NCBI GenBank assembly: GCA_017433615.1
Contig: JAFRGW010000026.1
Coordinates: forward strand, 1-45,948
Length of the DNA: 45,948 nt
Origin: Eubacterium sp.
GTDB taxonomy: Bacteria > Bacillota > Clostridia > Lachnospirales > Lachnospiraceae
Direction: 5' to 3'
The translations under genes were made by a program, and so were the position numbers. Below are positions 1 to 45,948 of this stretch, one piece after another. Position 1 is the stretch's first letter; each line of letters begins with the position of its first letter. Under the pieces are notes generated by a model. That model was not told the DNA's origin, made no database searches, and worked only from the letters and a program-made list of their open reading frames with translations.

Positions 1-61
1 AGCATAAAATACAAATTGTATGGTAGTCAAGTATAACCCTTTATACAGCGTCCCACATTCT

Positions 62-150
62 CGTGCCATCGCAGACATGTGAGATGCAGCAACGTGCCAT
101 CTCAGTCACACGTGAGATGCAGCAGCGCGCCATCTCCGTCACAGGCCACC
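62..150. repeat. Short tandem repeat (31-33 bp, about 2.7 copies) downstream of hydE
   Basis: Units begin at 62, 93 and 126. Each starts CGTGCCATC or CGCGCCATC, and the first two contain GTGAGATGCAGCA. The array lies just past the hydE stop codon and is not part of a recognisable gene. It is the first of many short tandem repeats in the host DNA of this window. Confidence 0.75.
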
Positions 151-176
151 ATTGGCCAGTATAATCAGAACACATC

Positions 177-1232
177 TCACCCACGTCCCGGCGCATCACC
201 GCGGTCTGTCACGACCTCGCATCCGATGCTTTCCATGCGTGTCTCCAGACAGTCTCTGCACTGGGCGGATTCATCACCAGTGCAGATCTTATTGTCGTAG
301 AGTTCATACTGCTTGCGCACGTCTGTCGGCGAAAGATTCGGCATGACAACATTTGCGCCCGCTAGAATTCCCATTTCCCGGCCGCGCGGATTGATCGTTC
401 CCAGCGCGGTGGTCGACGGCAGCAGCAGATCCGGTTTGATCAGGCGCAGCAGCGAGAGCAGGAACAGGGTCAGTTCATAACTGCCCGCCGGTTCCGCTGC
501 GAACGGTGTCTGATGATGTGGAATAAACGGACCGATGCCGCACATCTCCGGCCGGAATTCCTGGATAAAGCAGAGATCCTTCGCCAGATGCTCCGGTTTC
601 TGATATGGGGATCCCACCATAAAACCGCAGCCGACCTGGTATCCGGTTTCACGAAGATCCCGCAGGCACTGCATGCGGTGCTCCCAGGACAGTTCAGCCG
701 GATGAAGCTTCCCGTAATGTTCTGCGTCAGCCGTCTCATGACGCAGCAAATAACGGTCCGCGCCGGCCTCAAAGAGCCGCTGATAACTTTCCCTGCTCCG
801 CTCACCCAGTGAGAGTGTAATCGCGCAGTCCGGGAACCGCCGCCGGATCTCCGAGACAATCCCGCACATCCTGTCATCCGTAAAATACGCGTCCTCGCCG
901 CCCTGCAGCACGAATGTACGGAATCCCAGTTCATATCCTTCCCTGCAGCAGGACAGGATCTGCTCCTCGGTCAGCCTGTAGCGCTCCACTGCGTGGTTGC
1001 CCCTGCGGATTCCGCAATAATAGCAGTCATTTCTGCAGATATTTGTAAATTCAATCAGACCGCGCACATATATTTTGTTTGAAAAATAATGCTGACGCCA
1101 GATCACAGCCTTGGCTGCGGCATAGGCAGCATCGCTGCTGTCCCATCCGGTGAGAAGGGTTTCATATTCACGAAAGTCCAATGTGTGCTCTGCGTCGAGC
1201 TGGTCGATTAACGACCGGATTGTGATACTCAT
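177..1232 (-). CDS. hydE: [FeFe] hydrogenase H-cluster radical SAM maturase HydE
   Basis: This is a radical S-adenosylmethionine enzyme that takes part in building the dithiomethylamine-containing 2Fe subcluster of [FeFe] hydrogenase, with HydG and HydF. The radical SAM CxxxCxxC motif is visible as CRNDCYYC about 70 residues from the start, preceded by RGLIEFTNI. LQGGEDAYF, LSLGERSRESY, the ADRYLLRHET block, GIGPFIPHHQTPF and ANVVMPNLSP are all typical of HydE. The length from the ATG at 1232 is 351 residues, normal for the family. An in-frame ATG at 1277 would add 15 residues, but the protein from 1232 matches the usual HydE N-terminus (MSITIRSLIDQL) better. Neither start has a well placed Shine-Dalgarno sequence. 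No other hydrogenase or maturation gene is in the window. The last residues (GDAPGRG) run close to a tandem repeat array. Confidence 0.93.
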   Translation of the reverse strand: MSITIRSLIDQLDAEHTLDFREYETLLTGWDSSDAAYAAAKAVIWRQHYFSNKIYVRGLIEFTNICRNDCYYCGIRRGNHAVERYRLTEEQILSCCREGYELGFRTFVLQGGEDAYFTDDRMCGIVSEIRRRFPDCAITLSLGERSRESYQRLFEAGADRYLLRHETADAEHYGKLHPAELSWEHRMQCLRDLRETGYQVGCGFMVGSPYQKPEHLAKDLCFIQEFRPEMCGIGPFIPHHQTPFAAEPAGSYELTLFLLSLLRLIKPDLLLPSTTALGTINPRGREMGILAGANVVMPNLSPTDVRKQYELYDNKICTGDESAQCRDCLETRMESIGCEVVTDRGDAPGRG

Positions 1233-1300
1233 GTTACTGATTATATCGGTTCTTCGCCCAATGTACAACCCGGTCATTCACCTGAAATCTGATTCTAAAG

Positions 1301-1357
1301 TAAATCGCGATCTCCGATCGCGCGCGAGCTGCGGGACGCACTTGTGCGTCTTCCTCT
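1301..1357. repeat. Dispersed palindromic repeat family A, copy 1
   Basis: A 57-bp sequence matching 45654-45710 with three mismatches. It holds nested palindromes: a GATCGC/GCGATC-type dyad, then GCGCG, then the small hairpin GACGCAC-TT-GTGCGTC and the tail TTCCTCT. It sits between the divergent hydE and the small gene at 1463. The architecture is REP-like (short, extragenic, palindromic, repeated). A diverged third copy is at 27041-27095. Confidence 0.7.
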
Positions 1358-1462
1358 ACTGTGTATACAGAAGTACTGCGCCTTGTCAACCGGTTTGTTT
1401 TCCTGTACACTAATTCCATACACGCAACAATCCGAGCGTTCACAGAAGGGAGATCTTAATCC

Positions 1463-1696
1463 ATGGAAGATAAAATTATAGATAACGTGCAGACAAATCC
1501 GCAGACAGATGAACAGAACACCTACGGCTGCAGCTGCGGCGCAGATAACGCCCCCGGAAAGAAACAGCCTGTTAACATTTTCAATGAAATTGCCTACCTG
1601 ACCGAACATATGAGCAATCTCGGTGAAGAAGAAGTCGAGCGGATTCTCAATGAATTTCTGGCTGAAAATGACACGCCGGAAGGCGAAAAAGAGTAA
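1463..1696 (+). CDS. Small acidic protein of unknown function (77 aa)
   Basis: I do not recognise a family. The start ATG at 1463 is preceded by AAGGGAGATC at a normal distance, which supports real translation. The protein is strongly acidic. The first 35 residues are polar and hold a CSCG pair of cysteines (YGCSCGADN). The remainder (VNIFNEIAYLTEHMSNLGEEEVERILNEFL) is predicted helical and amphipathic, ending in DTPEGEKE. There is no signal peptide or membrane segment. It is divergent from hydE and convergent with the AraC regulator gene, and a hairpin follows the stop codon. The CxC plus a helical tail could suggest metal binding or a small partner protein, but nothing shows this. Confidence 0.7.
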   Translation: MEDKIIDNVQTNPQTDEQNTYGCSCGADNAPGKKQPVNIFNEIAYLTEHMSNLGEEEVERILNEFLAENDTPEGEKE

Positions 1697-1703
1697 AAGA
1701 AAG

Positions 1704-1744
1704 GGCCGGACCACATATGCCCTGAAAGCATATCTGATTCGGCC
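1704..1744. terminator. Nested hairpin between convergent genes
   Basis: The outer stem is GGCCG (1704-1708) with CGGCC (1740-1744). The inner stem is ATATGC (1715-1720) with GCATAT (1728-1733). It lies between the stop of the gene ending at 1696 and the stop of the AraC gene at 1770. There is no clear T-run on either strand, so a terminator role is inferred from position only. Confidence 0.4.
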
Positions 1745-1769
1745 GATCATGAAATCTGTCTCTGCCCGT

Positions 1770-2603
1770 TTAGAATTGAATATTTCTGAAATCAGTCGGT
1801 GTCATCCGGTTTTCTTTCTTAAATGCACGCGCAAAATGTGATGTGCTGTTAAATCCGCATGCTTCCGCGATCTCTTCAATAGACTGCCTTGACGTCTGAA
1901 GCATCTGCTTTGCCTGCCGCAGCCGGTATGCCAGCAGATATTCGTGGGGCGTGCTTCCCACCTGTTTCTTAAACTCTCTGATAAAATAAGATTTGCTCAG
2001 TCCACAGATCTCCATCAGATCATCCAGCATAATCTCCTCATCAAAATGTTCTTTGATATGACGGATGACGGGATCAAACAACTTGCTGCCGAATGCTGTC
2101 TCTTCGGCACTGGCAAGCCAGGCAAGTATTTTGCTGATCTGCAGGGAAATCAGATGTTCATTCGTGCTCTCCGCCTGGAGATACCGGAACATCTGCTCCA
2201 GATATTTCTCAATCCGCTCGGGCTCTTCCGGCGTAATGATTGTGCTCCCGAATTTATCCCACAAAAACTTCGTATAACCAGCTGTATTGCAACCGTTAAA
2301 ATGGAACCACAGAAACTCCGTTTCTTCCGTACACCAGTACGCATGTGGTGCTCTGCAGTCCAGCAGAACCACCTGATTCTTTTCCGCCTTTCCTTCACGG
2401 CCTTCCAGCCTGACATTCAGACTTCCGGAACGTATAAACATAATCAGATACTGATCCAGGAAATTCCGTTCAATATAATAACTGTTGTCACAGAAAAAAT
2501 CCCCATATTCAACAGGATAATACAATGTCTCTCTGGCAAACGAAGACGGGATTGTGAAATCAATAAAAGACGGAGTCAGGACCCCCGCATCAAGAATCTT
2601 CAT
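1770..2603 (-). CDS. AraC family transcriptional regulator
   Basis: A DNA-binding regulator of 277 residues. Residues about 20-150 form a cupin-type sensor domain (YLIMFIRSGSLNVRLEG, APHAYWC, FLWFHFNG). The last 100 residues form the double helix-turn-helix AraC domain (IKEHFDEEIMLDDLMEICGL; SIEEIAEACGFNSTSHFARA; ending TPTDFRN), which fits members controlling sugar or small-molecule uptake genes. The start was placed at the ATG at 2603 because GAGGAGGAATGGGAT precedes it; an upstream in-frame ATG at 2624 would put that Shine-Dalgarno sequence inside the gene. No carbohydrate transporter or enzyme gene adjoins it, so the inducer and targets are unknown. The long AT-rich upstream region (2604-3138) probably holds its promoter. 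Confidence 0.92.
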   Translation of the reverse strand: MKILDAGVLTPSFIDFTIPSSFARETLYYPVEYGDFFCDNSYYIERNFLDQYLIMFIRSGSLNVRLEGREGKAEKNQVVLLDCRAPHAYWCTEETEFLWFHFNGCNTAGYTKFLWDKFGSTIITPEEPERIEKYLEQMFRYLQAESTNEHLISLQISKILAWLASAEETAFGSKLFDPVIRHIKEHFDEEIMLDDLMEICGLSKSYFIREFKKQVGSTPHEYLLAYRLRQAKQMLQTSRQSIEEIAEACGFNSTSHFARAFKKENRMTPTDFRNIQF

Positions 2604-3138
2604 ATCCCATTCCTCCTCATACATTCCTGAAAAATGACAGCATACAAAAACATGTACTGCTTCTGGCCAATCCCATCCGGATCAATACGAGATCGCCCAC
2701 TGCCTCATATTGAAAATCACTAATATCTTGTTATTTATAATACCATATTTTAGGACAATTTCAACAAGAATCGCATGAAATAGGTATAATTTATCTCATT
2801 TTTACATTTTGGTGTCAAATTTATCCTTAAATCTTCCGAAAAGTGTGCAGTTTGCACAATACAAATTGTATCTTCTTGCTTTAAAATGTATTTTACAGCT
2901 GTCAGTTCTGTATGATTTATATAAATCAACGATGATACATTTCGCGAAAATACACTATATTCCTATCTCACTTTATGGAAATATATCCAATTTGTATCAT
3001 ATTCAGCCAGAGCGAACCGGCTGTACGGGCTGTGACACCAGAAACCATACAGACGCGCCGCCCATGCTGTGTAATATTCAGACCCACCGCCTGGCGCTCT
3101 ACGCGCCTGAGGCAGGGGACTGATCCACTGCGTTCAAA
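2604..3138. other. AT-rich intergenic region, 535 bp, without a convincing gene
   Basis: It lies upstream of the AraC gene and downstream of the second ABC exporter gene. It contains the perfect 13-bp palindrome ATACAAATTGTAT at 2859-2871, which also occurs at 9-21. The related string CAATTTGTAT lies near 2989. A palindromic repeat (family C) is at 3083-3119. The base composition is much more AT-rich than the flanking genes. I see no codon structure. Confidence 0.6.
3083..3119. repeat. Dispersed palindromic repeat family C, copy 1
   Basis: It begins CCCACCGCCTGGCGCTC and continues with a GCGCCTGAGGCAGG arm that folds back on CTGGCGC. A related copy with the same CCCACCGCCTG start and CTGAGG middle lies at 27170-27205. 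Such sequences resemble the subterminal hairpins of IS200/IS605-type elements, but no transposase or TnpB gene is nearby, so this origin is only a possibility. Confidence 0.45.
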
Positions 3139-4929
3139 TCACCAACGTGTACCCGATTCAACCTGCTGCCGGTACAGACTGTAATAATATCCCCTGTCCC
3201 GCATCAGTTCCTGATGGGTGCCCTGTTCTGTGATTCTTCCGTCCCGGACAACCAGGATAGTATCTGCGCCAACGATTGTCGATAGCCGATGGGCGATCAC
3301 AAAGGAAGTTCTTCCTTTGATAATCGTTGCGATTGCATCCTGTATTGCCTTTTCTGTAACGGTATCGATGGACGCAGTCGCCTCATCAAGAACCAGAATC
3401 CGCGGATCTGCCAGGAGTGCCCGCGCGAATGACAGCAGCTGTTTCTCGCCGGTTGAAAGCATGTCTCCGCCCTCACCGACCTCCGTATCCAGCCCGTGTT
3501 TCATTTTTCTGACTACAAAGTCAGCCGATACAGCCTGCAGGGCCTGCCAGATTTCCCTGTCGGAAGCGTCTGGTTTTCCGTAACACAGGTTTTCCCGGAC
3601 AGTCCCGGAAAACAGATGCGGCGTCTGCAGCACATACCCGATATTACTGTGCAGCCACAGCTGCGAACGTTCTCTCGCATCCCGCCCGTCGATCAGAACC
3701 TGTCCCTTTGTCGGCTCATAAAAGCGGCAGACCAGATTCACCAGCGTGGATTTTCCCGCGCCGGTTTCGCCTACAATCGCGACATTGGTTCCCTGCGGAA
3801 CTTCCAGATTGAAATGTTCCAGTACATATTCGTCCCCGTCGGGATAGCGGAATGTCACATCCTGGAAACTGATATCGCCGTGAAGCGGCTCCCAGTTCTC
3901 ACGCTTCGGGTGAAAATTATCGCCGTAAACTGCCTGTACTTCTTCAGTATCCGCCACATCTGAGACTTCTTCCAGCAGATGCATAAGGCGGTCAATATTT
4001 ACCTGAATCGAGATCAGCGTCGACAGCGTCGTAATAATGCTGTGGATTGGTTCCAGAATTCCTACTGCATAGGACATAAATACCGAAAGCGTACCGATCC
4101 GGATCACGCCCTCCATCGTAATCCGCCCGCCGCGCCAGAGCACCACGGACAGCGCTGCGGAAGACAGCAGTGTCACGATGGATGTCAGCATGGCTGCCTG
4201 ATGTGTTGTATTGACGGAAGTGCGCCGCATTCTGGCCGTGTCCCGCCGGAACTCATCCGTGATCTTATCCTCCACCGCAAGCACCTTGATGCTTCTTGCG
4301 CCGGTAATTCCCTCATTGAAATTCCCTGTGATTTTCGCATTGATTTCGCGAATCTTGTGATACAGGCCGACCAGTTTCTTTTCAAAAAACAGAATAAAAA
4401 GAATTGCCACCGGCACCAGCAGAAAGACATAGAGCGCCAGCCGCGCGTTCAGCGAAAGCATCATAACCAGCACAAAAGCAATGTATGAAATATTCCATAC
4501 AACATCCATCATGCGCCATGCAACCAGTTCGCCGATCTTCGCCGTATCACTCATGACACGGGCATGAATATACCCGACACTGTGCTGGTTGAAATATGAG
4601 AAAGACAGCGTCTGCAGATGATCAAAAGCCGCATTTCGCAGATCTCTGTCAATCGAAAGTTCCACCTTGCCGCACTGATACAGACAATAAAAATTGTCCA
4701 GCTCCTGCAGCACCATCACACCAAGGTACAGCAGCACAAAATACACGATCCCCCGCGTTGTCCGCTGTGCGATAAAATGGTCAATCGCATAGCTGTTGAA
4801 CAGCGGGAAAACCGTGTCCGCAAGGCTGCTCAGGGCGCCGAGAACAATCATAAAAATCAGTTTTTTGCCATATGGGCGTATGAACGGCATCAGTTTGGGG
4901 ATGCCGAATAGAGGTAGTTTTTTATTCAT
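3139..4929 (-). CDS. ABC exporter subunit (fused permease and ATPase), second gene of the pair
   Basis: One half of a heterodimeric ABC exporter, 596 residues. The N-terminal half holds six membrane segments (for example LIFMIVLGALSSLADTVFP). The C-terminal half is the nucleotide-binding domain: Walker A GETGAGKST, Q-loop LQTPHLF, signature LSTGEKQ (degenerate relative to LSGGQ), Walker B ILVLDEATASID with the catalytic Glu, and the switch AHRLST. The start ATG at 4929 is preceded by GGAAAG; upstream in-frame ATGs lie in a repeat-rich spacer. The partner gene (5092-7029) has a complementary pattern, a normal signature with Asp replacing the catalytic Glu. This is what asymmetric exporters with one degenerate ATP site show. 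Substrate unknown; drugs, lipids or peptides are all possible. Confidence 0.95.
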   Translation of the reverse strand: MNKKLPLFGIPKLMPFIRPYGKKLIFMIVLGALSSLADTVFPLFNSYAIDHFIAQRTTRGIVYFVLLYLGVMVLQELDNFYCLYQCGKVELSIDRDLRNAAFDHLQTLSFSYFNQHSVGYIHARVMSDTAKIGELVAWRMMDVVWNISYIAFVLVMMLSLNARLALYVFLLVPVAILFILFFEKKLVGLYHKIREINAKITGNFNEGITGARSIKVLAVEDKITDEFRRDTARMRRTSVNTTHQAAMLTSIVTLLSSAALSVVLWRGGRITMEGVIRIGTLSVFMSYAVGILEPIHSIITTLSTLISIQVNIDRLMHLLEEVSDVADTEEVQAVYGDNFHPKRENWEPLHGDISFQDVTFRYPDGDEYVLEHFNLEVPQGTNVAIVGETGAGKSTLVNLVCRFYEPTKGQVLIDGRDARERSQLWLHSNIGYVLQTPHLFSGTVRENLCYGKPDASDREIWQALQAVSADFVVRKMKHGLDTEVGEGGDMLSTGEKQLLSFARALLADPRILVLDEATASIDTVTEKAIQDAIATIIKGRTSFVIAHRLSTIVGADTILVVRDGRITEQGTHQELMRDRGYYYSLYRQQVESGTRW

Positions 4930-4941
4930 ATTATTCTTTCC

Positions 4942-4968
4942 GGAGACAGGGGACGGTTCTCTGTCTCC
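4942..4968. promoter_or_regulatory. Hairpin immediately upstream of the exporter ribosome binding site
   Basis: GGAGACAG at 4942-4949 is the reverse complement of CTGTCTCC at 4961-4968. On the transcript the stem ends just before the GGAAAG ribosome binding site of the gene starting at 4929, so it could modulate translation of the second exporter subunit. The GGAGACAGGG string recurs near the stop of the upstream gene (about 5090), which suggests a repeat rather than a tailored regulator. Confidence 0.4.
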
Positions 4969-5014
4969 TTTCTGCGATCTCCGCCGGATCGTTCTGAGCG
5001 GGATACACTTTTCA

Positions 5015-5045
5015 AAGCAGCGAATTCCACCTGAGCTGCGTGGAA
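5015..5045. repeat. Dispersed palindromic repeat family B, copy 1
   Basis: A 31-bp unit starting AAGCAGCGAATTCCAC and ending GAGCTGCGTGGAA. Two overlapping dyads are possible: GCAGC with GCTGC, and TTCCAC with GTGGAA. Copies at 27710-27740 (identical) and 27767-27797 (two changes). Here it lies between the two exporter genes. Confidence 0.7.
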
Positions 5046-5091
5046 AGCGCATCCCAGTTTCATACGCAGGCAAAGTATCGTTCCCTGTCTC

Positions 5092-7029
5092 CTAGCTGTC
5101 CGCCTCACGTGTCTGCAGCTCATAGACACGGGCGTAAAGGCCGCCTGCCGCGAGCAGTTCTTCGTGGGTGCCGCGCTCTGTGATTTTACCGGATTCCATA
5201 ACAATGATCTCATCCGCGTGCATCAGGGTTGTAATGCGGTGCGAGACCAGCAGAACTGTCGCGTCATCAATCTGCTCCTGCATCTTCTGCCGGATCCGGG
5301 CGTCTGTCTCAGCATCGACCGCGGACAGCGCGTCGTCAAAGATCATGACCGGCGTCCGCCTGACCAGCATCTGTGCTATGGCAGCACGCTGCCGCTGACC
5401 GCCCGAAAGGGTAACGCCGCGCTCGCCGACGAATGTATCATACCCGCGTGTCATATGTTCAATGGTCTCGTCCAGGCAGGCAATCTCAGCAGCCCGGTCC
5501 AGTTCTGCCTGTGTAACATCTTCGCAGGCTATTCCGATATTTTCCGCCAGACTTCTTGAGAACAGATACGGCTCCTGCAGCACCATGCCGATCTGGCGCC
5601 GCAGTACAGACCGCGGAATTTTCCGGATATCGATGCCGCCGATTGTGATTGTTCCTGCGCAAGCCGGCTGTACAGCTTCGGAACCATCTGCCGGCTGCCT
5701 TGCAGTGGAACCGGCTGTCTGACTTGTTGAAGCGGAATCAGCTGCCGACTCTGTATACTCCTTGCCATCCGGCAGTTCATACAAACGATTCAGGAGCGAC
5801 AGCAGCGTCGTCTTGCCGCTGCCGGTACTGCCGAGAATCCCCACCGTTTTACCGGCCGGCACGGTAAAGGAAATGTCGTGCAGGATCTCGTGATCTCTGC
5901 CGGGATAGGTGAAGGAAACATGTGAAAAGACAATATCACCCTGCACACGCAGCGACCCGAGAGAATCCACCGGAACACCATCCTGCTCCTCTTCCGCGTT
6001 CATAATGTACCGCAGGCGGTCGATCGAAATCTCCGCCTTACTCATTTCCGTAATCACCCGCCCGAGGCCGCGCACCGGCAGGGAGATCAGCGCATTATAC
6101 GAAAGAAATGCAATAAATCCACCGGCCGTCAGGCTTCCCTGCACGCAGAAGACAACTCCCAGGACCGTAACCACAAGATTGCGCACCGTTGCATAAATAT
6201 TTCCGGATGTCCAGAATGCAGCCAGGATCAGCTGCAGATGATACCAGAGATTCGTATAGCCGGCATTCTGCCGCATAAACCGTTCCTGCTCGAACGTCTC
6301 GCGGCCAAATGCACGAACAACGCGCACGCCGGTCAGATTTTCCTGCGCAATACTCGACAGCTTTCCCTCTTCCCGATCGACTTTCTCAAAAGCTGCGCCG
6401 ACCTTGTTGTGGAAAAACACTGAACTCAGCACCATAACCGGGATAAACAGCGCTTCCGCCAGTGCCAGACCAACATGAATCCGCATCATGAACCAGAGCG
6501 ACAGAACGATCAGCAGCACCACGCGGAACAGCGACATCAGCTGTTCCGAAATAAACAGCTTGATGGTCTCCACGTCTGACGTACACCGCTGAATAATATC
6601 ACCGGTGTGATTCTCGCTGTGCCACGCATACGGCAGGCGGACAATATGCGCAAACAGACTGTCCCGCGTCTTCTGCACAAATGTCTCAGCTCCCAGCGAA
6701 TCGAACAGCATAAAAAGATACCGGCATACCGCGCCCAGCAGCGCGATGCCCAGTACCAGCAGTGCGATCAGATACAGATGTTCCCGAAAAAATCCGATAC
6801 CCCCTGCGGCGTTTGCCAGCCTCTGAACAAAACCAGGCGCTGCAAGCGGCTGATCCCCGATCACAGAATCCACCGTGTATTCGATGATCTTCGGGTTCAT
6901 CAGATCCGCCAGCGAGACAATACTGGCAAACACAATGCTCAGAATAAAATACCGGAGACTCCCCTTCAGGAAATAGATCACCAGCGACCGCTTCGTATGA
7001 AATTGTCTGTGTTTTATATTATGTCCCAT
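5092..7029 (-). CDS. ABC exporter subunit (fused permease and ATPase), first gene of the pair
   Basis: 645 residues. The membrane domain occupies about residues 1-330 (six segments; YFLKGSLRYFILSIVFASIVSL is the first, following a basic N-terminus). The nucleotide-binding domain has Walker A GSTGSGKTT, Q-loop LQEPYLF, signature LSGGQRQR, Walker B VMIFDDALSAVD with Asp where the catalytic Glu is expected, and VSHRITT. With the gene at 3139-4929 it forms an asymmetric exporter. An unusual hydrophilic stretch of roughly 35 residues rich in Ser, Ala, Thr and Gln (from KEYTESAAD to AVQPACAG) interrupts the ATPase domain between Walker A and the Q-loop. It is encoded by degenerate short repeats. 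The start ATG lies 17 bp after the phosphatase fragment stop and has no Shine-Dalgarno sequence, so translation may depend on coupling to that reading frame. Confidence 0.93.
   Translation of the reverse strand: MGHNIKHRQFHTKRSLVIYFLKGSLRYFILSIVFASIVSLADLMNPKIIEYTVDSVIGDQPLAAPGFVQRLANAAGGIGFFREHLYLIALLVLGIALLGAVCRYLFMLFDSLGAETFVQKTRDSLFAHIVRLPYAWHSENHTGDIIQRCTSDVETIKLFISEQLMSLFRVVLLIVLSLWFMMRIHVGLALAEALFIPVMVLSSVFFHNKVGAAFEKVDREEGKLSSIAQENLTGVRVVRAFGRETFEQERFMRQNAGYTNLWYHLQLILAAFWTSGNIYATVRNLVVTVLGVVFCVQGSLTAGGFIAFLSYNALISLPVRGLGRVITEMSKAEISIDRLRYIMNAEEEQDGVPVDSLGSLRVQGDIVFSHVSFTYPGRDHEILHDISFTVPAGKTVGILGSTGSGKTTLLSLLNRLYELPDGKEYTESAADSASTSQTAGSTARQPADGSEAVQPACAGTITIGGIDIRKIPRSVLRRQIGMVLQEPYLFSRSLAENIGIACEDVTQAELDRAAEIACLDETIEHMTRGYDTFVGERGVTLSGGQRQRAAIAQMLVRRTPVMIFDDALSAVDAETDARIRQKMQEQIDDATVLLVSHRITTLMHADEIIVMESGKITERGTHEELLAAGGLYARVYELQTREADS
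5655..5765. repeat. Degenerate in-frame repeat inside the ABC ATPase domain
   Basis: The strings CCGGCTG and GGAACC recur at irregular spacing (GCCGGCTGTACAGC, GCCGGCTGCCTTGC, ACCGGCTGTCTGAC on the plus strand). The stretch encodes the extra Ser/Ala/Thr/Gln-rich segment. The frame is kept and Walker A and the Q-loop on either side are intact. Confidence 0.6.
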
Positions 7030-7045
7030 AAAGTTTATAATATAT

Positions 7046-7495
7046 TTACTTTAATTGTTTCTTCAGATAGTCCAACAGCCCGTTGCAGCCATCCCACACA
7101 TCCCGCCATGTTGCCTGAAAATCACCGGAATAATACGGATCCGCCACATTGCCGGGCCGGTCCGTGTAGTCCATCAGCAGACTGATCTTCCCATCCGGAT
7201 CTCCCTTGACAAACCGCCGCATACTGCGGACATTCATCTCTTCCATACAGATCAGCATATCGAACTTCTTATAATCCTCCGCTGACATACGGCGCGCATA
7301 TTTTCCCTCACACGAAATCCCATGCTCCGCCAGAATCCGCCGCGCGGGCGGGTAAACCGGATTGCCGTATTCCTCCGCGGATGTGCCTGCCGAATCGATC
7401 AGAAAACGGTCTGAAAGACCTTCCTTCTCAAGCAGATCCTTCATGACAAATTCAGCCATTGGCGATCTGCATACTTTCCCGAACATATAACACAA
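7046..7495 (-). pseudogene. Low-molecular-weight protein tyrosine phosphatase, 3' fragment cut off by the integrated element
   Basis: From CRSPMAEFVMKDLLEKEG onward this is a normal LMW-PTP (DSAGTSAEEYGNP; the general-acid loop NVADPYYSGDF; a typical C-terminus). The start is wrong. The family begins with a beta strand and the P-loop CX5R containing the nucleophilic Cys. Here the frame reads CYMFGKVCRSP from a TTG at 7495, so no Cys stands five residues before the Arg. The upstream bases belong to the recombinase gene, which overlaps this one in another frame. The homology break falls near 7476-7480. A protein made from here should lack phosphatase activity. The exporter gene follows after 17 bp, so before the insertion this was probably the first gene of a phosphatase-exporter operon. 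Confidence 0.85.
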
Positions 7496-9032
7496 AATCC
7501 TTACCAGCTATTATAGCCCCTCCCACGATATCCAAAGTAATTATAATGTCTTTCTCAGGAGTTACAACTACCTCTTTCGTGTGCTCTGTGAGAAAGTCGA
7601 TCCTCTGTTTATCGAAATCCTGAGAGGATATCCAGTTATCAATTTCCGTATCAATGTTATCAATAACCGCCTGTATATCCTTGAGATCCTCATTCTCCTC
7701 AAGCGGTACAAACTTAGCCTGTATCCCGGCTATCTTTGCCTCCAGCTCAGCGAATTTTCTATCATAGATCTCACTGGGTATCTTACCCTCAACATACTTA
7801 TCTACCAGCCGCCCCTCCTCAGCCTTGAGCCGCTCCAGATCCTTAGCGTATTTCTCATAGTCACTATCAGCACTGAGAGCCCTCTGTAGCTCTTTGAGCC
7901 ACTCCAGCATTGACCGCTTTACTACTTCCCTGTGTACCTCTAACTGAGCCCCTATACCCTTGTAAATGAGCTCCAGCGTCTTTTGTGAGATAGAAGATCC
8001 TACACAAGCCTCTTTCCCCCGGCTATACTTCTGAGAGCAATACCAGCCGTAATAGCCGTTTGATTTATGCCGCCACAATGGAGCTCCACACCTTGAGCAA
8101 ATGAGCTTTCCCCCTAACGGATCTTTGCTCACGTTCCTCCCTTTTATCTTCTTTTTTCCCTTTTCATCAACCGCTACCAGCGTTTTAGCCGCAAGCCTTT
8201 TATTAACCTCCTCCCACTCCTCAGCCGTTACTACAGCCTCAAAAGCATCATCCAGCGTTACCCACTCCTCAGGAGGATTTTCTACAATGGTTTTACTATC
8301 GAAATCCCTGTGAAATCTGTTTACTACCAGCGTACCTTTGTAACGTGGATTTTTCAGTATCCGGGCTACACTATCAGCGCAAAACAAGCCGCCTCTCTGA
8401 TTTCTGTATCCCTGAGCGTTTATCTCATCCACTACTTTTCTGATACTGTCATACTTGAGGTAAAGCTGGTAAATGAGCTTTGTTACCTTTGCCTGTTCAT
8501 GGTCTACTTTCCACTCCCCGTTTTCAATGTAGTACCCATAACACATATTTGTACCCATTGCGGTTACATTTTCCCCATTCCTGACTTTCTCAATACGCCT
8601 CTGAGCTGAGTTACTTAATTTTTTGCTCAGATCCCGGCTAAACTCAGCCGCAAGTATTGCCTTGATACCCGTTATCAGTGCATCATCTGAGGGTTTAAAG
8701 AATTTCCCATCAAGGTAAAGATAAAGCTGTTTTCCATGCTTTATCAGCTTATCAATGAACATATACCAATCTCCCGGATTTCTCTGTAAACGATCCTGAG
8801 ATTTAGCTACTATAATATCAAACTTATCCTCCTCTAAGTCACTGAGTAGCCGCTGATATTCGGTTCTTTTGGCTACCTGAGTGCCGCTCTTGCCCTCATC
8901 AATGTACCCGTCTACCAGTTTCCACTTGTTTTCTGCTATGGTATCCTTACATTCCTGTATCTGTTTTGGTAAAGCCCTGAGCTGAGCCTCCTCCTGAGTG
9001 CTCACTCTTGCATAAAATACAGCCCGTTCCAT
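7452..9032 (-). CDS. Large serine recombinase (integrase of the element)
   Basis: 527 residues. The N-terminal catalytic domain has YARVSTQEE with the nucleophilic Ser, the Arg-rich VAKSQDRLQRNPGDW block and the LAAEFSRDLS region. A recombinase domain follows (GYRNQRGGLFCADSVARILKNPRY), then a zinc-ribbon (LICSRCGAPLWRHKSNG, WYCSQKYSRGKEACVG) and a long coiled coil (residues about 400-470). This order is typical of large serine integrases. The start at 9032 has a strong AGGAGGGAAACAGG leader. The last seven codons (SMQIANG) lie beyond the inferred crossover and are host LMW-PTP DNA read in another frame. In the excised circle the frame would instead run into the element's other end and gain about 20 different residues. 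It should catalyse attP x attB integration, and excision with a helper protein. Confidence 0.95.
   Translation of the reverse strand: MERAVFYARVSTQEEAQLRALPKQIQECKDTIAENKWKLVDGYIDEGKSGTQVAKRTEYQRLLSDLEEDKFDIIVAKSQDRLQRNPGDWYMFIDKLIKHGKQLYLYLDGKFFKPSDDALITGIKAILAAEFSRDLSKKLSNSAQRRIEKVRNGENVTAMGTNMCYGYYIENGEWKVDHEQAKVTKLIYQLYLKYDSIRKVVDEINAQGYRNQRGGLFCADSVARILKNPRYKGTLVVNRFHRDFDSKTIVENPPEEWVTLDDAFEAVVTAEEWEEVNKRLAAKTLVAVDEKGKKKIKGRNVSKDPLGGKLICSRCGAPLWRHKSNGYYGWYCSQKYSRGKEACVGSSISQKTLELIYKGIGAQLEVHREVVKRSMLEWLKELQRALSADSDYEKYAKDLERLKAEEGRLVDKYVEGKIPSEIYDRKFAELEAKIAGIQAKFVPLEENEDLKDIQAVIDNIDTEIDNWISSQDFDKQRIDFLTEHTKEVVVTPEKDIIITLDIVGGAIIAGKDFVLYVRESMQIANG
7476..7480 (-). other. Inferred attachment junction (left, recombinase side)
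   Basis: Coding strand GGGAA, shared with 14310-14314. Downstream of it the phosphatase reading resumes as GTATGCAGATCGCCAATG (VCRSPM). Upstream is recombinase coding sequence. The two-base crossover could be GG or AA inside this string; the sequence alone does not decide. Confidence 0.6.
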
Positions 9033-9164
9033 CCTGTTTCCCTCCTGTATATCCTGTGTTTCCTGTTTTCCTGAGTTACTCCTCACTACTGAGTTATAAC
9101 GAAAAATGATTGCATATTTTCGACAAAAGCCCTGTACTTTCCTTGTGCTTTCCATGTATCAGAG

Positions 9165-9518
9165 CTACATTACCCTACATTTTCCATTTCTTACCCGATA
9201 CAGCACTACCAGCTTGAGAAATCTCTTGCAATCCCTTATCACAGCCTGAGCCACCTCATAGCCTGAGCCCTCAGGATCTAACCGCCTCTCAGCTCTTTTC
9301 ACTGTATCCAGATATTCCTCATACCTCATTTTTGAGGGGCTATAGTGCCTTGTATCTGATTTCCACTCATTCCAGATCTTAACGATCATATCAGAGAGCC
9401 CTAACACTATCTTTCTATTCCAGTTATCAGAGCTCTCCTGAGCAAATACCCCTGTATCAGCTCTAAAAGCCCCGTAATAGCTTTCTGCCTTGTTTGCTAT
9501 GATTTCCTCACTAAACAC
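9165..9518 (-). CDS. Element protein of unknown function (117 aa)
   Basis: I do not recognise the family. The GTG start at 9518 follows AGGAGGCGGTTAAGA, a good ribosome binding site, and overlaps the end of the small upstream gene closely. The protein is soluble, mixed-charge and mostly helical: ANKAESYYGAFRADTGVFA, then IVLGLSDMIVKIWNEWKSD, then a helical C-terminal part (VIRDCKRFLKLVVLYRVRNGK) ending in basic residues. There is no signal peptide or cysteine motif. Its place directly before the integrase gene and its small basic-tailed form would fit a recombination directionality factor or other accessory protein, but this is position-based inference only. Confidence 0.6.
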   Translation of the reverse strand: MFSEEIIANKAESYYGAFRADTGVFAQESSDNWNRKIVLGLSDMIVKIWNEWKSDTRHYSPSKMRYEEYLDTVKRAERRLDPEGSGYEVAQAVIRDCKRFLKLVVLYRVRNGKCRVM

Positions 9519-9520
9519 TC

Positions 9521-9673
9521 TTAACCGCCTCCTGAGCCCTCTGTGAGCCTCTCACGGGCTTTCCTGTGATTTTCTATCTCTTGTATCCGATCCCTGAGCT
9601 CATCCGCTTTACATTCGATCTCATACAGATCCCCGGCTATCAATACCCGGTATACTACCAGCTCCTCACTCAT
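9521..9673 (-). CDS. Very small element protein (50 aa)
   Basis: The frame opens with ATG at 9673 (MSEELVVYRVLIAG), runs through a charged helical segment (ADELRDRIQEIENHRKARERL) and stops at 9521, three bases before the next start. It begins five bases after the resolvase stop (9678), with GAGGGCTGAGG just upstream. Tight packing between two genes, the same strand and the element's codon style support it as real. Function unknown. Confidence 0.55.
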   Translation of the reverse strand: MSEELVVYRVLIAGDLYEIECKADELRDRIQEIENHRKARERLTEGSGGG

Positions 9674-9677
9674 AACC

Positions 9678-10409
9678 TCAGCCCTCACTCTCTGGTAATT
9701 GGAGCTCTACACCCTGAGCCTCCAGATCCTCAAGCCTCAGCTCTGCCTTGTACTTGTAGTATGTATTTCTGGTAACTCCTACCAGCTTTATAACATCCAC
9801 ATCTTTGAGAGTACCGTTAAACTCTGCTGAGTATTCCCGGATCTTAGCTTTTACAGCTATGCTTTTCTTTGTGGTAATGTTTGCCCCGGTCTTTCTTCCT
9901 ACCTGTTTACCAGCCGCCTGAGCCCGTCTCACGCCCTCAGAGGTTCTCTTGTGTAGAAAGTCTACCTCATGCTGAGCTGTCTCAAATGCGGCTTTTATCT
10001 GGTTCTCAGCAAGGATCATTAAAACCTTGTTTGTAGCCTCAATGTAAACATCTGCTATCTCATTCCCTGTGAGGGCTATCTGTTCTGTCTGTTTGAATAC
10101 CTCAGTATTGAGCATACCCTCTTTGAGAAATACCAGATTTACCCCCCGGCTATACAGATCCTTGTAAACCTCAAAGCCCTCCTCAGCGTTACGGCTCATT
10201 CTGCTTACCTCATCGAATACCACGGTATCCCCGGCTTTGAGGCTTTTCTCCAGCTTTGCCCACTTCGGACGATCTAAAGTAGTTCCTGTGTATGCCTCCT
10301 CTATGATAACCGCCTCAGGGTATTTACTTTTGATATTGTCGATCTGTCTACCTATAACCTGTTTAGGAGTGCTTATCCTTGCATACCCGTAAACCTTTGC
10401 TTTTCTCAT
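9678..10409 (-). CDS. Serine recombinase of the resolvase/invertase type
   Basis: 243 residues. The N-terminal catalytic domain has YARISTPKQ with the nucleophilic Ser, and VVFDEVSRMSRNAEEG and VNLVFLKEGMLNTEVF around the active-site arginines. A connecting helix follows (IKAAFETAQHEVDFLHKRTSEGVRRAQAAGK), then a Hin-type helix-turn-helix tail (VDVIKLVGVTRNTYYKYKAEL). The length is longer than the roughly 190 residues of classic resolvases because of the C-terminal extension (ELRLEDLEAQGVELQLPESEG). It has its own strong promoter at 10464-10492. Two serine recombinases of different classes in one element is notable: this one could resolve dimers of a replicating circle, invert DNA, or act as a regulator. 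No paired inverted crossover sites were found. Confidence 0.92.
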   Translation of the reverse strand: MRKAKVYGYARISTPKQVIGRQIDNIKSKYPEAVIIEEAYTGTTLDRPKWAKLEKSLKAGDTVVFDEVSRMSRNAEEGFEVYKDLYSRGVNLVFLKEGMLNTEVFKQTEQIALTGNEIADVYIEATNKVLMILAENQIKAAFETAQHEVDFLHKRTSEGVRRAQAAGKQVGRKTGANITTKKSIAVKAKIREYSAEFNGTLKDVDVIKLVGVTRNTYYKYKAELRLEDLEAQGVELQLPESEG

Positions 10410-10463
10410 CCTCTGTATCTCCTCTCTGTATCAATATAAACGAACGAATAAACCCCTACCCAT

Positions 10464-10492
10464 AATATAGCCGCTTTTCCCCTCTCAGTCAA
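10464..10492 (-). promoter_or_regulatory. Sigma-A type promoter of the resolvase gene
   Basis: On the minus strand TTGACT (10487-10492) and TATATT (10464-10469) are separated by exactly 17 bp. The expected transcript starts near 10457, about 50 bp before the resolvase ATG at 10409. It would also cover the two small genes and possibly the integrase. Confidence 0.7.
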
Positions 10493-10545
10493 TCACTTTT
10501 GATACTATTTAAAAACAGGATTAAAACGATACTAAAGAGAGCAAA

Positions 10546-10569
10546 GAAAAAGAGGAGCTCTTGCCCCTC
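10546..10569 (-). terminator. Putative rho-independent terminator after the scaffold-like gene
   Basis: On the minus strand GAGGGGC and a GCTCCTC arm form a short stem, followed directly by TTTTTCTTT. It sits five bases after the stop of the gene at 10574 and before the resolvase promoter, separating two transcription units. Confidence 0.5.
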
Positions 10570-10573
10570 AATT

Positions 10574-11065
10574 TCATACTCTGTATTTTGCTCTCTCAAT
10601 ATCAGCGGCTTTTCTAACCTGTTTCCGAAACTCAGCCCAGATATCAATTACCCGATCTCTAAGAGCTCTATACCGGGCTTTATCATCCTCAATCTCTAAG
10701 AGATCATCACAGGGGATAAGCTCTCTCATTTTCCCCGGTATCTCAAGCTCTGAGATAATATCAATGAGATCCAGCCTGTTACCTCTGAGCCTTATCTGAT
10801 ACTCTTTCTCCGCAAGCTGAGCCGCCCGGATCTCTGCCGCCTTGCGTTTATCCTCCAGCTCTGCCTCCTGAGCCTCTTTGAGCTCCCTCTTGTGTTTCCG
10901 ATCCAGTTTCTTGAGTGCCTCTGTTACCCGTCTATCTGCCTCAGCCTCAAGCTCAGATCTGAGCTCAGCCTCAAGCCGCTGGTATCTCTCCTCCTCTGTC
11001 TCCTGAGCCTCAGCTCCTCCCGAATCTGTAGCTAAGAGCTCCTCCTCAATGCGTTCCTCATCCAT
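10574..11065 (-). CDS. Coiled-coil protein resembling phage scaffolding proteins (DUF4355-like)
   Basis: 163 residues, extremely rich in Glu, Lys, Arg and Ala. Residues about 20-100 are one long coiled coil (RYQRLEAELRSELEAEADRR, LDRKHKRELKEAQEAELED). A conserved-looking segment follows (AAQLAEKEYQIRLRGNRLDLIDIISELEIPGKMRELI), then a short helical tail. The pattern of a charged coiled coil followed by 'EKEYQIRLRxxRLDLIDIISE' resembles the DUF4355 scaffold family of phages that infect Firmicutes. I rate this as likeness, not proof. No capsid, portal or terminase gene is in the element. A second ATG three bases upstream (11068) is equally possible; the AGGAGGAGGG upstream serves either. Confidence 0.65.
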   Translation of the reverse strand: MDEERIEEELLATDSGGAEAQETEEERYQRLEAELRSELEAEADRRVTEALKKLDRKHKRELKEAQEAELEDKRKAAEIRAAQLAEKEYQIRLRGNRLDLIDIISELEIPGKMRELIPCDDLLEIEDDKARYRALRDRVIDIWAEFRKQVRKAADIERAKYRV

Positions 11066-11252
11066 CAATACAGCTCACCCTCCTCCTGTTTTCATTTCCT
11101 GAGCCTATGAAGCCCTTTCCCCGGCTCTCTCTCTTTTTCATGCAATCATTAAAGAAAATCTGTTTTTTCGTTTTGCTGAGCACTAAAGAGAGCACAAGCC
11201 CGGAAAAGAGCACCATGTAAAAATTGCATTTTTTGCCTCTTACTGCATAGCC

Positions 11253-11552
11253 TCAATCTGTAGTGATTTCCCGGATATATTCCCGGCTTTTGATAAACTC
11301 TCTGAAAGCCTCTATCTCCTCAGGATCTGAGAGCGTCAATCTGTTATGCTTCTCTCCCTCAAAGAAATCAAAGCTCTCTCTGATACCTTTTCTCTCCTCA
11401 AGAGCTACCCCTACCTGAGCCTTTTCATGTTTATCAGGAATACCGCTCTCTGAGTAGTATGTAGCCTCCTCTGAGTATACAGGCTTTTCTCCCATCACTG
11501 AGAGCCCCCGGATCTGTAAATAGGGTATTGCGGTTTGAAATATAGCTGTCAT
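11253..11552 (-). CDS. Element protein of unknown function (99 aa)
   Basis: The start ATG at 11552 overlaps the stop of the upstream gene by four bases (ATGA), with GATCTGAGG before it, so the two are translationally coupled. The protein is acidic and soluble: MTAIFQTAIPYLQIRGLSVM, a YSEEATYYSESG segment, and EERKGIRESFDFFEGEKHNRLTLSDPEEIEAF toward the C-terminus. No motif, signal peptide or membrane segment is visible. Its close coupling with the coiled-coil protein upstream suggests they work together. The 184 bp that follow are AT-rich with no gene. Confidence 0.6.
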   Translation of the reverse strand: MTAIFQTAIPYLQIRGLSVMGEKPVYSEEATYYSESGIPDKHEKAQVGVALEERKGIRESFDFFEGEKHNRLTLSDPEEIEAFREFIKSREYIREITTD

Positions 11553-12259
11553 TCCTCAGATCCCTCCTCAGATCCCTCCTCAGCTTTCTCCTCATGCTTT
11601 TTCTCTGCTATCCCCAGCTCATCCAGAATACCCGATTTTCTGAGATCCCTGAGCCGCTTTGCTCTCAGCTCCTCCTCAATGAGATCCTTGTTATCTTCAA
11701 TGAAAGCCTGTTTTGCTAAGAGAGTAGCGTTATACTCTGTTCTGCACCGGGCTACCTCATCCCTCAGCTCATCGAATTTCTGTTTTGCTTTTGCCTTTTT
11801 CTCATCATATCCTACATTTTCTGTCCCTACTGTTCCATATAAAAGATATGATTTTACATGGATATCAGCTCTTTCCTCTTTCTCCTCATCACTGAGGACT
11901 GAGAGAGCCGTTTTATTGAGGCTCTTGATATAGCTCTTTTTCTCTGCCTCAACAAAAGCCTCCAGCTCATCCTGAGCAACTGTGAGGACGTTCTGAGCCT
12001 TTCTCTGAGCCTGTACAATCTCAGTAATACCCAGATCCATATACTTAGCGGCTTTTCTCTTTTGCGGCTCAATATCACGCCCTGAGAGCGCATCCAGCCG
12101 CCCCAGCTTTTTACCTACCATATCCGCTACTTTTCTATTTATGGACTTTTCAGTACCGATCACCTCAGAATGAGCCTCAGCCCGTTCCTGAGCCGTTCCC
12201 CGGCTCTTATAGTAATTCTCCAGCTTTTCAGTTAAATTCTTTCTTACCTCTGTACTCAT
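11549..12259 (-). CDS. Element coiled-coil protein of unknown function (236 aa)
   Basis: Almost entirely charged helix (for example VRKNLTEKLENYYKSRGTA, VQAQRKAQNVLTVAQDELEA, AKAKQKFDELRDEVARCRTE), ending in the acidic repeat EEGSEEGSEE. Residues 110-150 (SVLSDEEKEERADIHVKSYLL) break the coil. No family recognised. The start is chosen at the ATG at 12259 (MSTEVRKN), with AGGAGGATAATGAGG upstream; an ATG at 12268 is the alternative. The preceding HTH gene ends at 12277, so spacing is close. Such proteins can be morphogenesis, scaffold or partition-like factors; the sequence does not decide. Confidence 0.6.
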   Translation of the reverse strand: MSTEVRKNLTEKLENYYKSRGTAQERAEAHSEVIGTEKSINRKVADMVGKKLGRLDALSGRDIEPQKRKAAKYMDLGITEIVQAQRKAQNVLTVAQDELEAFVEAEKKSYIKSLNKTALSVLSDEEKEERADIHVKSYLLYGTVGTENVGYDEKKAKAKQKFDELRDEVARCRTEYNATLLAKQAFIEDNKDLIEEELRAKRLRDLRKSGILDELGIAEKKHEEKAEEGSEEGSEE

Positions 12260-12276
12260 ATTCCTCATTATCCTCC

Positions 12277-12480
12277 TCAATTATGTAAGTATTGATGGTT
12301 CTTTGAATACCTTGCTACACTTGCAAGGGTAATCATCCTCAGCCGACCACTTTTCATATCTGGATTTTTAATATATACAGGATCTAACTCTTTCTCATGT
12401 ATGAGCTGTTTTATCCTGAGTTTACTTACTCCCAGCAGATCCATACACTCAGCCATTGTCAAAACTGTCTTTTCATTCAA
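12277..12480 (-). CDS. Small helix-turn-helix protein, excisionase/MerR-like
   Basis: 67 residues. TMAECMDLLGVSKLRIKQLIHEK is a winged-helix type HTH as in excisionases and MerR heads. It is followed by a basic strand region (DMKSGRLRMITLASVARYSK) that could form the wing. The start is a TTG at 12480 with GGAGGGTAAAAAT just upstream; no in-frame ATG fits. In small integrative elements such a protein often acts as excisionase or as a regulator of excision and replication genes. It lies between the replication protein gene and the coiled-coil genes. For a large serine recombinase the directionality factor can be unrelated in fold, so it is a candidate only. Confidence 0.7.
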   Translation of the reverse strand: MNEKTVLTMAECMDLLGVSKLRIKQLIHEKELDPVYIKNPDMKSGRLRMITLASVARYSKNHQYLHN

Positions 12481-12579
12481 ATTTTTACCCTCCTCTCACA
12501 GTGCTTAACAGTTAATATATATAATCTAATGGTCAATCATGTAACCGCCTCTAAAGCCGCATAAATAAAGGCTTTTCGG

Positions 12580-13014
12580 CTATTTTTCGACCGTTAAAAA
12601 CTCGCTCAACTCACAATCCTTACTTTGTTCTCTGACAAACTCAGATTGCCCCCTGATATACTCGTTTATGAAGTACCCAGCTCCCTTTGTTTCAATGGTT
12701 TTTCTCTTTGTTATCCCGAACCGCCGCCGCCTTGAATTTTTAGGAGGATTCCAATAGTTATTCAGCCACCGGGCTACAGTCTCACACGGATCAGCGTATA
12801 AGAAAACGTGAAAATGTGGGTATTTCTCCACAATCTTTTGATTGCTCTTACTAAAGCCTATGACTATGTAGTATCTCCAATCCTCTTGCTTTGCTCTCCA
12901 TCTGAGAGCGTCCAGAAGCCTCTTTATTGACTTCTCAGCATCATCCATGGTTATATCCTTGTTCTGCCTATTCAGAGTCAATATAACGCTTCTACAGCCC
13001 GTCCTACGCTCCAC
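12580..13014 (-). CDS. HUH-type rolling-circle replication initiator (Rep-like)
   Basis: About 144 residues. Motif 1 is probably SVILTLNR near the N-terminus. The HUH motif is YPHFHVFL with the metal-binding HxH. The tyrosine motif is GAGYFINEYIRG. The arrangement of these motifs is that of small single-strand nicking endonucleases that start rolling-circle replication. A basic stretch (PPKNSRRRRFGITKRK) between HUH and Tyr motifs may bind DNA. The start is uncertain: GTG at 13014 with GGAGGTGAGGAG upstream is preferred, but a GTG at 13029 is in frame. Directly upstream lie two hairpins (13046-13142), a plausible origin. Replication of an excised circle is the likely role; mobilisation relaxase activity is an alternative. 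Confidence 0.75.
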   Translation of the reverse strand: MERRTGCRSVILTLNRQNKDITMDDAEKSIKRLLDALRWRAKQEDWRYYIVIGFSKSNQKIVEKYPHFHVFLYADPCETVARWLNNYWNPPKNSRRRRFGITKRKTIETKGAGYFINEYIRGQSEFVREQSKDCELSEFLTVEK

Positions 13015-13045
13015 CTCCTCACCTCCCACACGATAGATAGAGAAA

Positions 13046-13081
13046 AGCCCCTGTATAGCTTAAATCGCTGATACAGGGGCT
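13046..13081 (-). terminator. Perfect 11-bp hairpin with T-run after the first element gene
   Basis: AGCCCCTGTAT (13046-13056) pairs with ATACAGGGGCT (13071-13081). On the minus strand the stem is followed by TTTTCTC, a good rho-independent terminator for the gene ending at 13134. Because it stands right before the Rep gene it could also be part of a double-strand origin. Confidence 0.7.
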
Positions 13082-13090
13082 ATAGTGTGC

Positions 13091-13142
13091 ATCTGGTAAA
13101 TGTGGTTATGCCAGACCACTAAGCGAAAGGAGGCTACCAGAT
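13091..13142. other. Nested inverted repeats, candidate replication or transfer origin
   Basis: Outer arms ATCTGGTA (13091-13098) and TACCAGAT (13135-13142) are perfect. An inner hairpin GTGGT (13102-13106) / ACCAC (13115-13119) shows TATGCCAG in the loop. Stacked hairpins next to an HUH initiator gene are the usual setting of a double-strand origin or oriT. No known nick-site consensus was recognised. Confidence 0.4.
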
Positions 13143-13490
13143 CCTCACTAATCGGTTTTCAATCGCATCCAGCATATTACAGAGTAGTGCTTTATCGGTA
13201 TCCGCTGAGCTATACACCATATCAATAGCATTGAATACAGGTATAATCTCCAGCTCTGCCCAATCCTCAGAGCCCTCATAAGGATACTCAGGCTCATTCT
13301 CTGAATGAAATCTATCCAGCCACCCCTCAAAAGAGTTGTCAAAAATATTCTGGATATCTTGCACATAGAGTCTCACGCCTCTGTCATGATTGACGCAAAT
13401 ATAAAAACTCTTTTCCCTACCATCAGCGATACACATAGAAAGTATTTCCTGTGTGTATACGCTATTGTCATCCTGTTTACTCCTGAACAT
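13134..13490 (-). CDS. Element protein of unknown function (118 aa), first gene of the main operon
   Basis: No family recognised. It is an acidic protein of mixed strand and helix character: FYICVNHDRGVRLYVQDIQNIF, then GWLDRFHSENEPEYPYEGSEDWAELE, then a helical C-terminus with MLDAIENRLV. The start ATG at 13490 has the leader AGGAGGGAAACAGG, the same 14 bases that precede the integrase ATG at 9032. It follows a consensus promoter (13601-13629) by about 110 bp and is closed by a hairpin terminator. Being first in the operon with a strong promoter, it may be a copy-control or anti-host function; this is only a guess from position. Confidence 0.65.
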   Translation of the reverse strand: MFRSKQDDNSVYTQEILSMCIADGREKSFYICVNHDRGVRLYVQDIQNIFDNSFEGWLDRFHSENEPEYPYEGSEDWAELEIIPVFNAIDMVYSSADTDKALLCNMLDAIENRLVRIW

Positions 13491-13600
13491 CCTGTTTCCC
13501 TCCTGTGTTCTATCCTGTGTTCTCCTGCCTTGAATTTCATCTTACCAGCTTACCTCTCAGCGGCTTTGTAGCTGTCTTTTACTGTATTCAAAGCTCTTTC

Positions 13601-13629
13601 ACTATACTTTGATATACTTAAATTGTCAA
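13601..13629 (-). promoter_or_regulatory. Consensus sigma-A promoter of the main element operon
   Basis: Minus strand TTGACA (13624-13629), 17 bp, TATAGT (13601-13606). It points at the gene starting at 13490 and, with read-through, at the Rep and downstream genes. The 100-bp leader holds several CCTGT repeats. Confidence 0.8.
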
Positions 13630-13645
13630 CAGTTCCACGCAAAAT

Positions 13646-13690
13646 AAAAGATATTGTCAGAAACCTATATAACATCTTTTAAAAGATATT
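13646..13690. repeat. AAAAGAT/ATCTTTT inverted repeats upstream of the element promoter
   Basis: AAAAGATAT occurs twice and ATCTTTT once within 45 bp; the central part is the 14-bp palindrome ATCTTTTAAAAGAT. It lies just upstream of the -35 box at 13624-13629. This could be an operator or iteron cluster for a regulator encoded by the element. Confidence 0.45.
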
Positions 13691-13743
13691 ATACAAATTT
13701 TCAAAAGAATCTTTTTCCTACCCCCTCCTCAGGGCAAAATAAA

Positions 13744-13771
13744 AGAGCGGCTCTTTTTACAGAGTCGCTCT
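13744..13771 (-). terminator. Rho-independent terminator of the hybrid phosphatase gene
   Basis: AGAGCGGCTCT (13744-13754) pairs with AGAGTCGCTCT (13761-13771) with one G-T wobble. On the minus strand it is followed by TTTTATTTT. It is placed 85 bp after the phosphatase stop and would insulate the element operon from it. The rest of 13491-13855 holds the promoter and the AAAAGAT repeats. Confidence 0.75.
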
Positions 13772-13855
13772 GAGCTCTTGAAACTCACTGAGGAAATAGT
13801 GAGCTGTAGCTGGTAGATCCAGCCGCCTATACTTTACCATTTACCCCGGCTTTAT

Positions 13856-14341
13856 TCAATGCCGCCCGGATCTGTGAGATAAAAACCCCTGAGCCTGTAG
13901 ATACTCCAGAAAGCCCTCACACCCCTCTATGATATCCTCATAAGTCTCATCAAAATTCCCGGTATACCACGGATCAGCTATATCTCTACCTGAGCCTGAG
14001 AAAGACAGGAGCTTGTATACCTTGCCCTCAGGATCTCCCTTGAGCATCCTATTGAGGTTCTTAATATTCCATGTATCCATCCCGATAATGAAATCAAAAC
14101 TCTCATAGTCTTTCCATGTGATTTGCTTAGCCCTGTGAGGGATCAGCGGTATACCCACCTCACGCAATTTTCTAACCGTTCCCCTGTGAGGGCTATTCCC
14201 GATCTCCTCCGTACTGGTAGCACAAGAGTCAATAATAAACTCATCCTCACAGCCCCTCTCTTTCACCATGTGAGCAAATACGCTCTGACACATCGTAGAG
14301 CGACAAATATTCCCATGACAGCAAAACATTACACTAATCAA
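13856..14341 (-). CDS. Hybrid low-molecular-weight protein tyrosine phosphatase at the right end of the element
   Basis: 161 residues, a full-length LMW-PTP. The N-terminus MISVMFCCHGNICRSTM has the P-loop CHGNICRS with nucleophilic Cys and Arg. The acid loop is DIADPWYTGNF, and the DSCATSTEEIGNSPH block replaces the usual DSAGTS. The TTG start at 14341 aligns exactly with the family start, and GAGGAGGATAATGA gives a well spaced ribosome binding site. The first ten codons up to CATGGGAA are probably host DNA and the rest element DNA. The 3' part has the CTGAG-rich composition of the element and differs strongly from the host fragment at 7046. The enzyme should be active on phosphotyrosine or as an arsenate-reductase-like thiol enzyme. 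The usual SAGTS became SCATS, an unusual extra Cys near the active site. Confidence 0.85.
   Translation of the reverse strand: MISVMFCCHGNICRSTMCQSVFAHMVKERGCEDEFIIDSCATSTEEIGNSPHRGTVRKLREVGIPLIPHRAKQITWKDYESFDFIIGMDTWNIKNLNRMLKGDPEGKVYKLLSFSGSGRDIADPWYTGNFDETYEDIIEGCEGFLEYLQAQGFLSHRSGRH
14310..14314 (-). other. Inferred attachment junction (right, phosphatase 5' side)
   Basis: Coding strand GGGAA within CATGGGAATATTTGTCGC (HGNICR). On the promoter side the sequence would be host DNA. No second copy of an LMW-PTP 5' end was found between here and 14767, which supports this position over one further right. Confidence 0.55.
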
Positions 14342-14767
14342 TCATTATCCTCCTCAAGCGGCTATTCTCAGCTTAACCCTGTATCCTTTTACCGTATGTT
14401 CTGCAAAGTACAGATATTACCTAAGCAGATAAAAAGAACCTTAACCAACGCTTGTTCCCCTTCCTGAAATGCCCCGAATTGCCGCATTTTTCGCGTATTT
14501 TCGCCTTCCTCTGATTGCCCGTTTCACCTGGAATTTCCCTCCATAAAAACAAAAACGGTGCAAAATGCGGCAAACTGAGGCCGTCGTTAGTAGTCAAAAA
14601 GTAGTAAACACGGCCGCATCTTACTACTAAGGATTTTGATACACATTTTTAATGTACCATAAGACCGCTCTGCATTCCACAGAAAAAGACGCCCCGCATG
14701 GTACGAGGCGCCCGGGCTGCTCCTTCTTCAGGAACAACTTTCCGTTTGTTTTATTTCCGAAATAATA
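14342..14767. other. Intergenic region upstream of the hybrid phosphatase, with long inverted repeats
   Basis: Contains the phosphatase ribosome binding site and no further gene. TTGCCGCATTTT (14479-14490) is perfectly inverted at 14562-14573 (AAAATGCGGCAA). TTAGTAGT (14587-14594) is inverted at 14623-14630, and GTAGTAA/TTACTAC nests within it. No consensus promoter was clear. The 3' end holds the terminator at 14690-14710. Confidence 0.5.
14690..14710 (-). terminator. Terminator of the cell-wall-binding protein gene
   Basis: CGCCCCG (14690-14696) and CGAGGCG (14704-14710) form a stem with one wobble pair. On the minus strand TTTTTCTG follows. It resembles the terminator at 17711-17738 in overall wording. 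Confidence 0.65.
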
Positions 14768-15784
14768 TCACGGCAAATTATATACCCTGACGATTGTTGC
14801 ACGCGGATAAGGAAATCCGCTTTTCCGTAGTTTTATCGTTTGATTTGCCGCCTTGTTTTTCACAACAATCCCATCATGGATGTCGATGATATCTCCTTTT
14901 CTTGTGGTCAGCGGCTGCTTCAGGCGATGAATTTTGGCCGGATTGGATCCCACATCGTATCGTTTCATTTTGTTTTTTGAAATGCTGTCGCAGATAAACA
15001 TATGATAGTGGAGCGGATCCTGCATAAAGATAATGGAACCAGCTTTTATATTTTTTACACCGTAGCTTTCTTTAAAGCCCAGTGATTTAAGCCAGCTTCC
15101 CATGGTTGTTCCGTCTGCACCTAATTTATACCCGCCCGCGGGCTGATTCGTAAATCCCATAGAATACAGGACGCAGTCAACCAGCCGTTCGCAGCTGATT
15201 CGATAATCTGTGCAGGGAGGATATGCTCCCGAATCACCATACACATATTTCTTTCCATTTTTCTTATCCAGTTTTCTGATATAGGCAAAAACCTCTTTTG
15301 CCCTCTGCCGGATCATAGAGGCATTAATATCCCCGGCTCTCTTGAAATTCCATATGTCCATTCCCATGTAACGGCCTTTTTTTACGCGTTTTCCTGTCTT
15401 CTTATCAAAATAAAAGGATTTATCATTGATTACCTTATAACCAAATACTTTATGCCCTTTCTCATCATAATAGTATTTCTTTTCACCTTTGACCTTGCGA
15501 AATGCATTCTTATACATCGCTCCGGTCTTCTTGTCAAAATAATAGTAATACCTGCCGATTTTCCTGGCACCTTTCAGTTTTTTATTGCGCAAATAATAAT
15601 AGGTCTTTCCGTTTTCATTCACAAAGCCATTTTTATAAGCTGCTATTTCATCAGATGATGACTGTGTCGTCCCGGTCTCCGACACATCAGAAACCGTCCC
15701 GGCAATTGCGGTAGTTTCATGCAAAGCAGTGAATACAAAAAACAACACCGCAGCAACTACGATTGTCATGATTCTCTTTTTCAT
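14768..15784 (-). CDS. Secreted protein with cell-wall-binding repeats and an NlpC/P60-like domain
   Basis: 338 residues from the ATG at 15784 (GAGGACGGAATGT upstream). A signal peptide is evident (MKKRIMTIVVAAVLFFVFTALHE, cleavage near TAIAG). Residues about 60-140 form choline-binding-like aromatic repeats (GKTYYYLRNKK, RYYYYFDKKTG, KKYYYDEKGHK, KSFYFDKKTGKR) that anchor proteins to wall polymers. The C-terminal half looks like a papain-like NlpC/P60 or CHAP hydrolase: RLVDCVLYSMGF supplies a Cys after an Asp, and LHYHMFICD supplies a His. The likely role is peptidoglycan remodelling outside the cell. The catalytic assignment is tentative because the flanking motif differs from textbook NlpC. 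Very Lys/Tyr-rich in the repeat half. Confidence 0.75.
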   Translation of the reverse strand: MKKRIMTIVVAAVLFFVFTALHETTAIAGTVSDVSETGTTQSSSDEIAAYKNGFVNENGKTYYYLRNKKLKGARKIGRYYYYFDKKTGAMYKNAFRKVKGEKKYYYDEKGHKVFGYKVINDKSFYFDKKTGKRVKKGRYMGMDIWNFKRAGDINASMIRQRAKEVFAYIRKLDKKNGKKYVYGDSGAYPPCTDYRISCERLVDCVLYSMGFTNQPAGGYKLGADGTTMGSWLKSLGFKESYGVKNIKAGSIIFMQDPLHYHMFICDSISKNKMKRYDVGSNPAKIHRLKQPLTTRKGDIIDIHDGIVVKNKAANQTIKLRKSGFPYPRATIVRVYNLP

Positions 15785-15889
15785 ACATTCCGTCCTCATT
15801 GTTTCAAGTCCCGCCCCGGCTGCATTCATTTGTGATGCCTGCGCTCCGCTCGGTCATGCAGAACCAGGTCTCCGCTCCACGCCGGAAAC

Positions 15890-17476
15890 TCATTCCCATA
15901 CTTGCTTCTCTTCTATGGCAACTGTGACAATATCGCCTGCTACATTGATCAGATTCTGGATTGATCCGAAAAAGACTTCCAGATAAACGGCTGTCGGAAT
16001 CAGTACATCTGCTTTCAGAAACAGCGCGATAATCAGTGTGCCGATCAGGATCGACCCGGGCTGATTCGGTGCGCCAAGAGAAAGGAATACAACCATGATC
16101 GCAATGACGACGACATGGAACCAGGAAGCTGAACTTACCATCATGAATATGAACAGCATGCCCATCAGCATGATCAGGTAACAGTTTCCGTCGAGATTGA
16201 TCTGTGCCAGAATGGTAAACTTATCCGTAATTCTCCTGCGGTCCATCCCATAGTTTTTTTCGCAGTACCGGATATTAAAGGGCACCGCATCGATCACGGA
16301 TCCGATCTTATAATTTTCCTTCAGTAACGCCGGAAGATGTTTCAAAAACGGTCTCAGTTTCACACCGCCGATCAGAAGCCGGATCAGATAAAATGCTGCG
16401 AGGAATATCAGGCTCGCTGCGGATAAGGCGATAATATACAGGATCCATAGAAGCAATCCAAAGCCTTCCCCAAGGAGTGGATAGAGCAATGCCAGAAAGC
16501 AGAAAAACGGAAACGCAGCCATTACGACATGAAGCATTCTGGAAAATAATGTGTAGCAGACATCTACAACCTCTTTCAGTTTGTCGAAGTATTTTCCGAC
16601 AGAACAGAATGCATAGGTAACAATCAATGCTACAAAGATCAGCGGAAACGGCATGATCGTTTCAAATGGTGTAAAGATATCTGACGGCACCAGTGATTCG
16701 ATCAGTTCACGCATGGTCGGTGTTGTTTCCAGCCCGCCGAATCTGACACGTTCTCCCAGTTCGGAATACAATATATCCGCAATGATCAAACCAGCTATAA
16801 TTGCCAGGACAACTGTGATCACGGAAGTTATAATTGTTTTTACCTGCAGTTTTCTTCCGGCAGCGTTTCGTTCAGAAATAACGTAGATATCGGTGAGATT
16901 TTTCAAAAGAGAAAAAAATGTTACCGGGGCGCCAACCATCAGCATTGCATTGGAAAACAGCTTCACCAGCGGAAAGACAATCTCTTCTCCCAGTCTGATC
17001 TGCGTATCCTGACTCACACAGGCACTGATCGGAATATAGACCAGAATCGCCGCAAGAATCGATGCAAAGCTGAGAAACAGTGTGACTTGAAAGCTTCTCT
17101 GCACGACAATATGAATCGAATTATATCCGGACTGATAGCTGTAATCATACTTATCTTCGAATTCCTTCAGAACAGCATCCTCTGCTGTCGTGCAGCCGGT
17201 TTCATCACTGACTGCAACAAACGGTTTTCCTTCAAAGCCAATGGTGATATCGATCTCGCCGGAGCTGTTTCTGGTTTTGATCGTGAGTAACGTGTCCTGA
17301 TCAAAACCCTGCCTGAGCAGATTATGGTACAGTGCATCAAATATCTGCAGTGTTTCAGACTGTATTTCCTTGCTGATATTGTTCCGTTTTAACCTTTTTT
17401 CGATAAAGGATTTTGCTGTCTCCAGGTTCTCTGCAGCTGCAGCGATCTCTATGGACTTTGATCTCATCAGGCTCAT
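15890..17476 (-). CDS. Dicarboxylate/amino acid:cation symporter with an N-terminal RsbW-like domain
   Basis: 528 residues. Residues about 160-520 form the SDF/DAACS transporter: multiple membrane segments, a TM region GAPVTFFSLLKNLTDIY, and the ending SLGAPNQPGSILIGTLIIAL with LQVFF-like re-entrant loops. Normal members are near 400-430 residues. The extra N-terminus (residues 1-125) is soluble and looks like an anti-sigma HATPase domain: AAAENLETAKSFIEKRLKRN, then a degraded N-box IFDALYHNLLRQG, then IDITIGFEGKPFV and SGYNSIHIVVQRS as the closing strand. ATP-binding residues are poorly kept, so it is probably a sensor or docking module. The start ATG at 17476 has GGAG 13 bp upstream, slightly long. 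Sodium-coupled uptake of glutamate, aspartate or a C4-acid is the likely job. Confidence 0.85.
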   Translation of the reverse strand: MSLMRSKSIEIAAAAENLETAKSFIEKRLKRNNISKEIQSETLQIFDALYHNLLRQGFDQDTLLTIKTRNSSGEIDITIGFEGKPFVAVSDETGCTTAEDAVLKEFEDKYDYSYQSGYNSIHIVVQRSFQVTLFLSFASILAAILVYIPISACVSQDTQIRLGEEIVFPLVKLFSNAMLMVGAPVTFFSLLKNLTDIYVISERNAAGRKLQVKTIITSVITVVLAIIAGLIIADILYSELGERVRFGGLETTPTMRELIESLVPSDIFTPFETIMPFPLIFVALIVTYAFCSVGKYFDKLKEVVDVCYTLFSRMLHVVMAAFPFFCFLALLYPLLGEGFGLLLWILYIIALSAASLIFLAAFYLIRLLIGGVKLRPFLKHLPALLKENYKIGSVIDAVPFNIRYCEKNYGMDRRRITDKFTILAQINLDGNCYLIMLMGMLFIFMMVSSASWFHVVVIAIMVVFLSLGAPNQPGSILIGTLIIALFLKADVLIPTAVYLEVFFGSIQNLINVAGDIVTVAIEEKQVWE

Positions 17477-17710
17477 TTTTCTGCTGTAACTCCTTCAATA
17501 ATCATAGCTACATTTAACTGTATCACAAGTACGCTTCGCATTCCAGAACAAAGTCTGCAGGCAGACTTCAGCCCGGACTTCAGATCTTTCAGAGGCTCAT
17601 TCTTCAACGCGGGCTTTAAACCCATGTTGAAGACGAATTTGTTTTTGCGCATTCCTCTTATGAAGTCACAAGTATCCTGCGTTGAAGAATGAAAAGTTTA
17701 CGTAGAAAAA
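17477..17710 (-). promoter_or_regulatory. Structured leader upstream of the symporter gene
   Basis: CATTCTTCAACGC (17598-17610) is perfectly inverted at 17679-17691. A competing hairpin TTCAACGCGGG...CCCATGTTGAA (17603-17631) uses the same left arm. On the minus strand these lie about 120-220 nt before the symporter ATG, so mutually exclusive foldings in a leader RNA are possible. No known riboswitch was recognised. No other gene is seen here. Confidence 0.4.
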
Positions 17711-17738
17711 GGCGCTCCGCATTTTTATGCGTAGCGCC
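17711..17738 (-). terminator. Terminator downstream of the NhaC-type antiporter gene
   Basis: GGCGCT (17711-17716) with AGCGCC (17733-17738) and inner GCAT/ATGC arms. On the minus strand it is followed by TTTTTC. It lies 120 bp past the antiporter stop; the sequence between (17739-17858) shows no gene. Confidence 0.7.
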
Positions 17739-17858
17739 CGGACCAGACGGTTATCATTTTTCACATCCCTTAAGTCCTGCTTACAAAAGGGATCTGGATT
17801 TGTGTTTTTTCTGATTATTATCTCAGAAAAACGATCTATTATATTGCGTTTTTTTCCG

Positions 17859-19166
17859 TTATTTTTCCCTGATAATGGACACGATTATAAATACCGCCAG
17901 GATAAACGGATAATACAGGTACGGGATAATGGATACGCTCGTGATCTTCGCAATATTTGCTGCCACAAGCAGCTGCGCGCCGTACGGGATGATTCCCTGC
18001 ATAATGCAGGAGCAGGTATCCAGCAGGGATGCTGTCTTTCGCGGTTCGACGCCATACTCGGTGCTAATCTCTTTTGCAATCGGCGCTGCGATGACAATTG
18101 CTACGGTGTTATTTGCTGTTGCAACATCCATGAATGCCGTCAGAAATGCAATGCCGAACATGCCGCCGCGCTTATTGTCTGCACGTTTCCGGATCATTTC
18201 CAGAATTGCCTCAAATCCGCCATTCTCGCGCATCAGCGCCGCGATGGATGCCACCAGAATTGTGACAATCATCGTCTCGAACATGCCGTTCAGACCCTCA
18301 CCCATGGAGGCCAGCGCAGTCGCATACGTCAGTGAGTCAGTCAGCATGCCCACCAGGCCGAACAGCAGAATGCCGGTCATCAGTACCAGAAATACATTGA
18401 TACCGGCTACAGACATGGCAAGTACAATAAAGTACGGAATCGCCTGCCAGATATTGAATTCAAATGTGCCGATTGCAGCGCCATGACTCATAATCGCATA
18501 AACGATCAGGATCACAAAGGTGATTGCGGCTGCCGGAAGGGCAACTTTGATATTCGTTCGGAATTTATCCTTCATCTCGACACCCTGCGTCTTTGTCGCC
18601 GCAATCGTCGTGTCGGATATGAATGACAGGTTATCGCCGAACATTGCGCCGCCGACAACGACGCCGACGCAGAGCGGCAGCAGCAGACCGCCATTTTTCG
18701 ACACCGCGACCGCAATCGGGGCAAGTACCGAGATTGTGCCGACACTGGTTCCCATTGCCATGGAAATCAGGCACGCGATCACGAACAGACCCGGAATTGC
18801 AAACTTGCCGGGAATGATATTTAGCAGAAGATTTGCTGTGCTGGATGCGCCGCCTGCCTCACCGGCAATGCCGCTGAATGCACCGGCCATCAGAAAAATC
18901 AGCAGCATAATAACAATGTTGTCGTCGCCGATGCCGCGCGCACAGATATGTATTTTTTCATCGAATGAGAGGGCACGGTTCTGCAGAAATGCAGCGATCA
19001 GCGCAATGGAGAATGCAAGTACAACCGATACGACGTAGAAGCCCATCTGACCTTCTTCCGGTTTGATATACTCGAAAAAAATACCATTTCCGAGATACAG
19101 AATTAAAAACAACAGAATAGGAAACAGCGCCTTCGGATTGGCCTGCTTCTGGTTTGAAGTGCTCAT
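17859..19166 (-). CDS. NhaC family Na+/H+ antiporter
   Basis: 435 residues with about 11 membrane segments. Family features: MAMGTSVGTISVLAPIAVAV, GGAMFGDNLSFISDTTIAATKTQG (the highly conserved signature with DNLSFISDTT), and the late segment MDVATANNTVAIVIAAPIAKEIS. The length fits the family. The start is the ATG at 19166 with GGAAGGAAT upstream; a TTG two codons earlier is possible. It exchanges Na+ (or an organic anion such as lactate in some relatives) for protons across the cytoplasmic membrane. The next gene, trmL, is on the same strand 62 bp upstream, so they may share a transcript. Confidence 0.93.
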   Translation of the reverse strand: MSTSNQKQANPKALFPILLFLILYLGNGIFFEYIKPEEGQMGFYVVSVVLAFSIALIAAFLQNRALSFDEKIHICARGIGDDNIVIMLLIFLMAGAFSGIAGEAGGASSTANLLLNIIPGKFAIPGLFVIACLISMAMGTSVGTISVLAPIAVAVSKNGGLLLPLCVGVVVGGAMFGDNLSFISDTTIAATKTQGVEMKDKFRTNIKVALPAAAITFVILIVYAIMSHGAAIGTFEFNIWQAIPYFIVLAMSVAGINVFLVLMTGILLFGLVGMLTDSLTYATALASMGEGLNGMFETMIVTILVASIAALMRENGGFEAILEMIRKRADNKRGGMFGIAFLTAFMDVATANNTVAIVIAAPIAKEISTEYGVEPRKTASLLDTCSCIMQGIIPYGAQLLVAANIAKITSVSIIPYLYYPFILAVFIIVSIIREK

Positions 19167-19228
19167 ATTCAATTATTCCTTCCTCATACTGGTTTACGGG
19201 TTGCTCTGGTTTCTTTATATGCAGTTTT

Positions 19229-19687
19229 TCAGGTAAGTCCGGTAAATCCACACTGCCGCAGGGCTTCATACAGAACAACTGCCACGGAATTGGCAAGGTT
19301 GAGGGAACGGATCTCATCCCCCATCGGAATGCGGATGCACCGGTCCGGATACATGTTCCGGATCTCTTCCGGGATGCCGCCGCTTTCTTTTCCAAACATC
19401 AGATAGTCGTCTGGGCGAAAGTCTGCATCCGTGTAAACGCGGCTTCCTTTTGTCGTCGCGCACCAGATGCGTGCATCCGGGTGCTTTTCCAGAAAATCCG
19501 CAAAGTTAATATACCGGGTGACATCAAGCTTTTCCCAGTAATCCATACCCGACCGCCTGATCTGCTTCTCCGTCAGGCGGAAGCCCAGCGGCTCGATCAG
19601 GTGTAGTGATGTACCTGTCGCCACACACGTCCGGCCAATATTTCCCGTATTGCTGGGGATCTCCGGCTCATGCAGGATAATATGCAT
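19229..19687 (-). CDS. trmL: tRNA (cytidine(34)-2'-O)-methyltransferase
   Basis: 152 residues, a complete SpoU/TrmL-type SAM-dependent ribose methylase acting on the wobble base of tRNA-Leu. Motifs: HEPEIPSNTGNIGRTC at the N-terminus, LMFGKESGGIP and IPMGDEIRSLNLANSVAVVLYE near the C-terminus, which form the knot binding SAM. The length is standard. The ATG at 19687 has a perfect AAAGGAGGTGAACC leader. The 160 bp before it are a tandem array of near-copies of this ribosome binding site with ATG or GTG codons (19694-19849), so several upstream out-of-frame starts may compete for ribosomes. Confidence 0.95.
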   Translation of the reverse strand: MHIILHEPEIPSNTGNIGRTCVATGTSLHLIEPLGFRLTEKQIRRSGMDYWEKLDVTRYINFADFLEKHPDARIWCATTKGSRVYTDADFRPDDYLMFGKESGGIPEEIRNMYPDRCIRIPMGDEIRSLNLANSVAVVLYEALRQCGFTGLT

Positions 19688-19693
19688 GGTTCA

Positions 19694-19849
19694 CCTCCTT
19701 TTTCACGGGGTACCTCCTTTGGCACCCTTTGGCATGGGGTACCTCCTTTGGCACGGGGTACCTCCTTTGGCACAGGGTACCTCCTTTGGCACTCCTTGTG
19801 CATGGAGTATCTCCTTTGCGCCTCTTTGTGCATGGAGGATCTCCCTGTG
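19694..19849. repeat. Tandem array of ribosome-binding-site-like units upstream of trmL
   Basis: On the minus strand AAAGGAGGTACC or a close variant (AAAGGAGATACT) occurs six times, at 19, 29, 19, 19 and 30 bp spacing. A shorter GGAG copy is near 19841. Most are followed four bases later by ATG or GTG (AAAGGAGGTACCCCATG, AAAGGAGGTACCCCGTG). This is a serial duplication of a translation start. On the other strand it runs up to the nth promoter area. Confidence 0.85.
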
Positions 19850-19886
19850 GTATACTGGGTTCAGAAATCACGAAAGGACTAATCCC

Positions 19887-20522
19887 ATGACGAAAAAACA
19901 ACGCGCCCTTGAAGTTATAGATCGTCTGAAACAGGAATACCCGGAGGCTTCCTGTACCCTTGCCTACGAAGATGCCTGGCAGCTGCTCGTCAGTGTCCGC
20001 CTCGCTGCGCAATGTACGGATGCGCGCGTCGACCAGATTACACCGCTGCTTTACGAGAAATTTCCCTCCGTCGCAGCACTGGCCGCCGCAGAGCCCGAAG
20101 AAATCGAGGCCATTGTCCGTCCGTGCGGCCTTGGGCCCAGCAAGGCACGTGATATTTCAAAATGTATGCGCGTGCTGCATGAGCAATACAACGATCAGGT
20201 TCCGACAACCTTCGAGGAACTTCTCGCCCTTCCCGGCGTCGGCCGCAAGAGTGCCAATCTTGTAATGGGCGATGTCTTCGGCAAACCTGCGATTGTGACG
20301 GACACACACTGCATCCGCCTCTGCAATCTCATCGGGCTCGTCGACAACATCAAAGAACCTGCAAAGGTCGAACGCGAACTCTGGAAAATCATCCCGCCCG
20401 AAGAAGGCAATGATCTCTGCCACCGCTTCGTCCTTCACGGCCGTGCCGTCTGCGTCGCCCGCCGCCCGCAGTGTGATAAGTGCTGTCTGCAGGATGTTTG
20501 TAAGTACGGATTGTCAAGATAA
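19887..20522 (+). CDS. nth: Endonuclease III (DNA glycosylase/AP lyase)
   Basis: 211 residues. It removes oxidised pyrimidines and cleaves the abasic site in base excision repair. The helix-hairpin-helix LPGVGRKSANLVMG carries the catalytic Lys, VTDTHCIRL carries the catalytic Asp, and the C-terminal [4Fe-4S] cluster has the CX6CX2CX5C spacing (CVARRPQCDKCCLQDVC). The start is the ATG at 19887, with GAAAGGACT upstream; the long open frame before it is repeat DNA. It is divergent from trmL. Downstream is the phased ACTACGT array. Confidence 0.97.
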   Translation: MTKKQRALEVIDRLKQEYPEASCTLAYEDAWQLLVSVRLAAQCTDARVDQITPLLYEKFPSVAALAAAEPEEIEAIVRPCGLGPSKARDISKCMRVLHEQYNDQVPTTFEELLALPGVGRKSANLVMGDVFGKPAIVTDTHCIRLCNLIGLVDNIKEPAKVERELWKIIPPEEGNDLCHRFVLHGRAVCVARRPQCDKCCLQDVCKYGLSR

Positions 20523-20607
20523 ATTGGACGTTCCAGATTCATTTTGATAATTCCGAGAGACAAATGACATTTCGCTGCCATTGTCCAAATATAAGGAACC
20601 TGAAATA

Positions 20608-20958
20608 CCGTAGTATAACTGCTTTTACATTGAAATACTACGTCCAAATCTGGGAGCGTTACGTAGTATTTATAGTAATCCATCCATTTACTACGTAAAC
20701 AACAATTACTGTTACGTAGCAGAATAATGATTCTTGCTTCTACTACGTAAATTACAATTCCTGTTACGTAGTAGAATAAGAATATCTGTATTTACTACGT
20801 ATCTATCTTTAATAATGACGTAGTAAAAAGGCGAAAACATTGGATTACTACGTATGAACTTTTAATTGATACGTAGTAATTTAACTATATTGGTTTTTAC
20901 TACGTGATTACAACAAGATATTACGTAGTAAACGAACGCTATCCGGAAATAACTACGT
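20608..20958. repeat. Phased array of 14 alternating ACTACGT / ACGTAGT half-sites
   Basis: Forward cores ACTACGT start at 20637, 20690, 20742, 20794, 20847, 20899 and 20952. Reverse cores ACGTAGT start at 20661, 20766, 20818, 20871 and 20923; two variant cores lie at 20608 (CCGTAGT) and 20714 (ACGTAGC). Every forward-to-reverse gap is exactly 17 bp, making six 31-bp dyads. Dyads repeat at 52 or 53 bp (mean 52.5). Spacer sequences differ between units apart from a frequent A after and T before the cores. The region has no reading frame. It fills the gap between the nth and malQ 3' ends (20523-21102). No known site family was recognised. Confidence 0.9.
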
Positions 20959-21030
20959 AAAAGTGCCAATACGGTGTATTATTCCACATCCTCTTTTTTC
21001 TTTTACTTTGTCTCTTCCTTTCGGCTCCTC

Positions 21031-21138
21031 TTACAGCTCTTCCTGTGCCGCTTCCTTTCGGCTCCTTTTACAACTCTTCTTTGCCGTTTCCTTCCGCTCC
21101 TCTTACAACTCTTCTTTGCCGTTTCCTTTCGGCTCTTC
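21031..21138. repeat. Tandem repeat (35-37 bp, 3 copies) spanning the malQ stop codon
   Basis: Copies begin with TTACA at 21031, 21068 and 21103. The copy at 21103 contains the malQ stop codon and last codons (KGNGKEEL). The other two lie downstream of the stop and repeat the same ending, each with an in-phase TAA-like end. The gene's 3' end has thus been triplicated. Confidence 0.75.
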
Positions 21139-22659
21139 TTTCGATTCTTCTTTCGGTTCTTCCTTCGGCAGCCTTCCGTACAGCTTTGTCATGTCGTAGA
21201 TCGCCCGGCACAGTTCCTGCGACAGCAGGTGCGGCGTGACACGCCACTGCCAGTTTTCACCCATCGCGCCCGGTGTGTTGATCCGCGCCTCATTTCCTTT
21301 AACAAGATAATCCTGAATCGGAATGATGCAGAGGTCAGCTGATGAGCGGTGCGCCTCGCGGATAAAATCCCATGTGAACTGACCATAATCAGTAAAGATA
21401 GAATTGATGTATCTGCGCGCGAAGTCGCGGTCATGGTCGTTGATGCATTCAATCCACGCGCGCGTGGTCATGTTATCGTGTGTGCCGGTGTAGACGACAC
21501 AGTTCTTGACGTGGCGATAAGTCAGGTACTCGCTTGACTCGCTGCCGTCAAATGCAAACTGCAGCACTTTCATGCCCGGGAGGCCGGCATCATCACGCAG
21601 CTTCCGGATACTGTCCGTCAGGTTGCCGAGATCTTCGGCAATAATCGCGACATCGCCAAGTTCCTTGCGGATCGCATCAAACAGTGCGATGCCCGGTCCT
21701 TTGCGCAGTTCTCCGTTCTCGGCAGTCTTCTCGCCATACGGAATTGCATAGTAGGAATCCAGTCCGTTGAAATGGTCAATCCGGATTACATCGTAGAATT
21801 CATGATTCTTCTTGATGCGGCTGATCCACCATTTGAATCCGTCTTTCTTCATGAATTTCCAGTCATAGATCGGATTGCCCCAGAGCTGTCCGGTCGCAGA
21901 AAATGCATCCGGCGGCGTACCTGCGACATCAACCGGACGATGATCCGCACCGATCAGGAACTGCTCCTGATGTGCCCACGCATCTGCACTGTCCATAGCG
22001 ACGTACAGCGGAATGTCACCGATGATCTTAACGCCTTTCTCCGTCGCATATGCATGCAGGGCATCCCACTGCATGTGGAACATATACTGCTGGAAATAGA
22101 AAAATGCAATCTGGTCTGACAGCTCTTCTGCAGCTTCCTCAAGTGCCTTCTTATCCCTGCTGCGCAGGCCGGCATCCCAGCTGATCCATTCCTGTCCGTC
22201 ACGGCTGTTCTTAATTGCCCGGAACAGTGCAAAATCCTCCAGCCAGTATTTGTTTTCCTCCAGAAATGCAAGATATTCTTCTTCCTTCTGACCACCCTGC
22301 TCGACAAACCTGTCAAATGCAATGCGCAGAACTTCAAAGCGGCTGTTGTACAGCGCGCCGTAGTCAACACGCTCCGGATTGCTGCCAAAATCATACCGGC
22401 TGCATTCATCTTCCCGCAGAAGACCTCGCTTGATCAGATCCTCAAAACAAATGAAATAAGGATTTCCCGCAAATGTCGAAAATGACTGATACGGAGAATC
22501 GCCGAATCCGGTCGGACCGATCGGCAGAATCTGCCAGTAACGCTGTCCCGCATCATGCAGAAAATCCACAAACTCATACGCTTCTTTCGAAAAACATCCG
22601 ATTCCGTATCGGGACGGAAGGGATGAAATCGGATATAAAATACCACTTTCTCGCAACAT
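21103..22659 (-). CDS. malQ: 4-alpha-glucanotransferase (amylomaltase)
   Basis: 518 residues, GH77 family. It transfers maltosyl or longer glucan segments between alpha-1,4-glucans in glycogen and maltodextrin metabolism. Motifs: RESGILYPISSLPSRYGIG at the start, YQSFSTFAGNP, FDVIRIDHFNGL-type segment (IRIDHF with the nucleophilic Asp), IAEDLG with the acid/base Glu, and YTGTHDNMTTRAW. The C-terminus carries an odd charged tail (RLPKEEPKEESKEEPKGNGKEEL) made by a short DNA repeat that continues past the stop. The ATG at 22659 follows AGGAGGAGAAG; earlier in-frame ATGs would add an unrelated leader. It stands alone, with no other glycogen gene in the window. Confidence 0.95.
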   Translation of the reverse strand: MLRESGILYPISSLPSRYGIGCFSKEAYEFVDFLHDAGQRYWQILPIGPTGFGDSPYQSFSTFAGNPYFICFEDLIKRGLLREDECSRYDFGSNPERVDYGALYNSRFEVLRIAFDRFVEQGGQKEEEYLAFLEENKYWLEDFALFRAIKNSRDGQEWISWDAGLRSRDKKALEEAAEELSDQIAFFYFQQYMFHMQWDALHAYATEKGVKIIGDIPLYVAMDSADAWAHQEQFLIGADHRPVDVAGTPPDAFSATGQLWGNPIYDWKFMKKDGFKWWISRIKKNHEFYDVIRIDHFNGLDSYYAIPYGEKTAENGELRKGPGIALFDAIRKELGDVAIIAEDLGNLTDSIRKLRDDAGLPGMKVLQFAFDGSESSEYLTYRHVKNCVVYTGTHDNMTTRAWIECINDHDRDFARRYINSIFTDYGQFTWDFIREAHRSSADLCIIPIQDYLVKGNEARINTPGAMGENWQWRVTPHLLSQELCRAIYDMTKLYGRLPKEEPKEESKEEPKGNGKEEL

Positions 22660-22932
22660 ACTACACTTCTCCTCCTCTTTGTAGCACTGCAGCAAATCCA
22701 GTACGCAAAACACAGCTGTTCCTCCGCCTGTAAAGCACAACCATTCCTCCGTCTGCAAAGCACGACTTTCCCAGACGCAGTGCAATCTCATTCGAGCGTA
22801 ATCTTTGATTGCCGCAGCAAATAGTATTTTACACAATTTTCCCAATACCTGCAACCATCGCGGCACCCGGCATGTTATACTCTATTTATCAAATGCAGCA
22901 TATTTGTTTTCTGCTATTCTGGGCAGTTATCC

Positions 22933-23079
22933 ATTACGGGATAACTCTAACAGATACCAATTCCAAAATAACTGTATCGGACCCCTATTCCAGAACAGCT
23001 GTATCAGATACTGTTCCACAATGACTGCATCAGGTATCCATTTCGGAATGACTGTATCGGATTCCCATCCCGGAATGAT
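22933..23079. repeat. 27-bp tandem repeat (five copies plus a partial) upstream of the lipid kinase gene
   Basis: Units start at 22933, 22960, 22987, 23014 and 23041, with a partial one at 23068. The consensus contains TTCCGGAATGACTGTATCGG-like wording; copies are diverged. It lies in the 449-bp gap between malQ and the kinase, where I see no gene. Expression signals for the kinase would have to lie within or after it. Confidence 0.75.
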
Positions 23080-23108
23080 TTTTCAACATATATTTCATGA
23101 GGTGTAAC

Positions 23109-24311
23109 ATGTACTATTGTATTGCCAACCCATCTGCAAGATCCGGGGGACGTGACACAGCGCTCCCGCGGCTGCTTTCCTTTTTTAAAAAGCAGGGAAT
23201 CCCCTGCCGTCTTTACTTTACAGAAGGTCCGGGACACGCCGGCCGCCTGGCACGCAGAATCATATCGCAGAGCAGACCTGCAGACATGTCAGCTGCCCTC
23301 ACCTGCAACACACCACCTGAACACGCCGGCAGCAGACCTGCTGCACACGCTGACAACAAACCTGCCGCACACGCCAGCACACCACCTGCACACACCGGCA
23401 ATACGGAACCGGTCAATCTGATTGTTGCGGGCGGCGACGGTACCTTTAACGAGGTTATCAACGGCATTGACAATTATGACAATGTCCAGCTGGCTTTTCT
23501 TCCGGTCGGTTCCGGCAATGACCTCGCCCGCGGACTGGATCTTCCGAAGAATCCGTCTGTCCTGATCCGGCGGATTGCTGCAGGAAAAATACGCAGACAT
23601 CTGGATCTGGGGGCTGTACAATTTCATACGGTTTCCGGTATTCGTTCGAGAAAGCTTGCCGGAGTTAAATCCGTCACTTCACCAGATGTGAACAGCTCCA
23701 TCACCTCACCAGATGTAGACAGCTCCGTCACCTCACCAGATGGCACTGCCAGCTCCGAATCAGCTGCCGGCATCCCGTCTGCCGGCCTGACACACCGGTT
23801 TGTCATCAGTTCTGGCATCGGATTTGACGCGGCAGTCTGTGAGGAAGCCCTCTCTTCCAGTATCAAAAACGTGCTGAACCGCTTCCATGTGGGAAAACTA
23901 ACCTATGGAACCATCGCACTCCGCCAGATTCTCTTCGCCCCGAAAACGGCCTGTGACATTCTGCTGGATGACGGCCGCTCCCTGCATCTTGATAAAATGC
24001 TGTTTTCAGCAGTTATGAACTGTGCTTACGAAGGCGGGGGCTACCGTTTCGCACCGGACGCCGATCCCGCCGACGGGTGCATGACGCTGGTGGCTGTCGG
24101 CGACATACCGGCGCCAAAGGCGATCCTCTCCTTCCCGGCGGCACACGCCGGAAAATACTTCAACATCAAAGGCGTACATCATTTCACCATCCAAAGCGCA
24201 GAAATCCGCACAGAGAAGCCACTGTGGGTCCACACAGACGGAGAAGTTTCTTATCAGTCAGACCACATTTCTGTCAAATGCCTGCCGAAGCGGCTGGCAA
24301 TGCTGGTTTGA
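23109..24311 (+). CDS. Diacylglycerol kinase family lipid kinase with two repeat insertions
   Basis: 400 residues. The DAGK catalytic fold is clear: MYYCIANPSARSGG at the N-terminus, the nucleotide loop VAGGDGTFNEVINGI, and LPVGSGNDLARGL. GIGFDAAVCEEA and GGGYRFAPDADPADG support the DgkB/YegS group, phosphorylating diacylglycerol or a related lipid. Two hydrophilic stretches absent from normal members are inserted: about 45 residues rich in His, Ala, Pro and Thr before the VAGGDGT loop, and a TSPDV-type repeat of about 30 residues after the YegS-like strand near residue 190. Both come from tandem DNA repeats. The ATG at 23109 follows GAGGTGTAAC. A bidirectional terminator follows the stop codon. 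Confidence 0.9.
   Translation: MYYCIANPSARSGGRDTALPRLLSFFKKQGIPCRLYFTEGPGHAGRLARRIISQSRPADMSAALTCNTPPEHAGSRPAAHADNKPAAHASTPPAHTGNTEPVNLIVAGGDGTFNEVINGIDNYDNVQLAFLPVGSGNDLARGLDLPKNPSVLIRRIAAGKIRRHLDLGAVQFHTVSGIRSRKLAGVKSVTSPDVNSSITSPDVDSSVTSPDGTASSESAAGIPSAGLTHRFVISSGIGFDAAVCEEALSSSIKNVLNRFHVGKLTYGTIALRQILFAPKTACDILLDDGRSLHLDKMLFSAVMNCAYEGGGYRFAPDADPADGCMTLVAVGDIPAPKAILSFPAAHAGKYFNIKGVHHFTIQSAEIRTEKPLWVHTDGEVSYQSDHISVKCLPKRLAMLV
23674..23757. repeat. In-frame 27-bp tandem repeat inside the lipid kinase
   Basis: Three units start at 23674, 23701 and 23728 (27, 27 and 30 bp), each coding an SPDV/D-containing segment (TSPDVNSS, TSPDVDSS, TSPDGTASS). A second, more degenerate repeat codes the HAGS/HADN/HAST stretch at about 23300-23400. 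Confidence 0.85.
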
Positions 24312-24374
24312 AGAGTTGCCCATTCCACGGAAAATTATATATTATGAAAAATTCAGGAAATTTTCCATAACGCA

Positions 24375-24411
24375 AAAATCACCGGAAGCCTTTGTGCTTT
24401 CCGGTGATTTT
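24375..24411. terminator. Bidirectional terminator between convergent genes
   Basis: AAAATCACCGGAA (24375-24387) is perfectly inverted at 24399-24411. The A/T ends give a T-run on both strands, serving the lipid kinase (plus) and the cytidylate-kinase-like gene (minus). Confidence 0.85.
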
Positions 24412-24507
24412 ACATTATTTCATAATTTCATATTATATCAGGATCCCGTGGCAGCCTTTCTGCTTTTGAGATATCTCTCTGCTTCTGAGGAATCCCGCTG
24501 CTTTAGA

Positions 24508-25110
24508 TCAACGGAAAATCCGCGCCAGCTGCGGTACAATCTGCTTAATGGATCTGGTGCTGGTGTTGATGAACAGATCATAATCCAGCAGTTCTTTCCA
24601 TCGCTCACCCGTGAACGTCTCATAGTAATTCGCGCGGTTCTTATTGACACGGTTGATCTGCTTGCGCAGCTCATTGTCCGTCATATGCTCATCCTTCGGA
24701 GCTTTCTCGCGGCAGCGCTTCATGCGCGCGCCCATATCTGCATAAACGAAGATGCGGAACGGATTCATGTCGCGCAGAATGTAATTTGCACAGCGTCCGA
24801 CGATGATACAGTCTGACTTCTCTGCAAGCTCACGGATGATGTGACTCTGTGACTGGGAGATCTGACTCACCTGATTGAACATCTCGTCGCCGCCCAGATA
24901 GAAGCGGTTTCCGATCGTGATCGGATAAGAGTAGAATGGCTTGCGGTAGAAAACATTTTTGACATACTCCTCAGAAAGTTCTGTCTCCTCTGAGATTGCT
25001 TCGATAATCTCATGATCATAGTATGCAATCTGCAGTTCTTCTGAGAGACGGCGTGCCAGCTCACGTCCGCCACTGCCAAATTCACGGTTCACGGTAATAA
25101 TCTGATTCAT
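24508..25110 (-). CDS. Cytidylate kinase-like family protein
   Basis: 200 residues. The P-loop is written REFGSGGRELARRL, the variant found in the Cytidylate_kin2 group rather than in classical Cmk. YYDHEIIEAI, FLYLGGDEMF-type segment (YLGGDEMFNQV) and CIIVGRCANYIL are further family marks. The C-terminal NKNRANYYETFTGERW and YDLFINTS complete the fold. It probably phosphorylates a nucleotide or related small molecule; the true substrate of this subgroup is not established. The ATG at 25110 has GTGAGGAAATTACC upstream. It follows the PPK2 gene by 32 bp on the same strand, so both are likely in one operon dealing with nucleotide and polyphosphate phosphates. Confidence 0.9.
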   Translation of the reverse strand: MNQIITVNREFGSGGRELARRLSEELQIAYYDHEIIEAISEETELSEEYVKNVFYRKPFYSYPITIGNRFYLGGDEMFNQVSQISQSQSHIIRELAEKSDCIIVGRCANYILRDMNPFRIFVYADMGARMKRCREKAPKDEHMTDNELRKQINRVNKNRANYYETFTGERWKELLDYDLFINTSTRSIKQIVPQLARIFR

Positions 25111-25142
25111 GGTAATTTCCTCACTTCGTTTCAATGATTATA

Positions 25143-26621
25143 TCAGGATGTCGCCTTCCGCAGTGCGTCTGTCACAATCCGCAGTGCCTTAAGCCGCGCA
25201 TAGCGCTTGTCAACCGATTCCAGAATATGCCACGGGGCGAAAACGGTGTTGGTCTTCTGCAGCATCTCGTCTATCGCAGCTTCATACAGATCCCATTTCT
25301 CGCGGTTCCGCCAGTCTTCATCTGTGATCTTCCACTGCTTTTCCGGCGTGTTCTGGCGTGCGGTAAAACGCTCCAGCTGTGTCTGGCTGTCGATCTGCAC
25401 CCAGAACTTGAGCACGACGGCACCCCAGTCTGTCAGAATCCGCTCAAACTCATTGATTTCATTATACGCCCTCTGCCAGTCATTTTCACTACAAAATCCT
25501 TCCAGACGCTCCACCATGACACGTCCATACCAGGTCCGGTCGAAAATCGCAATGTGGCCGGTGCGCGGAAGCCGGTTCCAGAAGCGCCACAGATAATGAC
25601 GCGCCTTCTCATGCGGCTCCGGACTTGCAATCGGATGCACAATGTAGCCGCGCGGATCGAGTGCACTGGTAATACGCTTGATGTTGCCGCCCTTGCCGGC
25701 TGCATCCCAGCCCTCATAGCCAATGATGACAGGCACTTTCTTCCGGTATAATTTATTATGCAGATCCGCCAGTTCCGCCTGCAGTCTGTCGAGCTCCTGC
25801 TTGTAGGTATCCGGATCCACCGTTTTGTCCTGTAGGGAAATATCTGCAAGTTTCTCAATCGGCTGCAGCGGGAATGTATTCTGAAGGATCGGCACCGCAA
25901 GTGCAGAGTTCTTCAGCGCTGTATCGATACCCTGGTTCAGGAACTGCAATACCTGCAGTTCTGCCCATCTCTTATCCTTCGCGTCAATGATATACCAGGG
26001 CGCATTGGACCGGTTTGTATCCTCAAGATACTGGTCGTAGACCTCCCGGCACAGCTTGTAATTGGCATTTTCCCAGAGATCATCGTCATTGACACGCCAT
26101 CTCGTGTTCTTGTCAGCAAGCAGTTCCTCGAGCCGGCGCTTCTGCTCTTTCCTTCCGATGTGGAAGAAAAACTTCATAACCAGATAGCCGTTGTCCGTCA
26201 GCTGCCGCTCTGTCAGGTTGATCTCGCGAATCTTCTCCTTGTACGGCGCGCCATAGTCAATCTCACCGTTCAGGACACCGCGGGTCACCCCACCCATCCA
26301 GCAGGTGTCAAAAAATTTGAACTTGCCCGCCTCCGGAATTTCCACAAAATAGCGGTACAGGAACGGTTTGCGCAACTGATCCTCTGTGGCAGGCGCATCC
26401 ATCGTCGCCACCTGGAAAAACCGCGGATCAATATTCTCGATCACTTCCCCCATGACGCTGCCCTTGCCGGCTGCGCCCCAGCCTTCAAATACTACCATGA
26501 CCGGAAGCTTCGCTTCTTTGATCTGAAGCTGCCTTGCCGCGAGTTTCTCCCGCTCTTCTGCAAGCCGCTGCCGCAGTACTTCCTTCTCCGGTTTCACTGC
26601 TTTCACAAAATCCTTCAACAT
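25143..26621 (-). CDS. Two-domain polyphosphate kinase 2 (polyphosphate:AMP phosphotransferase type)
   Basis: 492 residues with two PPK2 domains. The first has MVVFEGWGAAGKGSVMGEVI (Walker A), and the second has IGYEGWDAAGKGGNIKRIT followed by the SALDPRGYIVHP block. In the second, FDRTWYGRVMVERLEGF and the lid region around WQRAYNEINEFE are intact. The first has FDTCWMGGVTRGV in place of the DRSWYNR motif, so only the second domain is likely catalytic, as known for two-domain PPK2 enzymes. It uses polyphosphate to phosphorylate AMP to ADP (or NDP to NTP). The ATG at 26621 follows GGGGGGATGACCG. No polyphosphate kinase 1 gene is in view. Confidence 0.93.
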   Translation of the reverse strand: MLKDFVKAVKPEKEVLRQRLAEEREKLAARQLQIKEAKLPVMVVFEGWGAAGKGSVMGEVIENIDPRFFQVATMDAPATEDQLRKPFLYRYFVEIPEAGKFKFFDTCWMGGVTRGVLNGEIDYGAPYKEKIREINLTERQLTDNGYLVMKFFFHIGRKEQKRRLEELLADKNTRWRVNDDDLWENANYKLCREVYDQYLEDTNRSNAPWYIIDAKDKRWAELQVLQFLNQGIDTALKNSALAVPILQNTFPLQPIEKLADISLQDKTVDPDTYKQELDRLQAELADLHNKLYRKKVPVIIGYEGWDAAGKGGNIKRITSALDPRGYIVHPIASPEPHEKARHYLWRFWNRLPRTGHIAIFDRTWYGRVMVERLEGFCSENDWQRAYNEINEFERILTDWGAVVLKFWVQIDSQTQLERFTARQNTPEKQWKITDEDWRNREKWDLYEAAIDEMLQKTNTVFAPWHILESVDKRYARLKALRIVTDALRKATS

Positions 26622-26755
26622 CGGTCATCCCCCCATTTCTATACCGGATGTTCCGGTCCTTCAGATCGTTCCGGTTATCCCGGATCTTCAGTTCCGCAAT
26701 GCCTTCCGTGCGTCCTCGGAAAATGTTAAACGCTGCAGCATTTCCGTCACTGCTT

Positions 26756-27016
26756 TCAGATCGTTCCTTCCTCTTCTTCCTCTTCAATTTCATTCCACAG
26801 TCCCGTCATGATCAGGGCCTGGCAGGCATCTGCAACGGATGATACCGGCACATAGATCTCATATGCCGTCGGTTCGTCGCTCTGGTATACAGACGCGTCC
26901 TTCGGTGCGCCGACCTGCACCTGCCGCGAACGGATTCCCTCGTCCTCGAGTGCAGCTGTGATGTACGCTGCCTGAATAAAACTGACGGTCTTACAAAGTA
27001 ATGCTTCGTTATCCAT
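26756..27016 (-). CDS. Small DUF2007-like protein (86 aa)
   Basis: A compact alpha/beta protein: CKTVSFIQAAYITAALEDEGI at the N-terminus, the strand EIYVPVSSVADACQALIM, then an acidic tail of EEEEEE. The pattern 'length-of-helix, then a short strand, then V.V.....A...L' is that of the putative signal-transducing DUF2007 domain. Confidence in that name is modest. The ATG at 27016 has GGAGAAATT upstream. The gene stands 134 bp from the PPK2 start on the same strand. No cysteines near the end and no membrane segment. Confidence 0.65.
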   Translation of the reverse strand: MDNEALLCKTVSFIQAAYITAALEDEGIRSRQVQVGAPKDASVYQSDEPTAYEIYVPVSSVADACQALIMTGLWNEIEEEEEEGTI

Positions 27017-27040
27017 ATTAATTTCTCCAATTGTTATGAT

Positions 27041-27095
27041 TCAAGATCGCCTCGGCGATCTTGCGCGACGCGCACGGTGCAAAGCACCTTCCTCT
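27041..27095. repeat. Dispersed palindromic repeat family A, diverged copy
   Basis: GATCGC (27045-27050) and GCGATC (27055-27060) flank CTCG; GCGCG follows, then GGTGC-AAA-GCACC and TTCCTCT. Same order of palindromes and the same TTCCTCT ending as 1301-1357 and 45654-45710, but little base identity between. Confidence 0.5.
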
Positions 27096-27122
27096 GTGCG
27101 CGTCTGCGATCCGCCGGAGGCT

Positions 27123-27221
27123 CAACTTTCAGCAGGGGATTGTGACCTACTGCTGATACGAGTTTAATACCCACCGCCTGATGCTCCCACATCTGAGGTG
27201 GGAGACACCTGCTGAAAGTTG
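27123..27221. repeat. Large structured repeat with family C core
   Basis: Outer arms CAACTTTCAGCAGG (27123-27136) and CCTGCTGAAAGTTG (27208-27221) are a perfect 14-bp inversion. Inside lie CAGCAG...CTGCTG and CTCCCAC/GTGGGAG (27184-27204). The stretch 27170-27205 begins CCCACCGCCTG, as does 3083-3119. It is like a folded RNA or an insertion-element end; no transposase is near. Confidence 0.55.
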
Positions 27222-27355
27222 TACTATCATTTTACCTTCTGTACCGGCTGATGTCAAAAAAATAAGGATGCATCCGCTGCATCCTTCCGGCTGTCTCGTC
27301 AGCCCTGCAGGCATCTGGAGACATACATGTCCATACGTCTGCAGATCCGGCGAAA

Positions 27356-27416
27356 TCTTACCAGCAAAAACCTTGCCGGCAAAAAACCTGACAACAAAAA
27401 CCTGACAACAAAAATT
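27356..27416. repeat. Short tandem repeat (about 14 bp, 4 copies)
   Basis: Units of the type CCTGACAACAAAAA and CCAGCAAAAACCTT follow one another just downstream of the small RNA terminator. Noncoding. Confidence 0.6.
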
Positions 27417-27563
27417 CAGGGCTGCCGGATCATCTCGATCTGACAGCCCTACCGATGAAAGTTCAGAAGTCTCACTTTATAACCTCTCTTTCTATCAGAT
27501 TTTTTTGGGATTTCTTATTATAGGATCCCGCCCTTTGAGCCCTATAAAGTGGTCTCACTCCTT
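27410..27563 (-). ncRNA. Putative small RNA with its own promoter and terminator (about 150 nt)
   Basis: A consensus promoter (27570-27598) predicts a start near 27563. The transcript would end in a rho-independent terminator: GGGCTG/CAGCCC arms (27419-27424, 27444-27449) followed by TGAATTTTTG. Within it CACTTTATA and TATAAAGTG pair at long range, and GGGAT/ATCCC closes an internal hairpin. The strings GTGAGACC and GTGAGACT occur near both ends. No reading frame with a ribosome binding site was seen. It could be 6S RNA, a raiA-like RNA, a regulator or something new; I do not recognise a family. Confidence 0.5.
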
Positions 27564-27569
27564 GATAGT

Positions 27570-27598
27570 AATATACAGTATCTGGCATGATTTGTCAA
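27570..27598 (-). promoter_or_regulatory. Promoter of the putative small RNA
   Basis: Minus strand TTGACA (27593-27598), exactly 17 bp, TATATT (27570-27575). No protein-coding gene lies downstream on this strand for more than 500 bp. Confidence 0.75.
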
Positions 27599-27690
27599 CC
27601 ATTTTCAGAATATTTCTTTTATTTAATATATATTTCTGAATTCTTACGCGTATATTACATTTCGTAACAAACTTTATTCCCTTCTTACAT

Positions 27691-27754
27691 AAACAGGATA
27701 CAAATTCCTAAGCAGCGAATTCCACCTGAGCTGCGTGGAATTTGTATCCTGTTT
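27691..27754. repeat. 18-bp perfect inverted repeat enclosing family B copy 2
   Basis: AAACAGGATACAAATTCC (27691-27708) is inverted at 27737-27754. The loop is the family B unit (27710-27740). A long hairpin of this kind with T-run only on the plus strand side does not match a terminator for the transporter gene, which is on the minus strand. Confidence 0.75.
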
Positions 27755-27766
27755 ACCTCTTTTTCT

Positions 27767-27797
27767 AAGCAGCGAATTCTATCTGAGCTGCGTGGAA
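27767..27797. repeat. Dispersed palindromic repeat family B, copy 3
   Basis: Begins AAGCAGCGAATTCTATC; two bases differ from copies 1 and 2. Lies 20 bp after the AGCS gene stop. Confidence 0.7.
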
Positions 27798-27817
27798 TTT
27801 GCAGTCTGTTCTTTACT

Positions 27818-29203
27818 CTATCCTTTAATCTCCCTCTGATACCGGTTCGCCTCCTGCGCGATCACGTTACTCAGCAGCAGCAGTGAGATCAGGTTCGGGA
27901 TGGCCATCAGTGCATTGAAGATATCGGAGATATCCCACACGATATCCAGCGCCTGGGTGGCTCCCACGAAAATAATCAGTGAGAAGAATATTCTGTAGAA
28001 TGTGTTGTATTTTGCTGTCTTGAACAGATACTCAAATCCTTTTTCGCCATAGTACTCCCATCCGAGGATCGTTGAAAATGCGAACAGTACGATTCCGATG
28101 GAAACAACGTATTTGCCGGCCGGCCCGAGGATTGATTCAAATGCCGCAGCGGTCAGGTTGACGCCCTGCAGTGGTTTCCCGTCTGCGCCGACGGTTCCGA
28201 GCACGCCGGAGGATGCGATTGTAAGACCTGTGATGGAGCAGACGACAATCGTATCGATAAAGGTTCCGGTCATGCTGATGTAGCCCTGTCTGACCGGATC
28301 TTCTGTCGTAGAGGCAGATGCGGGGATCGCTGCAGAACCAAGACCTGCTTCGTTTGAAAATACGCCGCGCGCGACGCCGTACCGGATGGTATTCATGACG
28401 GATGCCGTCATCGTTCCGGCCACACCGCCCCCAAAGGATTTCGGGTTAAATGCCATTGTGATGATCAGATACAATCCGTCCGGGATGTTGCGGTAATTCA
28501 GCGCAATTACGATCAGGCCTGCCGCAATATACAATACTGCCATTGCCGGAACCAGAACTGATGACACTTTGGAAATGCTCTTGATTCCGCCGACAATGAC
28601 CAGAAATGTGATCACCATCAGAACAATTCCGACTACATAGTCCGGAATCCCTGTCATTGTGGTCAGGGATCCTGCGATCGAATTCGCCTGCGAAAGATTT
28701 CCGATTCCAAGAGATGCCAGGACGGTAAATGCTGCAAACAGCATACCCAGAACAAGTCCGAACTTCTTATTTTTCAGTCCGTTTTTCATTGTGTACATGG
28801 GGCCGCCGGCCACCTCGCCATTTTCGTTCTTCTCGCGGTATTTCGCCGCGAGCATGCACTCGCTGAACTTTGTGCTGAGCCCGAAAAATGCCGAGATCCA
28901 CATCCACACCAGTGCGCCGGGGCCGCCGGCAAACATGGCCGTCGCCACGCCGACAATATTTCCGGTTCCGATCGTCGCTGCAAGTGCTGTCATCAACGAT
29001 GCAAACGCCGATACATCGCCGTCACCGTGGCTCTTCATGGCGTCTTTGCTGAATATATTTTTCAGTGCATGTCCGAGATTTCTCCACGGAAGAAACTTCA
29101 GACGGATCGTCAGAAATATACCGGTTCCCACAAGCAGGACCAGCATGGGCGGTCCCCAGACATATCCGTCAATTACCGTGATCATCTGTGCAAATTGTTC
29201 CAA
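27818..29203 (-). CDS. AGCS family alanine/glycine:cation symporter
   Basis: 461 residues with about 11 membrane segments. Motifs: DGYVWGPPMLVLLVGTGIFL at the start, IGTGNIVGVATAMFAGGPGALVWMW, GVARGVFSNEAGLGSAAIPAS (the most conserved block) and the late ILGWEYYGEKGFEYLF. It imports alanine or glycine with Na+. The start is a TTG at 29203 preceded by GAGGTACGAAT, aligning with family starts; the ATG six codons on is the alternative. The 3' side carries dispersed repeats (27691-27797) and the small RNA gene. mazG lies upstream on the same strand, 165 bp away. Confidence 0.95.
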   Translation of the reverse strand: MEQFAQMITVIDGYVWGPPMLVLLVGTGIFLTIRLKFLPWRNLGHALKNIFSKDAMKSHGDGDVSAFASLMTALAATIGTGNIVGVATAMFAGGPGALVWMWISAFFGLSTKFSECMLAAKYREKNENGEVAGGPMYTMKNGLKNKKFGLVLGMLFAAFTVLASLGIGNLSQANSIAGSLTTMTGIPDYVVGIVLMVITFLVIVGGIKSISKVSSVLVPAMAVLYIAAGLIVIALNYRNIPDGLYLIITMAFNPKSFGGGVAGTMTASVMNTIRYGVARGVFSNEAGLGSAAIPASASTTEDPVRQGYISMTGTFIDTIVVCSITGLTIASSGVLGTVGADGKPLQGVNLTAAAFESILGPAGKYVVSIGIVLFAFSTILGWEYYGEKGFEYLFKTAKYNTFYRIFFSLIIFVGATQALDIVWDISDIFNALMAIPNLISLLLLSNVIAQEANRYQREIKG

Positions 29204-29368
29204 AATTCGTACCTCATTTTACTGCTGTATACTTCTGTTTCATTCATTCTGCCTGTCTGTTTTTCCGGATGCTAAAACACTGTGCCTGCGCCGGAACTGC
29301 TGCTTCCGGTTTCTGCGTTACGTGATGTGTCATAGCAGATCCTGCACTCGCAAGCCTGTCAGGAAATC

Positions 29369-29956
29369 CTATTCCTCCAGAAACCCCTTACGTCTGCGCG
29401 CCCGGTCGACGAGTTCCCGCGCCTCAAGCAAAGCATCCGGAAGGTATGCGTCCATCCATTCCTTCCCGCCCTTCTCCCGCCGCTTGATCTCGTCCCAGGT
29501 GAGCTGCTCCTGTGCACCTGTGCCAGCAGACTGATTCTGTGTACCGGCGCCGGCAGACTGATCCTCTGTGCCTGCCCCGGCAGAATGCTCCTGCGTTCCT
29601 GAGGCGGCAGAATGCTTCTGCGTATCTGCACCAGATTTCCGGGAAAATACATGCGGATGCCTCCGCACCATTTTCTCGCGGACAGTCCGGCAGACATCGT
29701 CCATCGTAAAGAGGCCTTCCTCTTCTGCAATCTGCGCGTGCATCACGACCTGCAGCAGCAGATCCCCGAGTTCTTCCTGCAGTCCCTCCGGATTGCCGGT
29801 CTCCCGCAGAATATTAATCCCGCTGATCACTTCTGCCGCCTCTTCGATGCAGGTAGGCTTCAGTTCTTCATGCGTCAGGGCTCGGTCCCAGGGGCATCCG
29901 GTTTCCGGATCCCGCAGTTCTCTTACCACCTGCTGCAGTGCTTCAAATTCTGACAT
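29369..29956 (-). CDS. mazG: MazG-type nucleoside triphosphate pyrophosphohydrolase with a repeat insertion
   Basis: 195 residues. It hydrolyses NTPs to NMP and pyrophosphate (housecleaning, ppGpp tuning). Visible: CPWDRALTHEELKPTCIEEAAEV, EELGDLLLQVVMHAQIAEE with the metal-binding ExxED/ExxD pattern, FTMDDVCRTVREKMVRRHPHVF, and the closing WDEIKRREK. Between HPHVF and WDEIK a 40-residue Ser/Gly/Ala/Gln stretch (GTQEHSAGAGTEDQ...) is inserted, encoded by five 27-bp units. Known family members have only a short loop there. The ATG at 29956 follows AGGAGGGGAGCC. It ends with the usual helix (REL.DRARRR). The next gene upstream is hipA, 118 bp away. Confidence 0.93.
   Translation of the reverse strand: MSEFEALQQVVRELRDPETGCPWDRALTHEELKPTCIEEAAEVISGINILRETGNPEGLQEELGDLLLQVVMHAQIAEEEGLFTMDDVCRTVREKMVRRHPHVFSRKSGADTQKHSAASGTQEHSAGAGTEDQSAGAGTQNQSAGTGAQEQLTWDEIKRREKGGKEWMDAYLPDALLEARELVDRARRRKGFLEE
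29497..29631. repeat. In-frame 27-bp tandem repeat (5 copies) inside mazG
   Basis: Units start at 29497, 29524, 29551, 29578 and 29605, all exactly 27 bp, with GCAGACTG or GCAGAATG starts from the second unit on. They code nine-residue units rich in Ser, Ala, Gly, Gln and Thr. Confidence 0.9.
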
Positions 29957-30073
29957 TTGCGGCTCCCCTCCTGTCAACAAATCAATATAATACCATGTTT
30001 TTACCGGTCAGGCAAAAAGAACTGGCAGCTTTTACAAAAGCTAACTCTGCTGGCATAATTCAATTAGCAGGCT

Positions 30074-31384
30074 TTATCTCAGCTGCCTGCTGCCTCCCGT
30101 CTCAAGAATTTGATCCACGATCCGCCCGGCTGCAGAAAATCCCTGCATTTCCAGACAGGCTCCTGTGTCTCGCAGCGCCTTCTCAAATCTGTCACACATC
30201 CCATCAAACTGCTTCATGGCGAATTTCCGTCCGAGACCTGCTTCTTCTGCTGCCTGTTCAAAGCAATCTCTTGTTAACTGATCCAGACTCCATGCATCTC
30301 CGATGCGAAAAGCCAGATCCCGCGTACTGCTTTCATAGACAGATGTACTCAACAGATCATATGCAGGCGCGAGACGCATCGTACCCAAATCCGCATGGTA
30401 AAGCAAAGAGAAATTTTTTATATGGCTGTCTGTATTTCCCAGGAAAGCGTTAAAAACAATGATATTCCAGAGACGCGTCTGATCTGTAATCGGATCGGCA
30501 GAGTACTTACGGAGCAAATCAAACATTCTGCGCAAATACCCGCTTGTTTCTCCCTTGTCTTCCGTTTCATATTTATCGGCCGCTGAAATACCGAGTGCCT
30601 GTGCGAAATCTTCCTGATGGAGTCGGAGCGGAACCGGCAGCCCGCCAATCATTTTTTTCTTTTTCGGAAAGATTCTGTCATAACGGGCTGTCGCCAGCAA
30701 AACATTCGCTTCACTTTCTCCGGGCAGTTCTTCTGATTCTGCCTTAACAATAAAGCTGTCCGGCACATCAATTCCCAGTTTTCGCGCAGTTAAAAGTGAC
30801 AGCTGTTCGTTAGTAACAATACTGTCGAGTCTGATATGGCTCTGCTTAAGGATATGTGTACTCGGAGCAAGTCCCAACGGCATATACCACTTCTCTGCAT
30901 GTGGTTCATAATACAGTCCGACCTTTCCGGATGCTCCTGTCAGAGACAAATGTGTCTTAACCAGCAGTTCCGTAGAGCTCACGGCACCTTCCTCCGCAAG
31001 TTGTCTGATTTTCTGTGGAGATATCTGCTCATAGGAAGTATGCAGCTCCGGCTCCCGGTCAGATGTAATCCGTATCGCTCCGAGACACTCATTCCCAAGG
31101 CCTTCCAGTATGGAAAGATAATCTGTTTCATCAACATGAAGCCATTGCGCAACTATCCTTCTCGTGTATCCCTCTGGCAGGAGACCTTCAAAAAAGTTCC
31201 GGGTCTGTTCTGCCGTAAAGCTTTCCGGTCTGACCGGCAGGCTGACCGAAACAGCCTGACAATTCTCCCTGTGCAAATAGCTTTCCGCATAACAAAAGCA
31301 GGCATCTGTTCCGTCAGTACCTTCGATTGTTCCTGCATAAACCTGCCGGCCTTCTATTTCGATCCAGACATCAAGCCTCTTCAT
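30074..31384 (-). CDS. hipA: HipA family serine/threonine kinase toxin
   Basis: 436 residues. The N-terminal subdomain (VSVSLPVRPESF, FFEGLLPEGYTR) and the kinase core are both present. SLTGASGKVGLYYEP is the ATP loop, FNAFLGNTDSHIKNFSLLY holds the catalytic Asp (NTDSHIKN) and APAYDLLST the metal-binding Asp. Toxins of this family phosphorylate a translation factor or tRNA synthetase and cause dormancy. It overlaps hipB by 14 bp. No frameshift or missing catalytic residue is seen, so the module looks functional. The RR in the basic PKKKKM loop near residue 250 is a flexible surface element. Confidence 0.93.
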   Translation of the reverse strand: MKRLDVWIEIEGRQVYAGTIEGTDGTDACFCYAESYLHRENCQAVSVSLPVRPESFTAEQTRNFFEGLLPEGYTRRIVAQWLHVDETDYLSILEGLGNECLGAIRITSDREPELHTSYEQISPQKIRQLAEEGAVSSTELLVKTHLSLTGASGKVGLYYEPHAEKWYMPLGLAPSTHILKQSHIRLDSIVTNEQLSLLTARKLGIDVPDSFIVKAESEELPGESEANVLLATARYDRIFPKKKKMIGGLPVPLRLHQEDFAQALGISAADKYETEDKGETSGYLRRMFDLLRKYSADPITDQTRLWNIIVFNAFLGNTDSHIKNFSLLYHADLGTMRLAPAYDLLSTSVYESSTRDLAFRIGDAWSLDQLTRDCFEQAAEEAGLGRKFAMKQFDGMCDRFEKALRDTGACLEMQGFSAAGRIVDQILETGGSRQLR

Positions 31385-31601
31385 GTTTCATACCCCTGAT
31401 TTCAAGCCTGCAGTCTAGTCCCAGAATATTGGACAAATACAACGCTTTTCCGAGTTCAATCGTCTTTTTCCCGCGTTCCAGATCTGAAATGAAGCTGATG
31501 CTGAAGCCGGTAAATTCCGACAAATCCGCCTGTGTATAATGAAGTTCTTTTCTGCGCTGACGCAGTGCCGCTCCAAAACCACTTACATCTGTAACGATCA
31601 T
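31371..31601 (-). CDS. hipB: HipB-like helix-turn-helix antitoxin
   Basis: 76 residues, an XRE-type HTH: FGAALRQRRKELHYTQADLSEFTGFSISFISDLERGKKTIE. The C-terminal tail (LGLDCRLEIRGMKHEEA) would contact HipA. The start is taken as the ATG at 31601 because AGAGGAAAGACAA precedes it; an ATG seven codons upstream (31622) lacks a good ribosome binding site. It represses its own promoter through the GCCGTACGGC operators upstream. Confidence 0.9.
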   Translation of the reverse strand: MIVTDVSGFGAALRQRRKELHYTQADLSEFTGFSISFISDLERGKKTIELGKALYLSNILGLDCRLEIRGMKHEEA

Positions 31602-31698
31602 TTGTCTTTCCTCTTCTTTCATCTTCGCTCAAATCTCACCGGAATCCTGCAGACGGTGCTTCCCGCAGGAACCAATTTCTGCATGCTTCGCATTCTTC

Positions 31699-31755
31699 GC
31701 CGTACGGCTATATTTCGTGCTTCATTATAATAATAACGCCGTACGGCTAAGTCAA
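31699..31755 (-). promoter_or_regulatory. hipBA promoter with two GCCGTACGGC operators
   Basis: The 10-bp palindrome GCCGTACGGC occurs at 31699-31708 and 31738-31747, 39 bp apart, with identical flanking TA. The minus strand has TTGACT (31750-31755), 17 bp, TATTAT (31727-31732). The upstream operator lies inside the -35/-10 spacer and the second just after the start point, ideal for HipB autorepression. Confidence 0.75.
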
Positions 31756-31795
31756 GTCATGAAATCCGTTCAACGCAAATGGGAAAGATTTGTTA

Positions 31796-32785
31796 TTACG
31801 CTTCCATCGCCCATGCCGACAGTCCGTCGATCTTCTCCAGGTCTTCCTGCTCCAGAATCAGGCTGCCGCCTGCCGCGTTGTCGCTTACCTGCTCCGGCTT
31901 GCGGGCACCGCAGAGAACACTCATGTACGGTTTTCGGGCGACGGTCCATGCGATCACCAGACTCGCCATGGACGTCTCGTATTTCTCACAGAGCGGCTTG
32001 AACTCTTCAAGCATTGCCAGAACTTTTCTGCGCTCTTCCGGTGCATAGAACCGGAGTGATTTCTTTGCATTTCCGACGGCTTCTGTCTGCATAGTGACTT
32101 TTCCGGTCAGAAGGCCGCGCTCCAGTGGTGAATACGCCTGGAACGTAATGCCAAGTTCCTCGCATGTGTCCATAACGCCGTTCTGCTCAACCGTGCGGTC
32201 CAGCATACTGTATTTCTGCTGAATGACAGCGATCTTCCCGCAGGATGCATAGGTCCGGATCTGTTCCGGCGTCACGTTGCACGCGCCGACGGCCCGGATC
32301 TTGCCCTGCTCAATCAGCCGGTTCATGGCATCCATTGTCTCTTCAATCGGCGTCTGATTCGGCGGCACTGCCTGCCAATGCGTAAGCAGAACATCGAGAT
32401 AATCTGTATTCAGGCGCTTCAGCGTACGCTCGACCTGTTCGATAATACTGCCGGCCGCAAGATTTCTGCACACATCCACACCGTCACGGTGCATCAGGAG
32501 GGCACATCCTTCAGTATTGTCCCAGATCAGTCCGCATTTCGACGCAAGAACAACGTCGTGCCGTTTTCCTTCAATGGCTTTTCCCACGACCTCTTCGCTG
32601 TGCCCCAGCCCGTAGGCCGGCGCGGTATCAATCAATGTAATTCCCTGATCAATCGCTTCCTGAATTGCATAGATGGACGTACGGTCGTCACTGTGCCCCC
32701 ACTGGCTGTCTCCGCCGATCGCCCATGTTCCCAGTCCGATGACAGTCGCTTCCAGATCCGACTGTCCGAGTTTTCTGTACTGCAT
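31796..32785 (-). CDS. Aldo/keto reductase
   Basis: 329 residues, an NADPH-dependent (beta/alpha)8 barrel oxidoreductase. GLGTWAIGGDSQWG, ITLIDTAPAYGLGHSEEVVG (with catalytic Asp and Tyr), VVLASKCGL (Lys) and DVLLTHWQ (the usual DLYxxHxP position with His) show the tetrad. The C-terminal SLVIAWTVARKPYMSVLCGARKPEQV is the cofactor-binding region of the group close to the Mgs/YajO branch. The ATG at 32785 has ACGAGGAGGTATAAC upstream. Substrate unknown. It is preceded by a divergent promoter region shared with the DUF975 gene. Confidence 0.93.
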   Translation of the reverse strand: MQYRKLGQSDLEATVIGLGTWAIGGDSQWGHSDDRTSIYAIQEAIDQGITLIDTAPAYGLGHSEEVVGKAIEGKRHDVVLASKCGLIWDNTEGCALLMHRDGVDVCRNLAAGSIIEQVERTLKRLNTDYLDVLLTHWQAVPPNQTPIEETMDAMNRLIEQGKIRAVGACNVTPEQIRTYASCGKIAVIQQKYSMLDRTVEQNGVMDTCEELGITFQAYSPLERGLLTGKVTMQTEAVGNAKKSLRFYAPEERRKVLAMLEEFKPLCEKYETSMASLVIAWTVARKPYMSVLCGARKPEQVSDNAAGGSLILEQEDLEKIDGLSAWAMEA

Positions 32786-32828
32786 GTTATACCTCCTCGT
32801 TACATACACGTGATCACCACTTAATACA

Positions 32829-32856
32829 ATTCTATCGAATAATATGTTCATTTCAA
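32829..32856 (-). promoter_or_regulatory. Putative promoter of the aldo/keto reductase gene
   Basis: Minus strand TTGAAA (32851-32856), 16 bp, TAGAAT (32829-32834). About 45 bp before the start codon. Confidence 0.45.
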
Positions 32857-33024
32857 CTTGTTTTTTTCTATACATGCAGCAGCCGACTGATTAAATTAAT
32901 TTAGATTATTATATTTAGTTGGTTTTTTGTTGGACATGTGTTCGACATAGCCTGTTATTCTGAGCTCACAGAAAACAACACAGTAGATAAAACATCTGCT
33001 ATCACATTCAGGAGGGAAAGAAGT

Positions 33025-33759
33025 ATGTGGAATCGTAAAGAATTAAAAGGAAAAGGAAAACTTGCTTTCAAAGCCAATTACTGGAGATGTGTCCTGTCGG
33101 CATTTCTGCTGTCAATTCTGGTTTCTGCCGGTACAATCGCTTCCAGAACCAATTCTTCCGGAACGCCTGCAAATGACCCGGATGGGGCTGCCGCATTGAA
33201 CCAGCTCCAGGCATTTGCACAGCAGAATCCAAAAACCTTCGGCGCCATCGCTGGGATCGTCGCAGCTGTTGGTCTGACTATTATCATCATCGGGATTGTT
33301 CTGAAAATCTTCCTGTTCAATCCGCTTGAGGTCGGATGCTACCGGTTCTTCAAAGAGAATATCCGCACAGATGGACAGGCCGGACTTGACAATCTGAAAG
33401 AAGGATTTGGAAATTACGGACACACCTTCGCAACTTTGTTCCTGCGGGATTTGTTCCTGATGCTCTGGTGCTTCCTGTTTATCATCCCGGCAGTGGTGAA
33501 ATCCTATTCCTATCGGATGGTTCCATTTATCATCAAAGACCATCCGGAGCTGTCAGCGACAGAAACTATCACAGAATCCCGCCGGATGATGGACGGACAT
33601 AAGTGGAACACCTTTGTACTCGATCTCTCCTTTATCGGATGGGCGCTTCTCGGCATCATTACATTTGGTCTCGTCGGTATATTCTGGACCGAACCATACC
33701 GCCAGAATACCAATGCTGCACTGTATCTGAAACTCAGCGGACAGGAAGCTGAAGCATAA
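33025..33759 (+). CDS. DUF975 family membrane protein
   Basis: 244 residues with about five or six membrane segments. WNRKELKGKGKLAFKANYW at the start, LEVGCYRFFKENIRTDGQAG in the middle and SYSYRMVPFIIKDHPELSATETITESRRMMDGHKWNTFVLDLSF near the end are the hallmark blocks of this Firmicutes family of unknown function. The ATG at 33025 follows AGGAGGGAAAGAAGT; the preceding open frame is not needed. The first loop (TNSSGTPANDPDGAAALNQ) is a soluble segment. It is followed by a strong terminator. Confidence 0.9.
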   Translation: MWNRKELKGKGKLAFKANYWRCVLSAFLLSILVSAGTIASRTNSSGTPANDPDGAAALNQLQAFAQQNPKTFGAIAGIVAAVGLTIIIIGIVLKIFLFNPLEVGCYRFFKENIRTDGQAGLDNLKEGFGNYGHTFATLFLRDLFLMLWCFLFIIPAVVKSYSYRMVPFIIKDHPELSATETITESRRMMDGHKWNTFVLDLSFIGWALLGIITFGLVGIFWTEPYRQNTNAALYLKLSGQEAEA

Positions 33760-33802
33760 GACAGCTTCTCTTCACAGAGATTTATACCACACACATCATA
33801 CG

Positions 33803-33837
33803 AAACTGCCGCAGGAAATACGATCCTGCGGCAGTTT
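33803..33837. terminator. Rho-independent terminator after the DUF975 gene
   Basis: AAACTGCCGCAGGA (33803-33816) and TCCTGCGGCAGTTT (33824-33837), followed by TT. It can act on both strands, also for the convergent SGNH hydrolase gene. Confidence 0.9.
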
Positions 33838-33882
33838 TTATGATATGTCATTTCCTAATCCATTCGATTCTTAATTCTTATG

Positions 33883-34647
33883 TCACGTGTTAAAATACTT
33901 CACAATCTCTTTCGCAAACTGCGCATGGCCTGTTTCAGAAAAATGAACATAGTCCGCTGCAAGATCGATATTCCATTGTCCGGCATCCACGAACATGGAA
34001 CCTGTCTCTTTCGCGATTCGTTCATACAGACGCGTCAGTTTTATGCTCTCCTCACGGCTTTTTCGGAAAAACTCACCATCTCCGAGCCCCAAAAAAAAAA
34101 GAGGCGGTGCGATCAGCATGCGCTCCATTTCCGGATATTCTTTCTGAAGAAACAGGAGAAACTGGCGCATCTGTGCCGCAGGCAATGCGGCATCGGGACG
34201 ATATGTCTGCAGCAGATCATTTGTTCCGAGCATCACGGCGAACCGGTCCACCGGCCATACTTCCCGGATCATATTCCTGATATAGCCTGCCATCTGCGGC
34301 ATCACCGGAACACATCTGCCGTTCTGGCCGCGAGCGATAACTTCCCAGGTTGTGTGACAGGATTCTTTTCGGCCGGGATTATCCTGGCCGGTTGCTGACT
34401 GGCCGGAATCTGCCTGACCGGTTTCTGCCGGGCTGGAATCTGCCTGGCCGGTTGCTGTTCGGTTGCTTTCTGCCCGGCTGACAGCTTCCTGACCTGGCTC
34501 TCTCTTGTCATATTCTGCAAGATCAGATTTCTTCAACATCTCCGCCAGGCGGTCTGTCCACCGTACCGCTGCCGGATAACGGTCATCGAACGGATCTCTG
34601 GGATCAAATCCATATGTATTAGAATCCCCGTAAAACAATACGCGCAT
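33883..34647 (-). CDS. SGNH/GDSL-type hydrolase with a repeat insertion
   Basis: 254 residues. The GDSL block is FYGDSNTYGFDP with the catalytic Ser; MLGTNDLLQTY gives the oxyanion Asn; DYVHFSETGH supplies Asp and His. Relatives are arylesterases and acyl hydrolases acting on small esters or sugars. A hydrophilic insertion of about 50 residues rich in Gly, Gln, Ala, Ser and Thr (from AESNRTATGQADSS to ATGQDNPG) lies between the first helix and the TTWEVIARG block, in a spot normally a short loop. It is encoded by five 15-bp units. The ATG at 34647 follows CAGGAGGAAACAG. No signal peptide, so it is cytoplasmic. Confidence 0.9.
   Translation of the reverse strand: MRVLFYGDSNTYGFDPRDPFDDRYPAAVRWTDRLAEMLKKSDLAEYDKREPGQEAVSRAESNRTATGQADSSPAETGQADSGQSATGQDNPGRKESCHTTWEVIARGQNGRCVPVMPQMAGYIRNMIREVWPVDRFAVMLGTNDLLQTYRPDAALPAAQMRQFLLFLQKEYPEMERMLIAPPLFFLGLGDGEFFRKSREESIKLTRLYERIAKETGSMFVDAGQWNIDLAADYVHFSETGHAQFAKEIVKYFNT
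34384..34458. repeat. In-frame 15-bp tandem repeat (5 copies) inside the SGNH hydrolase gene
   Basis: Units start at 34384, 34399, 34414, 34429 and 34444, each variations on CTGGCCGGTTGCTGA. They encode five-residue units such as ATGQA and ETGQA. Confidence 0.85.
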
Positions 34648-34730
34648 CTGTTTCCTCCTGTCTTTGAGGCTGTCACCGCAATCGCTGAATACATATAAGG
34701 CAGGCGTTCCATCCTGCCTTCTCTTTCAAA

Positions 34731-36305
34731 TTATATTGCTCCCTTTTGTATGGAACCTGCGTCTTTTTTTGCATCAGCTGCGCCTTTTTGAATGGCATCT
34801 GCATCCTTTTGTATGGCACCCACTCCTTTGCGTATGGCATCTGCACCGAACCGGCCTGTGATCTGCTCGCGCATTCTGTCCAGACGCTTCTGGCGCTCGT
34901 CCGCATTATTTGTTAACCGTTTCTGTTTTTCATTTGCAGGGTCTTCTTCCGGTCTATTCTGCTGTCCGGCACCTTCTTCATTATGCTTCTGCTGCTTTTC
35001 TGCAATGTCGGAAAGGACAGTCTTTTTCTGCTTTTCTGCAATGTCGGGAACGGTCGTCTTCTGCTGCTTTTCGATGTCGGAAACGGCCGTCTTCTGCTCA
35101 CGGATTTCCTGCAGCTGCGTCATAGCCTCCAAAAATCCGACCTGGCGAAATTCTCCCCGGTCCAGCCCGGAACCGCCCACACCAATCAGCCGGATGTGAT
35201 AACCTTTAGAAAACAATCCGTTCCTTCCGAGCAGCAGCTGGCGCATCAGTTTTTCTGCTGTCTGGTAAATCACTTCTTCATCATGCGTAGATACCTGCAG
35301 CTTCATCTGCCTGGACCGCCGCTGAAATGCATCAGTCTTGACGCTCACATCAATCGTTCCGGCATAAACTTCGTCCCGCTCCATTCTGGCTGCAACTTTT
35401 TCAGATAAATGCCGTATAATCGGGAGTGCTTCTTTCTCAAAATTGTCCTCTGTGATATCAAAAGCCGTTGTTGTCTCATTGGAATAGCTTTTCGCATCGC
35501 CCCGGTCTGTCATCACGGACGATCGGCTGATTCCGTTGGCGCTCCTGTGTATATAGCTGCCGCCCTTGTCTCCGAGCAGCGACTGCAGAATTTTCAAATC
35601 CGCATGTGCTGCATCCCCGATCGTGCGGATCCCGATATTTTCAAGCTTTTCTGCAGTAGCCCTGCCGCAGCCATGCAGTTCCCGGACCGGAAGCGGCCAC
35701 ATTTTCTCCGGAACTTCCTCCGGAAACAATGTGTGAACCTTATCCGGTTTTGTGAAGTCGCTCGCCATTTTCGCCAGCAGGCGGTTTGTTGAAATACCGA
35801 CATTCACAGTGAAACCCAGCCGCTGATATACCGTGTTTTTGATATGGTAAGCGAGGTTCAGCGGGTAGGGATAATGGCTGTATTCGATGTCAGAAGATGC
35901 GTTTCCCGCTCCCTGCCCTGTTTGTTTCCCGAATACGCTCTCCAGACCTGATGTATCCAGATACGCCTCATCGATCGAAACCTGTTCAACCTGATCTGTG
36001 TACTCGTGCAAAATGTCAATAAACGCATGGGAATATTTCCTGTATGTCTGAAAATCCGACCGGACCATCACCAGATGCGGACATTTCTGCAGCGCCTTCA
36101 CAACCGGTTCTCCCGTCTGCACGCCGTATTTCTTCGCAGGAATTGATTTCGCCGTGATAATACCGTGCCGCGTTTCCACATCGCCGCCCACAGCAGATGG
36201 AATTGTCCGCAAATCCACTGATCCGGGTTCCTCCTGCAATTTCTTCAGGGCAGACCAAGACAAAAACGCTGAATTTACATCGATATGAAAGATGTAGGAA
36301 TCCAT
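34731..36305 (-). CDS. dinB: Y-family DNA polymerase (DinB/Pol IV type) with a repeat-rich C-terminus
   Basis: 524 residues. Translesion polymerase: FHIDVNSAFLSWSA with the first catalytic Asp, SIDEAYLD with the Asp-Glu pair, and GISTNRLLAKMASDFTKPD, then the HhH region LHGCGRATAEKLENIGIRTIGDA and the little-finger domain (SNETTTAFDITEDN... to RLIGVGGSGLD). After residue 395 the protein becomes charged repeats: three KTxVxDIxEKQ-type units (33-36 bp in DNA), then a DAIQKGA-type repeat of about 35 residues ending the protein. The usual C-terminus is a short beta-clamp motif; here QVGFLEAM may be that site before the repeats. The ATG at 36305 has AAAGGAGGGGCAGAT upstream. Confidence 0.93.
   Translation of the reverse strand: MDSYIFHIDVNSAFLSWSALKKLQEEPGSVDLRTIPSAVGGDVETRHGIITAKSIPAKKYGVQTGEPVVKALQKCPHLVMVRSDFQTYRKYSHAFIDILHEYTDQVEQVSIDEAYLDTSGLESVFGKQTGQGAGNASSDIEYSHYPYPLNLAYHIKNTVYQRLGFTVNVGISTNRLLAKMASDFTKPDKVHTLFPEEVPEKMWPLPVRELHGCGRATAEKLENIGIRTIGDAAHADLKILQSLLGDKGGSYIHRSANGISRSSVMTDRGDAKSYSNETTTAFDITEDNFEKEALPIIRHLSEKVAARMERDEVYAGTIDVSVKTDAFQRRSRQMKLQVSTHDEEVIYQTAEKLMRQLLLGRNGLFSKGYHIRLIGVGGSGLDRGEFRQVGFLEAMTQLQEIREQKTAVSDIEKQQKTTVPDIAEKQKKTVLSDIAEKQQKHNEEGAGQQNRPEEDPANEKQKRLTNNADERQKRLDRMREQITGRFGADAIRKGVGAIQKDADAIQKGAADAKKDAGSIQKGAI
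34746..34846. repeat. In-frame repeat (about 21 bp) at the 3' end of dinB
   Basis: CCTTTTTGAATGGCATC, CCTTTTGTATGGCACC and CCTTTGCGTATGGCATC recur at about 21-bp steps and encode DAIQKGA-like heptads. A second set of three 33-36 bp units lies at about 34988-35096. Confidence 0.75.
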
Positions 36306-36363
36306 ATCTGCCCCTCCTTTCCCGTAGATCATAAATGCATCGTCTGTTGATCCAGGTCGTTTT

Positions 36364-37749
36364 TCACGATTCTGAATTTGTACTCAGCTGATCCAGATCC
36401 ATCTCCTGCAGCATCTGCAGATATACTGTCATATCCCCAAGAAAATCTCCGATCCGGAATCTTTCCTGCGCCCTGTCTTCGTAAATCTCAAAAAATGTTC
36501 TTCCCTGGTCAGCCGGGTTCAGATCGACATCTTTTGCATTTTCGCGCCAGGGATGGTCTTCCGGAAGGTGTTCATACGCAAAATTATGCTGCATCCATTC
36601 AAACGCCATATCTTCCGCTGTTCTTGTATCTTTTCCATCGCTGCTGCCATGAATGGTATGAATATCAAGCAGGGCCCCACAGATCATTTCCATATCTCCG
36701 GCATTCCGGATTTTCCAGGAATCAATGATTTTCCAGTTGTCCTCTGTGTACTGTGCAGTAAACGTCTGACCGTCATATACAAACACGTAATTCTGCCCAG
36801 ATCCGTCTGTATCCCGGAGTTCAAGCTGTTCCGCAGATGTAAGGGATGCCGTTTTGGGAATCAGATCAACTGATTTATACGTGCTGTCCTGATATTTTTC
36901 CGCTGCGATATGATTCAGAAGCAGATAATCTTCCAGCATCTGCGTCCGGAAGATTTCGCGGATGCTGATAAATGAATTCAATGATATATATGCCTGATAA
37001 TTCTCCCCGAAAATCCCTTCCGCAGTGTCATCCGCGGCAACATCCATATCTGTGACTTCGTATTCTATACCATTTCCTGCCTCTTCATCGGCAGCCATTT
37101 CGCGCAAATGCAGCATGCCCGGGACGTTTTCGGATGACACAGTCTGGAGAATATCTCCTTCCATTGTGTATTTATGACACCAGAACTCACCTGAGACCCT
37201 GATATCTTCGGGGTTACTCTCATCAATATCCACGATAAGCGGGCAGGGTATACATACATAATCCTTCCCCTGCTTTGAGCTTCCCTGATTCGAGCTTCCC
37301 TGATTCGAGCTTCCCTGATTCGAGCTTCCCTGATTCGAGCTTCCCTGATTCGAGCTTCCCTGATTCGAGCTTCCCTGATTCGAGCTTCCCTGATTTGAAC
37401 CCGTCGATTCGAAATCTCCCGCCAGATCACTGACAATATATACACAGATTGTTTGATACAGCGCGTCTGTTCCCGGATAATTATATACAGGAAAAGAAAA
37501 TGTGGCTGCTGTACTGTCTGTGCTGCTGCCATTTATACTGCCGGCTGCGGCGTCTGTGCTGCTGCCATCCATGCTGGCGGACGTATCATCCGGGACGCTT
37601 TCATCAGAATCATTCTCTACATTAGAAATCGCATCCGGTTCATAGCCGGGCTTTTCAAGCCATCTGCACCCGGACAAAAGAATCATGCAGGCCGTCACAA
37701 GCAGCAGACCTGTTAGTTTTTTCTTCATTTCCAAGAATTGCAAGTTCAT
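36364..37749 (-). CDS. Lipoprotein of unknown function with SNQGS repeats
   Basis: About 461 residues. The signal peptide MKKKLTGLLLVTACMILLSGC ends in a lipobox (LLSGC), so the protein is anchored outside the membrane. The N-terminal third is Ser/Asp/Gly-rich, with a stretch of eight SNQGS pentapeptides (residues about 115-160). A folded region (YQAYISLNSFISIREIFRTQMLEDYL, WQHNFAYEHLPED-like and DGQTFTAQYTEDNWKIIDSWKIR) makes up the C-terminal half. No family recognised. The ATG at 37749 follows GAGGTGTCAG, and another ATG at 37728 starts directly at MKKK. The upstream 31-bp units repeat this translation start. Confidence 0.7.
   Translation of the reverse strand: MNLQFLEMKKKLTGLLLVTACMILLSGCRWLEKPGYEPDAISNVENDSDESVPDDTSASMDGSSTDAAAGSINGSSTDSTAATFSFPVYNYPGTDALYQTICVYIVSDLAGDFESTGSNQGSSNQGSSNQGSSNQGSSNQGSSNQGSSNQGSSNQGSSKQGKDYVCIPCPLIVDIDESNPEDIRVSGEFWCHKYTMEGDILQTVSSENVPGMLHLREMAADEEAGNGIEYEVTDMDVAADDTAEGIFGENYQAYISLNSFISIREIFRTQMLEDYLLLNHIAAEKYQDSTYKSVDLIPKTASLTSAEQLELRDTDGSGQNYVFVYDGQTFTAQYTEDNWKIIDSWKIRNAGDMEMICGALLDIHTIHGSSDGKDTRTAEDMAFEWMQHNFAYEHLPEDHPWRENAKDVDLNPADQGRTFFEIYEDRAQERFRIGDFLGDMTVYLQMLQEMDLDQLSTNSES
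37277..37396. repeat. 15-bp perfect tandem repeat (8 copies) encoding SNQGS
   Basis: Unit GAGCTTCCCTGATTC on the plus strand, 8 copies from 37277 with almost no change. Unit length is a multiple of three, so copy-number change would lengthen or shorten the linker without breaking the frame. The near identity of copies suggests recent expansion. Confidence 0.95.
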
Positions 37750-37857
37750 CTGACACCTCATCCCAGAATTGCAAGTTCATCTGACACTTCATTCAAGAAT
37801 TGCCTGTTCATCTAACAACTCATCCAAGAATTGTCTGTTCATCTGACAACTCATTCG
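37734..37857. repeat. 31-bp tandem repeat (4 copies) over the lipoprotein translation start
   Basis: Units start at 37734, 37765, 37796 and 37827, all 31 bp, each beginning AGAATTG and containing TTCATCTGACA (or a variant). On the minus strand each carries a GATGAG...CAGATGAAC start-like block. Only the first, adjacent to the gene, is in phase with the lipoprotein. Confidence 0.85.
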
Positions 37858-37879
37858 AGCAAAATTCTCTGTCGTGCAG

Positions 37880-38233
37880 TTACAACAACTTTTCTTCCCA
37901 CTCTGTCTGCTTGAATCCAGTCAGCACGTATTCATCTGCAACCACAAGCGGACGTTTTACAAGCATCCCGTCAGTTGCCAGCAGCTGAATCTGCTCGTCT
38001 TCCGTCATCTCCGGAAGCTTTTTCGACAATTCCATTTCACGATAAATCATTCCGCTTGTATTGAAAAAACGCTTCAGTGGAAGACCACTTTTTTTATAAT
38101 AATTTCTTAGCTGTTCCTCATCAGGATGATTCACCTTAATATCAATCACTTCATGCTCAATTTTATTTTCATCCAGCCACTTCAGAGCCTTTTTGCAAGT
38201 TGAGCATCTGTCATAACAGTATACCTGTATCAT
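37880..38233 (-). CDS. ArsC/Spx-family thioredoxin-fold protein
   Basis: 117 residues: VYCYDRCSTCKKALKWLDEN has the CxxC redox site, DIKVNHPDEEQLRNYY and LKRFFNTSGMIYREMELSKKLP are the typical ArsC-like middle blocks, and VKRPLVVADEYVLTGFKQTEWEEKL closes the fold. It belongs to the arsenate reductase/YffB/MgsR set; the CxxC makes a redox or glutathione-type role likely, whereas true Spx contacts RNA polymerase. No arsenic gene is near, so arsenate reduction is not implied. The ATG at 38233 has AAGGAGAAAGGAATTAAT upstream. Promoter at 38300-38329. Confidence 0.9.
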   Translation of the reverse strand: MIQVYCYDRCSTCKKALKWLDENKIEHEVIDIKVNHPDEEQLRNYYKKSGLPLKRFFNTSGMIYREMELSKKLPEMTEDEQIQLLATDGMLVKRPLVVADEYVLTGFKQTEWEEKLL

Positions 38234-38299
38234 ATTAATTCCTTTCTCCTTACTTTGGGGTCACTTTGTGGTTATTTATCCAATTAATATCATAGTTCT

Positions 38300-38329
38300 A
38301 TTATATTCTAAAATTATATCATGGGACAA
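38300..38329 (-). promoter_or_regulatory. Putative promoter of the ArsC/Spx-family gene
   Basis: Minus strand TTGTCC (38324-38329), 18 bp, TATAAT (38300-38305), about 65 bp before the start codon. Confidence 0.5.
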
Positions 38330-38460
38330 CCGTTATAGATATGACCCTTTGCCCCCGAATAAAGATTCAAAAAAATGAGATATATGATTGCGTTCCATAT
38401 CTTACTGGCGATATAATAAAGCAAACTGCTGGTACAGGAGGGCTGATATTAACGGAAAAA

Positions 38461-38760
38461 ATGGACGATTATACACCGGTGAAAAAAATGATGACAGAGA
38501 AAATGGTCCGCTTATATTGCGAAAATCACCACTCCGCCTCTGACTTATGTGATGATTGCCGTTCTGATCTGGAAGCCATGTTCAGACATCTGGACGCCTG
38601 CAAGTTCAAGGATAAAGGATGGCCATGTCCGACATGTCCGGACAGCTGTTTTCACGGAGATGATCTTGCAAAAATGACGAGAGTTATGACGTATGTTCAG
38701 GAATGGATGGAACAAAACCCGGACAAAGCAGCATCTATGATGCCTCCCGCTATGTCCTAA
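38461..38760 (+). CDS. YgbA-like protein (nitrous oxide-stimulated promoter family)
   Basis: 99 residues. The block MVRLYCENHHSASDLCDDCRSDLEAM...ACKFKD...WPCPTCPDSCF with ordered Cys and His is the signature of the YgbA family, whose genes respond to nitrosative stress in enteric bacteria. The cysteines probably bind metal or Fe-S. The ATG at 38461 (MDDYTPVKKM) lies after ACGGAAAAA; a GGAGGG farther upstream is too distant. A long repeat-free leader precedes it. The stop is followed by a 13-bp tandem repeat and then a terminator. Confidence 0.85.
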   Translation: MDDYTPVKKMMTEKMVRLYCENHHSASDLCDDCRSDLEAMFRHLDACKFKDKGWPCPTCPDSCFHGDDLAKMTRVMTYVQEWMEQNPDKAASMMPPAMS

Positions 38761-38781
38761 TAATCAAACTTTATTATCTAA

Positions 38782-38898
38782 GCTTTGATCACATATTTTG
38801 ATTTCATGCTTTGATCGCATGTTTTGATCTCTTGCCATGATTTCATGCTTTGATTTCATGCTTTGATCTCATTCTTTGATCTTATGCTTTAATAACGA
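38782..38898. repeat. 13-bp tandem repeat (9 copies) between the YgbA-like gene and its terminator
   Basis: Units of the form GCTTTGATTTCAT or GCTTTGATCTCAT start at 38782, 38795, 38808 and every 13 bp to 38886. The region is noncoding. Confidence 0.9.
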
Positions 38899-38935
38899 TC
38901 TTCATTGAAATCTGTGATTTCTGAAAATAACCAGA

Positions 38936-38966
38936 GGCTGCTGCACTAAGAAATTGGTGCGCAGTC
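38936..38966 (+). terminator. Terminator of the YgbA-like gene
   Basis: GGCTGCTGCAC (38936-38946) pairs with GTGCGCAGTC (38957-38966) with one bulge, followed by seven T. Confidence 0.75.
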
Positions 38967-39039
38967 TTTTTTTCCGAGAAATCCTGACCAGCCGCCTTTT
39001 TATAAAGGCAAAACCCGAATATTATTGTAAGAAGATATG

Positions 39040-39864
39040 TCACAGCAAATAATGCTGGATCAGCTGTGCAACCAAAGCTGTATTAAGAGGTGTATTTCTT
39101 GTTTCGGATGTGATGAGAAGTTTCTCGCCTGGATATATGTCATTTCTTTCATACAAAGCAATTCTTTTGATCGCATTTTCCGCATACTGTGGATCATCCA
39201 TCATGCCCAGATGCTCCAGATAGTATTCTTTTCTGGTGCGTTTATTCAACAGCATGAAGTCGGGATATATAACATTCCCATTCTGCAATTCCAGGGGATG
39301 TTCATATCTGTAGGGGATCTTGTTTCTCTCAAAGAGATCGGCAAGAATCTTTTCCGACTTTGACCGGACACGCTCGCCTTTCGCAGTATAGATCTCCGGG
39401 ACATTTTCGCCCAGCAGTTTGGCCTTATAAACCTGATTCTGCCAACTTTCGGCATATTCATCGTCTGGTAAATATTTTGTTGTAATCCGGCTCTTTCTCT
39501 CCGGATGACTCTCAGAGTAGATTCTTATCAAATTAGTATCACCATATACTGTTGAAACATTTTTTATCGCTTTATATCTGCTTTCCAAAGCCCTCAACAA
39601 CTTCTTCTCGTAATCTCTTTGTACAATCTTGTTCACTATTTCTAGATGTTCTCTCTTAATATATATGATCTTTTCCTTCGTCTTTCTTGGATCTTCATGA
39701 TTTCCTTCTTTCTGCATGGTTTGCATACAGAACTGGGTATGTTTCCCTCGTTGGTTTATTTTTAGACGTCCGGCTGGATATTCTTTTTGTTTTTCCTTGA
39801 GGATTCTTATTTCCTTTTCGAGATTTTCTTTTTCCCTTAAAACTGTTTTTACCAGATCACACAT
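39040..39864 (-). CDS. Putative PD-(D/E)XK nuclease-like protein (274 aa)
   Basis: No confident family. The N-terminal 100 residues are a charged coiled coil (ENLEKEIRILKEKQKEYPAGR; IKREHLEIVNKIVQRDYEKKLL). The C-terminal part has RSKSEKILADLFERNKIPYRYEHPLEL, VIYPDFMLLNKRTRKEYYLEHLG: a Glu in the first helix, a PD, then ExxxYYLEHLG, which is the pattern of many PD-(D/E)XK nucleases and restriction-like proteins (E...PD...ExK-like). The second acidic residue and a Lys are not in the textbook ExK order, so the activity is unproven. The ATG at 39864 has GGAGGAAATTCATT upstream. The 10-copy 53-bp minisatellite lies just upstream. Confidence 0.65.
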   Translation of the reverse strand: MCDLVKTVLREKENLEKEIRILKEKQKEYPAGRLKINQRGKHTQFCMQTMQKEGNHEDPRKTKEKIIYIKREHLEIVNKIVQRDYEKKLLRALESRYKAIKNVSTVYGDTNLIRIYSESHPERKSRITTKYLPDDEYAESWQNQVYKAKLLGENVPEIYTAKGERVRSKSEKILADLFERNKIPYRYEHPLELQNGNVIYPDFMLLNKRTRKEYYLEHLGMMDDPQYAENAIKRIALYERNDIYPGEKLLITSETRNTPLNTALVAQLIQHYLL

Positions 39865-39911
39865 AATGAATTTCCTCCATGAGCTGTGTTTTTATAATGT
39901 TTTCACTTTCC

Positions 39912-40448
39912 TGCCTGCCTGCACGCTCCCGCGCAGCTGGCGGTTTGACTTGTTTTGAGATTTCCGCCTGCCTACACACTTCCGCGCAGCTGGCGTCTTG
40001 ATTTGTTTTGAGATTTCCGCCTGCCACTACGCTCCCGCGCAGCTAGCGCCTTGATTTGTTTTGAGATTTCCGCCTGCCACTACGCTCCCGCGCAGCTGGC
40101 GGCTTGACTTGTTTTGAGATTTCCGCCTGCCTACACGCTCCCGAGCAGCTGGCGCCTTGATTTGTTTTGAGATTTCCGCCTGCCACTACGCTCCCGCGCA
40201 GCTGGCGCCTTGATTTGTTTTGAGATTTCCGCCTGCCACTACGCTCCCGCGCAGCTGGCGTCTTGATTTGTTTTGAGATTTCCGCCTGCCACTACGCTCC
40301 CGCACAGCTGGCGGTTTGACTTGTTTTGAGATTTCCGCCTGCCTACACACTTCCGCGCAGCTGGCGGCTTGACTTGTTTTGAGATTTCCGCCTGCCACTA
40401 CGCTCCCGCGCAGCTGGCGGCTTGACTTGTTTTGAGATTTCCGCCTGC
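39912..40448. repeat. 53-bp minisatellite, 10 copies
   Basis: The landmark CGCAGCT (or a one-base variant) falls at 39932, 39985, 40038, 40091, 40144, 40197, 40250, 40303, 40356 and 40409, exactly 53 bp apart. Copies are highly alike: TTGTTTTGAGATTTCCGC, then CTGCC, then CGCTCCCGCGCAGCTGGCG. Variation (GGTTTGAC or GGCTTGAC; CTACACAC or CACTACGC) is patchy, as from unequal exchange. 53 is not a multiple of three and no reading frame is kept through the array. It fills most of 39865-40594, upstream of the nuclease-like gene and after tuf. It is not a CRISPR array, since the whole unit is repeated and no unique spacers exist. Confidence 0.95.
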
Positions 40449-40514
40449 AATTAGCAAAAAAAAGGAAGAGAATTAATAAGATTTGTATACATAATCCAAA
40501 CAAGATGTAATTAA

Positions 40515-40543
40515 GAGTTCCGGGATTATCAATCCCGGAACTC
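40515..40543 (-). terminator. Terminator of tuf
   Basis: GAGTTCCGGGATT (40515-40527) perfectly inverted at 40531-40543 with loop ATC, downstream of the tuf stop on the minus strand. The T-run is weak (TTAATTAC). Confidence 0.65.
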
Positions 40544-40594
40544 CAATTTTCATATCATATATTAAGGATTCTAATTCCTTAACCCAATTACGTA

Positions 40595-41788
40595 TTAGTC
40601 GATGACAGAAGCAACACGGCCTGATCCGACTGTACGTCCGCCCTCACGGATAGCGAAGGTAAGACCCTGCTCCATAGCTACCGGATGGATCAGCTCGATG
40701 GTCATCTCTACGTTATCGCCAGGCATGCACATCTCTGTGCCTTCCGGAAGTGTTATAACGCCGGTATCGTCTGTTGTTCTGAAGTAGAACTGCGGACGAT
40801 AGTTGTTGAAGAACGGTGTATGACGGCCGCCCTCATCCTTTGTCAGGACGTAAACCTGTGCTGTGAACTTGGTGTGGCAGGTAACGGAACCCGGCTTAGC
40901 AACGACCTGGCCCTTCTGGATACCAGTACGCTCAATACCACGAAGCAGGACACCTACGTTGTCACCAGCCATAGCCTCGTCAAGAAGCTTATGGAACATC
41001 TCGATACCTGTAGCGACGGAAGATCTCTTCTCTTCGCTGATACCAAGGATCTCAACCGGGTCATTCAGATGAAGTGTTCCACGCTCAACACGGCCTGTAG
41101 CAACAGTACCACGACCGGAGATTGTGAAGACATCCTCTACCGGCATCAGGAACGGCTTATCAGAGTCACGCTCCGGAGTCGGAATGTACTCATCAACAGC
41201 ATCCATGAGCTCCATAATCTTGTCAGCCCACTCGCAGTTCGGATCTTCGAGAGCCATAAGAGCGGAACCCTGGATAACCGGAATGTCATCTCCCGGGAAG
41301 CCATACTCGGAGAGTTTCTCACGAACTTCCATCTCGACAAGCTCAATCAGCTCTTCGTCATCAACCATATCGCACTTGTTCAGGAATACAACGATGTACG
41401 GAACACCGACCTGACGAGCAAGAAGGATATGCTCAGCTGTCTGTGCCATAACGCCGTCTGTAGCAGCAACCACGAGGATAGCGCCGTCCATCTGTGCAGC
41501 ACCGGTGATCATGTTCTTGACATAGTCAGCGTGTCCTGGGCAGTCAACGTGTTCATAGTGTCTCTTCTCTGTCTGATACTCAACGTGTGCAGTAGAGATT
41601 GTGATTCCACGCTCTCTCTCTTCCGGAGCTTTATCGATCTGATCGAATGCCTCAGCCTGGTTACCTTCGACTCTCTGGGACAGTACGCTTGTGATAGCAG
41701 CTGTCAGAGTTGTTTTACCATGGTCAACGTGGCCGATTGTTCCGATGTTTACATGCGGTTTGCTTCTGTCAAATTTCTGCTTTGCCAT
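40595..41788 (-). CDS. tuf: Translation elongation factor EF-Tu
   Basis: 397 residues, complete. GTP motifs [22 protein letters not shown] and NKCDMVDD; then [13 protein letters not shown]-like domain 2 and the C-terminal [38 protein letters not shown]. It delivers aminoacyl-tRNA to the ribosome. The ATG at 41788 follows AAGGAGGAAAATCTAAA. Its own promoter lies at 41969-41997, besides read-through from fusA. Confidence 0.98.
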
Positions 41789-42172
41789 TTTAGATTTTCC
41801 TCCTTAAAATAAAGCATCACTTGCTTATTCTTGCTAAGCTTACGTTTGCATAACCCTGCGATGTTTCGTTCCGGCATTTCTGTATGAAATTTCTTACTGA
41901 ATACGCTTCAAAACCTCTTATATGGTTTTCTTGCCGAGAAATTCTCCGAAAAATGCCATCTACGCAAGATTATATTGCATTTTCCCCGTGTTTGCAAGCT
42001 TTTCCTGATGAAGCAGCTTTCCCTGTTTCAAGGGATTCTGTCAGGAGATCCCTCATATCAGAATCAGCCTGCCGGGATGTGTATTCTCCACATCAAACCG
42101 GATGATCTGTCAGAGCCAGTACCGTTTCCGACCGGCTCAGATGATCTTCCGTAGCTGATGCGATTCTTTTTA
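41789..42172. other. Intergenic region between fusA and tuf (384 bp) with tuf promoter
   Basis: No gene. A clear promoter for tuf at 41969-41997. GAGCC...GGCTC pairing near 42112-42142 may be a fusA attenuator or terminator without T-run. Confidence 0.6.
41969..41997 (-). promoter_or_regulatory. tuf promoter
   Basis: Minus strand TTGCAA (41992-41997), 17 bp, TATAAT (41969-41974). Confidence 0.75.
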
Positions 42173-44290
42173 TCAATCCTCGTGGTCTTTCAGGACCTTC
42201 TCCTGTACAGACTTCGGAACCTGCTCGTAGCGCTCGAAGAACATAGAGTAGTTTCCACGTCCCTGTGTCTTGGAACGGAGGTCTGTGGAGTAGCCGAACA
42301 TTTCCATGAGCGGTACGAATCCGCGGACCATCTTGCCGCCGCCGATGTCGTCCATACCCTCGATGCGTCCACGACGGGAGTTGATGTCGCCGATGACGTC
42401 ACCCATGTACTCTTCCGGTGTGGAAACCTCGACCTTCATGATCGGCTCAAGGAGTACCGGAGCACCCTTCTTCATAGCTTCCTTAAATGCCATGGATCCG
42501 GCAATGTGGAATGCCATCTCGGAAGAGTCGACCTCGTGGTAGGAGCCGTCGTAGCAGTTTGCGCTGACGCCGACAACCGGGTAACCGCCGAGGATTCCGG
42601 CCTTCATAGCATCCTGAATACCTTCGTCGACTGCCGGGATGTATTCCTTCGGAATTGCGCCGCCGACAACTGTATTCTCGAATGCATAAACTTCTTCTGC
42701 ATTTGCATCCATCGGAGCAAATTTGACCTTGCAGTGACCATACTGGCCGCGGCCGCCGGACTGTCTTGCATATTTGCTGTCGATATCCGACTCCTTGGTG
42801 ATGGTCTCTTTGTAGGCAACCTGCGGTGCGCCGACATTCGCCTCAACGTTGAACTCACGCAGCAGTCTGTCTACGATGATCTCCAGATGCAGCTCGCCCA
42901 TGCCGGCGATGATGGTCTGACCTGTCTCGACATTGGTATGTGCGCGGAAGGTCGGATCTTCTTCTGCCAGCTTTGCAAGTGCCTCTGCCAGCTTGCCCTG
43001 GCCGGCTTTGGTCTTCGGCTCGATTGCGAGCTCGATAACCGGCTCCGGGAACTCCATGGACTCAAGGATAACCGGATGCTGCTCATCGCAGATCGTATCA
43101 CCTGTTCCGGAGAACTTAAATCCGATTGCTGCAGCGATATCGCCGGAGTAAACCTTGTCCAGCTCTGCACGCTTGTTTGCATGCATCTGCAGGATACGGC
43201 CGACGCGCTCCTTCTTCTCCTTGGTCGCATTCAGAACATAAGAACCGGAGTTCAGTGTTCCGGAATATACACGGAAATATCCGAGTTTTCCGACGAACGG
43301 GTCTGTGACAATCTTGAAGACCAGTGCTGAGAACGGCTCATCATCAGAAGAATGTCTGACGATCGGGTTGCCGTCCATGTCTGTTCCCTCGATGTCCGGG
43401 ACATCCGTCGGTGCCGGCATAAATTCGATGACTGCATCCAGCATTTTCTGGATACCTTTGTTCTGATGTGCAGATCCGCAGCAAACCGGAACAGCCTTAT
43501 TCTCAATTGTGCCCTTGCGGAGTGCTGCCTTCAGTGCATCGACGTCCGGCTCATTTCCCTCGAGGTATTCCAGCATCAGTTCCTCATCCAGATCACAGAT
43601 CTTCTCAACGAGCTCGCCGTGATAAAGCTCTGCGTCATCCTTCAGATCATCCGGGATATCTACGATGGAAATGTCCTCGCCCTTGCTGTCGTTGTAGATG
43701 TAAGCCTTCATCTCGAAGAGGTCTACAAGTCCTTCAAAGTGATCTTCCTTACCGATCGGCAGCTGGATTACAACGGCATTCTTGCCGAGCTTGGTGCCGA
43801 TCTCATCTACGGTATTAAAGAAGTCCGCTCCCATGATGTCCATCTTGTTGACGAACGCCATACGCGGGACATTGTATGTGTCAGCCTGACGCCATACATT
43901 CTCGGACTGTGGCTCAACGCCGCCCTTTGCATCAAATACACCGACTGCGCCGTCAAGTACACGCAGGGAACGCTCAACCTCTACGGTGAAGTCAACGTGT
44001 CCCGGGGTATCAATGATATTGATGCGGTGCTCTTTTGCACCCGGCTTTGCTTTGTTGTTTTCCTGAAGGGTCCAGTGGCAGGTCGTCGCAGCAGAAGTAA
44101 TGGTGATACCACGCTCCTGCTCCTGCTCCATCCAATCCATGGTAGCGGTACCCTCGTATGTTTCGCCGATTTTGTAGTTGACACCCGTGTAGTACAGAAT
44201 ACGCTCTGTCAGGGTTGTCTTACCGGCGTCAATGTGAGCCATGATACCGATATTTCTGGTTTGTTCAAGTGGATACTCTCTTCCAGCCAA
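42173..44290 (-). CDS. fusA: Translation elongation factor EF-G
   Basis: 705 residues, complete. GTPase motifs [34 protein letters not shown] and VNKMDIMG; then [17 protein letters not shown], domain [16 protein letters not shown] and the closing [25 protein letters not shown]. It drives translocation on the ribosome. The gene starts at a TTG (44290) with GGGGGAAATAAAG upstream; the next ATG is not in a suitable place. It is 15 bp after rpsG. The TTG start is unusual for so strongly expressed a protein, but the N-terminus [14 protein letters not shown] aligns with the family. Confidence 0.97.
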
Positions 44291-44305
44291 ACTTTATTTC
44301 CCCCT

Positions 44306-44803
<498 letters not shown>

Positions 44804-44973
44804 TTAGATCTTCGGTACTCACACCTTATGATGAATTAAAAATGTGTCTGCGCCAGGACTGTTTCCATCTATTTCCCGCAGCCGCTTTCTTAAGGAAATT
44901 CTGATCAGAACATTGCCTGACTGCCATCATCTGGTGAATCGAAACACTAATCTTACTTATTTAAATATGAAAC

Positions 44974-45387
44974 TTATGATTTCGGTCTCTTTGCTCCGTA
45001 TTTGGAACGACCCTGGCGTCTGTTTGCAACACCTGCTGTATCAAGTGTTCCACGCACGATGTGGTATCTGGTACCCGGAAGGTCCTTTACACGGCCACCG
45101 CGGATAAGCACGACGCTGTGCTCCTGCAGGTTGTGTCCCTCACCCGGGATATAGCTTGTAACTTCGATACCGTTGGAAAGACGTACTCTGGCGATCTTAC
45201 GAAGCGCTGAGTTCGGCTTCTTCGGTGTAGCAGTCTTAACGGCTGTGCACACACCACGTTTCTGCGGAGAGGACATTTCAACAGATCTCTTCTTCAGAGA
45301 GTTGAAGCTTCTCTGCAATGCCGGTGCTGTGGACTTCTTTTCAGAAGTCTGACGGCCTTTTCTAACTAACTGGTTAAATGTTGGCAT
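44974..45387 (-). CDS. rpsL: 30S ribosomal protein S12
   Basis: 137 residues, complete. [81 protein letters not shown] and the basic tail are typical. Residue positions of the usual streptomycin-resistance lysines ([10 protein letters not shown]; the Lys in [10 protein letters not shown]) are wild type. The ATG at 45387 follows AGGAGGAAAAGAACGA. First gene of the str operon rpsL-rpsG-fusA-tuf. Between it and rpsG there are 197 bp without a gene. Confidence 0.98.
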
Positions 45388-45563
45388 TCGTTCTTTTCCT
45401 CCTGTTTTAATTTTGCGGCTGCTGAATGTCTTCTGTGAGCCGCCGTCTGCAGTCATGCACAAACCGGCGGGCTCTCCTTTATGCACTTTTCACAGGAAAC
45501 CAGCCTTCTTTTACACAGTATTTCACAAATACGTGTGTGTTCTGATCTCCATTTTAGCGCAAA

Positions 45564-45602
45564 AAGGACGCACTGACCCCTTGAAGGCTCAGTCACGTCC
45601 TT
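45564..45602 (-). terminator. Terminator of the Uma2 gene
   Basis: AAGGACG..ACTGA (45564-45576) pairs with TCAGT..CGTCCTT (45589-45602). On the minus strand the stem is followed by TTTTTGCGC. Confidence 0.75.
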
Positions 45603-45653
45603 GTATTATATGAGTTTCGTGTGGAAATGTCAAGATAATTCCACACTGTCGAG

Positions 45654-45710
45654 TAAATCGCGATCTCCGATCGCGCGCGGGCTGTGCGACGCACTTGTGC
45701 GTCTTCCTCT
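45654..45710. repeat. Dispersed palindromic repeat family A, copy 3
   Basis: Three mismatches from 1301-1357 over 57 bp, same orientation. It lies directly after the Uma2 stop codon. Confidence 0.75.
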
Positions 45711-45714
45711 GCTT

Positions 45715-45948
45715 CTATGGATTTCTCTGTTCTCTGTCCGGAAACATTTCTTCCAGCATCTTCTTAATCCGCGCAAAATCGACCCGGCAGGATCCGTCGC
45801 TGATCAGCACCGGAACCTGATCATCGAACCCGTATATGGCAATCCGCGTATCCGTTTCTCTGAAATCATAGACGGTCACCCGTTCATCCCTCGGATCCAC
45901 CATCCAGAACTCTTTTACGCCGCCGCGCTGATACTTGCCGCCTTTTAA
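45715..45948 (-). CDS. Uma2 family protein, C-terminal part (cut by the window end)
   Basis: The frame continues to the end of the window. KYQRGGVKEFWMVDPRDERVTVYDF matches the conserved C-terminal block of Uma2 (DUF820) proteins, in which 'YQ.AGV.EYWIVDP' is the hallmark of a PD-(D/E)XK-like nuclease fold. After it comes DTRIAIYGFDDQVPVLISDG and a short helical end. The first part of the gene, with the other catalytic residues, is outside the window. Function in cells is not established for this family. Confidence 0.75.
   Translation of the reverse strand, partial: LKGGKYQRGGVKEFWMVDPRDERVTVYDFRETDTRIAIYGFDDQVPVLISDGSCRVDFARIKKMLEEMFPDREQRNP

Follow-up and report, generated by a model that had tools for sequence, protein, structure and literature searches.

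The arrays of the window

The window, i.e., the whole stretch of 45,948 bases that was analyzed, contains two arrays of short inverted sites, no strand being assigned to either array or to its modules. The first (20608..20958) lies between nth (+) and malQ (–), two convergent genes that both face it with their 3′ ends, and consists of 14 half-sites of the ACTACGT type, seven forward and seven reverse, which alternate in orientation over 351 bp with a period of 52–53 bp (the names nth, malQ, tuf, mnmE, mnmG, AraC and the transporters were assigned by eye throughout). The second (39912..40448) is made of CGCCTGC-N17-GCTGGCG pairs with a period of 53 and near-identical units (91% matches), and is found between tuf and a gene on the minus strand (39040..39864), directly upstream of the latter, which encodes a protein of 274 amino acids. 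The sequence-only reading that is followed up here had described the first array, and did not link it to the array of the same geometry and the candidate binding protein at 39040–40448.

The coordinates, the strict alternation and both series of start-to-start spacings of the ACTACGT array given by that reading (53, 52, 52, 53, 52 and 53 bp for the forward half-sites; 53, 53, 52, 52, 53 and 52 bp for the reverse ones) are all exact. Twelve of the 14 half-sites are exact ACTACGT; the other two, both in the reverse orientation, are the first one, CCGTAGT, and that at 20714, ACGTAGC, so that only five N17 dyads are perfect, whereas the earlier reading had counted six. On the two strands of the whole window, exact ACTACGT occurs 12 times (~6.4 expected), always inside the array. 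When the window was scanned for gaps of 8–39 and periods of 30–89, gap 17 with period 53 came first, tied with gap 22 and period 53, both arrays feeding the top score at period 53.

With a helical repeat of 10.5 bp, the forward starts and the reverse starts of the ACTACGT array, each taken alone, are phased with R = 0.98, and with 10.0 bp the values fall to 0.14 and 0.05, respectively. If all 14 half-sites are pooled, R depends on how the half-site is centered (0.63 for ACTACGT, 0.94 for CTACGTA, 0.98 for TACGTA), and all of them lie on one face only with the centering on TACGTA or CTACGTA. The spacers have a mean ungapped identity of 0.37 (N17) and 0.40 (N21/22), with 0.31 expected from composition, and the half-sites one of 0.96, which bears out the earlier statement that spacers have diverged and half-sites have been kept; it does not hold for the N17 of the units at 20690 and 20742, which are 82% identical and look like a recent local copy.

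In the arrays displayed across genomes, most start with a reverse half-site and finish with a forward one, and the reverse-to-forward distance (~30–31 bp in a shifted register) stays nearly constant from genome to genome, with the other distance varying. For these reasons the module is read as ACGTAGT-N21/22-ACTACGT, which, judging from this comparison of sequences, is probably the conserved unit, rather than the N17 dyad for which it had been taken. The seven modules of the window array are CCGTAGT-N22-ACTACGT (20608..20643), ACGTAGT-N22-ACTACGT (20661..20696, 20818..20853 and 20923..20958), ACGTAGC-N21-ACTACGT (20714..20748) and ACGTAGT-N21-ACTACGT (20766..20800 and 20871..20905).

Three other tandem repeats were noticed in the window: a 35-bp repeat (21015–21153) encoding a repetitive charged C-terminal tail of malQ (KEEPKEESKEEPK-like), shorter or absent, by eye, in the orthologues of two genomes of the genus, G001 and G003; a 15-bp repeat (37268–37395; 8.5 copies, 98% matches) encoding a Q-G-S-S-N run in a putative lipoprotein; and a 19-bp repeat (19726–19792; 3.5 copies) between a trmL-like gene, named by eye, and nth.

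Distribution of the ACTACGT half-site

The genome to which the window belongs (G000; 2.97 Mb, 173 contigs, completeness 94%, contamination 6.9%) contains exact ACTACGT dyads at two loci only, the window and contig C62. The array of C62, from 11649 to ~11920, is the further array of the same gap and period that the earlier reading had proposed to look for: it repeats the half-site order of the window array with spacings of 52–54 bp and unrelated spacers, and it is located in a divergent gap between a transporter-like gene and an AraC-type gene (by eye). Three more places in G000 match the dyad with two mismatches and were treated as chance, the reversed control giving 33.

Among the 195 genomes searched, the exact dyad ACTACGT-N17-ACGTAGT matched its own genome only, i.e., none of the other 194, and, with one mismatch allowed, only G000 among five genomes of the genus; the exact module, searched in 397 genomes of the family, gave the own genome and one lone terminator-like hairpin in G059. 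An exact triple pattern was found in two genome-contig stretches, from a euryarchaeote and a Bacteroidales MAG, that were taken as chance, and in no viral contig. The earlier reading had named a lack of conservation in close relatives among the grounds for giving it up; what recurs is the architecture, with other half-sites.

The same geometry with other half-sites

In the sister species, the nth-malQ gap is occupied by a CGCCTGC array (G001) or by a TGCATGC array (G003), both of the form 7-N17-7 with period 53 and between flanks that are 82–91% identical. With at most one mismatch, TGCATGC-N17-GCATGCA has 94 matches in G003, three in G000, one in G001 and none in G002 and G004. The corresponding numbers for CGCCTGC-N17-GCTGGCG on both strands are 43, 19, 4, 7 and 1 in G000, G001, G003, G002 and G004, respectively, three places of G000 having been entered twice; the low counts are read as chance because the reversed pattern gives, in the same order, 2, 1, 0, 5 and 4 matches. 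G000 therefore holds two half-site types, ACTACGT and CGCCTGC. In G003, the TGCATGC dyads form at least 17 clusters on 14 contigs among the matches listed, several of them at contig ends, where two may be the halves of one array, and this number speaks against a single centromere or partition site, one of the roles that had been considered.

A covariance model built from two-unit segments of equal length was used to search 250 genomes of the family and, at E ≤ 0.001 with strict filters, found matches in eight, seven of which turned out to be arrays on inspection (the match in G208 is a lone hairpin). The half-sites in other genera are CGATGCC (G326), CTATGCC (G207 and G053), GTATGCC (G089) and ATACAGAC (G056), with spacings that alternate between 30–31 and 21–23 (period 52–54) or between 30–31 and 42–43 (period 73–74). 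The two types thus differ by ~21 bp, that is, by two helical turns; one array of the 22 type ends with a 43 step, and one of the 43 type opens with imperfect half-sites that are a 22 step apart. Arrays of this kind are found in convergent, tandem and divergent gaps.

Inverted sites of this sort could also act as RNA or single-stranded DNA hairpins, and in fact, when half-site types are compared, both arms of the dyad change together. The hairpin reading of this covariation was rejected, as the signal vanishes within G003 and reflects the fact that both half-sites differ between array types. In the 92 dyads of G003 (half-site consensus ~HGCATGYY), the variable outer position is equal in the two half-sites in 50 cases, with 54 expected under independence, and equality is not in excess at two further positions or in the other pairing either. 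One position, compared in the R-F pairing, has equal bases in 43 of 91 cases (51.1 expected, hence fewer than by chance; mutual-information p ~0.01), which is the opposite of pairing. The independent variation of the half-sites argues against hairpins; in the window, moreover, no Rfam family was matched at gathering scores.

The nuclease-like protein next to the arrays

Among the genes listed around the arrays, one protein family recurs, of which the 274-aa protein of the window is a member. The tuf-array-gene locus is common to G000, G001 and G003, the orthologues of the last two likewise adjoining tuf and an array; at this locus the arrays of G000 and G001 share 85% identity and that of G003 is of a different half-site type, with flanks 93–98% identical on the side of tuf and 71–79% on that of the nuclease-like gene. 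In a different genus and different surroundings, a homologue with 29% identity lies beside the array of G207. Upstream of a second homologue in G001, a GC-rich repeat with palindromic GGGCGGCG blocks was noticed (G001:C32, L262:1–320) and was not called an array.

The family has no name: for the window protein, Pfam gave nothing at E ≤ 1 and NCBIfam nothing close to a cut-off, and of 51 homologues, taken mainly from loci with an array, at most two were matched by any one Pfam family (E ≤ 0.1) and none by NCBIfam (E ≤ 1e-3). Its N-terminal part is variable, and the C-terminal domain (residues ~160–274) is of the PD-(D/E)XK type. E171, P201-D202 and E217 are invariant in 51/51 homologues and fit the helix acid, the PD and the acid of the next strand of this superfamily, whose alpha-beta-beta-beta-alpha-beta core is also predicted in the window protein; the third motif is E-H-x-G, and the textbook one is (D/E)-x-K. 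On the basis of the structural model, the protein is a putative nuclease with a PD-(D/E)XK-type fold in its C-terminal domain. A sequence-profile search of the PDB gave a best E of 0.25, which is not credible.

With the G207 protein as query (E ≤ 1e-8), homologues were found in 124 of 397 genomes of the bacterial family, which is probably the Lachnospiraceae, judging from its many genera and its gene content; up to six were counted in one genome, a figure that may be a ceiling, as six candidates were scored. Outside bacterial chromosomes, a profile of the domain matched nine viral homologues, in the nuclease domain only and with no array at threshold, and seven plasmid records, again in the domain only; no viral homologue was confirmed with a single protein (P0001) as query. 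A homologue that is 36% identical to 76% of the window protein is encoded on a 4.2-kb contig from the human gut that is labelled as phage (MT839528.1, L273), and at its locus there is no array at threshold.

Arrays at the loci of the homologues

Ninety homologue loci (30 given and the next 60 down the match list, two near contig starts being skipped) were examined with a detector that ignores the sequence of the half-site and requires a half-site distance of 14–59, a period of 36–109 and two or more pairs of successive units. Arrays were detected at 59 loci, 47 times upstream of the gene, nine downstream and three inside it (the last may be chance). The controls were positive in two of 111 segments from other loci, each 4.5 kb long, one of the two, in G002, itself resembling an array, and in none of 270 dinucleotide shuffles. 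Four of the 47 upstream positives have scattered hits and the other 43 lie within 700 bp; one positive array is ~2 kb from the gene. Among the 31 loci with no array at threshold, 17 have a weak upstream pair, mostly with a whole-turn period, at a lower threshold that has no matching control.

The periods of the 59 arrays are 52–54 (12 arrays), 61–64 (23), 73–75 (18), 84–86 (4) and 106 (2), all near 5, 6, 7, 8 or 10 helical turns; both 106-bp periods may be twice 53, as is the case for the one at L249. Their fit to 10.5 bp has R = 0.89 (Rayleigh p ~5e-21; best fit 10.59), and for 25 upstream loci whose proteins are less than 50% identical R is 0.93 (best fit 10.56), a value that was reached by none of 20,000 random sets of periods. 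A half-site distance of ~28–31 recurs in many arrays and the other distance rises with the period, although in the 53-bp arrays the two distances were often merged in this analysis. Taken with the C62 array, these quantized periods support the selected binding of a protein on one face of the DNA that the sequence-only reading had proposed.

Half-sites and proteins also vary together. For 58 arrays, the similarity of the half-sites correlates with the identity of the N-terminal parts (Spearman 0.14, Mantel p = 0.0005) and with that of the C-terminal parts (Spearman 0.13, p = 0.0005), the proteins being aligned in a set of 90 from which two were left out for length. At least six of the seven half-site bases are shared by seven of ten pairs with more than 50% N-terminal identity and by ~1% of pairs with less than 35%. 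The correlation is weak overall, and recognition and shared descent of gene and array are not separable by it.

Arrays without a neighboring gene

A profile search (E ≤ 0.1) found only one homologue of the nuclease-like gene in G000, and its array is of the CGCCTGC type; it follows that the assembly has no cognate gene for the ACTACGT arrays. The nearly saturated spacers and intact half-sites imply that, if selection kept the sites, the binding protein was present until recently. Arrays with a TACGTA core beside homologues in G375, G045 and G030 were considered as the missing cognate and the claim was dropped, because their flanks disagree: by reading, those of G375 and G045 point the opposite way relative to the 31-bp module, and that of G030 has the core with no ACT flank.

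The situation is not peculiar to G000. Gene-less arrays of G326 and G053 have half-sites that differ from those of the arrays beside their own homologues, and G089, with gene-less arrays and no array detected at its homologues, is probably a further case. The bases ATGCC are common to gene-less arrays across genera (G326 C120 and C91, G089 C10 and C17, G053 C9; L141, L133, L134, L142, L136, L143), which perhaps reflects a second, related group of proteins. In G002, where no nuclease-like homologue was found, array-like GATGGCA inverted half-sites with a period near 51–53 were noticed at C38 ~26521 (L044:16521).

As for the way in which such arrays could spread, six arrays of G003, picked by eye and some of them truncated where a contig stops, can be aligned along the greater part of their length. 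The mnmE-mnmG gap, which measures no more than tens of bases in G001 and G004, is filled in G003 by an array of roughly half a kilobase; in G000 the contig ends at this place, and for G002 nothing matched. A 14-bp inverted repeat, AAATCGGGGTTTGC, bounds two of the G003 arrays (L095:202 and 660; L101:3214 and 3621) and is weak or missing at the others; a similar sequence is found next to the mnmG of G000, where the contig ends (L276, near its end) and no array was seen. With only two clear arrays, and this sequence beside the G000 mnmG, AAATCGGGGTTTGC was not retained as the ends of an element in G003.

Interpretation

The stretch 20608–20958 is, judging from its architecture, very probably a phased protein-binding array. 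The architecture, the phasing, the association with the gene, the half-sites that track protein relatedness and the gene-less arrays elsewhere, all of them read directly from the sequences, point to a common explanation, to which we give a probability of about two in three: the lattice would be a set of cooperative sites, on one face of the DNA, for the PD-(D/E)XK nuclease-like family, whose operators such arrays would be, the ACTACGT array being a gene-less one. As a prediction, arrays in general are likely to be cognate sites of this family, and the same is favored, with less assurance, for the ACTACGT arrays in particular.

The module would consist of a pair of inverted half-sites separated by some three helical turns and bound as double-stranded DNA; since the distance from module to module is five turns here and six, seven or eight elsewhere, equivalent half-sites come to lie on one face. 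Each lineage of the protein would have its own half-site, presumably read by the variable N-terminal part, which is a guess because the confidence of the model is low there, and its own array in front of its gene, where cooperative binding would make an autoregulatory operator. Gene-less arrays would arise or persist by cut and repair with the help of the nuclease, being copied and staying matched to the cognate protein; for the ACTACGT array, the paralogue would be absent from the assembly or recently lost. For operator and dispersal mechanism together, the odds appear to us to be even.

A stronger version of this scheme, which we regard as doubtful, is a self-copying address system, in which the nuclease polymerizes on one face of an array, represses its own gene and spreads or converts arrays by cutting and repair. 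Arrays would then be converted to the current half-site and the whole genome would change its address in step, so that sister species would hold different half-sites in the same gaps, and the length of the whole-turn period would be set by the geometry of the oligomer.

The nuclease-like protein could have a structural role instead, or a different architectural protein could bind the arrays, which would then serve to organize the nucleoid or chromosome. The many arrays per genome (see the G003 clusters among the matches listed), their presence in gaps of all three orientations, the one-face phasing and the fact that some gaps are also filled in the sister species would all suit this explanation, which we consider unlikely: a purely structural protein need not keep the catalytic-type residues that are invariant here, a gene found in 124 of 397 genomes (E ≤ 1e-8) does not serve a core function, and two half-site types coexist in G000.

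Non-autonomous mobile elements moved by an unrelated transposase, with incidental phased sites, would account for the alignable G003 arrays, for the filled and short mnmE-mnmG gaps and for the inverted repeat around two arrays; as this repeat is weak or missing elsewhere and has a counterpart beside the G000 mnmG, no target duplication was established, and gene association and phasing would be left unexplained, there is little to be said for this origin. Equally improbable is a conventional operator, bound cooperatively by a transcription factor that controls the neighboring genes. Inverted half-sites with helical phasing, the 47 of 59 arrays upstream of the nuclease-like gene and the C62 array beside an AraC-type gene are what such an operator would look like, but the genes on both sides of the ACTACGT array converge on it with their 3′ ends, the listed neighbors of gene-less arrays have no common theme (by eye) and half-sites differ among the arrays of one genome. 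A passive tandem satellite, or tandem terminator-like or REP-like hairpins, is highly improbable: near-identical units in some arrays (39912–40448; 20690/20742), foldable dyads and arms that change together across types would be expected of it, and nearly saturated spacers beside intact half-sites, the independence of forward and reverse half-sites in G003 with no compensatory pairing, the negative Rfam search and whole-turn periods across many arrays would not.

The arrays and the nuclease-like protein, to return to the explanation that we prefer, appear to be an undescribed bacterial system in which arrays, their sites spaced by whole helical turns, stand before genes of this protein and are also scattered in the chromosome; our searches of the open-access journal literature found no title on such arrays or on the pairing of array and nuclease. 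If the explanation is correct, a further kind of pairing between a dispersed repeat and a dedicated enzyme, besides the known REP/RAYT and IS/MITE pairs, would be present in about three in ten of the sampled genomes (124/397). With their quantized periods, the arrays would form a ready-made series in which the control of cooperative assembly by helical phase could be studied, and the diversity of half-sites would supply many protein-site pairs from which to derive a recognition code.

Comparison with known systems

Unlike CRISPR loci, which have direct repeats of 24–48 bp and unique spacers, the arrays consist of half-sites of 7–9 bp in alternating orientation. The centromere arrays of plasmids and chromosomes (sopC, parS, iterons) have tandem sites, some with inverted half-sites, and bind their proteins cooperatively. 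Tandem sites and inverted half-sites are found in the present arrays too; however, parS and sopC occur at one or few loci, adjoining an operon of the ParA/ParB type, the clusters of G003 are at least 17 among the matches listed, the partner is nuclease-like, and no ParA/ParB-type neighbor was recognized by eye among the flanking genes listed. Of the marks of a MITE (inverted ends, target duplication), ends are seen at two G003 arrays and are weak or missing elsewhere, with one filled locus and two empty ones.

As for the enzyme, the sequence families of I-Bth0305I, Vsr, TnsA and Bax1 do not fit the 274-aa family (Pfam ≤2/51, NCBIfam 0/51), and we know of no phased target array for PD-(D/E)XK homing or Vsr-type endonucleases, TnsA or Bax1. 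A relationship exists between the C-terminal nuclease domain and the PADLOC candidate PDC-S68 (E 1.5e-28 for the window protein), one model of which matches 51/51 family members. The PDC-S68 models, however, have ~1,200 residues and match over about the last 160, whereas the 274-aa family has ~270 residues, a different N-terminal half and loci that carry arrays.

The nearest known logic is that of REPIN/RAYT, although the enzyme fold, the hairpin and the foot motif do not fit. In these systems (also REP-TnpAREP or REPtron), extragenic inverted repeats are dispersed in the genome, clusters of them adjoin the gene of the enzyme that cuts the DNA, each enzyme has its own repeat and co-evolution of the two has been proposed (PMC3116915, PMC8266576, PMC3733652). 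The likeness lies in the dispersed inverted repeats, in the arrays beside an enzyme-like gene and in a repeat that here is likewise proper to each lineage. On the other hand, RAYT is an HUH/Y1 tyrosine transposase, and the protein adjacent to the array in the window is of the PD-(D/E)XK type, outside Pfam as stated above; the GTAG (or CGTC) foot is absent from the CGCCTGC and HGCATGYY half-sites, and in ACTACGT GTAG is merely part of the reverse complement of the half-site. Finally, REPINs fold as single-strand hairpins, whereas the half-sites of G003 (TGCATGC type) do not covary, and the half-sites described here are phased on one face of the DNA with whole-turn periods.
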